Of a stretch of DNA of 64,000 bases, positions 1 to 64,000 are shown one piece after another. Location: assembly GCF_034424215.1 (NCBI RefSeq), contig NZ_CP139960.1:3100001-3164000 (forward strand). The letters run 5' to 3'. Under the pieces are notes generated by a model that made no database searches, was not told where the DNA came from, and worked only from the letters and a program-made list of their open reading frames with translations. Every line of letters begins with the position of its first letter. Within the stretch, counting starts at the first letter, position 1. The position numbers and the translations under genes were made by a program. The stretch comes from Niabella yanshanensis (GTDB lineage Bacteria; Bacteroidota; Bacteroidia; Chitinophagales; Chitinophagaceae).

Positions 1-278
1 TGGTTACCCTGCCACTGGTTGAATAACTGGTGTAAGGGCATTTGCCGGGTGGTAAACACACCCAGGTTTCTATGCAGGGGCATGATCCACTCGTTCTGTT
101 GAAGCGCCAGCGTTGCCCCTACTGCTATCGCCTCCTGGCCAATCCCGCTAAACCACTTGCTCACTTTTCCCTGGCGCAGTAATACCAGCATTTTTTCCTC
201 GATAAGCCGCGGATATACCAGGCTCCGGTACATTTGGATGAGCTGCGCATTAGAAAGATTTTTCCTGTCGAAAAGCAT
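1..278 (-). CDS. 2-oxoacid dehydrogenase E1 component, N-terminal part (cut by window edge)
   Basis: The first 92 codons are visible and read to the window edge without a stop. The protein resembles the start of the thiamine-diphosphate E1 alpha subunit of pyruvate or branched-chain 2-oxoacid dehydrogenase: a short helix with MYRSLVYPRLIEEK, then GKVSKWFSGIGQEAIAVG, then the PLHRNLG segment. E1 decarboxylates a 2-oxoacid and passes the acyl group to the E2 lipoyl domain in the cytoplasm. In many Bacteroidota the alpha and beta parts are fused, which cannot be judged here. The ATG is fixed by a -7 element (TACGTTTG) ending 4 nt upstream. Substrate class (pyruvate or branched-chain) is undetermined. 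Confidence 0.75.
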   Translation of the reverse strand, partial: MLFDRKNLSNAQLIQMYRSLVYPRLIEEKMLVLLRQGKVSKWFSGIGQEAIAVGATLALQQNEWIMPLHRNLGVFTTRQMPLHQLFNQWQGN

Positions 279-282
279 ACTA

Positions 283-290
283 CAAACGTA
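283..290 (-). promoter_or_regulatory. -7 promoter element, leaderless class
   Basis: TACGTTTG on the minus strand is a perfect match to the Bacteroidota -7 consensus TAnnTTTG. Its last base is 4 nt from the E1 ATG at 278, so transcription would begin at or within a base or two of the start codon. A weak -33 element (TTTCG-like) lies about 17-19 nt further upstream. Confidence 0.6.
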
Positions 291-428
291 GGCTTTTTTG
301 GTGTACGAAATATGAAGTGCCGGTTAATGCAGGTATCCGGAGACCTCTTATGTTAATAGTTAAAAGCCACAGCCGTAAAATATTTGGCATATAGCTTGTT
401 TAATTATTGTATTTTGTAATACCATCAT

Positions 429-1490
429 ATGCGAAAAGCCATACTGTTTAGTTTTTTTATTGTAGCAGCTCTAAGCCTGCATGCCCAGTACAGATCTGAA
501 CGGTATGATACCAGTTACTATATTTCGTATCGCCATAAATTAACGTTAGGCGCCATTGCTGCCAAAAAGAACACGGTTTTTAAAACGGATGCTTCCAGTG
601 CCGAAAACTCTTTAAAGTATTTATCCAACAGTCCCGGCCGGCTGGGTATTTCGGGCTCTCACGACTTTGTGGGCCTGGCCGCTACTTTTGGTGTTGGCCG
701 CCTGGATCCGTCTTATAAACCCGAAAGAGGTAAAACCAAGCAAACCAACCTGCAGCTGAGTATTACGGGCCGGAAAGTGTTGGCCGATATTTATTTTCAA
801 AATTATAAAGGTCTTTATGTAAACAGCGGGTACAATATTGCACCGGTGGGTTTGCCTAATTATACCCGGCCCGATATTGAAACCCGTCTTTACGGAACTA
901 CGGTGAACCTGATCCAAAACAGCCGGAAATTTAGTGCACAGGCGGCCTTTTTACTCGATGCCTGGCAAAGACGATCTGCCGGTTCTTTATTGTATGGCGG
1001 CGAGTTCTTTTATGGTTCGGCTAAAGGAGACAGTGCTTTTATTCCTTTTCAGCTTAAAGATGAGTTTCCTCATGCAAATGTTTCGAAGCTGGATTTTATT
1101 ACGTTCGGTCCCGGGGTGGGATACGGTTATACGCTGGTAGTTAAAAAGCACTTTTTCGCTACCGCTATTGCTTCCTTCAATGCGGATGTCAGCTATATTA
1201 AAGAGCAGGATGACAACCATACGCAGCATTCGTTCTGGAAATTCAACCCAAACCTGAAGGCAAAGGGGGCCATTGGCTATAATAGCGAAAACTGGGGTAT
1301 TGCTTTTTCTTATGTCTCCAACCGGTTGTTTTTTAAGGGCCTGGAGGGCGACTCCCGCTACCTGAACTATAATGACAACTACAAATTAATGTACGCCCGG
1401 CGTATCAATGCCGGTAAATCCATTCCGAAACTCACCAGGTTTGCAGGTAAGATTATTAATAAGGTGGGATTGGGATTCCTGATTAATTAA
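429..1490 (+). CDS. DUF4421 family outer-membrane-like protein
   Basis: A 353-residue protein with a cleavable signal peptide (hydrophobic residues 5-19, ending near LHAQ). The mature part begins with the YDTSYYISYRHKLTL pattern typical of DUF4421 proteins of Bacteroidota and continues as alternating hydrophobic strands with aromatic girdle residues, consistent with a beta-barrel in the outer membrane. No enzymatic motif is seen and the function is unknown. It stands alone: the neighbour on the left is divergent and the M16-like gene on the right is convergent, with stops 2 bp apart. Family assignment is from pattern memory and is fairly but not fully certain. Confidence 0.65.
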   Translation: MRKAILFSFFIVAALSLHAQYRSERYDTSYYISYRHKLTLGAIAAKKNTVFKTDASSAENSLKYLSNSPGRLGISGSHDFVGLAATFGVGRLDPSYKPERGKTKQTNLQLSITGRKVLADIYFQNYKGLYVNSGYNIAPVGLPNYTRPDIETRLYGTTVNLIQNSRKFSAQAAFLLDAWQRRSAGSLLYGGEFFYGSAKGDSAFIPFQLKDEFPHANVSKLDFITFGPGVGYGYTLVVKKHFFATAIASFNADVSYIKEQDDNHTQHSFWKFNPNLKAKGAIGYNSENWGIAFSYVSNRLFFKGLEGDSRYLNYNDNYKLMYARRINAGKSIPKLTRFAGKIINKVGLGFLIN

Positions 1491-1492
1491 AA

Positions 1493-2767
1493 CTACACCA
1501 CCACCAGCTCATAAAAATCTTCAGGCAACAAATATTTGTTAGCGGTTTCCTGTAATTCCCCCGCGGTAATATTTTTAATATTAGAAATATAGCGGTTGAA
1601 AAACTCATTGTCCAGATCGTTTAGAATAACGTTCTTCCAGCGGGCAATCATCTGGAAGGGTCCATCCAGGTCGCCCAATATAGAGCCCATCATAAAGTTT
1701 TTCACCAGCATTAATTCCTCTTCATCCACCGCTTCATCCCGAAGAATTTCCATTTCCCTATACACTTCGCTAATGGTGGCTTCACTTACATCACGTCCGG
1801 CTTCGGTAGTAATCATCCATCCATTCTCCCGTTTATTACCCATCAGGTAACTATGTATACCATAGGTATAACCTTTCTCTTCACGGATATTGGCCATCAG
1901 TCGACTACCAAAGAATCCACCCAATACCACGTTCAATACCTGCGCCTTCAAAAAGTCGGGATGATGACGGTTTTCAAAATGCCTCGCCAACCGGATGGAA
2001 CCCTGTGCACTTTTCTCATCATTGATCACCCGGTGCTTTTTTTGAAGATCGGGCGCAACAATATGTTGTTTGTCGGCAGGAGCCAGGTTATCAAAATCGC
2101 CAAAATAGTGATCCAGCAGTGTTTTGATGTTGGCAGGCAGTTTACCCGCCACGAACAACTTAAACTGTCCTTTTTTATAGTACTGTTGATAAAAATGGAG
2201 CAGACCTTCCCTCGTCAGTGCATCAAAATCTTCGTGCCTGCTGAATTGACCATAGGGATGGTGTTCTCCAAACAGATAAGTATCTATCAATCTCCCCGCC
2301 ACAAAGCTGCTTTTCTTCAGGTTTACATCCAGTTTTTGTTTCATGTTCTGGATGGCTATATCCATTTCGCTCTGCAGCAGGGTAGACTCCGAGAAAATAT
2401 CTCTCACTACCGGCAGCAATTTTTCAATATGTTTTGACAGGCAGTGAAGGGTTACAGACGAGTATTCCGACCCGCTGTTGCGGTTTAAGTATGCGCCATA
2501 ATATTCAAAGTGCTCATTGATTTCGAATGCGGTTTTAGAAGTAGTGCCATTCTTCAACAAAAAATTGGTAACCCCCGCTTCCAGGTTTTTCTCTTCAAAC
2601 CAGTTGCCGGCACTAAATACCCATTCTATTTGTAATACTTCCTCCGAGCCTGCATCTATGGCATAGACCTCTACGCCGTTTCGTAAAACATATTTTTGAT
2701 AGGGTTGTAACTGTAGATTAAAATTTACCGCGTCAACAATAGCCGGCGCTATAGTTCTGTTAAGCAT
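1493..2767 (-). CDS. M16 family peptidase-like protein lacking the HxxEH zinc motif
   Basis: A 424-residue two-domain M16 (pitrilysin/MPP) fold protein. Where active members have HxxEH, this one has the segment LEAGVTNFLLKNGT, so the zinc ligands are missing and it should be catalytically inactive. The C-terminal half keeps the glycine-rich loop LGGFFGSRLMANIREEKGYTYG that in the family helps bind substrate. Inactive M16 proteins usually pair with an active subunit; the likely partner lies at 5501-6742. A longer reading frame runs upstream to 2884, but a perfect -7 element at 2787-2794, 19 nt before the ATG at 2767, lies inside that extension and argues for this start. No signal peptide is visible. 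Confidence 0.85.
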   Translation of the reverse strand: MLNRTIAPAIVDAVNFNLQLQPYQKYVLRNGVEVYAIDAGSEEVLQIEWVFSAGNWFEEKNLEAGVTNFLLKNGTTSKTAFEINEHFEYYGAYLNRNSGSEYSSVTLHCLSKHIEKLLPVVRDIFSESTLLQSEMDIAIQNMKQKLDVNLKKSSFVAGRLIDTYLFGEHHPYGQFSRHEDFDALTREGLLHFYQQYYKKGQFKLFVAGKLPANIKTLLDHYFGDFDNLAPADKQHIVAPDLQKKHRVINDEKSAQGSIRLARHFENRHHPDFLKAQVLNVVLGGFFGSRLMANIREEKGYTYGIHSYLMGNKRENGWMITTEAGRDVSEATISEVYREMEILRDEAVDEEELMLVKNFMMGSILGDLDGPFQMIARWKNVILNDLDNEFFNRYISNIKNITAGELQETANKYLLPEDFYELVVV

Positions 2768-2786
2768 GAAATGAAAATTAAGGCGA

Positions 2787-2794
2787 CAAACGTA
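2787..2794 (-). promoter_or_regulatory. -7 promoter element of the inactive M16 gene
   Basis: TACGTTTG on the minus strand, 19 nt upstream of the ATG at 2767. It belongs to the 18-21 nt spacing class seen repeatedly in this window and decides the start of the gene. Confidence 0.55.
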
Positions 2795-2914
2795 CATTAA
2801 ATTTTTCTCCGGAAAAGTTCTTTTTTCAATAGGCCTAACTATCTGACGGAAATAATTCATCACATTTTTATGCTGTTTCGTCACATCTATCCTCTAATTC
2901 AGAAGGTAGCGGTG

Positions 2915-2922
2915 TAATCTTG
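2915..2922 (+). promoter_or_regulatory. -7 promoter element of the LytS kinase operon
   Basis: TAATCTTG matches TAnnTTTG at all but one fixed base and ends 18 nt before the ATG at 2941. It overlaps the in-frame TTG at 2920, which therefore cannot be the start. Confidence 0.45.
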
Positions 2923-2940
2923 CATAACAAATCAATAAAA

Positions 2941-4416
2941 ATGAAAGCAAAAGAAATATATAACAAAGTCGAATTCTGGCTGGTAAGCATTTTGGCCGCA
3001 ATATTCGTTTTCACCTTATTGGTTATGAGTAAAGATGCCAATGATGGCAGCCATAGCTATTGGAGATTTCATGAATATAATATCCGTTTCAATTTTTATA
3101 AACATCTTTTTGTCCCCTACCTGGCGCAGATCATTATTTATTACTCAGCTTTTGTTTTTCTAACAAGGTATGCCAGCGAAATAAAGGACGAATGGACCAA
3201 AACCGGTTCGGTATTCGGGTCCTTCTTAATTGCTGCCACGCTGATATCCATTACCAATACTTATATAGATGGATGGAAGTTTGCTCAATTTGACACCAAA
3301 GACGAAGTGTATAACGACGTATTCACCGACGGCTTTACAACTGTTGCTATTATTTACATTTTATTTATTGCCTACTATTCGCTTAAAGAGGTACTGTTTA
3401 CGGTTCTAAAAGGCAGAAAACTAAACGCACAGGGGAAAAAGGGATTTTTGTTTACATTTTTAGCCCTGGCTTGCTGGCTTTCCATTTTCGCAATACTAAT
3501 GGCCAATAGTGCTCACGAGGTAGCTGCCTTCTGGATGGTGGGCGTTCCTTATGCAGCACTGCTTATATTTTTGCATTCCCGCTTTTTAATCCCCCTGGCT
3601 GGTGAAAGAAAATATAAAAGCCGCTCCTACTGGCTGCGTATCATTCCTATTATTTTCCTGCTAAACCTGCTGGCTGCGGGAATCGCTTATGGCATCGCCG
3701 GTCATGGTGAATATGGCGCTTACCTTGCAGTTTTCCTGGTTCTCGGATTTTTCTTTGTCATTCCATTAAGCTGGTACATTGCCAGAAACCAGGTTGAAAA
3801 AGAAGTGTTGCAAACAGCGCTGGGCTCATCGCAGGCCAACCTGAGTTTTTTACGCTCGCAGATCAATCCTCATTTCTTGTTTAATGCATTAAATACGCTG
3901 TACGGTACCGCCTTACAGGAAAATGCAGACCGCACCGGAGAAGGCATTCAAAAACTGGGCGATATGATGCGGTTTATGTTACATGAAAACATGCAGGAAA
4001 AAATATCACTGGCGCGTGAGATAGACTACCTGAATAATTATATCGATCTGCAAAAGCTTCGTACTGTTACAAGCCCCAATATTATGATACAAACCAATAT
4101 TGAAGAACAGCTCAACCGGTTGGATATTTCTCCCATGCTGCTGATACCTTTTGTGGAAAATGCATTTAAACACGGAATCAGTTTGCAACAACCATCGTTT
4201 ATCAATATTTCATTGCATACCAAAGATCATATGTTGTATTTCGATGTAAACAACAGTGTGCATGTAAAGAACGAGTATGATCCTGAAAGAATGAAAAGCG
4301 GCATCGGATTGCAAAATGTAAAACAAAGACTGGCACTGCTGTATCCTAAAAGACATGAGTTGATTATCAGGGAAAGCGCAAAAGAGTTTTTTATACACTT
4401 AACGATTAATCTATAA
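2941..4416 (+). CDS. LytS-type sensor histidine kinase
   Basis: A 491-residue inner-membrane kinase. Roughly the first 290 residues hold several hydrophobic segments (seven or so) without a recognisable ligand domain. The His_kinase region follows, with INPHFLFNALNTLYG and the phosphoacceptor His near residue 311. The ATPase domain is the short type of this family, with the N-box in PFVENAFKHG near residue 407 and a G-box GIGLQN. It should phosphorylate the LytTR regulator at 4791, encoded two genes downstream. The ATG at 2941 is chosen over an upstream TTG that overlaps the promoter. The signal sensed is unknown. Confidence 0.9.
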   Translation: MKAKEIYNKVEFWLVSILAAIFVFTLLVMSKDANDGSHSYWRFHEYNIRFNFYKHLFVPYLAQIIIYYSAFVFLTRYASEIKDEWTKTGSVFGSFLIAATLISITNTYIDGWKFAQFDTKDEVYNDVFTDGFTTVAIIYILFIAYYSLKEVLFTVLKGRKLNAQGKKGFLFTFLALACWLSIFAILMANSAHEVAAFWMVGVPYAALLIFLHSRFLIPLAGERKYKSRSYWLRIIPIIFLLNLLAAGIAYGIAGHGEYGAYLAVFLVLGFFFVIPLSWYIARNQVEKEVLQTALGSSQANLSFLRSQINPHFLFNALNTLYGTALQENADRTGEGIQKLGDMMRFMLHENMQEKISLAREIDYLNNYIDLQKLRTVTSPNIMIQTNIEEQLNRLDISPMLLIPFVENAFKHGISLQQPSFINISLHTKDHMLYFDVNNSVHVKNEYDPERMKSGIGLQNVKQRLALLYPKRHELIIRESAKEFFIHLTINL

Positions 4417-4437
4417 CTCACTCTTAAAAATCTCTTT

Positions 4438-4764
4438 ATGAAATATCTTCCTTTTATACTGTTGTTATTGATTGCATTTAGTTGTTCTATCAACAGCGAC
4501 TATGTAACACAAACTGAAACAAAAACGGTGAATAACAATGGAGTCAAATCTAGTGTACGCATCACTAAAAAATTGCGAAAAACAGATAAACTACCCGTGT
4601 CCATTCTGGTTGAATCAAAAAGCAGGGATGTGTCTTTTGAAGGTTTGGACAGCATTTATTATGATGCCAGCGGCAATACTATACGTACCCGGTCATTTGA
4701 GAAGAAGAACGGGCAATGGGTATTGATAAGAAGCCAGGGCCGGGATGCAGTAAAGGCTCTTTAA
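4438..4764 (+). CDS. Small lipoprotein between kinase and regulator
   Basis: A 108-residue protein with a lipoprotein signal peptide: basic start, hydrophobic run, and lipobox AFSC with Cys16 as the lipidated residue. The mature part is about 90 residues, rich in charged residues and Thr/Ser, with repeated short strand-like stretches and a YYDASGNTI segment. I do not recognise a family. It lies 21 bp after the kinase and 26 bp before the regulator, in the same direction, so it is probably co-transcribed and might act as a periplasmic or outer-membrane accessory or target of the two-component system. That role is inferred from position only. Confidence 0.7.
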   Translation: MKYLPFILLLLIAFSCSINSDYVTQTETKTVNNNGVKSSVRITKKLRKTDKLPVSILVESKSRDVSFEGLDSIYYDASGNTIRTRSFEKKNGQWVLIRSQGRDAVKAL

Positions 4765-4790
4765 ATAACTTACCTTTAATATAAAAAGTT

Positions 4791-5462
4791 TTGATCGCCA
4801 TAGCTATAGATGATGAGCCGATTGCCCTGGAAGTAATTAAAAGTCATGCCGCTAAAGTTCCTTTTGTTGATTTAAAGGCTACTTTCACCAATGCTTTTGA
4901 AGCCATCGGCTTCCTACAAAAAAATAAAACGGATCTGTTATTCCTGGATATTAAAATGCCGGACATCAGCGGCATCGAGTTTTTCAAATCACTAACCAAC
5001 CCGCCGATGGTTATTTTTACTACGGCTTACAGTGAGCATGCGGTGGAAGGATTTGAGGTAAGTGCTATAGATTATTTATTAAAACCCTTCTCGCTGTCAA
5101 GATTCCTGAAAGCCTGTACCAAGGCCAATGAGCTACTGTCCTTCAAGTCAGGAGTCAGCCGGCACACAGATCATATTTTTTTGAAAGATGGTTACGAGCA
5201 GGTAAAAATTATGTTTGATGATATTTTATACATCGAAGCATCCGGCAACTACCTGAATATCTTTTTAAAAGATCAGCCAAAGATAATGACGCGGTCTACT
5301 ATTAACGACCTGGCTATGCAATTACCTGAAAATGACTTTACCCGGGTACACAGAAGCTATATAGTAAACAACAGGCATATAGAAAAGTACAACAAGCAGG
5401 CTGTTTTTATCGGCTTTACAGAAATTCCTATAGGCAACACTTACCAGTTTCCTGCAAAATAA
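4791..5462 (+). CDS. LytTR-family response regulator
   Basis: A 223-residue cytoplasmic regulator. The receiver domain (1-115) has the acidic pair DD at 7-8, phosphoacceptor Asp53 in LFLDIKMPD, a Thr in FTTAY and the Lys of LLKPF. The LytTR DNA-binding domain (about 125-222) carries YIEASGNYLNIF and FTRVHRSYIVN, both typical. It is the cognate partner of the kinase at 2941. The start is a TTG: it is the only initiation codon in frame after an upstream stop, and no ATG is available before the receiver domain. A -7-like TACCTTTA lies 12 nt upstream at 4771-4778, so a second promoter inside the operon is possible. Confidence 0.9.
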   Translation: MIAIAIDDEPIALEVIKSHAAKVPFVDLKATFTNAFEAIGFLQKNKTDLLFLDIKMPDISGIEFFKSLTNPPMVIFTTAYSEHAVEGFEVSAIDYLLKPFSLSRFLKACTKANELLSFKSGVSRHTDHIFLKDGYEQVKIMFDDILYIEASGNYLNIFLKDQPKIMTRSTINDLAMQLPENDFTRVHRSYIVNNRHIEKYNKQAVFIGFTEIPIGNTYQFPAK

Positions 5463-5463
5463 C

Positions 5464-5492
5464 AACCGGTTTTAAAAGTCGCCCGGTTTTTT
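5464..5492 (+). terminator. Rho-independent terminator of the LytTR operon
   Basis: AACCGG (5464-5469) pairs with CCGGTT (5483-5488) around a 13-nt loop and is followed by a short T run. It starts right after the regulator stop codon. Confidence 0.6.
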
Positions 5493-5500
5493 ACAGCCTT

Positions 5501-6742
5501 TTATTTCGTTTTGGATAAATAATATAAGGTACTGCTGTTTTCCTCTGTCAGGATTTGTTTTGCAGCTTTGTTAATGGCGGCCACACTTACTGCTGCATAT
5601 TTCTGTAACTCGGTATTCATCAAATTTGCGTCGCCCAGTAACTCGTAGAAAGCCAGGCTGGTGGCGCGGTTAAGCACGCTCATGTCTTCAAAAGCCATTA
5701 TGCTTTCGGTTTTGTTCTTCACTTTTTCCAGCTCTTCATTCGTTATTAAATTATCTTTAATCTCCTGTAAAATAGCTTCAACAGCGGCTTCTGCTGCTTT
5801 GATATCTACCCCTTTTACCAGCTTACCTTCAATAGTTAATAACCCCGGGTCGATGCTGCCAAAATGATAACATTGAATGCTGACAAATAACTGCAGCTCT
5901 TTCACCAGCTTCTGGTATAACCTGGAAGATTCTCCGCCGCCTAAAATGTCTGTCAACAGATCCATAGCATGGTACTGATCGCTCAAACGTCCTTCAATAT
6001 GCCAGGCTTTATAAAACCCATCCAGGGGAACATCGGCTTTCACTTCTTCTGTTCTTGCTTCATTTTGAGTAGCCTCAACTGGCAGGTTGCGATCTCTTTT
6101 CTCTCCCGCCTCTATATCACCAAACCATTTTTCAGCCAATGCTTTTACCTGGCTGGTTTCTACATTTCCGGCTACCACCATTACCGCATTATTAGGGCGG
6201 TAATGCTTAAAGAAGAAATCTTTTACATCCTGAAGCCGGGCCTCTTCAATATGAGAAAGCTGCTTGCCAATGGTCATCCATTTATAGGGATGATTTTTAT
6301 ATGCGAGCTCCCGCATTTTAAACCAGGCATCCCCGTATGGTTTATCGATATAATGTTCTTTAAACTCTTCGCAAACCACTTTACGTTGTACTTCGAGGCT
6401 TTTTTCGCTAAACGCCAATGATAACATGCGATCGCTTTCCAGCCAAAAAGCGGTTTCCAGGTTTTCGGAAGGCAGCTGGATATAGTAATTAGTCAGATCG
6501 TTGGTAGTGTAAGCATTGTTCTCTCCCCCGGCCATTTGTAAAGGCTCATCATACTCTGGTATGTTTACCGAGCCGCCAAACATCAGGTGTTCGAATAAAT
6601 GCGCAAAGCCGGTTTGAGACGGATCTTCGTCGCGGGCTCCCACATCGTATAAAATATTCATTACCGCCAGTGGTGTCGATTGATCCTGGTGCACAATCAC
6701 CTTTAACCCATTCTCTAATACAAACTTTTCAAACTGAACCAT
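5501..6742 (-). CDS. M16 family zinc peptidase (active type)
   Basis: A 413-residue M16 peptidase with the inverted zinc motif HLFEH (His48, Glu51 catalytic, His52) and a downstream acidic stretch around 125-135 that supplies the third ligand. The C-terminal domain has the LGGGESSRLYQKLV substrate-binding loop. Family members cleave peptides or processing sites as dimers of active and inactive subunits; the inactive homologue at 1493-2767 is the probable partner. Usually such pairs are adjacent, but here a two-component set lies between them. No signal peptide is visible, so a cytoplasmic or weakly exported location is open. A -7 element TACTTTCG ends exactly 4 nt before the ATG, suggesting a leaderless mRNA. 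Confidence 0.92.
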   Translation of the reverse strand: MVQFEKFVLENGLKVIVHQDQSTPLAVMNILYDVGARDEDPSQTGFAHLFEHLMFGGSVNIPEYDEPLQMAGGENNAYTTNDLTNYYIQLPSENLETAFWLESDRMLSLAFSEKSLEVQRKVVCEEFKEHYIDKPYGDAWFKMRELAYKNHPYKWMTIGKQLSHIEEARLQDVKDFFFKHYRPNNAVMVVAGNVETSQVKALAEKWFGDIEAGEKRDRNLPVEATQNEARTEEVKADVPLDGFYKAWHIEGRLSDQYHAMDLLTDILGGGESSRLYQKLVKELQLFVSIQCYHFGSIDPGLLTIEGKLVKGVDIKAAEAAVEAILQEIKDNLITNEELEKVKNKTESIMAFEDMSVLNRATSLAFYELLGDANLMNTELQKYAAVSVAAINKAAKQILTEENSSTLYYLSKTK

Positions 6743-6746
6743 GCAG

Positions 6747-6754
6747 CGAAAGTA
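6747..6754 (-). promoter_or_regulatory. -7 promoter element, leaderless class
   Basis: TACTTTCG on the minus strand (one mismatch to TAnnTTTG) ends 4 nt before the M16 ATG at 6742. Confidence 0.5.
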
Positions 6755-6797
6755 AGGGGATTTACAATTTTTACAATGCAGACCAGAAAACGAATTG

Positions 6798-6828
6798 CCG
6801 GCACTCAGTAAAAAAACCTAAGTGCCGG
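6798..6828. repeat. Inverted repeat downstream of the TonB receptor
   Basis: CCGGCACT and AGTGCCGG form an 8-bp perfect stem around a loop that contains a seven-A run (T run on the minus strand). It lies between the TonB receptor stop and the M16 promoter. It may end receptor transcription, although the T run is in the loop and not after the stem, so it is not a classical terminator. Confidence 0.4.
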
Positions 6829-6849
6829 TATTTATCAACCAAATGTACT

Positions 6850-9324
6850 TTAGAATTTAAAGGTCATACCTGCTGCGAACCGGCGCGGCATCTGTTTTTC
6901 GATAGTGGTCCAGCCACCAAAGTATTCTTTGTTGGCAATATTATCGGCTTTTATAGTCAGGCGGTATTTTTTGGTGTCGTAAAAAACACTGGCATTCAGC
7001 ACTGTATACTCCGGCAAATAAAAATCACCGGTGGGAAGTGAGCTGGTAATCAGGTTTTTACCCGAATAGTTGCCTCCAAAGCCAGCACCCAGTCCCTGTA
7101 GCTTACCAGTAGCTGTCGTATAGCTGATCCATAAATTAGCCAAGTTGGCTGGCCCAGCGCTGGTGGGTCTTCTACCATCGGTGGCGGGAGCTGCCTTTTG
7201 TATACGACTATCATTATAACTGTAACCCGCAATAACATTAAGACCTAATGCCGGGTTGGCTACCAGGTCAAACTCAAGGCCTTTACTTCTTTGCTGGCCG
7301 TCCTGAATGGTTACATTGATCGGTGTTCCGCTTCCATTATCCACCGTAATACTGCGTGTAATATTCTTCACAAGGATGTCATAATAGCTGGCAGCGAATA
7401 ATAATTTATGATTAAACAGGTCCAGCTTAACTCCTCCTTCTTTTTGGTCCGCCTGTTGGGGCTCCAGGTTTACCGGGTAGCCTGCCTGTTCGTTAGAAGG
7501 AATCGGCGCAACATTGCGGAAACCATTCATATAGTTGGCAAAAAGACTCACTTTATCTTCAACCACCTGGTAGACCAATCCAAATTTAGGTGACACGGCG
7601 TTTTGGTTATACTTTCCAGATCTGACACCCGTATTAAAATTGATGGTGGGCTTATTATCAAAATGATCGAAGCGAAGACTCAGCATCGCCATCAATTGAG
7701 GTGTAATATTAAATACATCGGAAACGTAAGCACTGTACGTATAATTATCTGCTCTGTTGTGTATCGGCGCTCCGCCTGCAGCAGATTTTGCATCTACTGC
7801 TGCGCGGTTTAACTGGCCATAACGGGGATCATTTTCCCTGGTCACATTTACAAAATCAAATAAAGTGGTGGCCGGACTTTGATTGACTGCCTGTATATGC
7901 ATTACATCTATACCAGCGATAACCCTGTTCCTGAATTTTCCAATATTGAAATCGCCGATAAAATTTTGCTGGAAATCTGTTGTGTAATTAGTTGTATTCT
8001 GGTAATATACATATCTTGAAATCAGTGTATCATTAGCGGCAATAGTACCCGCAGCACTACCATCCAAAAACATAATATAAGAATAATAACCATCACTCTT
8101 ACGAACACTACGGGCTATATTAGTTTGGGAAGTCCATTTGTCGGACAGCTTGTAACTTACCTGTCCAAATACATTAAAAGTGGGTGTTTTATAAGTGATA
8201 TCATTGCTGGTATAGGATTTATCAAAATCCATATTCAGCTCCTGCACCGTTTTCGCAATTAATGGTCGCGATCTGTTTAAAAAGATCATGGTAGCATTGG
8301 TGGCTTCCGCATTCAGTATCTCTGCATTAATCAGGAAGGAAAGCCTGTTGTTAACTTTGTAAGAAAAAGAAGGCGCAATAAACAAAGACTTTTTAAAGCC
8401 CGCATCCTGGAAGCTCCCTTCACTATGATAAGCTGCGTTTAGCCTGAACAGCGCAGACTTGTCTTCATTTACAGGAGTATTAATATCAGCGGTGATACGG
8501 CTCAGACCAAACCCGCCAACAGTATAATTAAGCTCACCTCCAAAGCTATGGTAAGGTTTTTTAGTTACAATATTCAGCAATCCGCCAAATGAAATAAGAC
8601 TGCTCCCAAATAAGGTACCCGAAGGACCTTTAATTGCTTCTATTCTTTCGATGTTAGCGGGGTCTACACCACCATTGGTAAGTCCCGGAACACCATTGAT
8701 CATGGTAGGCTGCACACTAAAGCCGCGCATTGAAAAGTAACCCGCACCATCTCCCGGACGGCCTGTAGAACTCCAAAGCCGGCTAACACCAGGTGCATTT
8801 TTAAGCGCATCGTCAAGACTAACCACCACCTGCTCTTTCATCAGATCCTTGGATATTACATTGTATACCTGGGGGTTCTCCAGGTTCAGCAGCGGCATTT
8901 TAGAAACATGTGTACTGGTACGATTAGCAAAACGGTTTTTAGCGCTGGTTACCACAATTTCGGTAAGCTCCTCATATGATAATTCCAGCCGGATCTGAAC
9001 ACGGGCTGTTTTTCCATTTTCTACTGTAACATTTTCCTGCCTGGTTTCATAACCCACCAGACTAATTTCCAACTGGTAATCGCCGGGTTGAATGCCATTA
9101 ATCAAAAAACTTCCTTCTTCGTCAGTAAATGTGCTCCTTTTGGTATTCTTTAAAGTAACATTTACGCCAACGGCCGGCTGCCCGTCACTGGTAGTTACTT
9201 TTCCTCTTATAGCTCCTCCGGCCTCTTCATTAATATTGCCGGCAAAAGTTGTGGATGCTGCTAAAATTAATATAATGGTTGCCAGCCAGTTAAGAACTGC
9301 TTTTGTTTTTTGTTGATCAATCAT
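6850..9324 (-). CDS. TonB-dependent siderophore receptor with N-terminal carboxypeptidase-regulatory-like domain
   Basis: An 824-residue outer-membrane receptor. It has a signal peptide (hydrophobic 12-28, ending TFAG), a CarboxypepD_reg-like beta domain (about 37-118, GKVTSSDGQPAVGVNV-type repeat), a TonB plug (about 130-265, with SLDDALKNAPGV, SMRGF and IERIEAIKGPSGTLFGS) and a 22-strand-type barrel ending in the aromatic C-terminus FKF. Plug motifs are those of the FhuA/FpvA/FecA ferric siderophore group, so import of an iron-siderophore complex with TonB energy is likely; the substrate cannot be read from sequence. No sigma/anti-sigma pair or uptake ABC genes lie next to it. No clear -7 element is seen in front. 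Confidence 0.92.
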   Translation of the reverse strand: MIDQQKTKAVLNWLATIILILAASTTFAGNINEEAGGAIRGKVTTSDGQPAVGVNVTLKNTKRSTFTDEEGSFLINGIQPGDYQLEISLVGYETRQENVTVENGKTARVQIRLELSYEELTEIVVTSAKNRFANRTSTHVSKMPLLNLENPQVYNVISKDLMKEQVVVSLDDALKNAPGVSRLWSSTGRPGDGAGYFSMRGFSVQPTMINGVPGLTNGGVDPANIERIEAIKGPSGTLFGSSLISFGGLLNIVTKKPYHSFGGELNYTVGGFGLSRITADINTPVNEDKSALFRLNAAYHSEGSFQDAGFKKSLFIAPSFSYKVNNRLSFLINAEILNAEATNATMIFLNRSRPLIAKTVQELNMDFDKSYTSNDITYKTPTFNVFGQVSYKLSDKWTSQTNIARSVRKSDGYYSYIMFLDGSAAGTIAANDTLISRYVYYQNTTNYTTDFQQNFIGDFNIGKFRNRVIAGIDVMHIQAVNQSPATTLFDFVNVTRENDPRYGQLNRAAVDAKSAAGGAPIHNRADNYTYSAYVSDVFNITPQLMAMLSLRFDHFDNKPTINFNTGVRSGKYNQNAVSPKFGLVYQVVEDKVSLFANYMNGFRNVAPIPSNEQAGYPVNLEPQQADQKEGGVKLDLFNHKLLFAASYYDILVKNITRSITVDNGSGTPINVTIQDGQQRSKGLEFDLVANPALGLNVIAGYSYNDSRIQKAAPATDGRRPTSAGPANLANLWISYTTATGKLQGLGAGFGGNYSGKNLITSSLPTGDFYLPEYTVLNASVFYDTKKYRLTIKADNIANKEYFGGWTTIEKQMPRRFAAGMTFKF

Positions 9325-9434
9325 TGCGTGCTACTCTTTGTTTAAGATGCGTAAAATTGTTGCGGGTAGCACGAAAGAGGCTTACGAATTACGGAAAAAT
9401 ATTCACTAAATGACAGTTCAATTACAATTACCTG

Positions 9435-10727
9435 CTATGGCCGCGCTCTGAAAGTATCATCCCCCATTCCTCCTACGCGTATCTTAAATCCTTCCCGAAA
9501 CTCATTAGATATGGTTTGATTAGGTATTGCCTTGCCATTAAGGATATTAATTACATTCATCTTCTTCACCAATAGTGAGTCATTTCTTTTAATAATCACT
9601 TCCACACGGCCATAAACCGACTGGAGGGCATGCTTTAATTCATTCAGTGTCATGCCAAATTTTTTATTAACAGCCAACACTGCATCACCAGGCAGCAAGC
9701 CGGCGTTATCTGCAGGCGAACCTTTGGGAATATCGCCTATAACTACGCTTCCTTCCAGCAGGTAAAGCTCAAGTCCCGAATAAGCGTAATCAAAAGGATC
9801 TCTGAAAAACTTATTAGGTACAATATGTATCTGGCGGTTTCTATAGTTCAGGATACAGTTAAACCGCCTGAAAACGTCATTACCGATCAAACCTCCATAG
9901 GTGGGGTAGGAGGTAATATTATAAATATCGTCGAAAATATTGATGGGCACATTTCTGAATTTATACGGCCCTATTTTCAGTTCTTTCATGACACTTAAGT
10001 CAAACGATACTTTTCCCCCTAAACCCTCACCTTGTTTTAAATATCTTTTTCGCTTGCTTTTCAAAAATCCTTTTTCTTCCATATAATCTTCCGAAAAAAG
10101 AACAGTCAGGCCGGCGCCTATATCGAATAAATAATTAAAGTCCTGTTTAGATGCATCTTTTACTTCCGACTGTAAATAAGGGATGGTCGATATCCGGGGC
10201 CGCATGGTATACCCCCCTCTGGGATATTTCATAGTACCATTGCTCCAAAACGACAGCTCCTGGTTTTCATAATCAATTTTTACTATATATCGGCTTAATA
10301 ATGAATATCCGACAATCCCATCTATTTTTTCCCCATATAACGCAGATAAAACCTCGTAGTCTACGACATGAAAATTGAGGCTATCCACCACCAGGTTGTT
10401 GAGTTTTAACTGCCGGTCTTTTAAAAAACCAACTTTCCGTGTACCGCCAATACCCCTGATCATGCGTTCAGGCTCGGAGGGTTGTAATCCCAGTGATATC
10501 ACCGTAGCTGAGTCGAGCGAAATGCCTCCGCTTCCCGTGTCCAGCACAAATGCCAGAGAGTCTTTAAAATGATCCAGTAAAGCCTTAAAAACAATAACGC
10601 CGCCCGTAAATTGTGTAAAATTAATTTTGGTAAGCTCCCGGCTGGGGGGATCAACAAACTCTTCCTGCCCACATATAACATGTGTTGTAAATAAGGTAAT
10701 GAGCAGCAAAAGCAGTATCTTTTTCAT
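9435..10727 (-). CDS. Retropepsin-like aspartic protease with PDZ domain
   Basis: A 430-residue exported protein with signal peptide (hydrophobic 4-18, ending VICG). Two retropepsin-like lobes follow: FVLDTGSGG near residue 60 carries the catalytic DTG, and FDIGAG in the second lobe replaces DTG by DIG. A C-terminal PDZ domain (about 325-395, PKGSPADNAGLLPGDAVL) follows. Such periplasmic aspartyl proteases with PDZ are common in Bacteroidota, but their substrates are unknown. The altered second motif may or may not abolish activity, since retropepsin-like enzymes normally dimerise and each lobe gives one Asp, which is retained here. A -7-like TAACTTTA lies 18 nt before the ATG. Confidence 0.85.
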   Translation of the reverse strand: MKKILLLLLITLFTTHVICGQEEFVDPPSRELTKINFTQFTGGVIVFKALLDHFKDSLAFVLDTGSGGISLDSATVISLGLQPSEPERMIRGIGGTRKVGFLKDRQLKLNNLVVDSLNFHVVDYEVLSALYGEKIDGIVGYSLLSRYIVKIDYENQELSFWSNGTMKYPRGGYTMRPRISTIPYLQSEVKDASKQDFNYLFDIGAGLTVLFSEDYMEEKGFLKSKRKRYLKQGEGLGGKVSFDLSVMKELKIGPYKFRNVPINIFDDIYNITSYPTYGGLIGNDVFRRFNCILNYRNRQIHIVPNKFFRDPFDYAYSGLELYLLEGSVVIGDIPKGSPADNAGLLPGDAVLAVNKKFGMTLNELKHALQSVYGRVEVIIKRNDSLLVKKMNVINILNGKAIPNQTISNEFREGFKIRVGGMGDDTFRARP

Positions 10728-10745
10728 TATAGAAGCCAGTTCTCC

Positions 10746-10753
10746 TAAAGTTA
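10746..10753 (-). promoter_or_regulatory. -7 promoter element of the aspartic protease
   Basis: TAACTTTA on the minus strand, one mismatch to TAnnTTTG, 18 nt before the ATG at 10727. Confidence 0.4.
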
Positions 10754-10876
10754 CAATATTTTAAAGCTGTTTTTGCTGCTTTTAGTACAAACGGCATCGG
10801 GCAGGTCATTCTTTCGGGTTTTTCAGAGCAGGGAGTTCGCAAATGCACCTTACCTTATTCTTAAACCAGCTTTTCG

Positions 10877-10884
10877 TACCTTTG
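10877..10884 (+). promoter_or_regulatory. -7 promoter element of mqnC
   Basis: TACCTTTG is a perfect match to TAnnTTTG, 20 nt before the ATG at 10905. It lies inside a longer open frame that starts at 10773 and so excludes that upstream start. Confidence 0.65.
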
Positions 10885-10904
10885 TATATAATTTCGTTCC
10901 AACT

Positions 10905-12029
10905 ATGGATTTAAGTGATCTCTATAAAAAAGCAGCCGCTTTTGAATTTTTAAGTGTAGAAGAAGGCGTTTTCCTGTATCATCATGCTCCCCTCAGCGAA
11001 CTGATGTTTATTGCTGATGAATTGCGTAAGCAGCAGGTGCCACATGGTAAGGTTACCTGGCAGATAGACCGTAACGTCAATACAACCAATGTATGTATAG
11101 CTAATTGCAAGTTTTGTAACTTCTTCCGGATTCCGGGGCATGCCGATGCCTATATAACTGATATGCCGACCTATCGCAAGAAAATTGAAGAAACGATTCA
11201 ATATGGTGGCGATCAGCTTTTATTACAAGGGGGTCATCATCCTCAGTTAGGCTTGCAGTTTTATGTAGATACTTTTAAAGCAATTAAAGCCGAGTTTCCT
11301 GATATCAGGCTTCATGCACTGGGACCACCGGAAGTGGCGCATATCACCAAGCTGGAAAAGAGTACCCATCATGAAGTGTTAAAGGCTTTGAAAGAAGCGG
11401 GGCTGGACTCCTTACCAGGCGCCGGCGCAGAAATACTCATCGACCGGGTTCGCCGCCTGATCAGTAAAGGAAAATGCGGCGCACAGGAATGGCTGGATGT
11501 GATGCATGAAGCGCATAAGCTGGATATTACCACTTCTGCCACCATGATGTTCGGGCATGTGGAAACCATCGAAGAAAGATTTGAACACCTGGTAAAAATC
11601 AGGGAAGTTCAAAGCCGTAAACCGGAAGGAACCAACGGGTTCCTGGCATTTATTGCATGGACTTTCCAGGACGTTGATACATTATTAACCCGTATCCGCG
11701 GCGTTCATAACCTTACTACGGCTGATGAATACGTGCGCATGGTGGCTTTAAGCCGGATTATGTTGCCCAACATCCTTAACATACAGGCCAGCTGGTTAAC
11801 GGTTGGCCGGCCAACGGCGCAGCTCTGCCTTCACGCCGGAGCCAATGATTTTGGAAGTATTATGATTGAAGAAAATGTGGTAAGCGCCGCGGGCGCTCCA
11901 CACCGTTTTACTTACCGTTCGATGCAGGATGCTATCAAAGAAGCAGGTTTTGAACCTCAGTTACGAAACCAGCTATACCAATGGCGGGAAATACCCAAAG
12001 CTATTGTAGAGCAGGTAGTAGATTATTAA
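10905..12029 (+). CDS. mqnC: Cyclic dehypoxanthinyl futalosine synthase (radical SAM)
   Basis: A 374-residue radical SAM enzyme with the cluster motif CIANCKFC (Cys64, Cys68, Cys71). The segment GLDSLPGAGAEIL followed by ATMMFGHVET and FLAFIAWTFQ is typical of MqnC and not of MqnE or CofH. It cyclises dehypoxanthine futalosine in the futalosine route to menaquinone in the cytoplasm. The gene heads a same-strand group with a DUF2314 lipoprotein (3 bp away), a type II NADH dehydrogenase and an antiporter, so quinone supply and quinone use are side by side. The upstream 44 codons of the open frame overlap the promoter and are not translated in this model. Other mqn genes are not in the window. 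Confidence 0.93.
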   Translation: MDLSDLYKKAAAFEFLSVEEGVFLYHHAPLSELMFIADELRKQQVPHGKVTWQIDRNVNTTNVCIANCKFCNFFRIPGHADAYITDMPTYRKKIEETIQYGGDQLLLQGGHHPQLGLQFYVDTFKAIKAEFPDIRLHALGPPEVAHITKLEKSTHHEVLKALKEAGLDSLPGAGAEILIDRVRRLISKGKCGAQEWLDVMHEAHKLDITTSATMMFGHVETIEERFEHLVKIREVQSRKPEGTNGFLAFIAWTFQDVDTLLTRIRGVHNLTTADEYVRMVALSRIMLPNILNIQASWLTVGRPTAQLCLHAGANDFGSIMIEENVVSAAGAPHRFTYRSMQDAIKEAGFEPQLRNQLYQWREIPKAIVEQVVDY

Positions 12030-12032
12030 ATA

Positions 12033-12509
12033 ATGCCCATGAGTTGTAACCGGAACTTCTTTTTTCTTTTGCCCACTGTATTTCTATCTGTGGTCCTGGT
12101 TTTTACCTCATGCCAATCATCGCCCAAAACCGGCGACAGACAACAGGCTGACCCGGATAATTCCAATACGGTGCAGTTAGATCCCACAGATGCGGCCTAC
12201 CAGCGTCAATTAAAAAATGTAAAAGATAGCATTGGCTATTTCATTACACTTTTAAAGGCGAAAAATGAAAATCATTTTGACTTTTTCGCCAAAGCAGAAT
12301 TTGTTGATGGTGATAAAGCTGAACACATGTGGTTTTCGGCGGACAGCCTGGTTGGCAATAAAATTGCAGGTCTTTTAGATAATGAACCTGTAGAATTAAA
12401 AAATGTTATTTATAAAGACCGGGTGACAATAGATCTGAAGGAGATTGAGGATTGGGCGATCTATGATAAAGATTCCCTCGTTGCGGGAAATTTTATTGCC
12501 TACGAATAA
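12033..12509 (+). CDS. DUF2314 (YegJ-like) lipoprotein
   Basis: A 158-residue protein with a lipoprotein signal peptide (lipobox FTSC, Cys27). The mature domain shows the DUF2314 pattern: FFAKAEFVDGDKAEHMWF, then AGLLDNEPVELKNV, then IEDWAIYDKD. The family occurs in E. coli as YegJ and has no established function. It starts 3 bp after the mqnC stop and is probably co-transcribed, though no link with quinone biosynthesis is known. An alternative ATG lies two codons later. Confidence 0.8.
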   Translation: MPMSCNRNFFFLLPTVFLSVVLVFTSCQSSPKTGDRQQADPDNSNTVQLDPTDAAYQRQLKNVKDSIGYFITLLKAKNENHFDFFAKAEFVDGDKAEHMWFSADSLVGNKIAGLLDNEPVELKNVIYKDRVTIDLKEIEDWAIYDKDSLVAGNFIAYE

Positions 12510-12585
12510 TAATAATACGGTAAATCGTATACATAGTGACAATTAACGACGGCAGGCCTTACAGTATTTAATTAAAACCAATGAT

Positions 12586-13872
12586 ATGAATGCATCGGCT
12601 GTAAAAAAAGTGGTGGTAGTTGGAGGTGGATTTGCCGGAGTTAATTTTGTAAAAAGGTTAGCTCAACACAAAGAGTTTGAAATTACCCTGGTAGATCTTA
12701 ATAATTACAATTTCTTTCCTCCTTTGTTATACCAGGTGGCTACGGGCTTTCTGGAACCTTCCAGCATCAGTTATCCCTTCCGGAAGTTTTTAAGGAACAA
12801 GCCTAATGTGCGCTTTCGAATGGCAGCCCTTAAGCAAGTGGTGCCCGCTGAAAATAAGGTGATTCTTTCCAATGGAGAACTGGAATACGATTTACTGGTA
12901 ATGGCTACAGGCGCCACCACCAATTACTTTGGAATGGAAAATGTAAAGCAACATTCCATTCCCATGAAAACACTGAGCGATGCCCTGGCGATGCGTAACC
13001 TGCTTTTGAACCGCTTAGAGGAAGCGTCACGAACCACTGACAGGGAGGCGAAACGAAAGTTGCTGACCATTGTAGTAGCAGGAGCCGGACCCACCGGTGT
13101 GGAGGTTTCGGGGATGTTCGCTGAAATGAGGCAAAGCATCATACGTAAGGACTATCCCGAATTGGGCAAAGGACTCAGCGAAATTATACTGGTAGACGGG
13201 GGAGATGCTGTCTTAGGGCCCATGTCTGTTGCGTCACAAAAATATTCAAAGGAGTCGCTGGAGAAACTTGGTGTAAAAGTGATGCTGAATAACCGCGTAA
13301 AGGATTTCGACGGGGAAACGGTGGAGCTGATCGACGGTAATTCCATCACCACTAAAAACCTGATCTGGGCGGCCGGTGTATCGGCAATAGCATTTGAAGG
13401 TTTTCCCATCGAAAGTTTCGGGCCGGGCAAACGTATGCTGGTAGATGCATTTAATAAAGTACAGGGCACTGAAAATATTTATGCCCTGGGTGATACCTGC
13501 CTGCAAACCACTGATGAGAAGTTTCCTAAAGGACACCCGCAAGTAGCACAGGTGGCCATACAGCAGGGTCAGTTATTAGCTAAAAACCTGCCCAAAGATT
13601 TTTCGTTGTGGAAGCCTTTTTTGTATAATGATAAAGGCTCCATGGCTATCATTGGTCGTAACAAAGCAGTTGCAGATATTCCCAAACCTAAATTTCATTT
13701 TAACGGCTTTCTGGCCTGGGCGGTTTGGTTATTTATACACGTGATGTCCTTGCTTACTGTTAAAAACCGTATCCGCACATTGGTGAACTGGATTATTGCT
13801 TATTTCAGCAGGGACCAATCATTCCGTATGATTATCCGCCCGCAGGATAAGGATAAGAATGTGACTGCATAG
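12586..13872 (+). CDS. ndh: Type II NADH:quinone dehydrogenase (NDH-2)
   Basis: A 428-residue flavoprotein of the pyridine-nucleotide disulphide oxidoreductase fold. The FAD motif VVVGGGFAGVNFVKRL is at 9-24, the NAD(P)H motif VVAGAGPTGVEVSG near 163-176, and the second FAD contact YALGDTC near 303. The conserved FFPPLLYQVATG near 42-53 is typical of NDH-2, and the C-terminus holds a hydrophobic amphipathic stretch (AVWLFIHVMSLL) for membrane attachment. It passes electrons from NADH to menaquinone without pumping ions. Its position after mqnC and before a Na+/H+ antiporter suggests a respiratory group. The gap of 76 bp from the DUF2314 gene leaves room for its own promoter, but I see no clear -7 element. 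Confidence 0.9.
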   Translation: MNASAVKKVVVVGGGFAGVNFVKRLAQHKEFEITLVDLNNYNFFPPLLYQVATGFLEPSSISYPFRKFLRNKPNVRFRMAALKQVVPAENKVILSNGELEYDLLVMATGATTNYFGMENVKQHSIPMKTLSDALAMRNLLLNRLEEASRTTDREAKRKLLTIVVAGAGPTGVEVSGMFAEMRQSIIRKDYPELGKGLSEIILVDGGDAVLGPMSVASQKYSKESLEKLGVKVMLNNRVKDFDGETVELIDGNSITTKNLIWAAGVSAIAFEGFPIESFGPGKRMLVDAFNKVQGTENIYALGDTCLQTTDEKFPKGHPQVAQVAIQQGQLLAKNLPKDFSLWKPFLYNDKGSMAIIGRNKAVADIPKPKFHFNGFLAWAVWLFIHVMSLLTVKNRIRTLVNWIIAYFSRDQSFRMIIRPQDKDKNVTA

Positions 13873-13920
13873 CGGGTAGGGCCGGGACGGCGGTTTACCA
13901 ACATTTTCTTAAATTAGAAC

Positions 13921-15534
13921 ATGCTTGAGAAAAACCTGCTATTGGTTATTTCCCTCTTGTTTATTATCACCCTGCTTACTATGCTGGGTAATAAACTGAA
14001 AGTGGCGTACCCTATCTTCCTGGTTATAGGCGGTTTGCTCATTAGCTTTGTTCCCGGTGTTCCCGATCTGCGCATCAGCCCGGATATTGTTTTTTTCATT
14101 TTTTTACCACCGGTACTGTTTGCAGCTGCCTGGCAAATACCCTGGGCAGATTTCTGGAAGTTCAGGCGACCTATTGCCAGATTTGGCTTCGGCCTGGTGT
14201 TCTTCACTTCTACCATTATTGCTTTTTTGACGCATGCATTGATCCCCGGCTTCACGCTCGCATTGGGTTTTGTTTTAGGTGGCATTATTTCCCCGCCCGA
14301 TGCGGTTGCTGCTACCTCTGTTTTAAGAAAATTAAATGTTCCCCGCAATATTGTTACCCTGCTCGAAGGCGAAAGCCTGGTTAACGATGCGTCAAGTCTT
14401 ATCGTGTTCCGCTTTGCACTACTGGCGGTTACCACCGGACAATTCAGTTTTTTAGATGCCTCGCAAAGCTTTGTATTAATGGCCCTGGGAGGAACCGGGG
14501 TAGGCCTGGGTATCGGCGGAATCCTCTACCTCATTCACCGTTTCTTTCCTACCACCACTGCCATTGATACCGCCCTTACATTGATCTCGCCTTTTGTGAT
14601 GTACCTCGTTGCAGAGCACCTGGGCTTTTCGGGTGTATTAGCGGTTGTTTCAGGCGGATTGTTCATTAGTTATCATTCGCACCGGATATTAACTTACAGC
14701 TCGCGATTGAATATTAATGGCGTTTGGGATACATTAACCTTTTTACTGAATGGATTTATATTTATATTGATCGGACTGCAGCTGCCTTATCTATCCCGGC
14801 ACTTTACAAATAACACTATCAAGGACGCGCTATTTTACGGAGTGATCATTAGCCTGGCCGTTATTGCCATTCGCGTGGTATGGGTGTATAGCATTAATTA
14901 TTTCAGAATAATGCTGCACAGGAGAAAGCCGCTTAAAGATGAGCTGCTCACCAACAAGGAAGCTTTCCTTATTTCCTGGTGCGGCATGCGTGGGGTAGTA
15001 TCGTTGGCTGCAGCATTATCCATTCCCTTTTTTGTTCAGGAAGAAGAAATGTTTCCCTACCGGTTCCTGATTCTCTTTATCACCTTTGTGGTCATACTCA
15101 TTACATTAGTTATTCCTGGTCTCACTATAGGTCCATTGCTAAAGTGGCTTAAAATAGAGGATAAGCAGGCCGGCGAAAAAAAGCGAAGCGAACAAATGAT
15201 AAAATTAAGCCTGGCGCAGGCTACACTCACCTATTTAGACAATCATTTTACCGAGGACCTGGCAAACGATGAGCATTTTAAAGCCGTGCATCACCGGTAC
15301 GAGCGTATGATTCAGCTAAGTAAGCAAAAGCTGGAAACTATTGAAACCGGCGGCGCAAAGAGTAGTCAAAAATCTACACCCCGGCTAAAAAAAATGTTGC
15401 TGGAGCTAATTCAATTAAAGAGAACAGAACTGGCTAAGTACCTGGCTAACCGTACTTTTGATGAAGAGCTCATACGCGAAAAAGAACGGGAATTAGACCT
15501 GGAAGAAGCCCGCCTTAGAAGCAAAGAGGGCTGA
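13921..15534 (+). CDS. CPA1-family Na+/H+ antiporter
   Basis: A 537-residue membrane protein with about 12 hydrophobic helices in residues 1-400. Diagnostic features are FFIFLPPVLFAAAW, the GGIISPPDAVAATSVLRKL segment and GESLVNDASSLIVFR, which carries the ND ion-binding residues of NhaP/NHE type CPA1 antiporters, and WCGMRGVVSLAAALS. A charged cytoplasmic tail of about 130 residues with long helices (possible coiled coil) follows. It exchanges Na+ or K+ for protons at the inner membrane. It is 48 bp downstream of ndh and may belong to the same transcript; ion choice cannot be told from sequence. Confidence 0.92.
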   Translation: MLEKNLLLVISLLFIITLLTMLGNKLKVAYPIFLVIGGLLISFVPGVPDLRISPDIVFFIFLPPVLFAAAWQIPWADFWKFRRPIARFGFGLVFFTSTIIAFLTHALIPGFTLALGFVLGGIISPPDAVAATSVLRKLNVPRNIVTLLEGESLVNDASSLIVFRFALLAVTTGQFSFLDASQSFVLMALGGTGVGLGIGGILYLIHRFFPTTTAIDTALTLISPFVMYLVAEHLGFSGVLAVVSGGLFISYHSHRILTYSSRLNINGVWDTLTFLLNGFIFILIGLQLPYLSRHFTNNTIKDALFYGVIISLAVIAIRVVWVYSINYFRIMLHRRKPLKDELLTNKEAFLISWCGMRGVVSLAAALSIPFFVQEEEMFPYRFLILFITFVVILITLVIPGLTIGPLLKWLKIEDKQAGEKKRSEQMIKLSLAQATLTYLDNHFTEDLANDEHFKAVHHRYERMIQLSKQKLETIETGGAKSSQKSTPRLKKMLLELIQLKRTELAKYLANRTFDEELIREKERELDLEEARLRSKEG

Positions 15535-15554
15535 TTTTTTTGCTTTTATTTCCC

Positions 15555-15562
15555 GACTTTTG
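15555..15562 (+). promoter_or_regulatory. -7-like element of the pentapeptide gene
   Basis: GACTTTTG, one mismatch to TAnnTTTG, lies 20 nt before the ATG at 15583, the distance seen for other genes of the long-spacing class. Confidence 0.35.
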
Positions 15563-15582
15563 CGCCCTTAATCCCCGTTTAA

Positions 15583-16152
15583 ATGGAAAAGTATTTTATA
15601 GACGCCACTTATGAAAATGTTGATTATACCGAATTACTGCTGCCGTTAGGGGAATATGAAGGCTGCACTTTTCATAACTGTAATTTCTCTGCCAGTAACC
15701 TCAGCAAGTTGTCTTTTATTGATTGTACATTCGACCAATGTAATATCAGCAATGCACAGTTAGCAGAAGCCATTATCAGAGATGTGCAGTTCAATCATTG
15801 TAAAATGATGGGCTTACATTTTGAAACCTGCAGCGATTTTCTTTTTTCTGCATCATTTACCCAATGTACCCTCAATCTGTCTTCTTTTTATAAATTGAAA
15901 ATTAAAAATACGGTATTTAACGATTGCGTTTTACACGAAGTTGATTTTACCGATACCGATCTGACCGGAGCTTCTTTTACCAACTGCGACCTGAAAGGAG
16001 CCACATTTGATAACACTTTATTGGAAAAGGCAGACCTGAGTACAGCTTACAATTATCTAATAGACCCGGATAGAAACAAGATCAAAAAGGCCAGATTTTC
16101 TAAGGATGGGCTATTAGGGCTATTAATGAAATATAATATTGTAGTCCGCTAG
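15583..16152 (+). CDS. Pentapeptide repeat protein
   Basis: A 189-residue cytoplasmic protein made of degenerate pentapeptides A(D/N)LXX: for example CTFHNCNFS, DLTGASF, DLKGATF and KADLS. It should fold as a right-handed quadrilateral beta helix. Several coils carry Cys at the inner corner. The C-terminus (YNYLIDPDRNKIKKARFS and a short helix) is shared by chromosomal pentapeptide proteins of many bacteria. Qnr/McbG proteins of this fold protect DNA gyrase, but most chromosomal members have no known role and nothing here points to resistance. It is transcribed alone. Confidence 0.85.
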   Translation: MEKYFIDATYENVDYTELLLPLGEYEGCTFHNCNFSASNLSKLSFIDCTFDQCNISNAQLAEAIIRDVQFNHCKMMGLHFETCSDFLFSASFTQCTLNLSSFYKLKIKNTVFNDCVLHEVDFTDTDLTGASFTNCDLKGATFDNTLLEKADLSTAYNYLIDPDRNKIKKARFSKDGLLGLLMKYNIVVR

Positions 16153-16242
16153 CCTACTTTTTCCCTTCTTAGTAAGAAAGTTTTCCGCATTTAGTAAATA
16201 CCCAAGATCGCTCCCGCAATATTTTCGCGAAAATTTATTCTG

Positions 16243-16953
16243 ATGAGAAAAGTATTATTGTCTTTAGTAACACTACTATTATGCCAGCTAACATGGGCGC
16301 ATGCTATCTGGATTGAAACATTCCCAACCGGCAGTAAAAACAAAACCCAGGAAATAAAAGTATTCTTTGGCGAATATGCTGATAACGATATTACAGCCGC
16401 AGAAAAATGGTTTTCTGATTTAAAAGACTTCAAGATCATTGCCATTGCACCCGATGGATCAATAGAAACACTCTCAACTGTAATTGGTACCGACCACTAT
16501 AAGAGTAGCTTTACGCCTAAACAGGAAGGTGTTTATACTATAAGCCTGCACCACCCCGTAAAAGACCTTTATCATGGTACCAAGATCAATTATTTCAGCA
16601 GTGCAACTGTTAAAGTAGGCAAGGCTGATACAGGAAATGAGCCCAACATTAACAAGAATTTTATCAGCCTGCTGGCAAAGGATGCGGCCATCGCTACAGC
16701 CAACAAAGAAGTTAAAGTAGTGGCCTTGTTTGAGGGCAAACCGGCAGCCAAAAAAGAAGTGCAGGTTTTTGCACCCAATGGATGGAGCAAAACTTTCTAT
16801 ACCAATGAAGCAGGTGAGATCAGTTTTACGCCGTTATGGGCTGGCAAATACCAGGTTGAATTTTCTCATACCGATAATACCGAGCGCGAAGAAAACGGTA
16901 ATAAAATCACCAAAACTTTTAACGGGGCTACTTATATGCTATTTATAAAATAA
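16243..16953 (+). CDS. DUF4198 domain protein (exported)
   Basis: A 236-residue protein with signal peptide MRKVLLSLVTLLLCQLTWAHA followed directly by the IWIETFP start that is usual for DUF4198. An N-terminal beta domain (22-130) contains the HHPV and TKINYFSSATV strands, and a C-terminal carboxypeptidase-regulatory-like domain (about 145-232) shows GKPAAKKEVQVFAPNGW and TNEAGEISFTPLWAGKYQVE. Relatives are periplasmic and often sit near metal or TonB transport genes; no such gene is adjacent here. The substrate is unknown. A weak -7 element TATTTTCG lies at 16220-16227, 15 nt before the ATG. Confidence 0.75.
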   Translation: MRKVLLSLVTLLLCQLTWAHAIWIETFPTGSKNKTQEIKVFFGEYADNDITAAEKWFSDLKDFKIIAIAPDGSIETLSTVIGTDHYKSSFTPKQEGVYTISLHHPVKDLYHGTKINYFSSATVKVGKADTGNEPNINKNFISLLAKDAAIATANKEVKVVALFEGKPAAKKEVQVFAPNGWSKTFYTNEAGEISFTPLWAGKYQVEFSHTDNTEREENGNKITKTFNGATYMLFIK

Positions 16954-17094
16954 ATTTACAGGTTGCAAGACTGTGAAAAATAACAGAAATCCCACTTATA
17001 GTCTTCGGCAATGCCCTTAAAGTAAATCTCTGTTATGGCCGTCTTCGTTTAAAATAAGCATATTTACAAAATAGCTTAGCGCGAATCAACCATA

Positions 17095-18213
17095 ATGAAG
17101 ATTTCTTTAAAAAAAAAATTGCGTAAAATAATGTGGGTGCTGCTATCGGCCATTGTCATCATCATTGCTGCGGTAATGATCTTTATTAACCAGAAAAGTT
17201 TCGGAAAAGCGCCCTCTGGTGAACGGCTCGAACGGATCAAAAAGTCTCCAAATTACCGGGACGGGACCTTTCAAAATCAAAATCCTACCCCTAATTTTTC
17301 TTCAGACAAAGGGTTTACCGGAGTTTTGTATGATTTCTTTTTTAAAAAGGTAAAAGACCTGCGGCCTTCTAAAGATATTCCCACTATAAAGACCAACTTA
17401 AATGGTTTAGGTACTGAAGATGCCCTGGTGTGGATGGGACATTCTTCTTTGTATATGCAGGTAGCCGGTAAAAAATTCCTGGTTGACCCCGTATTGGTTT
17501 CGGCCTCGCCCTTGTCCGCTTTTAATAAGGCCTTTAATGGCGCTGCTGCCTACCAACCCCGAGATCTTCCTGATGCAGACATATTGATTCTGACGCATGA
17601 CCACTGGGATCATCTGGACTATGAAACCATGATCAGCTTGAAGGACAGGGTAGGCCAAGTAATTTGTCCGTTGGGCGTGGGAGAGCACCTGGAATATTGG
17701 GGCTTTGACAAAAAGAAAATAGTAGAACTGGACTGGGATGAACAAACTTCGGTAGATGGGTTTACCATTACCGCTCTACCTGCCCGGCATTTTTCCGGTC
17801 GCGGCCTTACCCGCAACAAATCTTTATGGGCTTCCTTTATGATACAATCTCCCACAGGCGGTAATATTTATCTGGGTGGCGACTCTGGTTACGACAGCCA
17901 CTACACGGCCATTAAACAACGCTTCGGAGCCATCGACCTAGCCATTTTGGAAAACGGTCAGTATAACGATGCCTGGAAATATATTCACCTGGTGCCTGAA
18001 GACCTGGTAAAAGCTGTGAAAGAACTGAACCCGAAAAGACTTTTTACCGTTCACAACTCTAAATACGCTTTGGCAATGCACGCCTGGAGCGAGCCACTTG
18101 AAAATATTTCCAAAGCGGCCGAAAAAGATAGCATCCACCTTATGACGCCCATGATAGGGGAAGTAGTACATTTAAAAGATACTTTACAAACCTTTAAAAA
18201 ATGGTGGCAGTAA
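17095..18213 (+). CDS. MBL-fold metallo-hydrolase (NAPE-PLD/UlaG-like)
   Basis: A 372-residue protein with one N-terminal membrane anchor (about 12-32) after a strongly basic start. The metallo-beta-lactamase fold has THDHWDH near 164-170 (zinc ligands), ALPARHFSGRG near 226-236, GGDSGYDSHY near 261 and the late histidine in FTVHNSKYALAMH. The order and the WMGHSSLYMQVAGKKFLVDP start match the group that includes N-acyl-phosphatidylethanolamine phospholipase D and UlaG-like lactonases. The substrate is not known; a lipid or phosphodiester substrate at the membrane is plausible. It stands alone with about 140 bp of spacer upstream. Confidence 0.85.
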   Translation: MKISLKKKLRKIMWVLLSAIVIIIAAVMIFINQKSFGKAPSGERLERIKKSPNYRDGTFQNQNPTPNFSSDKGFTGVLYDFFFKKVKDLRPSKDIPTIKTNLNGLGTEDALVWMGHSSLYMQVAGKKFLVDPVLVSASPLSAFNKAFNGAAAYQPRDLPDADILILTHDHWDHLDYETMISLKDRVGQVICPLGVGEHLEYWGFDKKKIVELDWDEQTSVDGFTITALPARHFSGRGLTRNKSLWASFMIQSPTGGNIYLGGDSGYDSHYTAIKQRFGAIDLAILENGQYNDAWKYIHLVPEDLVKAVKELNPKRLFTVHNSKYALAMHAWSEPLENISKAAEKDSIHLMTPMIGEVVHLKDTLQTFKKWWQ

Positions 18214-18383
18214 CGGAACTCCTCTTTTAAAATTCACACCAAAAGAAAATACCAATTAAATTTTTGCAACGTCGTAGCTTTTATTTGTAAGATTACCGTC
18301 AACTTTGTTAGCACCCACTTGTTAGTTAAATTTATTATTTATAGCCAATTGCTATTAACTATTAACAACAAACCGATATCCAC

Positions 18384-19438
18384 ATGAGTACGAATGTAAA
18401 AGCTTTCGGCACCGAAGCTGCTGATGCCCATCTTCAGCCAATGAATATTGATCGCCGCGATGTTACCCCACAAGACGTGGAAATTGAAATATTATACTGC
18501 GGCGTTTGTCACTCTGACCTGCACACCGCCCGTAACGACTGGGGGGCTCCAAATACCCCTCTGTGCCCGGACATGAAATTGTGGGAAGAGTAACCAAAGT
18601 AGGCAGCGAGGTTACCAAATTTAAAGCCGGAGACCTGGCAGCAGTAGGCTGCATGGTGGATAGCTGTAAAACCTGCGACAATTGTAAGCAAGACCTGGAA
18701 CAATTTTGCCTGAATGGTTTTACCGGAACTTATAACGGAAAAGACAGGCATTCCGGCGGACATACTTTTGGCGGATACTCTGAAAAAGTAGTGGTAGACG
18801 AGCATTTCGTTTTAAAAGTACCTGAAAACCTTGACCTGGCAGCTGTAGCGCCAATCCTTTGCGCAGGTATTACTACCTGGTCGCCGTTAAGGCACTGGAA
18901 AGTAAAAGAAGGCAGCAAGGTGGCGGTGGTGGGTTTGGGTGGACTAGGTCATATGGCTTTGAAGCTGGCGCATGCCCTGGGGGCTGAGGTTACCTTGTTT
19001 TCAAGAAGTGCGGGGAAAACAGAAGAAGCAAAATCTCTGGGTGCAGATGCCGTAATTATATCTACAGATCCTGTGCAAATGGACTCTGTAAAAAGCAAGT
19101 TTGACCTGATCATCGATACCGTGCCCTATGTACATGATCTGAATCCTTACGTACAGACGCTGCATACCAGCGGCACTTTAGTTCTAGTTGGCTTCCTGGG
19201 CAACCTTGAACCGATGCTGAATACAGCGCCATTGGTATTAGGTAGAAAATCCATTGCAGGATCTCTGATCGGCGGTATTGCAGAAACACAGGAATTACTT
19301 GATTTCTGTGGGCAGCACAATATCGTGTCAGAAATAGAACTCATCAAAATGCAGGATATCAACCTGGCTTACGAAAGAATGCTGAAAAGTGATGTGCGTT
19401 ACCGGTTTGTAATTGATATGCAAAGCCTGAAAAATTAA
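18384..19438 (+). pseudogene. Zinc-dependent NADP alcohol dehydrogenase (YahK-like), broken by a one-base frameshift
   Basis: Two overlapping frames (18384-18593 and from about 18547 to 19438) together encode a complete 351-residue medium-chain alcohol dehydrogenase of the YahK/cinnamyl-alcohol type. The first part has GVCHSDLHTARNDWG with the first catalytic zinc ligand; the second continues SKYPSVPGHEIVG, the structural zinc cysteines CKTCDNC and EQFC, and the cofactor fold GLGGLGHMALKLA followed by FSRSAGK, which suggests NADP. The break is at a run of six G (18541-18546); seven G would read DWGGSKYPSV and restore the family sequence. It may be a real recent mutation, a slippage switch, or a sequencing error. 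The rest of the gene shows no decay. It would reduce aldehydes in the cytoplasm. Confidence 0.88.
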
Positions 19439-19454
19439 TAATATAACATTTAGT

Positions 19455-19488
19455 AAAGAGGTGATCCCATTCGTGATCATCTCTTTTC
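19455..19488 (+). terminator. Rho-independent terminator after the alcohol dehydrogenase
   Basis: AAAGAGGTGATC pairs with GATCATCTCTTT (one G-T pair) over a 6-nt loop, followed by TTTCGTTTG. It lies 17 bp after the stop codon. Confidence 0.6.
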
Positions 19489-19534
19489 GTTTGTAGCAAC
19501 CTGGCTGCGGTTTCGAATTATTCAGGCAGGCTTC

Positions 19535-19915
19535 TTATCTATGCTGGTCAATCAAAATAGGATTACCATCCGGATCGGTAAGCGTAATGTAAGCGGAACC
19601 TGTTGTTGTTTCATCAGCCTCGGCAGTCAATTCAACACCCTGCTTTTTCAGGTGTTGCTGAACTGCACGCACATCGTCAAATGCTGCCAGGTGTTTGGCT
19701 TCCTGGTCCCAACCGGGATTAAATGTGAGCATGTTTTTATCAAACATACCCTGGAAAAGCCCGATAACAGATGTTCCGTTCTTCAGCACAATCCAGTTTT
19801 GATTAATATCTCCTCCTTTGTAAGTGAACCCCAGCTTTTCATAAAATGCTTTTGAAGCATGAATGTCTTTAACTGTAAGGCTTACCGAAAATGCACCCAG
19901 TTTAATATTATCCAT
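19535..19915 (-). CDS. VOC (glyoxalase/bleomycin resistance) family protein
   Basis: A 126-residue single-module VOC protein with two beta-alpha-beta-beta-beta units. It starts with FSVSLTVKDIHASKAFYEKLGF and ends with YITLTDPDGNPILIDQH, the usual first and last strands of the fold. Metal-ligand residues are only partly kept (Glu/His near the ends), so the enzymatic type cannot be assigned. The start at 19915 is favoured because a -7-like TACATTTA lies 21 nt upstream; a longer frame extends 37 codons further and overlaps this element. The gene points toward the alcohol dehydrogenase (convergent). Confidence 0.82.
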   Translation of the reverse strand: MDNIKLGAFSVSLTVKDIHASKAFYEKLGFTYKGGDINQNWIVLKNGTSVIGLFQGMFDKNMLTFNPGWDQEAKHLAAFDDVRAVQQHLKKQGVELTAEADETTTGSAYITLTDPDGNPILIDQHR

Positions 19916-19936
19916 CTGAACTGATTTTATATATAA

Positions 19937-19944
19937 TAAATGTA
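19937..19944 (-). promoter_or_regulatory. -7-like element of the VOC gene
   Basis: TACATTTA on the minus strand, one mismatch to TAnnTTTG, 21 nt before the ATG at 19915. Confidence 0.35.
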
Positions 19945-20037
19945 TCGAAAATTTATTTCCGTGAAAAAAATCGCCGCAGGTACCCGGAATTTCAGCGTGC
20001 CTTGTAAGATTGATTTGCTGGTACAACTAAATATTAT

Positions 20038-20242
20038 TTAACCCCGCCTGAATCGGGCAGGCGCCAGGACGGGACAACGCTAAGAAAAATTTCCATAAAA
20101 CATTCACAGCAGAGAAGCGGAGATAACGCAGAGTGGTGCATTACATATTCCAGGTTTACTTTAGCTGGATAGTACTATAACCTGTGGGTATCCTTTGCGT
20201 CCCCGTTTCTTCGCGCCTGTCCGACTGCAGCAGGCGGGTTAA
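20038..20242. repeat. MITE-like element with imperfect terminal inverted repeats
   Basis: This 205-bp non-coding stretch begins with TTAACCCCGCCTG and ends with CAGGCGGGTTAA, which are inverted copies differing by one extra C. The similarity continues inward: a second segment (TCGGGCAGGCGC on the left, GCGCCTGTCCGA on the right) and a third (AGAGAAGCGGAGATAACGCAGAG on the left; the right end read in reverse gives GAAGAAACGGGGACGCAAAGG) are also inverted relative to each other. The whole could fold into one long interrupted hairpin. It fills most of the gap between the VOC gene and the oxidoreductase operon. No open frame is present, so mobilisation would need a transposase elsewhere. Confidence 0.6.
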
Positions 20243-20324
20243 GAGATATAAGCAGCTTTTTAGTTATATTTATTGTATCGAAAACTTTAAGGGCTCTCAG
20301 GGCCTTTATGTAATATCTGCGCAA

Positions 20325-20906
20325 ATGAAAAGTTCACGCCGTTCGTTCATCAAAATTTCGGGAGCGCTGACAGCGCTGGCTACCTTGCCAGGCTCCGTCA
20401 AAGCATTCTACCAGGATGTAAAAAAATTTTTTGTTCCTCCCAAACAAACCATACCGCTCACTATCAACATTAATAAAAAACCGTATAAGGTAACTGCCGA
20501 TACCCGCACTACTTTACTGGACCTTTTAAGGGAGGAGTTGCAACTAACCGGCACTAAAAAAGGTTGCGACCATGGTCAATGCGGCGCCTGTACCGTACAT
20601 ATCAATGGCGAACGGGTACTTAGTTGTCTTACCCTATCGGCACAAACTGTTGGAAAGGAGGTTACCACCATTGAAGGCTTAGCCGATGGCGACCAGTTAC
20701 ACCCCATGCAACAGGCATTTATAGAATGCGATGGCTTCCAGTGCGGATATTGCACGCCCGGCCAGATCATGTCTGCCGTTGCCTGCGTAAAAGAGGGACA
20801 TACAAAGTCCGTTGCAGAGATAAAAGAATTTATGAGTGGTAACCTCTGCCGTTGCGGGGCTTACAACGGTATTGTTGAATCTATACAAAAAGTGGCAGCT
20901 ATATGA
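20325..20906 (+). CDS. Molybdenum aldehyde/xanthine oxidoreductase, 2Fe-2S subunit (PaoA/YagT-like)
   Basis: A 193-residue iron-sulphur subunit. It has a twin-arginine signal SRRSFIK at residues 4-10 followed by a hydrophobic run, so the complex is probably exported folded through Tat. The plant-ferredoxin domain has KKGCDHGQCGACTVHI and a later Cys in VLSC, and the second 2Fe-2S domain has CGYCTPGQ and CRCGAYNG. In the PaoABC family this subunit passes electrons from the molybdenum site out of the complex. The next gene overlaps by ATGA, showing translational coupling. The start at 20325 is chosen because it puts the Tat motif at the N-terminus; an open frame continues 47 codons upstream into the repeat region. 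Confidence 0.92.
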   Translation: MKSSRRSFIKISGALTALATLPGSVKAFYQDVKKFFVPPKQTIPLTININKKPYKVTADTRTTLLDLLREELQLTGTKKGCDHGQCGACTVHINGERVLSCLTLSAQTVGKEVTTIEGLADGDQLHPMQQAFIECDGFQCGYCTPGQIMSAVACVKEGHTKSVAEIKEFMSGNLCRCGAYNGIVESIQKVAAI

Positions 20907-21880
20907 GACCCTTTAGTTTTAGTAAAACGGAAAATACGGCGAAGGCTGTAGCATCCAAAAATGACCAGGCCCGGTTTATCGCGGGTGGCACTAACCTGGT
21001 AGACCTGATGAAAAAGCATATTGCCCAACCTGAGGCTGTGATCGATATAACCAGCTCACTTTCGGCTAAAATAGAAAACACTACCAAGGGCCTGCGTATC
21101 GGTGCGATGGTTCGGAACAGTGCTTTGACTACTGATAGTAAAATACTTTCGCAGCACCCGCTAATAGCAAAAGCTGTGTTGGCCGGCGCTTCTCCCCAGA
21201 TCCGGAATATGGCCAGTACCGGCGGCAACCTGTTGCAACGCACCCGTTGCCCTTATTTTTACGATACAACAAGTCCTTGTAATAAAAGAAAACCGGGATC
21301 GGGTTGTAGTGCCCTTAAAGGCGAAAACCGGATGAGCGCCGTAGTAGGTTATAGTGATCAATGTGTAGCGGTTCATCCTTCAGATCTATGTGTAGCACTT
21401 GCTGCTTTGGATGCATCGGTAAATATTATAAACAAACAGCAGCAAAAAACAACCATTGCCTTTAAAGACTTTCACCGGCTGCCTGGCGATCAACCTCAAA
21501 CAGATAACCAGTTGCCTGCGAATGCTTTGATCACTTCTATCGATATCGCATCCCATCCGTTTCATAAAAATAGCGCTTATGTGAAGTTGCGCGACCGCGA
21601 CTCCTATGCATTTGCTTTGGTGTCTGTTGCTGCCGCGCTTCATTTGCTGGGTAATAAAATTAAAGATGCCCGTTTAGCCTCCGGAGGAGTAGCTCATAAG
21701 CCATGGCGCTGGTACGCTGCCGAAGCTTATTTAAAAGGAAAAGAAGCGAACGTTGAAAACTTTAAAAAAGCGGCCGATATCGCCATAAGTGGGCTGAAAC
21801 CCTTGTCCGGCAATGCTTTTAAAATACCCATGTTGAGAGGGGCTATAGAAACAGCATTGCAGAATTGCCTGGCAGGTTAA
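20903..21880 (+). CDS. Molybdenum oxidoreductase, FAD-binding subunit (PaoB/YagS-like)
   Basis: A 325-residue FAD subunit of the xanthine dehydrogenase family. It has the FAD loop FIAGGTNLVDLMK near 29-41, the second FAD segment ASPQIRNMASTGGNLLQRTRC near 96-116, and Cys-rich RCPYFYDTTSPCNKRKPGSGC, which in PaoB-type subunits binds an additional 4Fe-4S cluster. It starts inside the stop codon of the 2Fe-2S subunit gene. It accepts electrons from the iron-sulphur centres and passes them to an external acceptor, in the periplasm if the Tat signal of the partner is used. Confidence 0.92.
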   Translation: MRPFSFSKTENTAKAVASKNDQARFIAGGTNLVDLMKKHIAQPEAVIDITSSLSAKIENTTKGLRIGAMVRNSALTTDSKILSQHPLIAKAVLAGASPQIRNMASTGGNLLQRTRCPYFYDTTSPCNKRKPGSGCSALKGENRMSAVVGYSDQCVAVHPSDLCVALAALDASVNIINKQQQKTTIAFKDFHRLPGDQPQTDNQLPANALITSIDIASHPFHKNSAYVKLRDRDSYAFALVSVAAALHLLGNKIKDARLASGGVAHKPWRWYAAEAYLKGKEANVENFKKAADIAISGLKPLSGNAFKIPMLRGAIETALQNCLAG

Positions 21881-21955
21881 ATGCTTCATTTTATAAAGAT
21901 CAATCACGATAAATATTATTCAACAAAAGCACCGGCTGATAGATAAACTTTGATT

Positions 21956-24175
21956 ATGGCATTTTTTGATGAATCTTTTGATAGCGTGGCTCCTGCCGAA
22001 GGACGCGTAGAGGGTGTAGCAAAAGTTACGGGAAAAGGAAAGTATGCGGCGGAATACGAAGTGCGGGGTGTATGCTATGCGGTACTGGTAGACAGCTCCA
22101 TTGCCTCGGGTACGATCAAAAATATTAACCTGCAAAACGCGAAGCAGGTTGCAGGTGTGATCGATATTGTAACCCATCAACATAAACCGCAGGTTCCGGG
22201 CCTGGCCGATGAAGCTAAAATAAAGGAATCCAGGTTTGGGCTTCCTGTCTTTCATACCGATAAAATATACTTCAAAGGCCAACCCATTGCCATCGTCATT
22301 GCCGACACCCTCGAAAACGCTACTTATGCCGCCTCACTGGTTACGGCAGATTACGATACCACTCCCTTTAAAGTTGATTTTGAAAAAGAACATCCCTTAA
22401 ATCCACTGGCCCATGCGGGTAAGGAAAGAGGCTCTTTAGACAGCTGGAATAACCTGCCACATATAGTAGAAGCTTCTTACAACATAAAAGCGGAAGTGCA
22501 TAATCCCATGGAGATGCATGCCACTATTGCGCACTGGATTAGTAACGATCGGTTAAAACTATTCGATAAAAACCAGGGAGTAAACAACGTACAACGCAGC
22601 TTTGCCAGGCTTTTCAATATTCCCGAAAAGAACATTGAAGTGTTCAGCGAATTCGTTGGCGGCGGGTTTGGTTCGGGCTTAAGAGTATGGCCCGGCGCTC
22701 TGGCAGCTGTAATGGCGGCGAAGCAGGTGAACCGCCCCGTGAAATTGATGTTGACGCGCCCGCAGATGTTTCATTCGGTAGGTTATCGTCCGGCATCCTG
22801 GCAAAAAGTAAAAATGGGTGCAGATAACGAAGGCAATATTGCCGGTGTATGGCACCAGGCTAAAAATGGCACTTCTGTTTATGAAAGTTTTGGAGAAGGT
22901 ATTACACGTGTAACCCGTCTTATTTACAAATTTCCCAACCTCAAAGCCGAATCGGCCATTGTACCTCTGAATCTCTCCACACCTACCTGGATGCGGGGAC
23001 CGGGCGATTGCACCGGCGATTTTGCCATCGAAAGCGCCATTGACGAATTAAGCTACCAAATAGGAATGGACCCTGTACAGCTACGGCTTAAAAACCTGGC
23101 CTTGGATAAAAACCCCGACTCAGGCTTACCCTGGTCCACCAACTTTATCGACGAATGTATCAAAAAAGGGGCGGCGATGATCGACTGGACACAGCGCAAA
23201 AATAAACCGGGGCAAACCCGGGATGGAGACTGGAGCACCGGTTACGGCATGGCAGTGGGCATGTGGAACGCGGGTCGCGGCAATGCCAGTGCCGGCATCG
23301 AAATGCGCAAGGACGGCAGCATTACGGTACAAACAGCCATGACCGATATTGGTACCGGGACAGGAACGGGTATGTACAATATAGCACACGAGGTTACCGG
23401 TATTCCTAAAAGTAAAATAAAAATAGAGCTCGGCAATTCCACTTTGCCACCGGCGCCCAGCCAGGGCGGCAGTACCGGCTTATCTTCTGTAAGTGGCGCG
23501 GTAGTGGCTGTTTGCAGCGCCCTGAAGTTGAAGCTGGCCGAATATGCAGCGACTATTAACGAAAAATATAAAGGGGTTACCGCCGCAGATGTACTACTCT
23601 CAGAAAATGGGATTTCTTTAAAATCAGCTAATACCGAGTTGGTTTCTTATAGCCAGATCTGGTCAAAAAACAACCTGACCGTTATTGACCTGGAAGCCAG
23701 CTCAGGCCCCGGCGAAGAACGTAAACAATATGCTTTCTGCTCTTCTGCAGCTCATTTTTGCAAAGTGCGGGTCAATACCAAAACAGGTAAATTGAAAGTA
23801 GAAAAGCTGGTTTGCGTGGCAGACGGCGGTAAGATAGTGAACGAAAAAGCTGCCGCCAACCAGATGTCGGGTGCAGCCGTAGGGGGTATCGGTATGGCTT
23901 TGATGGAAGAGCAGGTGGCAGATGGTCACCTGGGTGGACTGGTTGGCAACGACCTGGCCGGCTATCATTTTGCGGTTAATGCCGATGCACCCATTATTGA
24001 CGTGGCTTTTATCGGCAAGCCGGATGTTAACATCAATCCCACAGGAGCAAAAGGTTTGGGAGAAGTGGGTATCATTGGCGTTGCGGCTGCTATTTCTAAC
24101 GCCATTTATAATGCAACCGGCAAACGTTTGAGAGATTTGCCGATTACACCTGACAAAATATTAGATAAGTCTTAA
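21956..24175 (+). CDS. Molybdenum oxidoreductase, large molybdopterin-binding subunit (PaoC/YagR-like)
   Basis: A 739-residue catalytic subunit of the xanthine-oxidase family. The first domain starts VEGVAKVTGKGKYAAEY; the molybdenum-binding part has GGGFGSGLRVWP, the GTGTGMYNIAHE segment, SQGGSTGLSSVSGAVV, and the final GLGEVGIIG, whose Glu is the catalytic base in this family. It lacks a signal peptide, as PaoC does, and would be carried out with the Tat-signal subunit. Substrates of the family are aldehydes or N-heterocycles; the E. coli enzyme detoxifies aromatic aldehydes. The gap to the FAD subunit is 75 bp. A chaperone gene (PaoD/XdhC type) is not present in the window. ATG 21956 is preferred over TTG two codons earlier. 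Confidence 0.92.
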   Translation: MAFFDESFDSVAPAEGRVEGVAKVTGKGKYAAEYEVRGVCYAVLVDSSIASGTIKNINLQNAKQVAGVIDIVTHQHKPQVPGLADEAKIKESRFGLPVFHTDKIYFKGQPIAIVIADTLENATYAASLVTADYDTTPFKVDFEKEHPLNPLAHAGKERGSLDSWNNLPHIVEASYNIKAEVHNPMEMHATIAHWISNDRLKLFDKNQGVNNVQRSFARLFNIPEKNIEVFSEFVGGGFGSGLRVWPGALAAVMAAKQVNRPVKLMLTRPQMFHSVGYRPASWQKVKMGADNEGNIAGVWHQAKNGTSVYESFGEGITRVTRLIYKFPNLKAESAIVPLNLSTPTWMRGPGDCTGDFAIESAIDELSYQIGMDPVQLRLKNLALDKNPDSGLPWSTNFIDECIKKGAAMIDWTQRKNKPGQTRDGDWSTGYGMAVGMWNAGRGNASAGIEMRKDGSITVQTAMTDIGTGTGTGMYNIAHEVTGIPKSKIKIELGNSTLPPAPSQGGSTGLSSVSGAVVAVCSALKLKLAEYAATINEKYKGVTAADVLLSENGISLKSANTELVSYSQIWSKNNLTVIDLEASSGPGEERKQYAFCSSAAHFCKVRVNTKTGKLKVEKLVCVADGGKIVNEKAAANQMSGAAVGGIGMALMEEQVADGHLGGLVGNDLAGYHFAVNADAPIIDVAFIGKPDVNINPTGAKGLGEVGIIGVAAAISNAIYNATGKRLRDLPITPDKILDKS

Positions 24176-24185
24176 AAGAAGTTAA

Positions 24186-24545
24186 ATGCTTACAGCTATT
24201 CATCCTAAATTACCCATGCGCAATAAGTTGGCTACAAAAGCTTATTATATAGACCGGCTGGGTTTTAAAGATTGCGGCGCTGTTGACTACGATGGCTACC
24301 TCATGGTTGAAAAAGAAGGCATAGAAATTCATTTTTTTGAGTTCAAAGAGTTGAATCCCGCTGAGAATTATGGGCAGGTCTATATCCGTACCAACAATAT
24401 CGAAGAGCTGTATCAATCTTTAATAAACAGCAATGTTGCTATTCATCCTAATGGGCATTTGGAAACCAAGCCCTGGGGACAGAAAGAGTTTTCTTTACTG
24501 GACCCTGATAATAACCTGCTGACATTTGGGCAACACTCTTCCTAG
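24186..24545 (+). CDS. VOC family protein (bleomycin-resistance-like)
   Basis: A 119-residue VOC-fold protein. It shows AYYIDRLGFKDCG at the first helix, the IEIHFFEF strand, the QVYIRTNNIEELYQSL second module start, and the closing KEFSLLDPDNNLLTFGQ. It resembles bleomycin-binding (Ble-like) members more than glyoxalase I, since the first-module metal ligand is not obvious. It begins 10 bp after the large molybdenum subunit and is probably at the end of that operon, but a functional tie is not evident. A second VOC gene lies on the other side of the operon at 19535. Confidence 0.82.
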   Translation: MLTAIHPKLPMRNKLATKAYYIDRLGFKDCGAVDYDGYLMVEKEGIEIHFFEFKELNPAENYGQVYIRTNNIEELYQSLINSNVAIHPNGHLETKPWGQKEFSLLDPDNNLLTFGQHSS

Positions 24546-24766
24546 TGCGGAGATTAAAACCATTTAGGTATTAAGGTTATTAAGCCAGCAGCAATCTGAT
24601 ATTCTTCTACTTGATTCATTTTATTTTTTCCAAATGATATCGGGCAGATGTTATATTATCCTTATATCATTCATATAGTATTAAATGAATTAAAACAATT
24701 CGGGCATTTCGTTTTATCCTGTCGATTGCCCTGTTTCTGTCTTCCTTTTGCCAATATAAAGTTCAC

Positions 24767-24774
24767 TACATTTG
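24767..24774 (+). promoter_or_regulatory. Promoter of the asparaginase-like gene
   Basis: TACATTTG is a perfect -7 element, 20 nt before the ATG at 24795. A TTTTG at 24746-24750 is a fair -33 element with a 16-nt spacer. It excludes the upstream in-frame start at 24648. Confidence 0.6.
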
Positions 24775-24794
24775 GTTCTCAAAACCAACCAACC

Positions 24795-25283
24795 ATGGCG
24801 ATCAGGATTTTTATTACAGGCGGCACTTTTGATAAGGAATATAATATGTTAAATGGTCAGCTCTATTTCAAAGACACCCACCTGCATGAACTGTTAGAAA
24901 AAGGGCGTAACCTGGTACCCGTTGAAATAAGAACACTGATGATGATTGACAGCCTGGAAATGACCGAGGAAGACCGCGAGTTAATTGCTTACCAATGCGA
25001 ACAGTGCGAGGAAGAGCAGATCGTAATTACGCATGGCACGGACACCATGGATAAAACCGCTCAGGTTCTGGCGGAAAAAGTAAAGAATAAAACGATCGTT
25101 ATTACCGGCGCTATGATTCCTATTAAATTTGGCAGCTCCGATGGCTTATTCAACCTGGGTAGTGCTTTGGCATTTGCCCAAACGCTTCCCCCCGGCGTTT
25201 ATGTAGCGATGAATGGCCGTTATTTCAACTGGAACAATGTTCGCAAGAACAGGCAATCAGGCATTTTTGAAGAAATTAAATAA
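24795..25283 (+). CDS. Single-domain asparaginase-like protein
   Basis: A 162-residue cytoplasmic protein equal to the N-terminal catalytic domain of L-asparaginase. It keeps FITGGTFDKEYN (first catalytic Thr and the flexible-loop Tyr), ITHGTDTMDKTAQVL (second catalytic Thr with its Asp) and TGAMIPIKFGSSDGLFNLGSAL (catalytic Lys region is shifted). Full asparaginases are about 330 residues and have a second domain that completes the neighbour's active site in the tetramer; that domain is absent and the frame ends naturally at GIFEEIK. One-domain relatives are annotated in several Bacteroidota. Whether it hydrolyses asparagine is uncertain. Confidence 0.8.
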   Translation: MAIRIFITGGTFDKEYNMLNGQLYFKDTHLHELLEKGRNLVPVEIRTLMMIDSLEMTEEDRELIAYQCEQCEEEQIVITHGTDTMDKTAQVLAEKVKNKTIVITGAMIPIKFGSSDGLFNLGSALAFAQTLPPGVYVAMNGRYFNWNNVRKNRQSGIFEEIK

Positions 25284-25426
25284 AAGCAACACCGGCAATC
25301 GCTTTTCTACTTATAGTTTCCCCATCTTTGCAGGCTCAATAAACGAAATGGAGAAGTCGCTCCCCGAATTCCGGTAACCGGATAATCGGATGGTGGTTTT
25401 TCCGATTCAAAATAAAAACCAATCGG

Positions 25427-26704
25427 ATGAAAACTTCGAAAAGCGCTGCCATCGGCTTTATTTTTATAACCCTTACTATCGATGTTATCGGCTGGGGATT
25501 GATCATCCCGGTGATGCCCAAGCTCCTTTCTGAATTAAAGCATATTCCGATCAATGAAACGAGTACCTGGGGAGGCATACTGGTATCTGTTTTTGCGGCC
25601 ATGCAATTTATTTTTGCGCCATTGATGGGAAATCTTAGCGATCGCTTTGGACGAAGACCCATCATTTTGCTATCCCTTCTCGGATTCTGTGTAGATTATA
25701 TCATCCTCGCCCTGGCTCATAATTATGCTTTGCTTTTTGTTGGCCGCGTGCTCGCAGGTATCACCGGGGCAAGTTTTACAGCAGCAAGTGCTTATATAGC
25801 AGACATTAGTACGAACGAAAACCGAGCTAAAAATTTTGGATTGATCGGTGCAGCCTTCGGATTGGGATTTGTACTGGGCCCTGCACTGGGTGGTTTGCTG
25901 GCCGGCTGGGGCTTAAGGGCTCCTTTTTATGCAGCCGCGATTCTTTGCTTTATTAATTTCTTATATGGTTATTTTGTACTCCCCGAATCGCTAAAGCCGG
26001 AAAACCGCAGACCTTTTAGCTGGCTAAAGGCTAATCCTGTCGGGTCTCTTTTGTTCTTCATAAAACATAAGGAAATAACCGGCCTCGTTGCAGGTTTTAT
26101 TTTTATATACCTGGCAGCTCACGCGGTGCAAAGCAACTGGAGTTATTTTACCATGTTTGTGTTTGACTGGACTGAAAAGCAGGTCGGTATTTCTCTGGCA
26201 ATTGTGGGCGTATTGGTTGGGCTGGTACAAGGCGGTCTGATACGCATTATTAACCCAAGGCTCGGGGATGAAAAAAGTACTTACCTGGGACTTTTGCTAT
26301 ATGCAGTAGGTTTAACGCTGTTTGCTTTTGCTTCTCAAAGCTGGATGATGTATGTATTCCTGATCCCTTATTGTTTGGGTGGCATTGCTGGTCCCGCGCT
26401 ACAGTCTATTATAACCAAACATATTCCTAATAACGAGCAGGGAGAGCTGCAAGGCGGTTTAACCAGCCTGATGAGCCTTACTTCTATATTTGGTCCGCTA
26501 ATTATGACGGGGTTATTTAACTATACCACACATAAAGAGTCTGCCATTCACTTCCCGGGGGCACCGTTCTTACTAGGTGCTGTTTTTATGCTGATCAGCA
26601 TCTGGATATCCCGCATAGTGTTACAGAAAGAGCGCAAAGAAAATCCTGAATTGGCTAAACGCCTGGATGAGCCCGCAACAGAGCCAACGATTACGCAAGC
26701 CTAA
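25427..26704 (+). CDS. MFS transporter, DHA1 family (TetA-like)
   Basis: A 425-residue transporter with 12 predicted helices. The loop 2-3 motif GNLSDRFGRRPI is near residue 68 and the antiporter motif C GAAFGLGFVLGPALGG near 145, both as in TetA-type drug/proton antiporters. The start IDVIGWGLIIPVMPKL also matches. It would export a small molecule at the cost of the proton gradient; similarity to tetracycline pumps at this level does not show tetracycline resistance. It is followed by a divergently unrelated AraC regulator gene on the same strand, 100 bp away with its own promoter. Confidence 0.9.
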   Translation: MKTSKSAAIGFIFITLTIDVIGWGLIIPVMPKLLSELKHIPINETSTWGGILVSVFAAMQFIFAPLMGNLSDRFGRRPIILLSLLGFCVDYIILALAHNYALLFVGRVLAGITGASFTAASAYIADISTNENRAKNFGLIGAAFGLGFVLGPALGGLLAGWGLRAPFYAAAILCFINFLYGYFVLPESLKPENRRPFSWLKANPVGSLLFFIKHKEITGLVAGFIFIYLAAHAVQSNWSYFTMFVFDWTEKQVGISLAIVGVLVGLVQGGLIRIINPRLGDEKSTYLGLLLYAVGLTLFAFASQSWMMYVFLIPYCLGGIAGPALQSIITKHIPNNEQGELQGGLTSLMSLTSIFGPLIMTGLFNYTTHKESAIHFPGAPFLLGAVFMLISIWISRIVLQKERKENPELAKRLDEPATEPTITQA

Positions 26705-26779
26705 ACATAAAATACTAAAACATCCGTTTAGTACCATTTTTGGTCCGAAAAACGACATAAGGATACGGCGATTGCGGTG

Positions 26780-26787
26780 TAATTTTG
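26780..26787 (+). promoter_or_regulatory. -7 promoter element of the AraC gene
   Basis: TAATTTTG is a perfect TAnnTTTG match, 18 nt before the ATG at 26806. It overlaps the possible TTG start at 26785 and rules it out. Confidence 0.6.
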
Positions 26788-26805
26788 TATAGTATTAAAC
26801 GTGCT

Positions 26806-27681
26806 ATGACAAAGTTCCCGGTATACAATATTTGCAATATCAGTGCTTCATCCACACCGCCGGATGAGGATATTCTTGTGGAAGACTTTGCTCAATACAT
26901 TAGCCGTCATTATGCAAAACTGAATTATCCACACCGGCACGCTTTTTATCATGTTGTATTGTTTACCGCGGGCAAAGGAACACATACTATCGATTTTAAA
27001 ACCTTTCCCGTAGTGGCTGGTCAGGCGTATTTTATGATTCCCGGGCAGGTGCATGGGTGGCAATTTGAAGGAAAAGTAGAGGGTTATATTATTAACTTTT
27101 CCGAGACTTTTTTCAAGTCGTTTTTATTGAATTCTTCCTACCTGGACCAGTTTTCTTTTTTCAGCGGCAATTGTGATGAAGGCGTCATTCAATTAAAAGG
27201 TCCTTTGCATAAGGAAGGAGAACTATTAATGAATGAAATGTTGAAAGCTGCTGAAGGCAGACCCGTTCATGAAGACCTGATCAGGGTATTGTTACTGCGT
27301 TTCCTGATACTCGCCGATGAAGCTTCCGGAAAAAAAGTGGCCAATTCCATACCCAATCAAAAAGTATTGACGTTAAAAACATTCCGGAACCTGATCGAAA
27401 AAAATTACCGGCTGTTAAAGTTGCCAAACGAGTATGCAGCGCTCATGTACATTACGCCGCATCATTTGAACGCCTTATGCCAGGACCTAACCGGTCAAAC
27501 AGCCGGCGAGCTGATACGCGACCGGGTAATACTGGAAGCCAAACGGCTTTTAGTGAATGAAGAAATGACGGCTGCAGAAATAGCCTGGAACCTCAATTTT
27601 AAAGACGCTTCTTATTTTAACCGCTTCTTTAAAAAGGCAACCGGACTTACGCCTTTCGAATTTAGAAAACAGATTAAATAA
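26806..27681 (+). CDS. AraC-family transcriptional regulator
   Basis: A 291-residue regulator with an N-terminal cupin-like sensor domain (about 30-110, with HRHAFYHVVLFTAGKGTH and MIPGQVHGWQF) and a C-terminal double helix-turn-helix (about 190-288). The second HTH has TAAEIAWNLNFKDASYFNRFFKK followed by GLTPFEFRK, the signature of the family. It likely binds a small molecule in the cupin and acts as an activator in the cytoplasm. Possible targets are the MFS pump upstream or the DUF983 gene 11 bp downstream, but this is from position only. Confidence 0.9.
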   Translation: MTKFPVYNICNISASSTPPDEDILVEDFAQYISRHYAKLNYPHRHAFYHVVLFTAGKGTHTIDFKTFPVVAGQAYFMIPGQVHGWQFEGKVEGYIINFSETFFKSFLLNSSYLDQFSFFSGNCDEGVIQLKGPLHKEGELLMNEMLKAAEGRPVHEDLIRVLLLRFLILADEASGKKVANSIPNQKVLTLKTFRNLIEKNYRLLKLPNEYAALMYITPHHLNALCQDLTGQTAGELIRDRVILEAKRLLVNEEMTAAEIAWNLNFKDASYFNRFFKKATGLTPFEFRKQIK

Positions 27682-27691
27682 ATAATGGATC

Positions 27692-28171
27692 ATGCATACA
27701 CAAACAATTCCCTCCGTTCAAACATCAGACGAAAGCAAACCTGGTTTTTTAAAAGTGCTGCAATGCAAATGTCCCCGTTGCCGCAAGGGCAATCTGTTTG
27801 TTGAACGGAATCCATATAAGTTATCCAGCATTATGAAAATGAATGAGCCCTGCCCGGTTTGCGGACAACCTTTTGAGCTGGAAGTAGGCTTTTATTATGG
27901 CAGCGGCTATATCAGCTATGCTTTATCCATTGCGTTAAGTGTTGCTTCTCTTATTGCCTGGTGGGTGTTTGTTGGCCTGAGCGTTAATGATAACAGGATT
28001 TTTTACTGGTTGATTTTTAATGCTGTTTTACTGCTTGCCTTACAGCCGTTAATCATGCGGTTAGCACGGGCAATATGGCTCTCCTTTTTTGTGAGATATG
28101 ATAAAAACTGGCGAACCAATCCGCCTAAACAATCAGAAAGACTGAACAAAGACCAGGGAAATAACTGGTAG
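27692..28171 (+). CDS. DUF983 membrane protein
   Basis: A 159-residue protein with a zinc-ribbon-like N-terminal part (CKCPRCRKG near 26-34 and CPVCG near 57-61) and two transmembrane helices (about 75-97 and 103-125). The order of the ribbon, the ELEVGFYYGSGYISYAL segment and the helices is the DUF983 pattern. Its role is unknown; in several bacteria it is near cytochrome oxidase genes, which is not the case here. It follows the AraC gene by 11 bp and is probably co-transcribed with it. Confidence 0.85.
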   Translation: MHTQTIPSVQTSDESKPGFLKVLQCKCPRCRKGNLFVERNPYKLSSIMKMNEPCPVCGQPFELEVGFYYGSGYISYALSIALSVASLIAWWVFVGLSVNDNRIFYWLIFNAVLLLALQPLIMRLARAIWLSFFVRYDKNWRTNPPKQSERLNKDQGNNW

Positions 28172-28174
28172 TAA

Positions 28175-28531
28175 TTATTTCAAAGCATCTTTTAAAGCGG
28201 CTACATTTTTCTTTTCACTGCCAATAAATATCTTGTCACCCAGGATAACTACCGGGCGCTTGAGAAAAGTATCGTGCTCTAATATATAGTTTTTATAATC
28301 TTGCTCTGTCAGGGCCTTATCTTTTAAACCCAGCTCTTTATACTTAAGCGCCCGGCGACTAAACAGCGATTCAAAAGATCCTGCCAGTTTTTTCATCTCA
28401 TCCAATTGGGTCGATGTTATGGGCTGGGTTCTGATATCCTGCAGCTTAAATCCCGTTTGTTCGCTGATATTCGCCTCTTTCATTATTTCGGTACAGGTGC
28501 TGCAGGTGGACAGGTAGTAAATCTTCTTCAT
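28175..28531 (-). CDS. ArsC/Spx-family thioredoxin-fold protein
   Basis: A 118-residue thioredoxin-fold protein of the ArsC/Spx/YffB group. It begins KIYYLSTCSTCTEIMKE with a CxxC at Cys10 and Cys13 positions of the family, and the middle keeps the IRTQPIT segment and the LFSRRALKYKELGL helix; the FLKRPVVILGDKIFIGS stretch near 88-104 contains the conserved RP of this family. Family members reduce arsenate with glutathione or act as RNA polymerase binding regulators (Spx). Neither role can be assigned from sequence. ATG 28531 is preferred to TTG 28534 because a perfect -7 element ends 4 nt before it. Convergent with DUF983, 3 bp apart. Confidence 0.82.
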   Translation of the reverse strand: MKKIYYLSTCSTCTEIMKEANISEQTGFKLQDIRTQPITSTQLDEMKKLAGSFESLFSRRALKYKELGLKDKALTEQDYKNYILEHDTFLKRPVVILGDKIFIGSEKKNVAALKDALK

Positions 28532-28535
28532 CAAC

Positions 28536-28543
28536 CAAAGATA
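28536..28543 (-). promoter_or_regulatory. -7 promoter element, leaderless class
   Basis: TATCTTTG on the minus strand is a perfect match to TAnnTTTG and ends 4 nt before the ATG at 28531. Confidence 0.6.
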
Positions 28544-28640
28544 GTAGTTGAGCGCATAACATTCACAAGTCAGTCATATAGTGTTTTACCGCAATACGCA
28601 ATGACGCGGGGGTGATTACAATAATGGTTTCTATAAAAAA

Positions 28641-28667
28641 AGACCATTTCAAAGCTTGAAATGGTCT
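28641..28667 (-). terminator. Rho-independent terminator of the vWA gene
   Basis: AGACCATTTCA and TGAAATGGTCT form an 11-bp perfect stem with a 5-nt loop. On the minus strand it is followed by seven T. It lies 24 bp after the vWA stop codon. Confidence 0.8.
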
Positions 28668-28690
28668 AAGGAGAAGGGCAGAAGGAATAT

Positions 28691-29560
28691 TTAATCTTTA
28701 CTTTTTGTTGGGGAGTTATTTTCGTTACAAATATTTTGTATCTGGCTAATGATATCACGGGATATATTATTAAAAGTAGGTGCTACAACCGAAGAGCCTC
28801 CTGTATTATTAGCAATAAGTTGTATTTGATAATTAGCAGGATATAATGTATTGCCGCTGAAAGTAGTCAGCAATACACACTGCACCCCCATACTATTAGC
28901 CGCTGTTGCCAGGCCTTGTAAAAAGCTATCGTCTGTTGCATTGGCATTATCATCATCACCGCTGGCCGGGGCATCGGTGATAATAATAGCAAGTTTCGTA
29001 ATGTTACCCCCGCGCCATGCGCCTGCAAAGCTGTTGTTCAAAATTTCGTGCAATAGCAAATCTCCAGGCTCTGGTCCTCCAATACCCCAACCCATGGGCA
29101 TGTTAGGGTTATTATTCAGGAAAGAAAGCTGTGTGCTGAAGCTGGCGGCATTAGCGGGAGCAAACATTTGCATCATAGTAAGATGCTGATCAGTACCGCT
29201 GCCGGTTGTTATTATTTTCTTTTGTGCAGCAGGCAGAGCCGTATAGGCCGGGCTGGTAATATAGGAAGGCCCGCTTCTTTTCGGATATTCGTCGAAAATA
29301 CCCAGCGCGAGCCTGTAATCACCACCAGATTCAGCTAGAATAGTATTAACAATCGTATTGACTTCGCTTTTTATGGAGTCAATTGCGCTACCCATACTCC
29401 CCGTATAATCTATTAAAAAGGCAACATCCATCCCGGCAGCACAACCAGTGGGTACTTCGTCGTAGTCGCACAAGGCAGCATTCTTGTCGCAGGAGGTAGC
29501 AATAAAAGTGATAATTCCTATTATTAAAATGGCAATTGACTTTGTATAAAACTTTTTCAT
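28691..29560 (-). CDS. von Willebrand factor A domain lipoprotein
   Basis: A 289-residue lipoprotein (lipobox ATSC, Cys24) whose mature part is one vWA domain of about 230 residues. The MIDAS metal site starts with AFLIDYTGSMGS (Asp51), a variant of DxSxS with Thr-Gly, and ends with the IIITDAPASGDDD segment. The protein is rich in Asn/Gly loops. vWA domains bind ligands through a divalent ion, so an adhesive or assembly role on the cell surface is likely. It is in tandem with the OmpA-type gene (63 bp apart) and is the second gene of that transcript. An upstream frame start at 29596 would be a TTG and would bury the signal peptide. Confidence 0.85.
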   Translation of the reverse strand: MKKFYTKSIAILIIGIITFIATSCDKNAALCDYDEVPTGCAAGMDVAFLIDYTGSMGSAIDSIKSEVNTIVNTILAESGGDYRLALGIFDEYPKRSGPSYITSPAYTALPAAQKKIITTGSGTDQHLTMMQMFAPANAASFSTQLSFLNNNPNMPMGWGIGGPEPGDLLLHEILNNSFAGAWRGGNITKLAIIITDAPASGDDDNANATDDSFLQGLATAANSMGVQCVLLTTFSGNTLYPANYQIQLIANNTGGSSVVAPTFNNISRDIISQIQNICNENNSPTKSKD

Positions 29561-29623
29561 AACAAACTTTTTAAAGGGTTGAAAATGGGAGGCCAACGGA
29601 ACAACCTCCCTGGTTGGTTAGGG

Positions 29624-31333
29624 TTAGCGGCTATCAGGACAGATTACCTTGATTTCGGTACGGCGATTGAGTTGATGATCAGCTTCGCTGCAATCCACTC
29701 CGTCTTTACAGCGGTTCAGTAACTTTCTTTCTCCATAACCCATCGGGATCAACCTTTCTTTTTGTATGCCCTGCAGCACCAGGTATTCTACTGCTGCGTC
29801 TGCACGTTTTTGTGAAAGATTCATATTATAGGTATCCGAGGCCCTGGAGTCTGTATGTGACGACAGCTCTACTTTTACGCCGGGATTATCTTTCATAAAC
29901 TGGGCAAGCTTACGTAGCTCAGGTTTTGCATCTTCCCTTATAAAATATTTGTCGAGATCGTAATAGATATTTTTAAGAATAATTGCTTTGCCACAGTCGG
30001 TTTTTTCCATACATACTTCCAGCTTGATAAACAGTGTTTTATTCCGGTCGAAATTTTGAGTGGAGATCATTTCTGTCTGTGAGAAATAATCATTCTTTTT
30101 AGCATATACTGAATAAGCAGCATTTTGTAAAGCCTGGAAAATAAAAGCGCCCTTATCGTTAGTATTGGTTGTTTTTTGTTCTGCTTTTACAGTATTCGTC
30201 AGCACCACAGAAGCTCCGCTCAATGGATTGGCCACATTACATTCTACTACCTGTCCGCGAAGTATAAAACGATCGTCGGCATATAATATTTCTTTTTGGA
30301 GCGTTTGGTTAGGTTCGAATTCATTTTTATTGGCTAGAGCACCCTTAAGATCAATATCAAATAGTTTTCCGGCTATTGAATAATTATCAGGACGGATATT
30401 ATTAAATACGATCACGCCATAATTATTGGTAGCACCGCTTTGAATAATTTCGCCGTATACATTTTTGATCACAACATCTGTATTCGGCAATATTTCGCCG
30501 GTGTACTGGTCTTTGGCTGTAATTGCCAAAGCATAATTATCGCAGGTGTTACACTCTTCTTTGGGTGCCGGCTGCTTTTTCTTTTTGGGTAGTTGAATGC
30601 TCACCCCTGCGAAAGCGCCTAAAGAGCTGATATCACAATTGCAGGCATTGTTACGCTGCACCAGGGATGGTTGTGATCCGGTATTCTCACCCGTAAACGG
30701 CAAATAGGCTGCAGAAAATCCTAGTTTGGCATTCGTAAGTTCAGGCGTTTGAAAATGCCTCAGGTAATACACGCCGGCATGCAGACCAACCGAACGGGTA
30801 AAATAATAGCTGAACTGCGCCTGGACCTTTGCGGATAATACATTTTTGGCATCATATCCTGCATGATGGTTCAATAACTGAGCGGGCGCAACAACAGACA
30901 GGTTGGTGTACCCGCCTTTTATATGGGTCAGTCCTCCGCGTAAAAATAGTTCAGCGGCAAATTTTTCGTCCCGCTGGTATTTAAAAGAGGGTCCGATGCC
31001 GTAGAACATACGGGTGACCTTGTCTTCCTTCAGATCCAGTACTGAGCTATTGTAAGCGCTGGTGGGATAATTGCTTTTCGGGCTATTTTGGATATAATCA
31101 AAATCTCCGCCCAGGCCTAACCAACTCCAATAGTAATTGAAGCTGGCTCCCGCTGCGAAACCACCTTTGTAATTAATATACGGTGTATTGTTATTGTAAA
31201 ATGGCAGCAGATCGTAACCGCCCCTGAAGGAAGCTCCCAGACCGTTCCGGGCTGGGCCGTAAGGGTTGGTTTGCGCGGTTACAGCAAACATTAGTGTTTG
31301 TAAAACACACAGTAAAATAAATATCTTTTTCAT
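29624..31333 (-). CDS. OmpA-family protein with N-terminal barrel and two regulatory-like beta domains
   Basis: A 569-residue outer-membrane protein. It has a signal peptide (MKKIFILLCVLQTLMFAVTAQ), an N-terminal beta-barrel-like part (about 22-245, with Gly/aromatic strand pairs), a spacer of Lys-rich KKKKQPAPKE, two carboxypeptidase-regulatory/CNA-B-like beta domains (about 265-345 and 350-430) and a C-terminal OmpA peptidoglycan-binding domain (about 455-565; LSSHTDSRA, LSQKRADAAVEYL, MGYGERKLLN). It anchors the outer membrane to the cell wall. This domain order resembles PorE-like and other Bacteroidota cell-envelope proteins, but the barrel is unusual for PorE. The transcript runs on into the vWA gene. 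Confidence 0.88.
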   Translation of the reverse strand: MKKIFILLCVLQTLMFAVTAQTNPYGPARNGLGASFRGGYDLLPFYNNNTPYINYKGGFAAGASFNYYWSWLGLGGDFDYIQNSPKSNYPTSAYNSSVLDLKEDKVTRMFYGIGPSFKYQRDEKFAAELFLRGGLTHIKGGYTNLSVVAPAQLLNHHAGYDAKNVLSAKVQAQFSYYFTRSVGLHAGVYYLRHFQTPELTNAKLGFSAAYLPFTGENTGSQPSLVQRNNACNCDISSLGAFAGVSIQLPKKKKQPAPKEECNTCDNYALAITAKDQYTGEILPNTDVVIKNVYGEIIQSGATNNYGVIVFNNIRPDNYSIAGKLFDIDLKGALANKNEFEPNQTLQKEILYADDRFILRGQVVECNVANPLSGASVVLTNTVKAEQKTTNTNDKGAFIFQALQNAAYSVYAKKNDYFSQTEMISTQNFDRNKTLFIKLEVCMEKTDCGKAIILKNIYYDLDKYFIREDAKPELRKLAQFMKDNPGVKVELSSHTDSRASDTYNMNLSQKRADAAVEYLVLQGIQKERLIPMGYGERKLLNRCKDGVDCSEADHQLNRRTEIKVICPDSR

Positions 31334-31589
31334 AATATACCTGTTTAAGTGAAGCCTACTCTGGCAGTTTTCGGCATCCCTGGTTGAGTTATTTGCAGGT
31401 ATATCAGGTATCAGGAGCAATTGTTACCCCTTAATGGGATTTCTTTTGTTGAAGACGTGAACGCTGACCCTTACCGGTACTTTATTGTCAAATATGCGTT
31501 CATTTTGTACCATGAGCGCCACTGCCAGCTATCATCCGCCAGCTGTCAACATCCTATTCAAAATCCCAACCTTTCCTCAAAAGATTTGT

Positions 31590-31597
31590 TATCTTTG
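31590..31597 (+). promoter_or_regulatory. -7 promoter element of the Nfu gene
   Basis: TATCTTTG is a perfect TAnnTTTG match, 19 nt before the ATG at 31617. It sits inside an open frame that begins at 31485, so that start is rejected. Confidence 0.6.
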
Positions 31598-31616
31598 CAT
31601 ACTAATTTTCAGAATT

Positions 31617-32213
31617 ATGATTAAAACAGGAAGTCCCGTTATCAGCATATATACAGAAATGACACCGAACCCGGAAACCATGAAGTTTGTTGCCAACAAG
31701 CTTTTGTATCCTGGTAAGAGTATCGATTTCCCGGATGCGGAAAGTGCCAAACCTTCACCGTTAGCTACAGAATTATTTGGTTTTCCATTTATTAAAGCTG
31801 TTTTTATTGCCAGCAATTTTGTCACCCTCACCAAAACACCGGATGCGGAGTGGATGGACGTGACACCTTCTATCCGCCAGTTTTTAAAAGATTACCTCGA
31901 AGAAGGAAAAGAAGTGATTAACGAAGATGAGATTGTTGAAGTAAAAAAGGAAAGCAGCAACGAAGTATTGGCTGACGACGATGATGTAGTAAAACGTATT
32001 AAAGAATTACTGGAGAACTATGTAAAGCCTGCTGTTGAAATGGACGGTGGAGCTATCCAGTTTAAAAGCTATAACGATGGGGTGGTTAACCTGATGATGC
32101 AGGGTAGCTGCAGCGGATGCCCCTCATCAATGATCACTTTGAAATCGGGTATTGAAGGCATGATGAAGCGTATGATCCCTGAAGTAAAAGAGGTTGTAGC
32201 AGAAGCAGAATAA
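31617..32213 (+). CDS. NifU-like Fe-S scaffold/carrier protein (Nfu type)
   Basis: A 198-residue cytoplasmic protein with an N-terminal Nfu_N domain (1-90; YTEMTPNPETMKFVANK, AELFGFPFIKAVFI-like stretch) and a C-terminal NifU domain (about 115-195) with the 4Fe-4S-binding CxxC in GSCSGCPSS near residue 164. Proteins of this Nfu1 layout receive Fe-S clusters and hand them to targets such as radical SAM enzymes and lipoate synthase. It is a one-gene transcript, closed by a strong terminator just downstream. Confidence 0.92.
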   Translation: MIKTGSPVISIYTEMTPNPETMKFVANKLLYPGKSIDFPDAESAKPSPLATELFGFPFIKAVFIASNFVTLTKTPDAEWMDVTPSIRQFLKDYLEEGKEVINEDEIVEVKKESSNEVLADDDDVVKRIKELLENYVKPAVEMDGGAIQFKSYNDGVVNLMMQGSCSGCPSSMITLKSGIEGMMKRMIPEVKEVVAEAE

Positions 32214-32237
32214 TTTTTTCAATTTTTGTTTTTTTTG

Positions 32238-32268
32238 AAAAGCTGTGCATTCAACCGCACAGCTTTTT
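32238..32268 (+). terminator. Rho-independent terminator of the Nfu gene
   Basis: AAAAGCTGTGC and GCACAGCTTTT form a perfect 11-bp stem with an 8-nt loop, followed by a T run. It separates the Nfu transcript from pnuC. Confidence 0.85.
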
Positions 32269-32293
32269 GTTTAAGCTTACTTTTGAAAAAATC

Positions 32294-32301
32294 TACGTTT
32301 G
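32294..32301 (+). promoter_or_regulatory. -7 promoter element of the pnuC operon
   Basis: TACGTTTG is a perfect TAnnTTTG match 18 nt before the TTG at 32320. A TTTTTG at 32264-32269 may be the -33 element. It overlaps the TTG at 32299, which therefore is unlikely to be used. Confidence 0.5.
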
Positions 32302-32319
32302 CAGGAATTTTTTAACCAG

Positions 32320-32928
32320 TTGATCAGCGGTCTCAAAGCCACCACCATTCCAGAGTACATAGCCGTGCTGGCTGGTATTGCCAGTGTTTGGTATAGCCGT
32401 AAAGAAAATATCCTGGTTTATCCTACCGGATTACTTAATACCATTATTTACATCTGGTTGAGCTTTAAATATCATTTGCTGGGTGAAGCTTCGGTAAATT
32501 TTTACTACACCCTTATGAATATGTATGGCTGGTACTTATGGACCCGCAAAGATAAACAGCAGCAAGCCATTATTCAGGTTCGTTTTTCGTCGGCAAAAGA
32601 ATGGCTGGGGCAATTATCCTTTTTTGCCTTTTTCTACCTCAGCATTTTTTTTGCATTGAGCTATTTGAAGAAGGCCTTTGCACCGGGTGCTATTCCCTGG
32701 GCCGATGCGCTGGCTTCAGCAAGTGCCTTTACCGGTATGTGGCTGATGGCTAAGAAAAAAGTAGAAAGCTGGTACTGGTGGGTTATTACTAATATTTGCG
32801 GTATGCCTTTATATTTTGTAAAAGGGTTGGTATTTACATCCGTTTATTATTTTGTTTTGCTGATTTTAGCAATAGGAGGGCTGATGGAGTGGCGAAGAAG
32901 AGCTTATCTAAATAGGAGTAATGATTAA
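32320..32928 (+). CDS. pnuC: Nicotinamide riboside/mononucleotide transporter PnuC
   Basis: A 202-residue membrane protein with seven or so helices. It has IAVLAGIASVWYSRKENILVYPTG, then NFYYTLMNMYGWYLW, both PnuC signatures in which the Trp and Asn residues line the substrate path, and the final WWVITNICGMPLYF helix. PnuC takes up nicotinamide riboside by facilitated diffusion, driven by phosphorylation inside the cell. The kinase gene overlaps its end by 8 bp. No ATG exists before the first helix. TTG 32299 lies within the -7 element, while TTG 32320 sits 18 nt after it; I use 32320, but the exact start needs data. Confidence 0.88.
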   Translation: MISGLKATTIPEYIAVLAGIASVWYSRKENILVYPTGLLNTIIYIWLSFKYHLLGEASVNFYYTLMNMYGWYLWTRKDKQQQAIIQVRFSSAKEWLGQLSFFAFFYLSIFFALSYLKKAFAPGAIPWADALASASAFTGMWLMAKKKVESWYWWVITNICGMPLYFVKGLVFTSVYYFVLLILAIGGLMEWRRRAYLNRSND

Positions 32929-33496
32929 AAAAATTGTAATTATAGGACCGGAGAGCACGGGGAAAAGCACACTTTGCGAACAGCTGGCGGCTCATTATAA
33001 CTCCGTTTGGTGCCCCGAATATGCCCGGGAGTACCTGTTGCAAAACGGCACCAATTATACATTTGATGATCTGGCTACCATAGCAAAGGGACAGGTGGCT
33101 TTGGAAGATGAGTATGTGGAACGGGTAAGAAGTCAAAAGCTATCTAACATCCGGCATCCGGCATCGAAGTTCCAGCCTCTTTTTATCGACACCGATATGT
33201 ATGTAATGAAAGTATGGTGTGAATTTGTTTTTGGACAATGTCACCGGTTTATACTAGATGAAATTGTGGCACGTAAATATGATCTGTACCTGCTTTGTAA
33301 CACCGATCTGCCCTGGACCAGGGACGAACTACGGGAATACCCCGACCTGGAAACCCGTGAAACCTTGTTTAAGATGTATAAAGACCTGCTCGTTAACCAG
33401 TCAACACCCTGGGTGGAGATTAAGGGCAGTAATGATGATCGCCTCAAAGCAGCCATTGACGCCACTGAAAAATTGCTATATGAAAATCAGCATTAA
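32921..33496 (+). CDS. NadR-like ribosylnicotinamide kinase
   Basis: A 191-residue P-loop kinase equal to the C-terminal domain of E. coli NadR. The P-loop GPESTGKST is at residues 9-17, followed by CPEYAREYL and the FIDTDMYVMKVWC segment that the NR-kinase part of NadR has. The HTH and adenylyltransferase domains of the full enterobacterial NadR are absent. It phosphorylates nicotinamide riboside to NMN and so traps what PnuC lets in. An AGGAG precedes its ATG, within the pnuC gene. The next gene starts 17 bp before its stop. Confidence 0.85.
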   Translation: MIKKIVIIGPESTGKSTLCEQLAAHYNSVWCPEYAREYLLQNGTNYTFDDLATIAKGQVALEDEYVERVRSQKLSNIRHPASKFQPLFIDTDMYVMKVWCEFVFGQCHRFILDEIVARKYDLYLLCNTDLPWTRDELREYPDLETRETLFKMYKDLLVNQSTPWVEIKGSNDDRLKAAIDATEKLLYENQH

Positions 33497-33959
33497 AAAA
33501 TATTCGGGTATCTACGTTTTACAGGCGACACAGCAACTGAACACAACCCTGGCTGACGCCTGGAGTTATTTTGCCACACCTGCCAATCTTCAAAGCATAA
33601 CGCCTGAAAATATTGGTTTTGAGATCACTTCGGGCAACAATGGCGATATGTATCCTGGTAAATTAATTACTTACCAGATCTCTATTTTCCCCCTGATAAA
33701 AAATAAATGGGTTACTGAAATTACGCATATCGCTCATCAAAAATATTTTATCGACGAACAGCGAAAGGGACCTTATGCTATGTGGCACCATGAGCACCAT
33801 TTCGAAGAAAATGTGAAGGGTGTATTGATGACAGACCTGGTTAGTTACAAGCTACCGATGGGGTTTGCTGGTCGTATGGTTGCGGGCAGGCTGGTAGCTA
33901 AAAAGCTACACGATATTTTTTCTTTCCGCTATAAAACCCTGCAACAATATTTTGGCTAA
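33480..33959 (+). CDS. SRPBCC family protein
   Basis: A 159-residue protein with the SRPBCC (START-like) helix-grip fold. It begins with a strand QATQQLNTTLADAWSYFATPANLQSITPENIGFEI, typical of cyclase/dehydrase-type members, and has HHEHHFEENVKGVLMTDLVSYKLP as later strands and a final long helix. This subgroup is often annotated as a coenzyme Q-binding or ligand-binding protein. The ATG at 33480 lies inside the kinase gene and the frame extends much further upstream without start support. It ends 4 bp beyond the stop of the convergent thioredoxin gene. The link to NAD salvage is from operon structure only. Confidence 0.8.
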   Translation: MKISIKKYSGIYVLQATQQLNTTLADAWSYFATPANLQSITPENIGFEITSGNNGDMYPGKLITYQISIFPLIKNKWVTEITHIAHQKYFIDEQRKGPYAMWHHEHHFEENVKGVLMTDLVSYKLPMGFAGRMVAGRLVAKKLHDIFSFRYKTLQQYFG

Positions 33960-34255
33960 TGTGCCGCGTTAGATGTAAGCACACTTTCTAATTCTGCCAG
34001 GGGACGTACACCCGACTGCCGCCAAACCGGTTTCCCGTTTTTAAAAACAATCAATGTGGGCACTCCCTGTACCTGGTAAGCGCTGGCTGCCTGCGGACTT
34101 TTATCTACATCAATTTTAATGATCGTAGCAGCATCGCCCATACGCTCTTTTAACTGCTCCAGCACGGGCGCCATCATTTTACAGGGACCACACCACTCTG
34201 CAAAAAAGTCTACCAATACCGGCTTATCCTGGTTGATGATTTCTTTAAAAGTCAT
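33956..34255 (-). CDS. trxA: Thioredoxin
   Basis: A 99-residue thioredoxin with active site WCGPC (Cys22 and Cys25), the conserved Asp in LVDFFAEW, and the cis-Pro in GVPTLIVFKNGK. No signal peptide, so a cytoplasmic protein disulphide reductant, reduced by thioredoxin reductase. Its gene overlaps the end of the convergent SRPBCC gene by 4 bp. It is the last of four genes running leftwards (GH3, LysE, mtgA, trx), though gaps of 89-148 bp between them leave separate promoters possible. Confidence 0.92.
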   Translation of the reverse strand: MTFKEIINQDKPVLVDFFAEWCGPCKMMAPVLEQLKERMGDAATIIKIDVDKSPQAASAYQVQGVPTLIVFKNGKPVWRQSGVRPLAELESVLTSNAAH

Positions 34256-34344
34256 ATTTGTTCTTTTTGTCTATAATAATAACACAAAAAGCAGACCACC
34301 AGTTCAATTAAATAAGTGTGGCGTTCAATGGAGTAAAATTTTGC

Positions 34345-35040
34345 CTATTTGCCACCGATAATTGCCTGTATATCTCTGTCAGGTCTTAAAAAATTCATCT
34401 GCTGCACAATCTTCTTGCTACGTGCGGATACGTAGGCGCTCATGGGCTTTACCGAGTACTTTTTAGGATTGGGCAACGCTGCGGCTATGGCTGCTGCCTG
34501 GCTTTGCGAAAGATCTTTTGCTGATTTTCCAAAATAGGTTTGAGCTGCTTTTTCTATCCCAAAAATACCTTTCCCGGTTTCTGCTACGTTCAGGTACACT
34601 TCTAAAATCCGCTTTTTCCCCCATATTTTTTCGATCATAAAAGTAAAGTAAGTCTCCAGGCCTTTTCGGATCCAGCTACGTCCCTGCCATAGAAAAACAT
34701 TCTTTGCTGTTTGCTGGCTGATAGTGCTGCCGCCGCGAACACGCCCTGGCTTTCTTTGGTTGTAATCCAATGCCTTTTGAATACTCTTCCAGTCAAAACC
34801 GTTATGATCGGGAAAGAGCTGGTCTTCAGCAGCAATAACAGCCAGTCCTGCATTTACCGACATCTGGCCCAGGGAAACATACTCCTTTTCTAAACCATGC
34901 TCCTCTATCAAACTAACGAGTTGCGTGATGGTTATGGGCGGATTTATCCATTTTAAAGCAACGATATAAAGTAGTTGAGCAATGAAAAGAACAATGAATG
35001 TCCTCTTAATCCGTCTCCATATTCTTTTAATCCGCTTCAT
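34345..35040 (-). CDS. mtgA: Monofunctional biosynthetic peptidoglycan transglycosylase
   Basis: A 231-residue GT51 enzyme with a basic N-terminus and a single membrane anchor (about 13-30). The catalytic Glu is in AAEDQLFPDHNGFDW near residue 72, followed by GRVRGGSTISQQTAKNVFLW, RKGLETYFTFMIE, and KKRILEVYLNVAETGKGIFGIEKAAQTYFGK, all GT51 motifs. It polymerises lipid II into glycan strands at the outer face of the inner membrane, without the transpeptidase domain of class A PBPs. Length is normal for MtgA. Confidence 0.93.
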   Translation of the reverse strand: MKRIKRIWRRIKRTFIVLFIAQLLYIVALKWINPPITITQLVSLIEEHGLEKEYVSLGQMSVNAGLAVIAAEDQLFPDHNGFDWKSIQKALDYNQRKPGRVRGGSTISQQTAKNVFLWQGRSWIRKGLETYFTFMIEKIWGKKRILEVYLNVAETGKGIFGIEKAAQTYFGKSAKDLSQSQAAAIAAALPNPKKYSVKPMSAYVSARSKKIVQQMNFLRPDRDIQAIIGGK

Positions 35041-35188
35041 GCCCTTGCAATATATAGAAAAGTTTAATCGTTTATATGTCGAACCCGATGAACCTTGTCA
35101 TAAAAGATAGTGAAATAGTCCCCGGCCGGGGTGGGTACTTAATCATCTGTTAACCAATAAATGCTCCGGGTTGTATTTTGCCGAGGGG

Positions 35189-35821
35189 TTAGTGCGGTTT
35201 ATAAAGCAGCAGACCCACCACCAGGGCAATGGAAAAGCCAATTAATATGATACCATTGATACGATTAATGAGCTGAATATTGTGCGGGGTAAGCCGATTA
35301 CGAATTTTACCGGCCAGCATTACTTTGGTGATATCTGCTGCCAGCACGATTAACAAACAGGTAGCAAAAATAACTACCCGCTCCTGTATGGTGTGGTTGA
35401 TGACAGATGATGAGGCCATTAGCCAATATAAAAATACAGAAGGATTCAGGGTGTTCATTAAGAACCCGGAAAGAAACATTTTAGCATAATCTCTTTTACG
35501 GAAATTGATCTGAATGGCCTTACCCTGCTCATTAATCCTTACTTTTTTAAAGAAAAGAAAATAAATGCCCAACGCGAATAAAAATAAACTCCCCGTAATG
35601 CCAATGCCTTGTTTGTATTCGCTGATCTCCAGAAATAAAGCAGAGAATACATTGCTGACAAAAGCAAAAGTAAAGTCGCTTGCAGAGACTCCGGCAACAA
35701 ATGCGATCCCGCCTTTATGGCCCACATTGATGCTATGCTTTATGATAGAAAAAAGTACGGGACCAACCGCTATGCTTAACAATAATCCTAAGGTTAATCC
35801 TTTAATTAAGCCTTCAATCAT
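35189..35821 (-). CDS. LysE-family amino-acid exporter
   Basis: A 210-residue membrane protein with six hydrophobic helices. The LysE/RhtB pattern is visible at GLTLGLLLSIAVGPVLFSIIKHSINVGHKGGIAF (first helix with the conserved GP) and in FLMNTLNPSVFLYW. It exports an amino acid or derivative; the substrate cannot be read. It is 40 bp downstream of GH3, in the same direction. GH3 enzymes make amino-acid conjugates in plants, so a link between conjugate metabolism and export is conceivable but speculative. Confidence 0.88.
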   Translation of the reverse strand: MIEGLIKGLTLGLLLSIAVGPVLFSIIKHSINVGHKGGIAFVAGVSASDFTFAFVSNVFSALFLEISEYKQGIGITGSLFLFALGIYFLFFKKVRINEQGKAIQINFRKRDYAKMFLSGFLMNTLNPSVFLYWLMASSSVINHTIQERVVIFATCLLIVLAADITKVMLAGKIRNRLTPHNIQLINRINGIILIGFSIALVVGLLLYKPH

Positions 35822-35861
35822 AGTGCCGGCAAGATTAATGAAGTTTTTTTAAGGAGCGAAG

Positions 35862-37394
35862 TTAAATTTTACCTGTGGCCAGGAACTTATCCCAGTTTTC
35901 GAGCATATTGCCTTTCATTACCCGGGGAAACTTATTTTGGCTACCCAGCTTACCTCTTAGTTCCATGAATTTAAGAAATTTTTCTTCGGGTAAAATTTCG
36001 ATAAAAATATCACTCAGGGCGCTGGTTCTTTCTGTTGCATAGTCATCATTGATGGCTTTCAGCGTATCATCAATGAATTTCAGCAATTCAGCTGAATCTA
36101 CATTGTCATCGGTAGCTATATACCATTTGTGAGCAAAGTAATTCTTGTAAGGGAAACCGGTTACAGTATACTCGGGAATACTGATATTGAAGTGATTGTT
36201 GGCCTTTTCTATGGCACAATTCATATTATCCACACTTAAATGCTCTCCTACCAGGCTTAAAAAATGCTTGGTGCGACCCGTTATTACCACTTCACATTTT
36301 TCTACATTCAAAAACCGGATAGTGTCTCCTATAAGGTATCTCCATGAGCCGGCGTTGGTATTGAGCAGAATCGCGTAATCTTTACCATATTCTACCTCAT
36401 CAATAAGTAGCGCCTCTGCATCTGGTTTTACATTTCCATCGGCGTCAAAATTGTTACTGTCGAAAGGAACAAATTCAAAAAAGATATTATTATTGGTAAT
36501 GAGTTGCATACCCAGCGCATGCTCCTTCATTTTGTAGCCGATAAACCCTTCGCTTGATAAATAATTTTCGATGTACACTATTGGCTTACCCAATAGCTTT
36601 TCAAACGACTTCTTGTAGGGTTGAAAAGAAACACCGCCATGTACGAAGACTCCGAAATTGGGCCAAATCTCATGGATATTATTGACTTTGTACTTCTCAA
36701 TGATCATTTCCATACACATCTGGCACCAGGCAGGAACGCCAACTATATAGCCGATATCCCATTCCCTTGCATGCTCTACTATTTCTTTGAGTTTTTCATT
36801 CCAGTCTTTTAGCGCGGCGATACGTCCGCCCGGCTTATAAAAGGTTTGGAACCAGAAGGGTCGCTTTTTAGCCAGGATACCGCTTAGGTCGCCCGCGTAC
36901 CAGCCGATATCGCTTTTTTGAAGATCAGTTGTGCCTCCAATCATTAGGAAACTTTTCCTCAGTGCTTTTTTATTGGCTTCCTGGTAAGAAAATACGCTAA
37001 TCAGTTGCCTGATATAATTAATGGTATTACTGCGTAACAGATCTTTGGTAACCGGTATATATTTGCTGGCCGCCTCGGACGTTCCTGAGCTTAGCGCAAA
37101 GTATTCAATTTTTCCCGGCCAGGTTATATCCGGAACACCATCCAACGTTCTCGCCCACCAGTCGTTGTAAATCTTATTGTAGTCGTGAATAGGAACTGAT
37201 TGTTGAAAGGACTTTTCAACATTTTTGCTTAACAAAACCTGGTCAAAATTATATTTTTGGCCAAATTCTGTAAATCTTGCCTTTTTCAGCAGCTTTTTAA
37301 GCACTTTACGCTGTTGCTTCCGGGCGTCGGAGGTAGGAAGCCCCAGGGCCCTGGCAATCGCTTTCGGTATTTTAAAATCAATTATTGAAGCCAT
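35862..37394 (-). CDS. GH3 family acyl-adenylating enzyme
   Basis: A 510-residue protein of the GH3 family of adenylate-forming enzymes. Nucleotide motifs are FALSSGTSEAASKYIPV near 95-111, ENYLSSEGFIGY near 300-311 and YLIGDTIRFLN near 395-405, in the order known from plant GH3 acyl acid-amido synthetases. Plant enzymes join auxin, jasmonate or benzoate to amino acids; Bacteroidota homologues are common but their reaction has not, to my knowledge, been settled. It is cytoplasmic. The upstream part of the frame (51 codons to 37547) has no start support and was removed. LysE exporter follows 40 bp downstream. Confidence 0.88.
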   Translation of the reverse strand: MASIIDFKIPKAIARALGLPTSDARKQQRKVLKKLLKKARFTEFGQKYNFDQVLLSKNVEKSFQQSVPIHDYNKIYNDWWARTLDGVPDITWPGKIEYFALSSGTSEAASKYIPVTKDLLRSNTINYIRQLISVFSYQEANKKALRKSFLMIGGTTDLQKSDIGWYAGDLSGILAKKRPFWFQTFYKPGGRIAALKDWNEKLKEIVEHAREWDIGYIVGVPAWCQMCMEMIIEKYKVNNIHEIWPNFGVFVHGGVSFQPYKKSFEKLLGKPIVYIENYLSSEGFIGYKMKEHALGMQLITNNNIFFEFVPFDSNNFDADGNVKPDAEALLIDEVEYGKDYAILLNTNAGSWRYLIGDTIRFLNVEKCEVVITGRTKHFLSLVGEHLSVDNMNCAIEKANNHFNISIPEYTVTGFPYKNYFAHKWYIATDDNVDSAELLKFIDDTLKAINDDYATERTSALSDIFIEILPEEKFLKFMELRGKLGSQNKFPRVMKGNMLENWDKFLATGKI

Positions 37395-37737
37395 AAAACT
37401 ACTACCTTGTGGGTGCAGCAAAGTTGCAAGATACGATTTTGTGAAAAATGGGTTTTTCTGGTCGTTTTTATGCGATCCGGAACTCCCCTGAAGGAGATGG
37501 CAGCTTAGGTTTATACAAACAACCTTACAATCTCCTCCTTTCAACATTGCGTTGCAAACAAATATAATGATTGCACCCTAAAAGCGGGGATATACTTTGC
37601 TTAGGGCTAGGTTCTGTTGGCTGTATAATGGTTTTTAAGCAGGGTAGATAAAATGAAGCTGGGGAATTGACAAGGTCTGTTAGCGGAGACAGGCGCATTT
37701 AAATAAATATATGCTTTCTGGCTAACTGCCTCCCTTT
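37395..37737. other. Intergenic region, no gene seen
   Basis: This stretch separates the GH3 start from the end of a small membrane protein gene. The part nearest GH3 carries a possible minus-strand -7 element CAACTTTG about 24 nt before the ATG. I see no RNA gene, hairpin terminator or conserved repeat in the remainder. Confidence 0.4.
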
Positions 37738-37941
37738 TCAATAAAGAATCAACATAGAGAGCACCAGTAACACAAAGAGAACAAATATACCGGTTAAAAA
37801 AGAGACACCCAGAACAACCAAAAGCCTATCCTTTTTAGCTTCGGTTGCTTTTCCTTTGTTCTGCTTCAGGCTTTTTAATGCCTCCTGCAATTTCTTAGGT
37901 GTTTGCTCATTGGTAAGAAAACTGATCATTGTGCGGTTCAT
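37738..37941 (-). CDS. Small single-helix membrane protein, unknown
   Basis: A 67-residue protein with a charged N-terminal half (about 1-40; lysine-rich, likely helical, with repeated K-Q-A spacing) and one strong transmembrane helix (about 42-65) ending at the C-terminus. I do not recognise a family. The composition, clean single helix and flanking non-coding DNA suggest a real gene and not a chance frame. It may be a tail-anchored regulator of a membrane complex, but nothing in the context supports a specific partner. Confidence 0.5.
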   Translation of the reverse strand: MNRTMISFLTNEQTPKKLQEALKSLKQNKGKATEAKKDRLLVVLGVSFLTGIFVLFVLLVLSMLILY

Positions 37942-38050
37942 TGCTTTGGATTTAGACGAAAGCTGATATTAATCCCAAAGAAAGCAAAAAACCAAAGGCA
38001 GGGAAAGGGGATTTTTCCCGTATTTTAATAACCCTCCCGTAGCGCTTTCC

Positions 38051-38058
38051 TATCTTTG
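38051..38058 (+). promoter_or_regulatory. -7 promoter element, leaderless class
   Basis: TATCTTTG, perfect TAnnTTTG match, ends 4 nt before the ATG at 38063. Confidence 0.6.
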
Positions 38059-38062
38059 CTGT

Positions 38063-38836
38063 ATGTTAAAAACCGTTTTACACGAAGCCATTATGGCCGG
38101 AGGCGAGCAGGTATCCAGGTATTTTAATCAGACCTTCGAAATAAAGTACAAGGAAGGACGCAATAATCTGGTTACAGCCGCGGACCACGCATCAGAAAAA
38201 GCCATCCTTGAAGTGATACAAAAGGCTTACCCCGACCACTATATCCTTACAGAGGAAACAGGAGAACTTCCGCAAAACTCAGACTACAAGTGGATCATCG
38301 ACCCTATTGATGGCACGATCAATTTTGCGCATGGCATTCCGCTTAACTGCATATCGATTGGGGTAGAGTTTAAAGGCGAAATGATCCTGGGCATGGTTTA
38401 CAATCCCCATATGAACGAATTATTTTTTGCGGAAAAGGGCGAGGGCGCTACCCTGAACGGGCAGGCCATTAAAGTTAGCGCCGAAACGGATGTAATGAAA
38501 AGCTGTTTGGTTACAGGCTTTCCTTATACATATATACAGCAAAACAATGGGCCAATTGAAGTGTTTGAACGATTTGTGAGAGAAGGAGTTCCGGTTCGCC
38601 GGCTGGGTGCTGCCGCTATTGACCTCTGTTGGGTGGCTGCCGGGCGCCTGGATGGTTTTTATGAGCATAAATTACAACCCTGGGATAGCGCCGCCGGCTT
38701 TTTGATTGTTGAAGAAGCGGGAGGAAAAGTTACTGATTTTGAGGGCAACCGATATAGCCCTTATGAGCAGCGTATTGTATCTACCAATGGACTGATACAT
38801 GAGCAATTGCTGGACGTGATTCATGGAGTGAAGTAA
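38063..38836 (+). CDS. Inositol monophosphatase family protein
   Basis: A 257-residue Mg2+-dependent phosphatase of the IMPase fold. The metal motif EETGE near residues 72-76, IIDPIDGTINFAHGIP near 85-100 and LQPWDSAAGFLIVEEAGG near 207-224 are all present. It resembles SuhB-type enzymes more than CysQ or FBPase. It hydrolyses inositol-1-phosphate or a related sugar phosphate in the cytoplasm. The first ATG has a -7 element only 4 nt upstream; translation from the second Met (residue 11) cannot be excluded. Confidence 0.9.
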   Translation: MLKTVLHEAIMAGGEQVSRYFNQTFEIKYKEGRNNLVTAADHASEKAILEVIQKAYPDHYILTEETGELPQNSDYKWIIDPIDGTINFAHGIPLNCISIGVEFKGEMILGMVYNPHMNELFFAEKGEGATLNGQAIKVSAETDVMKSCLVTGFPYTYIQQNNGPIEVFERFVREGVPVRRLGAAAIDLCWVAAGRLDGFYEHKLQPWDSAAGFLIVEEAGGKVTDFEGNRYSPYEQRIVSTNGLIHEQLLDVIHGVK

Positions 38837-38838
38837 GT

Positions 38839-38865
38839 GTACGATGTACGGGGTGTACGGTGTAC
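38839..38865. repeat. GTAC-rich degenerate tandem repeat
   Basis: Four GTAC tetramers, spaced 7-9 bp apart, make a GTACGATG-like repeat between the IMPase stop and a broken four-helix-bundle gene. A similar sequence in inverse orientation (two GTAC with ATCGTAC/CCGTAC context) lies just beyond the other end of that gene at about 39314-39331. Confidence 0.5.
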
Positions 38866-38941
38866 AAAATGTCCTGTGCGACGATAGGTGATATACACAA
38901 GATCATACATGTCTACTTTTTGCTAATGAAAAACACAGTAT

Positions 38942-39294
38942 ATGGATGCTGAAGAGCTGAAGCTGAGAACCAAACAGTTTGCAATAGATGTTGCAAGGTT
39001 AAACCAATCCCTGACGGAAAACAGGGTAAACAATGCCTATTGTAATCAAATAGTTCGGTCAGCAAGCTCCACAGGAGCCAACTACAGAGCAGCCCGAAGG
39101 GCTAAAATCAAAGGCAGATCATATCAATAAATTAAAAATTGTAGAAGAGGAGCCGGATGAAAGCTTGTTTTTTCTCGAATTGCTTTTATCATTTAATCCG
39201 GGATTTTGAAGAAAAAATAAATAATCTATATAAAGAGAGAGAAACTTTATTAAGAATCATTGTGGCAACACTCATTACATTAAGAAACAATTAA
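38942..39294 (+). pseudogene. Four-helix-bundle (23S rRNA IVP-type) protein, frameshifted
   Basis: Three consecutive pieces in different frames together give a near complete four-helix-bundle protein of about 117 residues. The first piece (62 codons) has QIVRSASSTGANYRAARRA, the family signature; after one extra A in an A-run near 39107-39110 the frame continues as ADHINKLKIVEEEPDESLFFLELL up to NPGF; after a second shift near 39208 it ends EEKINNLYKERETLLRIIVATLITLRNN before TAA at 39292. These are the expected later helices. The protein family includes the intervening-sequence protein of 23S rRNA and the Avd protein of diversity-generating retroelements; its cellular role is unclear. GTAC-rich repeats flank it. 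Confidence 0.8.
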
Positions 39295-39341
39295 AAAATA
39301 AACGGACCGCGTCTATCGTACTCCGTACATTAAACATTAAA

Positions 39342-40370
39342 ATGTCAGAACGCACAGAAATATCCGATTTGGGAGAGTTTGGTTTGATAGAACATCTTAC
39401 CAGGAATGTTGAACTTCAAAATGCATCATCTCTCCTGGGTGTGGGCGATGATGCGGCCGTAATAGATCATTTTGGCAAGCAAACCGTGGTTACCACCGAT
39501 CTGCTGCTGGAAGGAGTGCATTTTGATTTAATGTATACGCCCCTGAAACACCTGGGCTATAAAAGCGTCATTGTAAATCTTAGCGATGTATACGCCATGA
39601 ATGCTACGCCTACTCAAATAACCATAAGCCTGGGATTAAGCAACCGCATCAGCCTCGAAGCGCTGGATGAGTTTTATGAAGGCGTTTATGCCGCCTGTAG
39701 TCATTATGGGGTAGACCTGGTAGGAGGCGATACCACCACCTCCCAGAAAGGTTTTGTTATTTCAGTAACAGCCATCGGAGAAGTAATCCCCGATCGATTT
39801 GTAAAACGTAGTACTGCTCAAAAAGGCGACCTGCTTTGCGTAAGCGGAGACCTGGGTGCGGCCTACATCGGTTTACTTTTCCTGGAAAGAGAAAAGAAGA
39901 TCTTCTTGGAAAGCCCGGGCGTACAGCCCGACCTGGAGGGAGAGACCTATGTTGTGGGCCGTTTACTGAAGCCGGAAGCAAGGAAAGATATTATTGATTT
40001 TTTTGCAGAGCAGGAAATACAACCTACATCCATGATGGACGTCAGCGATGGACTGAGTTCTGAAATCCTGCACATCTGTAAGCAAAGCAACCTTGGCTGT
40101 GTATTATATGAAGACAAAATACCGGTAGCTGAAGAGTCGCGGCTGGCCGCATTTAAATTTGAGATTGATCCCACCACCTGTGCATTAAGCGGCGGTGAAG
40201 ATTATGAGCTGCTGTTTACGGTATCTCAAAATGATTATGAAAAAATTTCGGCCAATGCCAATATCAGCGTCATTGGTTACATGACAGAAGTGGGAGAGGG
40301 AAGCACCATCATCACCAAAGGAGGCGGCAGGCATGCTATTACTGCGCAGGGATGGAACCCATTGAAGTAA
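39342..40370 (+). CDS. thiL: Thiamine-monophosphate kinase
   Basis: A 342-residue ATP-binding enzyme of the PurM-like fold. LLGVGDDAAVI near 34-44, VTTDLLLEGVHFD near 51-63, the VNLSDVYAM segment near 82 and LVGGDTTTS near 126-134 carry the metal and phosphate ligands of ThiL, and MMDVSDGLSSEI and GGEDYELLF complete the signature. It phosphorylates thiamine monophosphate to the diphosphate cofactor used, among others, by the E1 enzyme at the left edge. It is 6 bp upstream of the S41 gene. Its own promoter is not clear; the GTAC-rich repeat abuts its start. Confidence 0.93.
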   Translation: MSERTEISDLGEFGLIEHLTRNVELQNASSLLGVGDDAAVIDHFGKQTVVTTDLLLEGVHFDLMYTPLKHLGYKSVIVNLSDVYAMNATPTQITISLGLSNRISLEALDEFYEGVYAACSHYGVDLVGGDTTTSQKGFVISVTAIGEVIPDRFVKRSTAQKGDLLCVSGDLGAAYIGLLFLEREKKIFLESPGVQPDLEGETYVVGRLLKPEARKDIIDFFAEQEIQPTSMMDVSDGLSSEILHICKQSNLGCVLYEDKIPVAEESRLAAFKFEIDPTTCALSGGEDYELLFTVSQNDYEKISANANISVIGYMTEVGEGSTIITKGGGRHAITAQGWNPLK

Positions 40371-40376
40371 GCTATA

Positions 40377-41900
40377 ATGATGTTTCCGGCAGTAGTGCAT
40401 AACCCATCAGTTTTGCGTCGCACACTTGTGCTACGGAATATACCTCTTCTTTGCTTTTCAGTAACCATCCTGTTAATAATATCATCCTGCAGCGGTACGC
40501 GCAAAGCATTTAATCCCAATAAAAAGTTCCCTGCACAGCAGTTGCAAGAGGACTATCAGCTATTTCAAACAATACTGGAGCAAAAACATCCCAGCCTGTA
40601 CTGGTACAGCACGCAACATCAAATGGACAGCGCTTTTAATGCAGGTGGCCTTTTATTAAAAGATAGCATGACGGAATACGAATTCAGAAGGGTGCTCGCT
40701 TTGGTTGTCAGCAATATTCAGTGCGGTCATACATCTGTCAGAGCCTCCAGAAGCTACCAGAAATATTTTGATACGTTATCCATCAAACGCAGCTTCCCAC
40801 TTCATATTAAAACCTGGAGCGACAGTATTGTGTTAACGGCTCCTGTTAAAAATACACCATTGGTACGTGGTGATATTATTGATGCTATCAACGGCGTATC
40901 AACCAAACAGGTTCTTGATACTTTGCTCCGCTTTATTCCCGCAGACGGTAATAATATGGTTGCAAAGAGCCAGCTGCTGAGTGGTACCAGCTATTTCGCC
41001 TCATTATATACCGGTGTTTTTGGCTGGCCCAAAACATTTCATATTGCCTACAAGGACAGCCTGAACAGGGAACAGAGCACGGTTATACAGCCGGTTGTTG
41101 TCCCCAAAGACAGCACCTCTAAAGGAAGGAAGAAGCCTGCAGCCAAAGACAAGAAGTCAAAAACCAACAAGCTGAAAGAGCAGCGCCATCTGTGGCTTTC
41201 TGCTAGGGAGGGGTATGCAGTTATGGAGTTAAATACCTTTTCAGGCAGCCCTGGCTTAAAGCGGTTTTTCAGGAACTCATTCAGAATGCTGGCGGATTCG
41301 GGGATCAACAACCTGGTCATAGACCTGAGATTAAATGGTGGCGGAAGGATTACGAACTCAACTTCATTAACACGCTACCTGGCAAACCAGCCCTTCAAAA
41401 CCGGCGACTCCATTTATGCCAAAAAGCCCTCCTTTAAGTATGGCCGGTTTATCAAAAACAATTTCATTGAAACCGTTTTTACGCTGGTCTCTACGAGAAA
41501 AAAAAACGACCAATATCATTTTAACCATTTTGAAAAAAGGTACTACAACCCCAATAGAAGAAATCATTACAATGGTCATATTTATATTTTAACCGGCGGC
41601 TATACTTACTCAGCCAGTGTTTTGGTTGTAAATGCCCTTCGCCAACAGCCCAATGTAACCATTGTTGGTGAGCCATCGGGGGGAGCGGCCTACGGTAATA
41701 CGGCAATGGTCATTCCGGACGTTACATTACCCCATACTAAAGTTCGCTTCAGGTTACCTTTATTCAGGCTGGTAATTGATAAAGAGCTACCCAAAAACGG
41801 GAAGGGAGTTAAGCCGGATGTATATGTAAGCGCAACACCCGAAAGCATACGAAAAGGTGTTGATACGAAGATGGCCAAAGTATTAGAGTTGATACGATAA
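40377..41900 (+). CDS. S41 family peptidase-like lipoprotein
   Basis: A 507-residue exported protein, probably a lipoprotein (lipobox ISSC, Cys38, after an unusually long 20-residue n-region; a GTG or TTG start downstream may be the true one). It has an N-terminal helical domain, a PDZ-like part (about 145-215, VRGDIIDAINGVSTKQV) with a lysine-rich insert SKGRKKPAAKDKKSKTNK, and an S41 C-terminal processing protease domain (about 275-505). VIDLRLNGGGRI and GGYTYSASVLVVNAL, with the nucleophile position in TYSAS, and GEPSGGAAYGNT are typical tail-specific protease motifs. It likely degrades periplasmic substrates. It follows thiL by 6 bp, which looks like chance operon sharing. Confidence 0.85.
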   Translation: MMFPAVVHNPSVLRRTLVLRNIPLLCFSVTILLIISSCSGTRKAFNPNKKFPAQQLQEDYQLFQTILEQKHPSLYWYSTQHQMDSAFNAGGLLLKDSMTEYEFRRVLALVVSNIQCGHTSVRASRSYQKYFDTLSIKRSFPLHIKTWSDSIVLTAPVKNTPLVRGDIIDAINGVSTKQVLDTLLRFIPADGNNMVAKSQLLSGTSYFASLYTGVFGWPKTFHIAYKDSLNREQSTVIQPVVVPKDSTSKGRKKPAAKDKKSKTNKLKEQRHLWLSAREGYAVMELNTFSGSPGLKRFFRNSFRMLADSGINNLVIDLRLNGGGRITNSTSLTRYLANQPFKTGDSIYAKKPSFKYGRFIKNNFIETVFTLVSTRKKNDQYHFNHFEKRYYNPNRRNHYNGHIYILTGGYTYSASVLVVNALRQQPNVTIVGEPSGGAAYGNTAMVIPDVTLPHTKVRFRLPLFRLVIDKELPKNGKGVKPDVYVSATPESIRKGVDTKMAKVLELIR

Positions 41901-41928
41901 TCATTCAATCAGCCTTCTACACTTAATA

Positions 41929-42747
41929 TCAGAAAATTTTAAACTCGTCCGCATCTTCCCAGAAGGGAAAACGGTTGCGAACTTCATTGAGGTGATTTTT
42001 ATCAAGTGTAATGGTAAAGACGTCCTCCTCATCTTTTTTATGATACAATACTTCGCCCAACGGATCAACCACCATGCTGTCTCCGCTATGATAAATATCA
42101 TTGCCATCGGTTCCTACGCGATTAACCCCTACCACGTAGCATTGGTTCTCGATAGCGCGGGCCTGTAATAATGTCTTCCAGGCATTACTTCTCCTCTCAG
42201 GCCAGTTGGCTACATAAATCAATACATCATATAAGCCACGCCAGTTTTCGCCGGCAGTGGGCGGTACCTGCCTGGCCCATACAGGAAAACGCAGGTCATA
42301 ACATACCTGTAAATTGATCTTCCAGTCTTTCACCGAAGCAATAAGGCGCTTTTCTCCCGCGGTATAATGATCATGCTCATGGGCATAGGCAAATAAATGG
42401 CGTTTATTATAAACACCAAACTGGCCATTAGGCAGCATCCACACCAAACGGTTAAAATAGGTCTCGTCCCCATTATTGCCAACCTCTTTGATAATAAGGC
42501 TACCTGTAATTATTTTACGTTGTTCAGCAGATACACGCTTCATCCATTCTATTGAAGGTCCTTCCATGGTCTCAGCGAGCAGTTCCGGCTTCATGCTAAA
42601 ACCTGTGGAGAACATTTCAGGCAACACCACGATCTCTGTTTTACCAGGAATACTTTTTATTTTTTCTTCCAGTAATTGAAGATTAACGGCTTTATCTTCC
42701 CAAACCAACTGCGTTTGTACCAGTGTGATCGTTAGGGCGTCTTTCAT
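41929..42747 (-). CDS. Nitrilase-superfamily amidase (omega-amidase, YafV-like)
   Basis: A 272-residue carbon-nitrogen hydrolase with the catalytic triad Glu44 (VVLPEMF), Lys115 (YNKRHLF) and Cys149 (VCYDLRFPVWARQ). The combination of FSTGFSMKPELLAE, the HEHDHYTAG stretch and DLRFPVWAR is that of YafV/Nit2 omega-amidases, which hydrolyse 2-oxoglutaramate or 2-oxosuccinamate. It is cytoplasmic. It is the last gene of a four-gene minus-strand run and starts 1 bp after the recX stop, so translation is probably coupled. Confidence 0.9.
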   Translation of the reverse strand: MKDALTITLVQTQLVWEDKAVNLQLLEEKIKSIPGKTEIVVLPEMFSTGFSMKPELLAETMEGPSIEWMKRVSAEQRKIITGSLIIKEVGNNGDETYFNRLVWMLPNGQFGVYNKRHLFAYAHEHDHYTAGEKRLIASVKDWKINLQVCYDLRFPVWARQVPPTAGENWRGLYDVLIYVANWPERRSNAWKTLLQARAIENQCYVVGVNRVGTDGNDIYHSGDSMVVDPLGEVLYHKKDEEDVFTITLDKNHLNEVRNRFPFWEDADEFKIF

Positions 42748-42748
42748 C

Positions 42749-43240
42749 TTAATCGTTTGAAGCTTTAAATAATGGTTGGATCAAATGAGATTCGAACCCT
42801 TTCTGCAAAAGGTAGTCCGTTGCTTTTTTCATTTTAGCAAAACGGTTGGAAGTGCCTTTCAGGCTCTCCCATTTCCGGCTAAACAGCTTTTGGAGCGTCT
42901 GTTCATAATCATCTTCATCAATTTCCTTCAAACCAGCTTTGATACAATACGGGCTTACACCTTTCTGTTTCAGGGCTTGTATAATTTTGTTCTTACCCCA
43001 CTGTTTGGTTCTGAAATGCCCGCCGGCAAATGATTTGGCAAAGCGCTCTTCGTTTAAATAGTTCTCTTCAATAAGTGTAGCAATAATTTCATCATGCTCT
43101 TTTCTCCAAACACCCAAGTCATACAATTTATTGACCACATCGCTATGGCAACGTTCGGCATAAGCACAATAATGCCTCAGCTTTTGTAAAGCCTGGTCTT
43201 TCGTCAAATGCTGCTTTGATATTGGTGGCTTTTCGTCCAT
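42749..43240 (-). CDS. recX: Regulatory protein RecX
   Basis: A 163-residue all-helical protein with three tandem three-helix repeats. KLRHYCAYAERCHSDVVNKLYDLG, LIEENYLNEERFAKSFAGGHFRTKQWGKNKI and the final DYLLQKGFESHLIQPLF are RecX/OraA hallmarks. RecX caps or inhibits RecA filaments. It is not next to recA, as is usual in this phylum. ATG 43240 is preferred over an overlapping GTG one codon upstream. It lies between a serine protease (9 bp upstream) and an omega-amidase (1 bp). Confidence 0.9.
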   Translation of the reverse strand: MDEKPPISKQHLTKDQALQKLRHYCAYAERCHSDVVNKLYDLGVWRKEHDEIIATLIEENYLNEERFAKSFAGGHFRTKQWGKNKIIQALKQKGVSPYCIKAGLKEIDEDDYEQTLQKLFSRKWESLKGTSNRFAKMKKATDYLLQKGFESHLIQPLFKASND

Positions 43241-43249
43241 CACCCCATC

Positions 43250-44353
43250 TTAAACCTCTTCCAGCCTGGCGATACAGCCAAACTCATCTTTTAAATAGTC
43301 ATCATAATGGTCTGCCTGTTCAAACAGATTTTTGAACTCAGCTACGCCTGTTTCCTTAGTCATATCCAGGTCGTAAATCAACCGGCTCAATACGATATTA
43401 TTTTTAACACAACTCAAAACAAGACCACTTGGCTTGTTATTTTCCTGCAGCAAAAACTGGTACAGGGGTTTTATCTTCTGTGCATCCAAGGGCATCTGGC
43501 ACAGGTAGGCGTCGCCCGCCACAAAATAGTTTTCGGGGTTATAGCTGATTTTAACCTTGGCTGATCCTGCTTTCACACTCCACATATTAGCTCCGTCCCT
43601 GGCCAGCCGCACATCTTTTCCTAACTCTTTCAAAATATCTTCAATCAGTTTGGCCACGCCCATTAACTCTACCTCTTTTTCAGGAAGCTGCGGCAATTTT
43701 ACCTCCGATCCGCAACTCGGGCAGTATTTATTATTGTCGATCGTTTCGGCCGTTACCAGGTAATCGCAGTTAGAGCATCTTGTTGCTGCGTTACCCACAT
43801 GCGGCAGGTACAGATCCAGCGCCTCTTTTAACGTGCTCACCGGTAATGCAAAGCCCAGGTTATCACCACCTTTAATAATAAAGGAGTTCACGCCAATTAC
43901 TTCGCCGGCATAGTTCACCAAAGGTCCACCGCTGTTGCCCGGGTTGATAGCCGCATCGATTTGTATGTATTTCTCTCCATCACGAATGCGGTCTACCTTT
44001 GATATGACCCCCTGTGTAGCAGAATAATTCAAACCATAGGGATGGCCTATAGCGATGACATGATCCCCATCCTTCATTGCCTCGTAATCACCTAAAACAA
44101 TTTCGGGTAAATCGGCTGCCGAAGGCGGCTCCAGGAAGGCCAGATCATGCTGGCTGTCGGTATACCATACTCTCGACAAAGCCTTCTCAAAGGTTTTACC
44201 GGCAATGGTTACTTCGGGATTGTTCGCTACCACATGGTTGTTAGTAACAATCAGTCCATAATTCTTTAAATAAAAACCGGTACCGGTACCCGATTGGGTG
44301 GCTATTTGTATAATAGCGTTTTGATAGGTGTTTATAATTTCTTTTGAATTCAT
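43250..44353 (-). CDS. Trypsin-like (S1C) serine protease with zinc ribbon and C-terminal chaperone-like domain
   Basis: A 367-residue protein without signal peptide. The protease domain (1-190) has His40 (TNNHVV), Asp70 (QHDLAFL) and Ser141 (NPGNSGGP), a full triad. A zinc ribbon follows (Cys193, Cys196, Cys211, Cys214), then a domain of about 125 residues (235-367; AKVKISYNPENYF, LPLYQFLLQENN-like and IYDLDMTKETG) that resembles the YbjN/type-III chaperone fold. The lack of an export signal points to a cytoplasmic DegP-like protease. An alternative start at 44398 adds 15 residues but lies in a CATTCAC-type repeat. The upstream neighbour has a similar chaperone-like domain. Confidence 0.82.
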   Translation of the reverse strand: MNSKEIINTYQNAIIQIATQSGTGTGFYLKNYGLIVTNNHVVANNPEVTIAGKTFEKALSRVWYTDSQHDLAFLEPPSAADLPEIVLGDYEAMKDGDHVIAIGHPYGLNYSATQGVISKVDRIRDGEKYIQIDAAINPGNSGGPLVNYAGEVIGVNSFIIKGGDNLGFALPVSTLKEALDLYLPHVGNAATRCSNCDYLVTAETIDNNKYCPSCGSEVKLPQLPEKEVELMGVAKLIEDILKELGKDVRLARDGANMWSVKAGSAKVKISYNPENYFVAGDAYLCQMPLDAQKIKPLYQFLLQENNKPSGLVLSCVKNNIVLSRLIYDLDMTKETGVAEFKNLFEQADHYDDYLKDEFGCIARLEEV

Positions 44354-44395
44354 TGTCCATTCCAGGTTTAATATTCGGCCTTTGCCCTCATTCGA

Positions 44396-44442
44396 CATTC
44401 ACTATTTCACTACTCCTATTCATTATTTATCACTCATTATTC
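44396..44442. repeat. Degenerate CATTCACTATT-type intergenic repeat
   Basis: The stretch CATTCACTATTTCACTAC and the CATTATTTATCACTCATTATT after it form a low-complexity tandem pattern of (C)ATTCAC/ATTATT units in the short gap between two minus-strand genes. The same 12-mer CATTCACTATTT recurs at 57671-57682 in front of kdsB. Confidence 0.45.
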
Positions 44443-45755
44443 AGGTTTAACAGCTCTATCTGGTTGGTAAAGCTTTGATTGAACCTAAGCAAACTGTTAT
44501 AAGCAATTTGATCGGTATTAAAATTCATCAATGGGTATTTCTGTCTCCACTGATTTTGAATCTGCCTGATCCTGCCCGCGATCACATCCTGTTCAAATTT
44601 ATTGGCCACCGGCATATAAAGCGGTTGCGTGTATCCCAGGGCCTTAAAGTACTCGGGATAATTCACCTGCATCAATATTTCGATCAACTGGCTAATTGGC
44701 TTGGGTAGGCTATAAGAATACTGGCAATAAGTCAGTCCGTATTCTATGATCTTATTGGCAAAGTACTCGTGACTATTATCCCTGTACCATAGCATGTTTT
44801 GATTTGCCTCGTTGATAGCATCGGCTATCGTTTTATGAGGCTGAGGGGTTACAATTGAAAAAGTATACCTTGAACGGAACAGGTTTTTGAAAACTTCTTC
44901 CTTTGGTTTATCCCGCAACTTTTTAAACTCTTCGATCATATCCCGGTTCTTTTCCACCATTTGCCGGTCATCTTTTTTAAAGTAGATGCCTGATATTTTT
45001 TCCAGATCGTTCAATAACTGGCCTTCGGGGGCAATCAAAAAATCGATGCGATATACCAACGCCAGCAGCAAATAGCAGATACCGCCTGAAAATTTGTCGG
45101 CGTCAACCGTTGCGATCTTATCCAGCGTTTCGGTGATCCATGTTTGCATGGCTTCATGCTTAACCTGCTTTTCGGAATCCGGAATTTCATAAATATGCTC
45201 CTGGTCTAGTCTTTCCAAAAACGAAAAATCCTGTACCAGCAAATCGTCCTGTTTATCACTTTTGATAGCGAGCTCTTTCAGCCCGTAATACAGTTTACTC
45301 GGATTAGCCGTTTCCATATTTGTATCGAACCGCATACACAGCTCATTTTCACGGAGTGCATAGCGACTATAATAGAGCGCGAAATTCATTTCCAGCAGGC
45401 GGCGCATTACCGGTACCGAGGGCTGGGCCATTTTAGCCAGTTTTACTTCAGCAGATAACAATCCATTTTCAATACGCCCTCTTACCACCTTCGATCCCTG
45501 GTAAAACTCGAAGCTAAACCGCTCATTATCACCTGAAAAGTTTACATTTTTTTGCTCATCGTCTTTTAAATAATCAAAAAAAGCATTAATGGACTCCATA
45601 TATTTCTTGTCCTTAAACAGGTTATCGGCTTCCGTCCACCGGCTTCCTTTTGCTACGGTTTTGTTATTATCAGAATAGCGCCCAAAAGGAATACGCACCG
45701 CTTCAGCGGCCGGATCACTTTTTCCTTTTATAAGGCTGATTAGCTTGTTAAACAT
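44430..45755 (-). CDS. Unknown protein with YbjN/CesT-like domain, partner of the S1C protease
   Basis: A 441-residue cytoplasmic protein of no clear named family. The part around residues 60-160 (FSFEFYQGSKVVRGRIENGLLS, PVMRRLLEMNFALYYSRYAL, LCMRFDTNME) reads like the YbjN/type-III-secretion chaperone fold, a pattern also visible in the C-terminus of the protease encoded next downstream. The rest is predicted helical with many charged residues. It starts a four-gene transcript. I infer that it binds the protease or its clients; there is no direct evidence. Frame start at 45818 was rejected because the shorter ATG 45755 begins the conserved MFNKLISLIKGK. Confidence 0.7.
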   Translation of the reverse strand: MFNKLISLIKGKSDPAAEAVRIPFGRYSDNNKTVAKGSRWTEADNLFKDKKYMESINAFFDYLKDDEQKNVNFSGDNERFSFEFYQGSKVVRGRIENGLLSAEVKLAKMAQPSVPVMRRLLEMNFALYYSRYALRENELCMRFDTNMETANPSKLYYGLKELAIKSDKQDDLLVQDFSFLERLDQEHIYEIPDSEKQVKHEAMQTWITETLDKIATVDADKFSGGICYLLLALVYRIDFLIAPEGQLLNDLEKISGIYFKKDDRQMVEKNRDMIEEFKKLRDKPKEEVFKNLFRSRYTFSIVTPQPHKTIADAINEANQNMLWYRDNSHEYFANKIIEYGLTYCQYSYSLPKPISQLIEILMQVNYPEYFKALGYTQPLYMPVANKFEQDVIAGRIRQIQNQWRQKYPLMNFNTDQIAYNSLLRFNQSFTNQIELLNLNNE

Positions 45756-46172
45756 GCTGTCCTTTTTTAATAGAGTGGGGGAAGATACAAAACCTTTTGA
45801 GAACGGATTCATATACAAAAATCTTAAATCCGGGTTGGGGTAAACCCATCTTTACCGGCGATAAGCTGTTGAGGCCTCCCACCCTGTGCAACAATATGAG
45901 TGGGATCTAAAGTCAAAAAAAAGTCTCAAATCCGGGTAGCGGCAGGAGGCAAACAGCTTCCTTCCTAAATAATAAGAGGTAAAATGTGGTATTATTATAA
46001 ATAAATTATATTGCGTTCATTCATTTTTATAGTAGCTTCGCTGCACCCAAAAAACGGATAGAACAATAAAATTTTTAAACGGATGAAATGAGCTGTAAAA
46101 ATTCCTCTTTTTTAGAGGGATGATTATTGGCGAATTCGATCTGGCCACTAAAAAAGATATAAAAACAGACAG
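45756..46172 (+). other. Intergenic region with the dnaN promoter
   Basis: This gap of 417 bp lies between divergent genes. A candidate dnaN promoter is TTG at 46011-46013 with TAGCTTCG at 46033-46040 (one mismatch to TAnnTTTG) and a start near 46046, which would leave a leader of about 125 nt. I see no structured RNA or terminator in it. It might contain an origin, but no DnaA-box cluster is apparent. Confidence 0.4.
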
Positions 46173-47288
46173 ATGAAATTTATAGCATCATCGAACGCTT
46201 TGCTTAAACAACTGCAGAACCTTTCGGGCGTTATTAACGCCAATACCGTATTGCCTATATTGGAGGACTTTCTTTTTGAAATTGAAGCGAACAAGCTGAC
46301 TATTGTAGCAACGGATCTGGAAACGGTGATGAGAACGGAGATGGAGATTGAAGCAAAGGATAACGGTCGTGTTTGTATCCCGGGTAAAATCCTGATCGAT
46401 TCATTAAAAAATATACCAGATCAGCCACTTACTTTTAATATCGATAAAAATTTCAGTGTTGAAATTACCAGCGATAGCGGTAAGTATAAAGTAATGGGCG
46501 AAAACCCTGATAATTTCCCCAAAGAGCCGGCAGCAGATGACACTACATCATTTACGATGACCTCTTCGGCCCTGGTAACCGCTATTAATAAAACCCTGTT
46601 TGCAACCAGTACAGATGACCTGCGCCCGGCTATGACAGGTGTTTTCTTTGAATTGGATAAGAATGGTATTCAGTTTGTTGCTACTGACGCACACCGATTG
46701 GTACGTTACAAGCGTAAGGATGCCCAGGCAACGGGGGGTGATAATTTTATTGTTCCCCGTAAACCGCTGAACCTGTTAAAGTCTGCATTGCCTGATAATG
46801 ATGATATTATCACTTTAAATTATAATACCAACCACTTTTTCGTAACGCATGGCACCACGCGCTTAAGCTGTCGTTTAATTGATGCCCGCTTCCCCGATTA
46901 TAAAGTGGTGATTCCTACTGAAAACCCATATCGGCTTACTGTAATCCGCACAGAATTTTTAGGAGCGCTCCGTCGTGTAAGTGTATTTAGTAATAAGAGC
47001 ACTTACCAGGTGGCATTAACCATCAGCGGCAGCGAATTACAATTAGCGGCGCAGGATGTGGATTTCAGCTTTGAGGGTAATGAGCGTATGAAATGCCAGT
47101 ATAATGGCGAAGACCTGCAAATTGCCTTTAATGCTAAGTTTTTAATTGAAATGCTGAACAGCACGCATAGCGAAGAAGTATACCTCGAACTGAGCACACC
47201 AACCAAGGCAGGACTGATTAAACCAGTTGAGCAGGATGAAAGTGAAGAGCTGTTGATGTTGGTAATGCCTTTGATGCTGAATCAATAG
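46173..47288 (+). CDS. dnaN: DNA polymerase III beta sliding clamp
   Basis: A 371-residue clamp of three similar domains. The opening MKFIASSNALLKQLQNLSGVINANTVLPILEDFLFE and KVMGENPDNFPKEP, the RPAMTGVFFELD segment near 150 and the C-terminal LMLVMPL hydrophobic cleft strand are standard DnaN features; length is typical. It encircles DNA and holds the polymerase. dnaA and recF are not adjacent; the gene stands with its own promoter, which is common in this phylum. The surrounding genes have no replication role. Confidence 0.95.
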   Translation: MKFIASSNALLKQLQNLSGVINANTVLPILEDFLFEIEANKLTIVATDLETVMRTEMEIEAKDNGRVCIPGKILIDSLKNIPDQPLTFNIDKNFSVEITSDSGKYKVMGENPDNFPKEPAADDTTSFTMTSSALVTAINKTLFATSTDDLRPAMTGVFFELDKNGIQFVATDAHRLVRYKRKDAQATGGDNFIVPRKPLNLLKSALPDNDDIITLNYNTNHFFVTHGTTRLSCRLIDARFPDYKVVIPTENPYRLTVIRTEFLGALRRVSVFSNKSTYQVALTISGSELQLAAQDVDFSFEGNERMKCQYNGEDLQIAFNAKFLIEMLNSTHSEEVYLELSTPTKAGLIKPVEQDESEELLMLVMPLMLNQ

Positions 47289-47362
47289 ATTTTATCTATA
47301 ATGGCATCGATTTTGCCTATAAGGGGTTTCCGGGTATAAAACGGCGTAATCGTTCCATTATT

Positions 47363-47992
47363 ATGACAGCAACTTTTCAAAAATTCCGTGCAAGTAAACT
47401 CCTTTCTTTAAAAGGTAAGGAATGTTATATATTATATAACAAATGGTATTTGTTAGCGGGCCTTGTTATATGTTTATCAGCATGTAATTCTTCGGGCAAA
47501 GTCAATAGTACCGCTGCAAAACCTAAAACGGAAGCTAAAGTGATCCTTCCAACGCAGCAGGTTGCAACGCCGGCTGATATTAATCATGTGTACGATTACG
47601 AGAACATATTCGCACCCGGCGAAGAGAAAAAGCTGGACTCTCTGGCCAGGGTATTCGAGAAAAGCAACCTGATCCCAATCAGGATTACCACCGTAAACGA
47701 TCCGGGAATAACAACCGATAACTTTGACCAACGTAATAAGCTGCTGCTGGATGAGTGGTCGGGCATGCATGGCAAAAGCGACCGGTGTATGTCTGTAAGC
47801 ATCAGCAGGCAATTACGACGTATCAGGATTGATTACGGTCCATTTGTATTGCGGCTGCTTAGTGACGATGAAACCAAAACTATAGTGGAAAATCAGTTTA
47901 AACCTTCTTTTAAGCAGGACCAGTTTTACCTGGGCACATGGAACGGCTTAAATGCCCTTATGGATACCATCCGCAAGAACATTAAGTTTTAG
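47363..47992 (+). CDS. TPM-domain lipoprotein
   Basis: A 209-residue protein with a lipoprotein signal (lipobox LSAC, Cys41; the n-region is long, so a later start is possible) and a TPM domain (about 75-205). It starts VYDYENIFAPGEEKKLDSLAR and continues IPIRITTVNDPG, the motif of the TLP18.3/Psb32 fold. Family members in plants repair photosystem II; bacterial ones are envelope proteins of unknown function, some with phosphatase activity. It is 75 bp after dnaN, with no functional link apparent. Confidence 0.8.
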   Translation: MTATFQKFRASKLLSLKGKECYILYNKWYLLAGLVICLSACNSSGKVNSTAAKPKTEAKVILPTQQVATPADINHVYDYENIFAPGEEKKLDSLARVFEKSNLIPIRITTVNDPGITTDNFDQRNKLLLDEWSGMHGKSDRCMSVSISRQLRRIRIDYGPFVLRLLSDDETKTIVENQFKPSFKQDQFYLGTWNGLNALMDTIRKNIKF

Positions 47993-48084
47993 AATATCTT
48001 GGGTTTAAGTAATTAAGAGCTGTGGAACGGCTCAATATTTGCATTGGAGCATTGCTGATAGTTTTTAACCCTCTAAACTATTTT

Positions 48085-49698
48085 ATGACCCAACGCGCCC
48101 TCAACACCCGCTTGTCCTTTTGGGCATACTTCCTTTTTACGCTTCAGGCTTTTTCACAAACTCCCGACATTGGCTACCAGGCAGTAATTTCAGGCAATGG
48201 CCTGGCAGCACCCATTGACATTGTAAATGCCGGTGATGGTACCAACCGGCTATTTGTTGTACAGCGCAGCGGTACGATCCGCGTATATGATGATAATCTC
48301 GCTTATATCCAGGACTTCCTTACGGTTAGTGATGTTGGTACCGCAGGGGAGGGTGGCTTGCTCAGCCTGGCATTCCATCCTGATTATGCAACCAATGGCT
48401 TCCTGTTTGTTTACTATACCCGTCCCGACTTCAGCCTGGAAGTGGCCCGTTACACCGTAAATAGCGGCAATGGTAACGGCGCTAACCCCGCTTCAAAGCA
48501 AATTGTTATCAATATCCCTCATCCCGGTGAGGATAATCATAACGGAGGAAAGATACTTTTTGGTCCTGATGGATACCTGTACCTGGCTACCGGAGATGGT
48601 GGTGGCGGCGGCGACCCGTCCAATAATGCCCAGAATGGAAATAGCCTGCTCGGTAAAATGCTTCGCATCAATGTCAATACGCTTCCCTATACCCTTCCCC
48701 CTGATAATCCTTATGTAGCAGACGCCAATGTAAGAGATGAGATCTGGGCCCTAGGCCTTAGAAACCCTTTCAGATGGAGTTTTGACCGGGCTAACGGAGA
48801 TATGTGGATTGCCGATGTAGGGCAGGGCGCCCAGGAAGAGATCAATTACGTGCCTGGCCCTAATACAGGAAGTGTTAATTACGGGTGGAGATGCTATGAA
48901 GGTTCATTACCTTATAATACTTCAGGGTGTTTGCCGCAGTCAAGTTATGTAAGCCCCATTTACACTTACGGCCGCGATAATACCACAGGGGGTCAATCCG
49001 TAACCGGAGGTTTTGTATACCGGGGCTCGGAATTCTCCTCCCTAACGGGGTATTATATTTTTGCTGATTTCCTGTCTGGTAACCAGTGGGTGATCACGCC
49101 CGACAGAACGCAGATGCTTCAATTACCGGATGCCGGCTTTCCAACGGGTATTGTAGCTTTCGGCGAAGCCGAGAACGGAACGCTTTATGCCGCCTCATTG
49201 TCTGGTAATGCGATTTATAAGGTGTTGGATAATGCTGCATTGCCGGTGACATTTGGAACGATTAAAGCCACCCGAAGAAAAGCCAACTTATATATCAACT
49301 GGACAACTGAAGCGGAAAACAATAATAGCCATTTTGATATTGAAGGATCGGTTGATGGTAAAACCTTTGCAGCAATTAAAACGGTGGAGACCAAAGCCAT
49401 CGACGGGTATAGCAGCAGCACTATAAATTATGAACTAACGATCGGTAGAGACAACCTGGGTATGATGCTGGGTATTTCCTTATTAGCGGTATTGACTTTT
49501 GGCGGGTTCAGGTCTGCTAAAAAGCGGGAACAGGCATCGCTGATAGTATTAGCCATTCTGATTATTGTCAGCGCCTGCAATAAAAGTGATGTAGCAAAAG
49601 ATCCTGAAGATGAGACCTTATTTATACGCATCGCCCAGGTTGATAAGGATGGGGCCAAACGGTATTCGCAAACCGTGCAGGTTGTAAATGAAAAGTAA
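48085..49698 (+). CDS. PQQ-dependent sugar dehydrogenase-like protein with C-terminal lipobox/transmembrane module
   Basis: A 537-residue protein with signal peptide (to about FSQ) and a six-bladed propeller (about 25-380) of the soluble aldose sugar dehydrogenase type. GGLLSLAFHPDY, EDNHNGGKILFGPDGYLYLATGDGG, LGLRNPFRWSFD and DVGQGAQEEINY are the PQQ and Ca sites of this family. After residue 385 comes an unusual module: an FnIII-like half domain (386-455), TM helix (about 457-474), basic loop RSAKKR, second hydrophobic helix (485-497), Cys498 in a lipobox-like VSAC, and a strand pair with RIAQVDKDG. The same module ends the M43 gene at 63007. It should oxidise a sugar in the periplasm or at the surface. 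ATG 48085 is preferred over GTG 48022. Confidence 0.88.
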   Translation: MTQRALNTRLSFWAYFLFTLQAFSQTPDIGYQAVISGNGLAAPIDIVNAGDGTNRLFVVQRSGTIRVYDDNLAYIQDFLTVSDVGTAGEGGLLSLAFHPDYATNGFLFVYYTRPDFSLEVARYTVNSGNGNGANPASKQIVINIPHPGEDNHNGGKILFGPDGYLYLATGDGGGGGDPSNNAQNGNSLLGKMLRINVNTLPYTLPPDNPYVADANVRDEIWALGLRNPFRWSFDRANGDMWIADVGQGAQEEINYVPGPNTGSVNYGWRCYEGSLPYNTSGCLPQSSYVSPIYTYGRDNTTGGQSVTGGFVYRGSEFSSLTGYYIFADFLSGNQWVITPDRTQMLQLPDAGFPTGIVAFGEAENGTLYAASLSGNAIYKVLDNAALPVTFGTIKATRRKANLYINWTTEAENNNSHFDIEGSVDGKTFAAIKTVETKAIDGYSSSTINYELTIGRDNLGMMLGISLLAVLTFGGFRSAKKREQASLIVLAILIIVSACNKSDVAKDPEDETLFIRIAQVDKDGAKRYSQTVQVVNEK

Positions 49699-49734
49699 TG
49701 TTCTAAGTCTGATAAACCTATACGCATTTTTTTC

Positions 49735-49769
49735 AAAAGCTGTAATCCCTTAGGGCATTGCAGCTTTTT
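49735..49769 (+). terminator. Terminator after the sugar dehydrogenase
   Basis: AAAAGCTG pairs with CAGCTTTT, extended by TAATCCC and GGGCATTG with a bulge, and followed by TTTTTCC. It lies 37 bp after the stop codon. Confidence 0.65.
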
Positions 49770-49819
49770 CCTTTTTCCTTTTCCTTTATAATTCATACCC
49801 CTTCTTTAAAAAATACACC

Positions 49820-49827
49820 TACCTTCG
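49820..49827 (+). promoter_or_regulatory. -7 promoter element of the B12 operon
   Basis: TACCTTCG, one mismatch to TAnnTTTG, is followed at once by the start of the cobalamin riboswitch. Confidence 0.5.
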
Positions 49828-49837
49828 CGCCGCATTG

Positions 49838-50010
49838 GTTTAATACGCCTTCCGGGCGCTATTGATTAAAAGGGAATCAGGTGCAAATCCTGAACAGTCC
49901 CGCTACTGTAAGTTCTAAAAAGACATTTTGACAAATCTTAGCCACTGTTCTGAAAACCGTTCGGAACGGGAAGGCTGCTCAAAATGAGAACAAGTCAGGA
50001 GACCTGCCAA
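49838..50010 (+). promoter_or_regulatory. Cobalamin (AdoCbl) riboswitch
   Basis: The aptamer shows the conserved series: AAAAGGGAAT then GGTGCAAATCC, CAGTCCCGCTACTGTAA, GCCACTG, GGGAAGGC and finally AAGTCAGGAGACCTGCC, which contains the B12 box. The order and spacing match the AdoCbl riboswitch class. It lies about 115 nt before btuB and should repress the uptake operon when B12 is plentiful. A stem AAGCTT/AAGCTT with bulge at 50022-50049 after the aptamer has no T run, so translation control or another mode is likely rather than simple termination. Confidence 0.93.
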
Positions 50011-50124
50011 AGCAGACAGATGTTAAGCTTTCGTGGACTGAAGCTTGAACGCAAATGCTTTTATAGCAACATATTTGTTTTCAGTTGTTCGCAAAGCTGT
50101 TTGATTCATTTAATCAAATAGTTA

Positions 50125-52143
50125 ATGCAGTATGTTTTAAAAGCCCTGGCAGGCTTATGTTTATTGCTGTTTATGATACTAAGCCCTCACCCCGTTGGCG
50201 CACAATGGCGTGATACCATTATTACCCGGGAGTTAGAGGAAGTGCAGGTGAGCGGCAGCAAAAAGAGGTCTTTGGTCGCATCGGTCTCGCCAGTTCAGGT
50301 ACTATCAGGCAATGCATTGCAGCGGTTAAACAGTTTTTCTATCGCAGATGCGATCCGCTACTTTTCGGGTGTGCAATTAAAGGACTATGGCGGCATTGGC
50401 GGATTAAAGACCGTAAATGTGCGAGGCATGGGAACACAACATGTGGGTGTATTTTATGATGGAATGCAACTGGGCAACGCGCAAAACGGCATCGTCGATC
50501 TTGGGAAGTTTTCCCTTGACAATATTGAGGAAGTATCGTTACACAATAGTCAAAACCCGGACATCTTTCAATCTGCCAAAAGCTTTGGCGCTGCATCATC
50601 CATTTATATAAAAGCCCTGCCACCCACCTTTAAGGACAGCCAATCATACCAGGTAAAGGCTGCGTTTAAAACGGGTTCATTCGGGCTTATCAATCCTTCT
50701 ATACACTGGCAACAAAAACTGGCCGACAATATAGCAACGACAATCAGTGCAGAGCTTATCAATGCACATGGCCGGTATAAAACCCGCTATAAAAAATGGG
50801 CTTACGACACCACCATTGTTCGGCAAAATGCCGGCGTTGCCTCTCAAAGAGTAGAGTTGGCGGTTCAGGATATTAATAAAGACAGCGCCACTCACTGGAA
50901 AATACAAGGGTACTTTTATAACTCAGAGCGAGGCTTACCCGGAGCCATTGTGGCAGAACGTTTTTACAATTCGCAACGGCTATGGGATCGAAACTTCTTC
51001 ACACAGGGCTCTTTGCAGCACCGGTTTTCGCCGCGCTACAGGCTGCTGCTTCAATTTAAATATGCAAATGATCTTACCCGCTATTTAGATACTACCATCA
51101 AAAAGATAGGCGGCGCCCCATTACATAATACTTACAAACAACAGGAATATTACACTTCTTTGGTAAATGAATTTGAACTCAAAAAATGGTGGACGTTTTC
51201 ATTGGCGGCAGACTGGACCCTACACCAGATGCAATCCAATTTAGATGATTTCGCTTATCCTACGCGTCAAACAAAATTAGTGGCTGTTGCAACAGAACTA
51301 TCCTGGGAACCTGTGACTATATCCGGAAATTTACTAGGCAGCTTTATCAATGAAAAAGTAAAGCAAGGCAAAGCCGCTGACGACAAACAGGAATTGACGC
51401 CGGCAATCAACCTTTCCTGGATGCCCTGGGAAGCCATTCCCCTTAATTTTCGCTCCTTTTATAAACGCATTTTCAGAATGCCCACATTCAATGATTTATA
51501 CTACACCATTGTTGGCTCCGCTACGTTAAAACCCGAGTACTCAAACCAGTATAATATTGGCGCCCAGTACAACAAATACTTCTCACCAATAAAGCTGGAC
51601 TTCAACGTGCAGGCAGATGTTTACATCAATAAAGTCCAGGATAAAATTATTGCTATCCCTGCTAATAATTTATTCCGGTGGAGCATGATCAACCTGGGTG
51701 CTGTCGAAATAAAAGGGTTAGATGTTCATGCATCCTATTTCCTTACACTAAAGGAAAAAATTGTATTAAATGGCACGCTCAATTATTCCTACCAGGAGGC
51801 GGTTAATAAAACCACAGGGCAGCGATCTTACGGCAACCTGATCCCTTATGCTCCTAGACATAGTGGCTCGGCAACCTTGCAAGTGTTTTACCGGAACTGG
51901 GGTGTCAATTATAGTTTTATTTATACAGGCGAGCGATATATGCTACCCGAAAATGATCCGCAAAACTATCTGATGCCCTGGTACACACATGACCTGTCAC
52001 TTACAAAAAAACTGGTTCTAGGAAAAACAGCTCTTGTTGTAGCTGCAGAGGTTAACAATCTTTTTAATCAATACTATGATGTGGTTATCAACTATCCCAT
52101 GCCGGGCCGCAATTACTTAATAAAGCTTTCTTTCAATTTATAA
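50125..52143 (+). CDS. btuB: TonB-dependent vitamin B12 receptor BtuB
   Basis: A 672-residue outer-membrane receptor with signal peptide (ending VGAQ), a TonB plug (about 38-160; LEEVQVSGSKKR, FSIADAIRYFSGVQLKDYGGIGGLKTVNVRGMGTQ is the typical start) and a beta barrel ending in the aromatic residue pattern IKLSFNL. Assignment to B12 comes from the riboswitch and the BtuG-type neighbour rather than from plug sequence. It imports corrinoids with energy from TonB and hands them to an inner-membrane BtuCDF not seen here. The downstream gene follows after 9 bp. Confidence 0.9.
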   Translation: MQYVLKALAGLCLLLFMILSPHPVGAQWRDTIITRELEEVQVSGSKKRSLVASVSPVQVLSGNALQRLNSFSIADAIRYFSGVQLKDYGGIGGLKTVNVRGMGTQHVGVFYDGMQLGNAQNGIVDLGKFSLDNIEEVSLHNSQNPDIFQSAKSFGAASSIYIKALPPTFKDSQSYQVKAAFKTGSFGLINPSIHWQQKLADNIATTISAELINAHGRYKTRYKKWAYDTTIVRQNAGVASQRVELAVQDINKDSATHWKIQGYFYNSERGLPGAIVAERFYNSQRLWDRNFFTQGSLQHRFSPRYRLLLQFKYANDLTRYLDTTIKKIGGAPLHNTYKQQEYYTSLVNEFELKKWWTFSLAADWTLHQMQSNLDDFAYPTRQTKLVAVATELSWEPVTISGNLLGSFINEKVKQGKAADDKQELTPAINLSWMPWEAIPLNFRSFYKRIFRMPTFNDLYYTIVGSATLKPEYSNQYNIGAQYNKYFSPIKLDFNVQADVYINKVQDKIIAIPANNLFRWSMINLGAVEIKGLDVHASYFLTLKEKIVLNGTLNYSYQEAVNKTTGQRSYGNLIPYAPRHSGSATLQVFYRNWGVNYSFIYTGERYMLPENDPQNYLMPWYTHDLSLTKKLVLGKTALVVAAEVNNLFNQYYDVVINYPMPGRNYLIKLSFNL

Positions 52144-52152
52144 ACATCCCTG

Positions 52153-53262
52153 ATGAATCAAAAACAAATCTATGTTCTGTTTTTCTTTTCTGCTGTACTG
52201 ATCCTGCTTGGATCATGCAGGAAAGATCATGAGTATACGCCACCGCCACAGTCGACCGAAGCCGACTCCACCAGTACCGGTTTCTATCTTTTGAACGAGG
52301 GAGGTTGGGGTTACAACAATTCAACACTCGATTATTTCGATGTACATAACGGCGTTTATACACGCGATGTTTTTACCAAGGACAATCCTGATGCGGTACT
52401 GGGCCTGGGCGACACCGGTAACGATATTGCCGTGTATGGAAGCAAGCTATATGTGGTTATGAACTGGTCGAAAAAGGTAGAGATCCTGGATGCCTCAACC
52501 GGCAAACGGGTTAAGATCCTGACCGATAATACCCATAAGGCCATTGAGAACGCACGCTACATAACCTTTGCGAACGGCTTTGCTTACCTGAGCTCTTACA
52601 CCACATCCGAAAAAGGAATGGTACTGGAAATAGATACCGCAACCCTGAGTATCAAAAGAGCGGTTGAAGTGGGCCGCCAGCCGGATGAGCTGGAGGTAGT
52701 AGGTAATAAGCTATACGTAGCTAACAGCGGGGGGTACAGCCAATCAAACCTCGAGAATTATGTTTCAGTTGTAGACCTCAATTCCTTTACGGTTACAAAA
52801 GCAATAACCGTAGCACCCAATTTAAGAAGGATAAAAAAAGACAGTAAAGGCAATTTGTATATATGCCCCTGGGGCACTACCAATAAACTGTATGTAGTAG
52901 ATACGAAAACGGATCAGCTGTCAGATTCCATAAATGTGAAAGTGGATGACTTTGCCATCAAGAACGATACGGCTTATGTATATGGAGCTGATTATGGAAC
53001 AAAGAACCACTCATATTCTAAAATTGATCTTAAAACAAAAACGGTGTTACCCGGCTCCTTCATTACTGATGGAACTAAAATAGAAATCCCCTATGGCATT
53101 GCTGTTGATCCCAACAATGGTAACATTTATATAGCTGATGCAAGAGACTATGTAGAAGCCGGCGACCTGTTTTGCTTTGATGCGAAGGGGCGATTAAAAA
53201 ACACGATTAAGAAGACCGGTATTATACCAGGACATATGGGCTTCTTTAACAGGCTGAAATAA
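52153..53262 (+). CDS. BtuG-like surface B12-binding lipoprotein (YncE/DUF5074 propeller)
   Basis: A 369-residue lipoprotein (lipobox LGSC, Cys22) made of a seven-bladed propeller. The start GFYLLNEGGWGYNNSTLDYFD, then GNDIAVYGSKLYVVMNWSKKVEILD and PDELEVVGNKLYVANSGGY closely follow the BtuG protein of Bacteroides, which captures cobalamin with very high affinity and forms a pedal-bin lid on BtuB. It is placed right after btuB under the same riboswitch. The surface location is inferred from BtuG. Confidence 0.88.
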   Translation: MNQKQIYVLFFFSAVLILLGSCRKDHEYTPPPQSTEADSTSTGFYLLNEGGWGYNNSTLDYFDVHNGVYTRDVFTKDNPDAVLGLGDTGNDIAVYGSKLYVVMNWSKKVEILDASTGKRVKILTDNTHKAIENARYITFANGFAYLSSYTTSEKGMVLEIDTATLSIKRAVEVGRQPDELEVVGNKLYVANSGGYSQSNLENYVSVVDLNSFTVTKAITVAPNLRRIKKDSKGNLYICPWGTTNKLYVVDTKTDQLSDSINVKVDDFAIKNDTAYVYGADYGTKNHSYSKIDLKTKTVLPGSFITDGTKIEIPYGIAVDPNNGNIYIADARDYVEAGDLFCFDAKGRLKNTIKKTGIIPGHMGFFNRLK

Positions 53263-53293
53263 TTACAATATTTAAACACAAAAAAATACACGA

Positions 53294-54418
53294 ATGAAAC
53301 ATTTGAAACTATTGTCGGGCCTTTCATTTTTTGTACTGCTTTTAAACAGTTGTGCTAAAGATGATGAGATTCCGGCACCCATTATTGAGCTGTCTGTAAC
53401 AGAAAAAACCATACAAACAAAAATAAAAGAGGCCGTTACCATTACATCCCGGATTGCTGTTGGTACAGCAGTAAAAGAAGAGTGGCATGTAGGCACGCAG
53501 TTGATATCTACCAGCAATACATTCAATCATGTTTTCGAAGTGGCCGGCAACTATAGGATCTATTACCAGGCCAGTAATAAATATGGTACCTATAAAGACA
53601 GTTTTGATGTAAAGGTGGAAGCGTTGGTTAGAGAAGGTGGGGCCAACCAGTATGTTACATCATTGTTTGAGTTTATGCCCGCGCCGGGACAGTTCATCAA
53701 CAAAGCACCCGGCAACCAGGTAAGTGCGGAAGGTCTTATTGGAAAAACAGGAATGGTAAGCCTGGGTGCCTGGGGAGGCTATGTAGTTTATGGTTTCGAC
53801 CATAGTGTGCCCAATAAAGAAGGTAATGATATTGATGTGACCGGCAATGCGCTGGCCGAATGGAGTGAGCCCGGCATTATTTACGTAATGGTGGATGATA
53901 ATGGTAATGGAAAACCGGATGATACCTGGTATGAGCTGGCTGGCAGCGAATTCGGCAAAACGGATGGTACGTATCTGCGCGACTATGAAGTAACTTATTT
54001 CCGCCCCGAATCTATAGATAAAGATATTGCATGGACAGACAATAAAGGCAATACCGGCTTTGTAAAGAAAAATACATTTCACCGCCAGGCTTATTACCCT
54101 GAATGGATCACGGCCAACAGCTACACATTAAAAGGATCCTGGCTGAAAACAAAAGTAGACCCGTCAAGGCCTACTTACGTAGTGTCTCTTCCCTACGACT
54201 GGGGCTACTCTGATAACAAAACAGAAACTGCAGGTGGTGGTAAAGTAGATATCAGCAATGCGGTAGATGCCAGTGGGAATAAAGTACATCTGAATACGAT
54301 CGACTTTATTAAAATACAAACCGGTGTACTGGGTGATGGTGGCTGGTTAGGCGAAGCATCTACCGAAATAACCGGAATCAAAGACATGCATTTCTCTGCA
54401 GGCAGCACCACTAAATAA
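53294..54418 (+). CDS. PKD-domain lipoprotein of the B12 operon
   Basis: A 374-residue lipoprotein (lipobox LNSC, Cys20). The N-terminal part (about 30-115) is a PKD-like beta domain (FNHVFEVAGNYRIYYQASN); the rest contains GGYVVYGFDHSV, DDNGNGKPDDTWYELAGSEFGK and SLPYDWGYSDN, with a calcium-binding-like DxNGxGxxD loop. It is known as a cell-surface protein near B12 transport genes in Bacteroidetes, but its own ligand is undefined. Position between two propeller lipoproteins and short gaps (31 and 12 bp) show one transcript, so binding corrinoid or forming part of the lid complex is possible. Confidence 0.75.
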   Translation: MKHLKLLSGLSFFVLLLNSCAKDDEIPAPIIELSVTEKTIQTKIKEAVTITSRIAVGTAVKEEWHVGTQLISTSNTFNHVFEVAGNYRIYYQASNKYGTYKDSFDVKVEALVREGGANQYVTSLFEFMPAPGQFINKAPGNQVSAEGLIGKTGMVSLGAWGGYVVYGFDHSVPNKEGNDIDVTGNALAEWSEPGIIYVMVDDNGNGKPDDTWYELAGSEFGKTDGTYLRDYEVTYFRPESIDKDIAWTDNKGNTGFVKKNTFHRQAYYPEWITANSYTLKGSWLKTKVDPSRPTYVVSLPYDWGYSDNKTETAGGGKVDISNAVDASGNKVHLNTIDFIKIQTGVLGDGGWLGEASTEITGIKDMHFSAGSTTK

Positions 54419-54430
54419 AACAAAATTTAA

Positions 54431-55549
54431 ATGATGACTCTTCTACAAAACAAATACCTGTACCATTTATCTTTAATAGCCGTAACAGCGTTTCTTTTAA
54501 CGGCCTGTTCCAAAAATGACGACCTGCTGATCGGCGGTCCTGATCCGGTTGAAACAGCACCCTATGCCAATGGTTTCTTTATTATAACGGAGGGATCCTA
54601 TGGACAAACCGCCGGAACCGTACACTTTTATAACTATGACGCAGACACCGTTACTACCAGGGTTTATGAAAAAGAAAATCCGGGTAAACTAACATCGAAC
54701 GCCGCTAAAACCAGCACGCTGCAATTTGCTACGGTGTACAGTGGTAAGCTTTTCCTGATGAGTAAAATAAATGGTCCGCTTATACGGCTGGATGCGGCAA
54801 CGCTAAAAGAAGAAGTAAGATTTAACCAGGAAACCAGTAACTGGAGAAGCCTGGTGGGCATAAAGGGCGCTGAAGGATTAGTCAGCGCCAACGATGGGGT
54901 TTATGTCATCAATTTGAACACCTTGATGCCACAGTATAAGCTAACATCAGTATCGGCGGTTAATAGCGGCGATATGCTGGTTTCGGATAACTATGTTTTT
55001 TTGCTTCAGAGCAATGGCGCTAAAATTATCTCTGGCAGTAACTATTCTTTTGTAAAAGGGTTCAGCAATATCAACCGGGGTTTTGCCAAAACGCCTAATG
55101 GGAAAGTTTGGGCGGCTACAGGTAGCAGGCTGATCGCTATTGATAAAAACCTGGATACTGCAGGTATAGCGCTACCTGTTACAATTGGCTCTTTTGGCTT
55201 GGATGCGCCCACCAGGCTTACAGCATCCACCAAAGAAAATGCTGTGTTTTATCACTCCGGAGCCAACATCTATAAATATGTTGATGGCAATGCAGCGTCT
55301 TTAAGTCAACCCTTTATTACAATTGATATAGCACCTTTCATGGTTTATGGTTCTATTCGCTACGACCGTAATAAAGATTATATCGTAGTAAATGGTATAC
55401 AAGGCTACGGAGGTTCCTCTGGTGTCAACTACCTGTTGATCTATAATGCGAGTACCGGCACTTTGGTAAAAAATATTAAGTATGGTAATGATGGCTCGGT
55501 GGTAGATTTCAATCATATTTACTTTCCCGGCCTTGCTGTATTTCGTTAA
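54431..55549 (+). CDS. DUF5074 propeller lipoprotein of the B12 operon
   Basis: A 372-residue lipoprotein (lipobox LTAC, Cys26) of the same broad propeller type as the BtuG-like protein but with low similarity. GFFIITEGSYGQTAGTVHFYNYD is the DUF5074 opening. Blade motifs are weaker than in the first gene. It is last in the operon, before a terminator. A second corrinoid-binding lipoprotein with other specificity is one reading; a divergent scaffold is another. Two ATG codons lie in tandem at the start. Confidence 0.8.
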   Translation: MMTLLQNKYLYHLSLIAVTAFLLTACSKNDDLLIGGPDPVETAPYANGFFIITEGSYGQTAGTVHFYNYDADTVTTRVYEKENPGKLTSNAAKTSTLQFATVYSGKLFLMSKINGPLIRLDAATLKEEVRFNQETSNWRSLVGIKGAEGLVSANDGVYVINLNTLMPQYKLTSVSAVNSGDMLVSDNYVFLLQSNGAKIISGSNYSFVKGFSNINRGFAKTPNGKVWAATGSRLIAIDKNLDTAGIALPVTIGSFGLDAPTRLTASTKENAVFYHSGANIYKYVDGNAASLSQPFITIDIAPFMVYGSIRYDRNKDYIVVNGIQGYGGSSGVNYLLIYNASTGTLVKNIKYGNDGSVVDFNHIYFPGLAVFR

Positions 55550-55569
55550 TTATCTTTTTAAAGTTTTTT

Positions 55570-55597
55570 AAAAATGTCGCATTACGCGGCATTTTTT
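55570..55597 (+). terminator. Rho-independent terminator of the B12 operon
   Basis: AAAAATGTCGC pairs with GCGGCATTTTT (one T-G pair) over a 5-nt loop and is followed by further T. It lies 21 bp after the last stop. Confidence 0.75.
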
Positions 55598-55614
55598 TAT
55601 GTCTGTAATTACGC

Positions 55615-55622
55615 TAACTTTA
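55615..55622 (+). promoter_or_regulatory. -7-like element, leaderless class
   Basis: TAACTTTA, one mismatch to TAnnTTTG, ends 4 nt before the ATG at 55627. Confidence 0.45.
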
Positions 55623-55626
55623 ATAG

Positions 55627-56025
55627 ATGAATTTTGTAATTGCCGCCGTGTTTGATAATTATATTAATGCGCATGTAACGTTGGGTCGCCTGCAGGAAGA
55701 ACATATCAACTGCTGGCTGAAAGACGAAAACACCGTTACGATCGATCCCATACTGACCAACGCCGTGGGAGGTATCAAACTCATGGTGGCTGAACCCCAG
55801 ATCGAACGGGCGCTGGCATTGATAGCCACCGACAGGCAGGAGTACCAGCAACAGCATCCCTGTCCGCAATGTGGTTCCGAAAACATAGATCTGGTGAGCA
55901 CTCCGCGTAAACCCAGTAACTGGCTAGGCACGATTACCAGCGCCGTACTGGGTGTGGGCTCTGCAACTCCTATCGATAAAGTATATCATTGCTTTGATTG
56001 CGGCAATGAGTACGAAATGGAATAA
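55627..56025 (+). CDS. DUF2007 domain protein with zinc ribbon
   Basis: A 132-residue cytoplasmic protein. The first 70 residues follow the DUF2007 pattern (FDNYINAHVTLGRLQEEHINCWLKDENTV, then GGIKLMVAEPQIERAL), a ferredoxin-like fold annotated as putative signal transducing protein. A C-terminal zinc ribbon has CPQCGSEN near 78 and CFDCGNEY near 122. Function unknown. The promoter element ends 4 nt before the ATG, so its mRNA is probably leaderless. Confidence 0.82.
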   Translation: MNFVIAAVFDNYINAHVTLGRLQEEHINCWLKDENTVTIDPILTNAVGGIKLMVAEPQIERALALIATDRQEYQQQHPCPQCGSENIDLVSTPRKPSNWLGTITSAVLGVGSATPIDKVYHCFDCGNEYEME

Positions 56026-56083
56026 CCAATAGCAAGCAATTTATTTATTGCCATTTGGCAAGTGGGGTTGCTGTTTAGCTAAC

Positions 56084-56091
56084 TAATTTTG
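56084..56091 (+). promoter_or_regulatory. -7 promoter element of the SRPBCC gene
   Basis: TAATTTTG is a perfect TAnnTTTG match 36 nt before the ATG at 56128. It overlaps the possible TTG start at 56089. Confidence 0.45.
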
Positions 56092-56127
56092 AGTATTAGT
56101 TTTCTTAATAAACCAAATTTGCTTAAA

Positions 56128-56661
56128 ATGAAAATCTTAAAACGCATCCTTTTTGTTATACTCGGATTAATCGCCCTGTTATTGATTGTGGCCATTTTTG
56201 TCCCTAAAGATTATGCTATTACTAAAGAAGTGGTGATCAATAAACCGGTAGCAGCCGTTTTTAACTATGTGAAATACCTTAAAAACCAGGATAACTATAG
56301 TAAGTGGAATCAAATTGATCCGGGAATGAAAAAAAGTTACACGGGTACTGATGGAACCGTAGGTTTTATTTATGCCTGGGATAGTGAGAATGATAAGGCG
56401 GGAAAAGGCGCCCAGGAAATTAAGGCTATTGACGAAAACAAAAGGGTAGATGTGGAGATCAGGTTTGAAAAGCCGATGGAGGGAACTAATACTGCATCGG
56501 TAATTACCTCGCCGCTGGATAGCACAAAAACAAAAGTGGAGTGGGGCTTTTATGGTACCAGCTCTTACCCTTTTAACCTGATGAACTTATGCATGAATGC
56601 CCTGGTGGGCGGTGACTTACAAACCAACCTGGACAATCTTAAAAAGGTATTAGAAAAGTAA
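56128..56661 (+). CDS. SRPBCC/polyketide-cyclase-like membrane-anchored protein
   Basis: A 177-residue protein with one N-terminal transmembrane anchor (about 6-26, ILFVILGLIALLLIVAIF) and an SRPBCC helix-grip domain (about 33-175). KEVVINKPVAAVFNYVKYLKNQDNYSKW opens the fold and QTNLDNLKKVLEK is the last helix. Such anchored members are frequent in Bacteroidota; ligands are unknown. It may bind a hydrophobic molecule at the membrane. A terminator follows at 56681. Confidence 0.82.
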   Translation: MKILKRILFVILGLIALLLIVAIFVPKDYAITKEVVINKPVAAVFNYVKYLKNQDNYSKWNQIDPGMKKSYTGTDGTVGFIYAWDSENDKAGKGAQEIKAIDENKRVDVEIRFEKPMEGTNTASVITSPLDSTKTKVEWGFYGTSSYPFNLMNLCMNALVGGDLQTNLDNLKKVLEK

Positions 56662-56680
56662 GCGTCTGAAAGCTATTGTT

Positions 56681-56717
56681 AAACCCGGTCCGTCGTTGAT
56701 GGGCCGGGTTTCTTTTT
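56681..56717 (+). terminator. Rho-independent terminator after the SRPBCC gene
   Basis: AAACCCGGTCC pairs with GGGCCGGGTTT (one mismatch pair) over a 9-nt loop, followed by CTTTTT. Confidence 0.8.
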
Positions 56718-56774
56718 GGTGTAACTTTAAGAAAGATTCTGCAGCGCCGCGCTGCTGCCTATAAACGATCGCCG

Positions 56775-57599
56775 ATGGAAAAAGTTATTGCCTATTTTTC
56801 TACACTGGAACAGCGTCCTTTGGAACGCATGGCCCTGTTGGTGGGCGGCCTCCTTTTTTTCTGGATCATAGAAGGCGCCATTCCTTTAGTAAAACTACAA
56901 TACCGGCGCAATAAGATCAGGCATGCCCTGGTGAATTTTGGCTTTACAGTAATGCATCTTATTATACATACTGGTTTGGCGGTATTTATAGTGTTGTTAA
57001 GCGACTGGTGCCGGAGTGCCGGTTTCGGCATGGTTTACTGGTTCAATGCCAATATAGGCGGGGCTATTTTAATTGGCGTGCTGGCGTTGGATTTCAGCAG
57101 CTGGCTGGTACATTGGATCATGCATAAAAATCCTTATTTATGGCGTTATCATCTTATTCATCATAGCGATAACAAAGTAGATGTGACCACCGGCCTGCGG
57201 CATCACCCCGGGGATAGCCTGCTAAGAGGTATTTTCTTTTTGTTGTTAATATTTTTTAGCGGAGCCCCCATGTACAGTGTAATGATCTATCAAACCCTGG
57301 TAGTGATTACCACCGCTTTTACACATGCGAATATTAGTTTACCTCCATTGCTGGATAAAACCCTGAGTTATGTGCTGGTTTCTCCCAATATGCATAAAGT
57401 GCATCACCATTGGATGCAACCTTACACTGATAGCAACTACGGGGCGGTATTTTCCATATGGGACCGGCTGTTTCAAACATTCTCAACCCTGCATCCTTCC
57501 AAAATAAAATATGGCCTGGACCGGTATTATCCCAATGAAAAAGACGAGGATTTCCTGGATCTGTTGAAGGATCCGTTTCTACATAAAAAGAAATTGTGA
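56775..57599 (+). CDS. Sterol desaturase / fatty acid hydroxylase family protein
   Basis: A 274-residue integral membrane di-iron enzyme with four or so helices. The eight-histidine signature is complete: HWIMHKN near 116, HLIHHSD near 129 and HKVHHHWM near 213, plus RHHPGD near 144. It adds a hydroxyl group or double bond to a lipid chain, using oxygen; the substrate (sterol-like, fatty acid or sphingoid) is not readable. Such enzymes in Bacteroidota sometimes act on sphingolipid or hopanoid-like lipids. A -7-like TAACTTTA lies at 56722-56729. Confidence 0.9.
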   Translation: MEKVIAYFSTLEQRPLERMALLVGGLLFFWIIEGAIPLVKLQYRRNKIRHALVNFGFTVMHLIIHTGLAVFIVLLSDWCRSAGFGMVYWFNANIGGAILIGVLALDFSSWLVHWIMHKNPYLWRYHLIHHSDNKVDVTTGLRHHPGDSLLRGIFFLLLIFFSGAPMYSVMIYQTLVVITTAFTHANISLPPLLDKTLSYVLVSPNMHKVHHHWMQPYTDSNYGAVFSIWDRLFQTFSTLHPSKIKYGLDRYYPNEKDEDFLDLLKDPFLHKKKL

Positions 57600-57677
57600 A
57601 TTGTCAGTGGCGAATATTGAATCGATTAGCCATCGCCGCATGGACTAACTATTCCCTATTATCTATTCACCATTCAC

Positions 57678-57685
57678 TATTTTTG
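57678..57685 (+). promoter_or_regulatory. -7 promoter element of kdsB, leaderless class, at the edge of a CATTCAC repeat
   Basis: TATTTTTG is a perfect TAnnTTTG match ending 4 nt before the ATG at 57690. It is formed at the end of a TATTCACCATTCACTATT repeat (about 57663-57682) similar to the one at 44396. Confidence 0.6.
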
Positions 57686-57689
57686 GTGC

Positions 57690-58418
57690 ATGAGTAAAGT
57701 AATTGCCATGATACCGGCCCGCTATGCGGCTACACGCTTCCCCGCTAAATTGATGAAAATATTAGGAGATAAGCCGGTTATTGCGCACACTTATGATGCA
57801 GCCATGCAAAGTGGCTTATTTGCTGATGTATATGTAATTACTGACAGTAACGTGATTTATGAAGAGATCACCAGCCGCGGTGGTAAATGTATTATGAGCC
57901 TTACCGAACATGAAAGTGGTACCGATCGTATTGCGGAAGCAGCGCGCAGCCTGGATGCAGATGTAATTGTAAATGTACAGGGCGATGAACCTTTCATACA
58001 GAAAGAACCTTTAGAGAAACTTGTTCGGTTATTTGATAACGAACAGGTACAAGTGGCTTCTTTAATGCGAAAAATGGAAACCGCTGCCGACGCGGCTAAC
58101 CCAAACATGGTTAAAGTAGTCACCAATAAAAATAATAAAGCGCTTTATTTCAGCCGCAGTATAATTCCTTTTCAGCGTGATGCTGATATTGCGGCCGACT
58201 ACTTTTTGCACATCGGCGTATATGCTTTTCGAAAAAACGCTTTGCTCTATTTTACGTCGTTACCGCAGGCTCCATTAGAACAAATCGAAAAGCTGGAACA
58301 GCTACGCTTCCTTTATAATGATATTGATATTTACATGGCAGAAACCAATTATAAAAATATTGCTATTGATACACCCGAAGACCTGGAAAAAGCTATAGAG
58401 CAGATTAGTAAGCAATAA
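57690..58418 (+). CDS. kdsB: 3-deoxy-manno-octulosonate cytidylyltransferase (CMP-Kdo synthetase)
   Basis: A 242-residue cytidylyltransferase. MIPARYAATRFPAKLMKILGDKPVI opens the nucleotide-binding fold; SGTDRIAEA near 75 and VNVQGDEPFI near 93 are the substrate and metal sites; FLHIGVYAFRKNAL and LEQLRFLYN complete the KdsB pattern. It activates Kdo with CTP for lipid A core synthesis in the cytoplasm. It is a single gene and is followed by a convergent pair. Confidence 0.94.
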   Translation: MSKVIAMIPARYAATRFPAKLMKILGDKPVIAHTYDAAMQSGLFADVYVITDSNVIYEEITSRGGKCIMSLTEHESGTDRIAEAARSLDADVIVNVQGDEPFIQKEPLEKLVRLFDNEQVQVASLMRKMETAADAANPNMVKVVTNKNNKALYFSRSIIPFQRDADIAADYFLHIGVYAFRKNALLYFTSLPQAPLEQIEKLEQLRFLYNDIDIYMAETNYKNIAIDTPEDLEKAIEQISKQ

Positions 58419-58458
58419 CGCGGTGGTCAAAAGACCCAAACAATGCGATTCATTAAAT

Positions 58459-59022
58459 TCAGGCCGTTCTGTTATCATCCACATCAAAATCCTTTATCTG
58501 CTGATTCAGCTTTTTAATCCACCGCGACCAGAGCTTAGAAGACAGGATGATCAGTTGACAAACAATAACGGTACTAAACAGGAGCACCAGCCACTTTTCT
58601 TTTGTAAAAACTATAGTAGATGTAAAGAATATAACGATTGAACTGCTGTATAATAACGTTACCAACAAGGAAAAAAAGGAGAGCCGCTTTACCCGCATTA
58701 GGTAATCCAAAACAGACTGCCTGAGATTTGATTCCCCTACTGGTTTCATCAGAGATAGATAGCCTACAACATCATTCAGTACATATAATACCAATCCGGT
58801 AACAAGGGCCAGGTTTGCGTACAGGGGTTTTTGGTCTCCATCGAACCAATCGTAATAAACCAATAAAAATAATAGCAATACCACTATTTGGATGGCCAGC
58901 CTTGTTTTTATGCGTTTTATCACCGGGTGATTTACCAGTTTTGTCATTTTTTCCAGGTCTTCTTGACTCTTTATGCGGTTGCCTGCATTTCTCCAGCCCG
59001 ATTTGAATTCGTCCAGTTCCAT
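58459..59022 (-). CDS. Membrane protein encoded with the ECF sigma factor
   Basis: A 187-residue protein with a charged N-terminal part of about 45 residues (MELDEFKSGWRNAGNRIKSQEDLEKM) and four hydrophobic segments, then a charged tail. There is no zinc anti-sigma (HxxxCxxC) motif. It begins 4 bp after the sigma gene stop and is on the same strand, so it is translated with it and may act as a membrane-bound anti-sigma or stress sensor; this is inferred from gene order, which is common in Chitinophagaceae. No named family is recognised. Confidence 0.7.
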   Translation of the reverse strand: MELDEFKSGWRNAGNRIKSQEDLEKMTKLVNHPVIKRIKTRLAIQIVVLLLFLLVYYDWFDGDQKPLYANLALVTGLVLYVLNDVVGYLSLMKPVGESNLRQSVLDYLMRVKRLSFFSLLVTLLYSSSIVIFFTSTIVFTKEKWLVLLFSTVIVCQLIILSSKLWSRWIKKLNQQIKDFDVDDNRTA

Positions 59023-59026
59023 AGTT

Positions 59027-59497
59027 TTATTTTATTATTTCTTTCAATTTGTTTTTGATCCGGTTGAGCCTGACTCCGATATTCGTTTCACTAAATCCTG
59101 TTATTGCGGCCATTTCTTTGTAACTAAATTCATCTAAATAAAGAGCAACAATCGCCTTCTCTGCATCACTCAATTTTCCAAGCGCCTCAAACAACCGGTC
59201 TTCATTTTCAGAAATGGATTCTTCTCTTAAAGAATGGAGCTTAGGTGGCAACTCCGGGTAATGATCAATTTTCAACCGGGGCTTACGATAAATGGCAAGT
59301 GCTGTGTTTAAAGCAATACGGTACATCCATGTGCTCACTTTTGATGCACCCCTGAAACCGGGATATGATTTCCAAAGCTGGTATACAATCTCCTGGAACA
59401 GGTCTTCCCGGTCCTCCTTACTATCCCGATACAACGCGCTTATTTTATAAATAATTTCCTGATGGTCGTGAATGAGTTGTAGAAATTGTTTTTCCAT
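59027..59497 (-). CDS. ECF-type sigma-70 factor
   Basis: A 156-residue sigma factor with region 2 (about 10-75; REDLFQEIVYQLWKSYPGF and TWMYRIALNTALAIYRK) and region 4 (about 100-155; LSDAEKAIVALYLDEFSYKEMAAITGFSETNIGVRLNRIKNKLKE). Regions 1 and 3 are missing, as usual for the extracytoplasmic function group. It directs RNA polymerase to a small regulon in response to an envelope signal. A Shine-Dalgarno-like GAAGGAGC lies just before the ATG, unlike most genes here. Confidence 0.92.
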   Translation of the reverse strand: MEKQFLQLIHDHQEIIYKISALYRDSKEDREDLFQEIVYQLWKSYPGFRGASKVSTWMYRIALNTALAIYRKPRLKIDHYPELPPKLHSLREESISENEDRLFEALGKLSDAEKAIVALYLDEFSYKEMAAITGFSETNIGVRLNRIKNKLKEIIK

Positions 59498-59588
59498 GCT
59501 CCTTCAGTTTTTATATCCGCCTGGTTTGTTTTGCATGATACATAAGTAGCACAATTAGTATAAAATCTTACAACTTCTAAAAAATAAT

Positions 59589-59596
59589 TATCTTTC
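59589..59596 (+). promoter_or_regulatory. -7-like element, leaderless class
   Basis: TATCTTTC, one mismatch to TAnnTTTG, ends 4 nt before the ATG at 59601. Confidence 0.45.
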
Positions 59597-59600
59597 TTGC

Positions 59601-60713
59601 ATGAAGATGCGTCCTGAAAAATATTTACGCTACCTGTTTTTGCCTAACCTGTTGGAACTCTTCGGTACAGAGCGTACTAAAGAGATTCTCACAGTAAACC
59701 CTACCATTATTCCTATAAGGGAGGAGGCTGCTACCGTGATCATTAATGCCTATGTTTATAATAAAGCCGAAGTAAAAGAATATAAAAATATTTCAATAGA
59801 AGAGGCGCTATCCCTGAAATGCAACGACCATATTATCTGGATCAATATAGACGGGTTGCGAAAAGACGATGTTGACCAACTGGGAGATCAATACGGTATA
59901 CATCCTTTATTACGGGAAGATATTCTCAGTATTAACCAGCGGCCCAAGGTCGATGAAATCGATGAGATCCTTTTCTCGCTTATGAATATTCTTTATTATA
60001 ATGAAGAAAAAAACGCTATCGGGCAGGAGCAGATCAGTCTCGTATTGGGTAAAAACTTTGTTATTACTTTCCAGGATGATCCCTCAAGGGATTTGTTTAA
60101 TGCATTGAGAGAACGGCTAAAGCTTACTACCAGCAAAACAAGAGGTAAAGAAGCCGACTATCTTTATTATACACTTATAGACACAATAGTAGACCATTAT
60201 TTTATAGTAATGGATAAATTACGCGATCGTATTGAAGACGTAGAAGAGGAGATCGTTCGCGGCACCAATAAAAGATCCCTGGCATTGATAAATGTACTGC
60301 GTAAAGAACTGATCGTTTTAAAACGCAGTATTTACCCGGTACGTGATGTGCTTAGTGGTCTTATTAAAAGTGACAGCGAACTGCTTACCGAGTTTAATGA
60401 ACGTTTTTATAAGGATGTATACGACCACGTGGTACAGGCCATCGACCTCGTAGAGAACTATCGCGATATGATCATGGGCATGCAGGATCTTTATATCAGC
60501 AATGTCAACCTCAAAATGAATGAAGTCATGAAGGTAATGGCCATTGTAACCTGTGTGCTGGCCCCGGCTACGGTTATTGGCGGTATTTTCGGCATGAACT
60601 TCCAGGTTATTCCTTTAAGCGGTCAACATTGGGGATTCTGGATTGCAGTGGGAGCCATGTTGATCATCCCGGCCTGGATGTTGATCTTATTTAGAAAAAG
60701 AGGTTGGTTTTAA
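59601..60713 (+). CDS. corA: CorA-family magnesium/cobalt transporter
   Basis: A 370-residue CorA protein. A large cytoplasmic funnel domain (1-300) is followed by two C-terminal helices with the selectivity loop GMN at about 331-333 (GGIFGMNFQV). The HPLLREDIL and QRPKVDEIDEILF segments are typical of CorA. It forms a pentameric channel that takes up Mg2+ and sometimes Co2+. A second ATG two codons later is possible. Co2+ uptake would fit the nearby B12 locus, but CorA is usually for magnesium. Confidence 0.92.
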   Translation: MKMRPEKYLRYLFLPNLLELFGTERTKEILTVNPTIIPIREEAATVIINAYVYNKAEVKEYKNISIEEALSLKCNDHIIWINIDGLRKDDVDQLGDQYGIHPLLREDILSINQRPKVDEIDEILFSLMNILYYNEEKNAIGQEQISLVLGKNFVITFQDDPSRDLFNALRERLKLTTSKTRGKEADYLYYTLIDTIVDHYFIVMDKLRDRIEDVEEEIVRGTNKRSLALINVLRKELIVLKRSIYPVRDVLSGLIKSDSELLTEFNERFYKDVYDHVVQAIDLVENYRDMIMGMQDLYISNVNLKMNEVMKVMAIVTCVLAPATVIGGIFGMNFQVIPLSGQHWGFWIAVGAMLIIPAWMLILFRKRGWF

Positions 60714-60832
60714 CTGGTCAGCTACGTTAACCATCAGATAAAATATAAGTACATTCTGGTAAAAAGCAGCCAGCCTCTGATTGGGTTGTTTACTATTTTA
60801 GAGCCCCTGTTCTGAATAATAAACTACTCATA

Positions 60833-62941
60833 ATGAAGAAATTTGCAGCCCTGCTTTTCAGCATTTTTATTTCTACCGTTTCTTTTGCCCAATCCATTAC
60901 TATAGAAGATTACAACAGGGCAGTCAGCTATTTTAGAAATAACCTGGCTAAGCATACGATATGGAATATCAGCACTACACCAACCTGGTTAAGAGATAAT
61001 AGCGGATTCACTTACTATGTTCAGGATACCGGCGGCACCCACCGCAAAAAATACGATTTTAAAACAGGTACTATATCCGATGCTCCCGCTGAACCAACAA
61101 ACCAGCGCCCATGGGAGGGTGGCAACCGGCGCCGCAACCAGGAGGCTGCCTCGCCCGATAAAAGCATGGTAGCTTTTGTAAAAGATTATAACCTCCACCT
61201 TAAAAATGCGAAAAGCAATAGCGAAAAACAGCTAAGCAAAGACGGGGTAAAAAATTATGAATACGCTAGCTATTATGGCTGGGGCGAGCTCATAGAAGGA
61301 GAGAACGGCGAAAGGCCTTCCCACTTTTCGGTAAACTGGTCTCCCGATTCGAAATGGCTGCAGGCCTATATATGTGACCTGCGTAATGGCAAAAAAATGT
61401 ACCTGCTGGACTGGAGTATCGACAGTCTCTATAAGCCCAAATTACTGTCTTATTACCGGGGCTCGCCGGGTGATACCGATATGGTGTATATGACGCCGGT
61501 TGTGTTTAATGCGGCAACGGGGGCAGCGCACCGGCTGGATGAGTTCAGGAATGTAAATACGGTCGGGTTTGAATGGATCGCCGGATCTTCCCAGGCTATT
61601 ATCTATGAAAGAGAGCGCGGCTATCAGAAAATCAACCTTTACTTATATGATCCTTCCACCCAAACAAAAGACCTGCTGTACACCGAAAGTAGTGCAACCA
61701 ATATCGACAACTTCAGCTACCGGCTGGTAAATGAATGGAACCAGGTTATTTTTACTTCAGAAAAGGACGGCTGGAAGCAGCTATATGCTTTGAACCTGAA
61801 GGATAAAAAAGCTAGCAGGTTAACGCAGGGAGATTATTATATCAATGATATCAACCTGATCAACGATAAGAGCGGTGATATCTATTTTACTGCCAAAGGA
61901 AAGGAAGCAACCAACCCTTACCATGATTTCGCTTATAAGGTGAATATTAAAACCAGGAAAACCATACTGCTTACCCCCGGGAAAGAAAATCATGAAGTCA
62001 GCTTTTCGCCCGATGGCAAATACCTGGTAGATAATATTTCGACCATGTCTACGCCCAATCGTGCAGTACTGCGCGATGGCGCTACCGGCACCATCCTGAA
62101 AGAACTGTCACGCACCCAAATAAACCTTCCTGAAGGTAAGACGCATCCGCTACCCGAGGAGTTTACCACGCTGGGGCGGGATGGCAAAACAACTATTTAT
62201 GCAGCCATCTGGAAACCCTCCCATTTTGATCCTGCTAAAAAATACCCGGTTATTGACCAAACTTATACAGGTCCGCATACTTATATGTTCCCTAACGGCT
62301 TTGCCAAAGCCCTCGGCCGGGGTAACCAGGCTTTAGCCGAATTAGGATTTGTTGTTGTAGCTATCGACGGGTTGGGAACAGCCGGGCGGTCTAAAGCCTT
62401 TCATAATGTGTCGTATAAAAATATGGGGCAAAACCTGCTGGACCATGTCATTGCGATCAAAGCAATGGGAAAACAGTTTTCCTGGGTAGATACGACCAGG
62501 GTTGGCATTTTTGGCCATTCTGCGGGAGGTTATGATGCCGGCCATGCGGTTTTAGAATTTTCCGATTTTTACAAAGTAGCGGTAGCCAGCTCTGCCGATC
62601 ATGATTTCAGGATGGAGAAAGACTGGTGGCCCGAAATGTATATGGGTTGGCCGGTGGACAGCAGCTATCATAAAGTTTCCAATATTACTATGGCGGGCAA
62701 CCTGAAAGGAAAACTGCTGATTGTACATGGCGGTATTGATGAAAATGTAAATCCTTCTGCCACTTTCAAGCTGGCTGAGGCGCTGGTAAATGCAGACAAA
62801 CAGTTTGATATGTTGATCCTGCCCAGTCAACATCACGGCTATGTGGGAAAGGCTTCAGACTATTTCCAGAAAAAACTCTGGAACTATTTTGTTGAACACC
62901 TGAAGGGAGCAACGCCTATCTGGGATTTTAAATTGCGATAA
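60833..62941 (+). CDS. S9 family peptidase (dipeptidyl peptidase IV-like)
   Basis: A 702-residue protein with signal peptide (ending SFAQ), an N-terminal eight-bladed-propeller part (about 30-440) and a C-terminal alpha/beta hydrolase domain (about 465-700). Nucleophile Ser563 lies in FGHSAGGYDAG, the Asp in HGGIDENVNP near 643 and the His in PSQHHGYVG near 665. DPP4-type enzymes release X-Pro dipeptides from peptide N-termini, in this phylum in the periplasm. The N-terminus contains an NRRRNQEAA insertion not usual in the family. The M43 gene converges on it downstream. Confidence 0.9.
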   Translation: MKKFAALLFSIFISTVSFAQSITIEDYNRAVSYFRNNLAKHTIWNISTTPTWLRDNSGFTYYVQDTGGTHRKKYDFKTGTISDAPAEPTNQRPWEGGNRRRNQEAASPDKSMVAFVKDYNLHLKNAKSNSEKQLSKDGVKNYEYASYYGWGELIEGENGERPSHFSVNWSPDSKWLQAYICDLRNGKKMYLLDWSIDSLYKPKLLSYYRGSPGDTDMVYMTPVVFNAATGAAHRLDEFRNVNTVGFEWIAGSSQAIIYERERGYQKINLYLYDPSTQTKDLLYTESSATNIDNFSYRLVNEWNQVIFTSEKDGWKQLYALNLKDKKASRLTQGDYYINDINLINDKSGDIYFTAKGKEATNPYHDFAYKVNIKTRKTILLTPGKENHEVSFSPDGKYLVDNISTMSTPNRAVLRDGATGTILKELSRTQINLPEGKTHPLPEEFTTLGRDGKTTIYAAIWKPSHFDPAKKYPVIDQTYTGPHTYMFPNGFAKALGRGNQALAELGFVVVAIDGLGTAGRSKAFHNVSYKNMGQNLLDHVIAIKAMGKQFSWVDTTRVGIFGHSAGGYDAGHAVLEFSDFYKVAVASSADHDFRMEKDWWPEMYMGWPVDSSYHKVSNITMAGNLKGKLLIVHGGIDENVNPSATFKLAEALVNADKQFDMLILPSQHHGYVGKASDYFQKKLWNYFVEHLKGATPIWDFKLR

Positions 62942-62953
62942 CTATAAAAAAAG

Positions 62954-62983
62954 AGGCGGAAACAGTTGATGCCGTTTCCGCCT
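62954..62983 (-). terminator. Bidirectional terminator between the S9 and M43 genes
   Basis: AGGCGGAAAC and GTTTCCGCCT form a perfect 10-bp stem with a 10-nt loop. On the minus strand it is followed by a T-rich CTCTTTTTTTAT, so it ends the M43 transcript best and may also serve the peptidase gene. Confidence 0.75.
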
Positions 62984-63006
62984 TCATTGTTATGAAGTAT
63001 TGTTCC

Positions 63007-64000
63007 TTATTCTGAAACCACCGAAACCACGCGGCTGAATTTAACAGAGCCGTCTTTATCTACCTGCACAATTCTTACATTTTTAATATTATTGTCGTCG
63101 CTGTTCACTCCCGCCGGATCCCCTTTCTGGCAGGCGATGAAAATACCGGTAGCTATCAGCATTGTAAGCACCCATTTTCTGTTGCTCCTAAAGCTAAACA
63201 GTGAGAAAATCGCCACCAGTGTTGCGCCCAAAGAAACAACCGCGCCTGTATTGTCAACGGAAATAGTGTAGTTGAGTGAAGAAAAGGAAGTACCGTTCGT
63301 CGCTTTGCTATCTAGTTTTGCGATTCGGGCAAAGTTTTCGCCATCCAAAGAGGCTTCAACAAAGAAGTGATCGTTATTAGTTTCTGTTTTCCAGTCTACA
63401 AAATATTATCATTTTTTATTTTAGCTACAACTCTGTCAAACACCACCGGTGTTCCCAAGTTGCAGGAGTTTTCTCGTAATATGGCAAATTATCATTACCG
63501 TAGCCGTAAGATTGGTAGGTTAGGTTGCTGAGCGTAACATTCCAGGGACCGATATCAGTCAGAATGTTAAATGTATTGGTTACCGGTATTTGAGTTGTAT
63601 TGATTTTAACCGCTGTTACAGGGAGTGGCGTACAAGCCACAGAGGTCATTAGCCTCCGCGTGCTATATTTAACGCGGCCATCATTCTTGTGCTTTGCCTG
63701 CCGTAAACCGGTCCAGACAGCCGCTATAACCCATAATATTCTCTGGTATACCATTGTAGGGTTGTTATTGTAGCAGGGATTAGGATCAGTGTTGAGTATA
63801 GGGCAGGCCCTCCATGCAAGAGGTTCTTTACCGGATCGGTATCGCAAACCTTATCGCCAATTGTTGTGCAGTTCGTCCCATCTGTCATAGGCGGGCAATT
63901 GGTTTGATCACCACCTTCAAAAGTGTGATAAAGCCCAAAAGCATGTTCCAGCTCATGTGTAAGAGTTGTGGAGGTAGAAGATACCATCTGAGAAGCAATG
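63007..64000 (-). pseudogene. M43 metalloprotease (cytophagalysin-like), multiply frameshifted, with C-terminal lipobox/transmembrane module
   Basis: The gene enters from beyond the right edge. The visible part begins with the zinc motif HELEHAFGLYHTF (HExxHxxGLxHTF) of M43 enzymes, then NCPPMTDGT and GDKVCDTDP. After this at least five frame changes are needed: near 63800 (to NPCYNNNPTMV), near 63745 (to ENIMGYSGCLDRFTAG), near 63685 (to RMMAALNIA), near 63663 (to STRRLMTSVACTPLP) and two before the tail (near 63455 and in a T run near 63393). The last 130 residues (VDWKTETNNDHFFVEASLDGEN to the stop) are an FnIII-like half domain, TM helix, RSNRK loop, second hydrophobic helix, Cys (codon 63130-63132) in FIAC, and RIVQVDKDG strand pair. 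The same module is in the sugar dehydrogenase. Confidence 0.85.

Follow-up and report, generated by a model that had tools for sequence, protein, structure and literature searches.

The question raised by this locus is how a secreted enzyme may be held at the cell by a tail in which a lipoprotein-like signal lies near the C-terminus. The locus is in a stretch of 64,000 nucleotides of Niabella yanshanensis (contig NZ_CP139960.1, positions 3,100,001 to 3,164,000), which is called the window here and whose own numbering is used throughout. A PQQ-type glucose/sorbosone dehydrogenase is encoded at 48085..49698 on the plus strand, the open reading frame from ATG 48085 giving 537 aa that open with an SPI-type signal peptide and close with the module under study. 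Pfam GSDH (PF07995) matches residues 63-352 with an E-value of 4.8e-43, in the numbering of a 558-aa ORF that starts at GTG 48022. The Pfam search of the tail gave no known domain, and the weak matches to UBact, SpoIIIAC and DUF5336 were under the cut-off and were dismissed. The dehydrogenase gene is followed by a cobalamin riboswitch (RF00174, 112 bits; 49819-50025, plus strand), beyond which a TonB-dependent-receptor-like gene lies at 50125.

The dehydrogenase tail reads, in order, LPVTF, NWTTEAENNNSHFDIEGSVDGKTF, a first TM helix, RSAKKR, a second TM helix, VSAC-NKSD, FIRIAQVDKDG and the stop codon (49696-49698); all its features are on the plus strand. Its first part (module residues 1-70; 49237..49446) holds strands A, B, C, C' and E of an FnIII domain in the AlphaFold2 (AF2) model. 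TM helix 1 (residues 71-92; 49447..49512) was assigned from the AF2 helix, hydropathy and column counts, and the basic loop RSAKKRE (49510..49530) from the net charge across 68 aligned copies. TM helix 2 (49531..49575) corresponds in spacing and −1 residue to an SPII-type h-region and ends in the lipobox IVSA. The lipobox Cys (residue 114; 49576..49578), which is invariant in the 68-copy alignment and is followed by x-Lys with the Lys at +3, opens the predicted lipidated C-terminal piece (residues 114-153; 49576..49695), a linker with FnIII strands F and G, as read from AF2 and dN/dS. We infer that TM helix 1 runs from out to in and that the basic loop is cytoplasmic.

The second copy of the module in the window (L013) is the tail of an M43 metalloprotease at 63007..63409 on the minus strand, in which the hairpin, the Cys and the F-G part are open. 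It runs RSNRK, FIAC-QKGD, VRIVQVDKDG and stop, with the Cys codon at 63132-63130 (minus strand). The first-pass annotation had described these two tails as alike, and all the elements that it listed for both are present in the sequence; the likeness has to be qualified at one point, since the M43 gene (63010-63999, minus strand) is broken by stops and frame changes from about 63400 to 63990 and its LPV-type opening is hence in a different frame from the rest. The reading frame is still open from the middle of the FnIII domain to the stop. In N. hibiscisoli the corresponding tail belongs to an intact ORF of 697 aa (L066), with a dN/dS of 0.11 for the M43 module against it, and the contig of L066 also carries the matching dehydrogenase tail (L049), at a distance of about 14 kb, as in the window.

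Genome-wide distribution of the module was obtained by a search of the closed 5.54-Mb chromosome, which gave 18 copies in the source genome (E 6e-4 to 1e-96), and 78 further loci were found in other Niabella and a few relatives; chance is therefore excluded as the source of the shared tail. The Cys and the Lys two residues on are present in 18/18 of the source-genome copies. At the N-terminus the intact hosts have an ordinary SPI-type signal peptide, which ends in ..AQ in many of them; they are otherwise unrelated, comprising GSDH, DUF285 repeats, DUF6923/CshA-like, RCC1-like, beta-helix, SprB/Gly-rich, BNR and other proteins. The occurrence of the module in other proteins had been set beforehand as a test of the anchoring idea, and these many unrelated secreted hosts are what was found. 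Nine of ten Niabella genomes carry the module, genome G191 being the one without it. Outside the genus a few single copies were found, in Ferruginibacter and other Chitinophagaceae, the fused ones in the latter being L024/L140 (G286), L025 (G244), L141/L208 (G382), L099, L115 and L118. Among 395 genomes of the phylum there was no full-length match outside Chitinophagaceae, and the plasmid search gave a single T9SS FnIII match and nothing else.

The tail is a single FnIII domain whose E-F loop is longer by about 51 residues, namely a TM helix, a basic loop, a second TM helix and [SGA]-Cys-x-Lys. In the AF2 model the N-terminal strands are at residues 5-14, 17-28, 30-38, 45-51 and 63-70 (block pLDDT 83-97) and the C-terminal strands at 129-136, 141-143 and 150-152 (pLDDT 97 over 131-150), with two helices of pLDDT 65-79 between the strand blocks. 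A structure prediction of the full tail had been proposed as a check, and the model closes the FnIII domain across the hairpin with F-G at pLDDT 97. VIA-align of the module model (1-153) to FnIII domains aligned 85-100 residues, examples being 2ic2_A (Z 10.0, 97 residues) and 3mpc_A (Z 9.9, 90 of 96 residues), and the modelled topology is the seven-strand one of FnIII, completed by F-G. Foldseek alone ranked FnIII domains, e.g. Ihog, near the top, with no match of any kind at E 0.001 or better. The split FnIII-like fold of the first-pass annotation is thus retained in that a hairpin interrupts an FnIII domain, with the correction that the hairpin is an insert in the E-F loop. In T9SS-positive relatives the same FnIII domain is contiguous and the sorting tail comes after it; the E-strand Tyr and the F-strand Arg are 15 residues apart in 25/25 T9SS-type FnIII domains measured, none of which has a hairpin, against about 66 in the module.

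The proposal had been made to depend on conservation of the Cys, and this residue is 100% conserved (68/68 aligned copies). The −1 residue is S, G or A in 67/68 copies (S 63%, G 24%, A 12%), which agrees with the internal SPII-type lipobox read at first: the module has the Cys and the small −1 residue of an SPII lipobox, in Niabella at an internal position about 40 residues from the C-terminus and not at the precursor N-terminus. In the same 68 copies the +3 residue is Lys in 94% and Arg in 4%, acidic D/E after the Cys is found in about 45% at +5 and in few at +4, the net charge of the loop is positive in every copy (mean +3.7, minimum +2), and the last basic residue stands on average 16.5 aa from the Cys, which itself is about 17 residues ahead of the F-strand Arg. 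The likeness of the stretch after the Cys to a surface export signal, as suggested earlier, holds for C-x-K, which stands at the position of the Capnocytophaga lipoprotein export signal (optimum C-X-K-(D/E)2-X; PMC5080379), and is weaker for the acidic part, which is only partly kept. Ordinary Niabella lipoprotein starts resemble this stretch and K+3 is the commonest there too, in a small sample of 24 pattern-picked candidates of which some are false.

The two membrane helices behave differently from these parts. Between the window and N. hibiscisoli the dN/dS is 0.07 for strands A-E and 0.10 from the Cys to the end, against 0.38 for TM1 with the loop and about 1.1 for TM2 (few sites), which points to strong selection on the A-E and Cys-to-end parts and weak selection on the TMs. 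In the aligned copies the TM sequences are free to vary if they stay hydrophobic. A Gly in TM1 (module residue 79; 49471-49473) is present in 85% of copies, and helix packing or a protease site was considered for it. This Gly is the only conserved residue in TM1, and the analysis turned up neither a second site of cleavage nor a dedicated protease.

On these grounds the tail is probably a C-terminal lipid-anchoring module, in which a lipidated F-G peptide would hold the enzyme by fold completion. The module may have originated from the FnIII domain that relatives carry ahead of the T9SS sorting tail. The host protein would be exported by Sec/SPI, TM1 would stop transfer, and TM2 would then begin in the cytoplasm like a normal lipoprotein signal; the Cys would be lipidated by the housekeeping Lgt and LspA would cut before it. 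The 40-residue lipidated F-G peptide would remain paired with strands A-E, and the enzyme would be tied to the lipid through fold completion with no peptide bond. Lipidation and cleavage at the Cys are taken here from established lipoprotein biology, and the location of the product is likewise a prediction. Genomes G279 and G191 have two LspA each and the source genome has one; the number of copies does not follow the module, because G191 is without it. The weakest step is that the hairpin would have to be cut off or degraded later: cleavage at the Cys alone would leave the enzyme attached to the TM hairpin, and for the lipid to be its only anchor TM1 would have to be removed by a second cut. 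If TM1-TM2 is kept, the product would be an inner-membrane protein, and if it is removed by a second protease, a lipid-anchored complex.

The simplest alternative is that the tail is a membrane hairpin and nothing more, an inner-membrane anchor through TM1-TM2 with the FnIII domain intact above it and with a Cys that may be lipidated, with no cleavage and no split domain. Such an anchor accounts for both TM helices, the loop with its basic residues and the FnIII that is complete in the AF2 model, and the cleavage at the Cys is a step that we infer; however, a hairpin has no need of the invariant Cys, the lipobox −1 residue and the Lys at +3, and it fits poorly with relatives in which the hairpin is absent from one gene and an ordinary N-terminal SPII signal is present on another. 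We consider this reading unlikely, though it is the best of the alternatives.

These relatives were met when the C-terminal half of the module was used as the query and short ORFs were obtained in other genera, where each locus read consists of two genes side by side on one strand. Gene A encodes a secreted protein whose FnIII domain stops, by a stop codon, directly after strand E and which has no hairpin. Gene B encodes 51-64 aa with an ordinary N-terminal SPII lipoprotein signal, Cys-x-Lys and strands F-G. Five such loci (L142, L143, L148, L145 and L210, in genomes G009, G233, G110, G154 and G077 respectively) belong to genera g10 (G009, G110, G233) and g77 (G077, G154), and the gap between the genes is 3-100 nt in all five. 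The gene-A products fall into two unrelated families, a repetitive protein for which no Pfam match exceeds the cut-off and an esterase-like protein, which looks like a secreted esterase from its GLSSGGD motif and has no Pfam support. Gene B alone as a family-wide query (391 genomes) gave just these five loci besides fused copies, so the two-gene version is rare (5/391 family genomes), and it occurs in T9SS-positive genomes. None was recognised outside the family in 345 genomes of the phylum, the leftover matches covering, by matched range, the lipoprotein start only or the FnIII end only. Candidates in G380 and G203 were rejected, one being an unrelated lipoprotein and the other a short secreted protein of ordinary type whose domain is contiguous, and no module was found for the one in G037. 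In the source genome L017 (C1:1829808) and L018 (C1:1229265) were rejected as two-gene forms as well, being short decayed remnants of the module with no in-frame host protein.

Between G009 and G233 gene B has 28 synonymous against 7 non-synonymous changes (dN/dS 0.036), from which we judge it to be a real gene; the dN/dS of gene A is higher, at 0.158. Synonymous sites in g77 have reached saturation, and gene A and gene B both show a pN/pS of 0.25 there. The two genes of G110 share a frame, and AF2 of the read-through chain gives a single FnIII with F-G at pLDDT 94; this run is not an independent docking test, because it used a single chain and fused homologues were in the alignment. The two-gene version would be the same device minus the hairpin, namely a secreted A-E protein with a small F-G lipoprotein whose lipidation is predicted. 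This natural split is the strongest evidence for, and the main reason to take seriously, the split anchor, and at the level of sequence it supports the earlier suggestion that a lipidated F-G peptide may complete the half domain in trans. It also favours removal of TM1-TM2 in the fused form, since the two-gene form has no hairpin. The further suggestion of anchoring without a covalent link gains from it as well, and is limited by the hairpin, to which the enzyme would remain fixed once the cut at the Cys is made.

It is also conceivable, at a clearly lower probability than for the bare hairpin, that the tail is a release device, in which an Lsp cut at the Cys splits the FnIII domain and the halves part; the peptide with the lipid would then be a by-product, and shedding or turnover of the enzyme would follow. 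Lsp could plausibly cut at this Cys, and in S. aureus a membrane protease trims the remnants of lipoprotein signals further (PMC7157817). Against this reading, the F-G strands rank with the most constrained parts (dN/dS 0.10, and 0.036 in gene B), and a gene B kept as its own gene beside gene A argues for use of the pair. A PEP-CTERM-like tail of TM1 and basic loop, cut before TM1 by a dedicated exosortase- or sortase-like transpeptidase with the rest as passenger, is less probable again. The order of a TM and then basic residues is that of such tails, and weak LPXTG_anchor and PEP_CTERM similarity was seen; against this, exosortase (PF09721) gave no match in the source genome and one sub-cut-off match in six Niabella genomes tested, the aligned copies have no conserved motif ahead of TM1, and the invariant Cys and conserved F-G strands lie after the loop. 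A misread ordinary FnIII with T9SS sorting tail, for which only the homology of the A-E half to the FnIII preceding T9SS tails speaks, is refuted by the lack of TIGR04183 matches in the module tails, of SprA in the genus and of a hairpin in the 25 T9SS-type FnIII domains.

The state of T9SS in the genus also corrects the context in which the tail was first placed, that of domains ahead of T9SS sorting signals, as the module has expanded in a genus that lost T9SS. SprA, the T9SS translocon, is absent in 10/10 Niabella and present in 33/33 other family genomes tested. Matches to TIGR04183 (Por_Secre_tail) number 0-1 per genome in six Niabella against 27-121 in six relatives, with 0 in the source genome. 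The link of T9SS loss with module expansion is a correlation only (n = 1), because it is one event in one clade. Genome G191, a Niabella, is without SprA, T9SS tails and module alike, so the module is not an obligatory replacement of T9SS, and it also exists outside T9SS loss, because G286, G244 and G382 carry SprA. As a further step, Lol and surface-export functions might take the nicked complex to the outer membrane and so replace the T9SS anchoring lost in Niabella. The wider proposal, that there is a new anchoring principle in which FnIII completion with a small lipidated strand pair, from the own precursor or from a neighbouring lipoprotein gene, gives a non-covalent lipid tether which in Niabella replaced T9SS and can deliver to the surface, is put forward tentatively, at a little under even chances.

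The nearest description in databases is NCBIfam NF058595 (invert_tail, 'lipo-invert putative C-terminal anchoring domain'), a model of 113 positions. Module residues 45-118 are in register with profile positions 6-75 (C'/E, TM1, loop, TM2, Cys), and the roughly 39 profile positions after the Cys are equal in length to those of the module. Its name implies an inverted, C-terminal lipoprotein-like anchor and says nothing of an FnIII in two parts or of a two-gene form. Among the models that match the tails this one is the most frequent, at sub-threshold level (34/68 and 16/34 members); the best score among the matches listed is 19.0 bits (others 13.5-17.3) against a curated cut-off of 37, and the tails are hence not members. 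The NCBIfam curators probably saw a related tail elsewhere. Within the library searched there was no paper on NF058595, an internal lipobox, lipo-invert or a split FnIII lipoprotein. The earlier statement that no described sorting system works in this way is accordingly softened: no paper was found, but NF058595 exists.

Lipoproteins of the Lgt/LspA route with a Bacteroidetes export signal share with the module a basic n-region, a 16-aa h-region, [SGA]-Cys and C-X-K (PMC5080379); the module differs in that the signal is internal, behind a first TM, and the lipid would be on the last 40 residues and not on the enzyme N-terminus. MYXO-CTERM is a C-terminal tag with an invariant Cys, a TM and basic residues, for which lipidation and cleavage are proposed; there the Cys comes before a single TM and stays on the protein, and the authors note the lack of a lipobox and the inverted topology (PMC11980579). 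In the module the Cys comes after TM2, in a lipobox, and a 39-residue F-G piece, half of a folded domain, follows. MYXO-CTERM is the nearest studied analogue, with opposite topology. T9SS type A cargo proteins are secreted too and carry, close to the C-terminus, an FnIII of this same family (A-E and F-G sequences), whereas the module has no Por_Secre_tail, carries a hairpin in the E-F loop and occurs in a genus without T9SS. Completion of an Ig/FnIII-like domain by a strand from another polypeptide is familiar from donor-strand complementation in chaperone-usher pili and from SpyTag/SpyCatcher; here, unlike those systems, the donor is a predicted lipidated F-G pair from the own precursor or a neighbour gene, and the purpose would be membrane anchoring. 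The split-fold anchor stands a real chance of being new as a principle.

If the split anchor holds true, it would represent lipid anchoring in which anchor and cargo are separate polypeptides joined by fold completion. The two-gene form makes this idea directly testable with two small genes, and natural split FnIII pairs may be of use in protein engineering. Lipopeptides of 40 residues would be predicted, which a proteomic survey would fail to link with the enzymes depending on them. The split anchor would also explain in concrete terms how former T9SS cargo stays bound to the cell in a Bacteroidota lineage that has lost T9SS.
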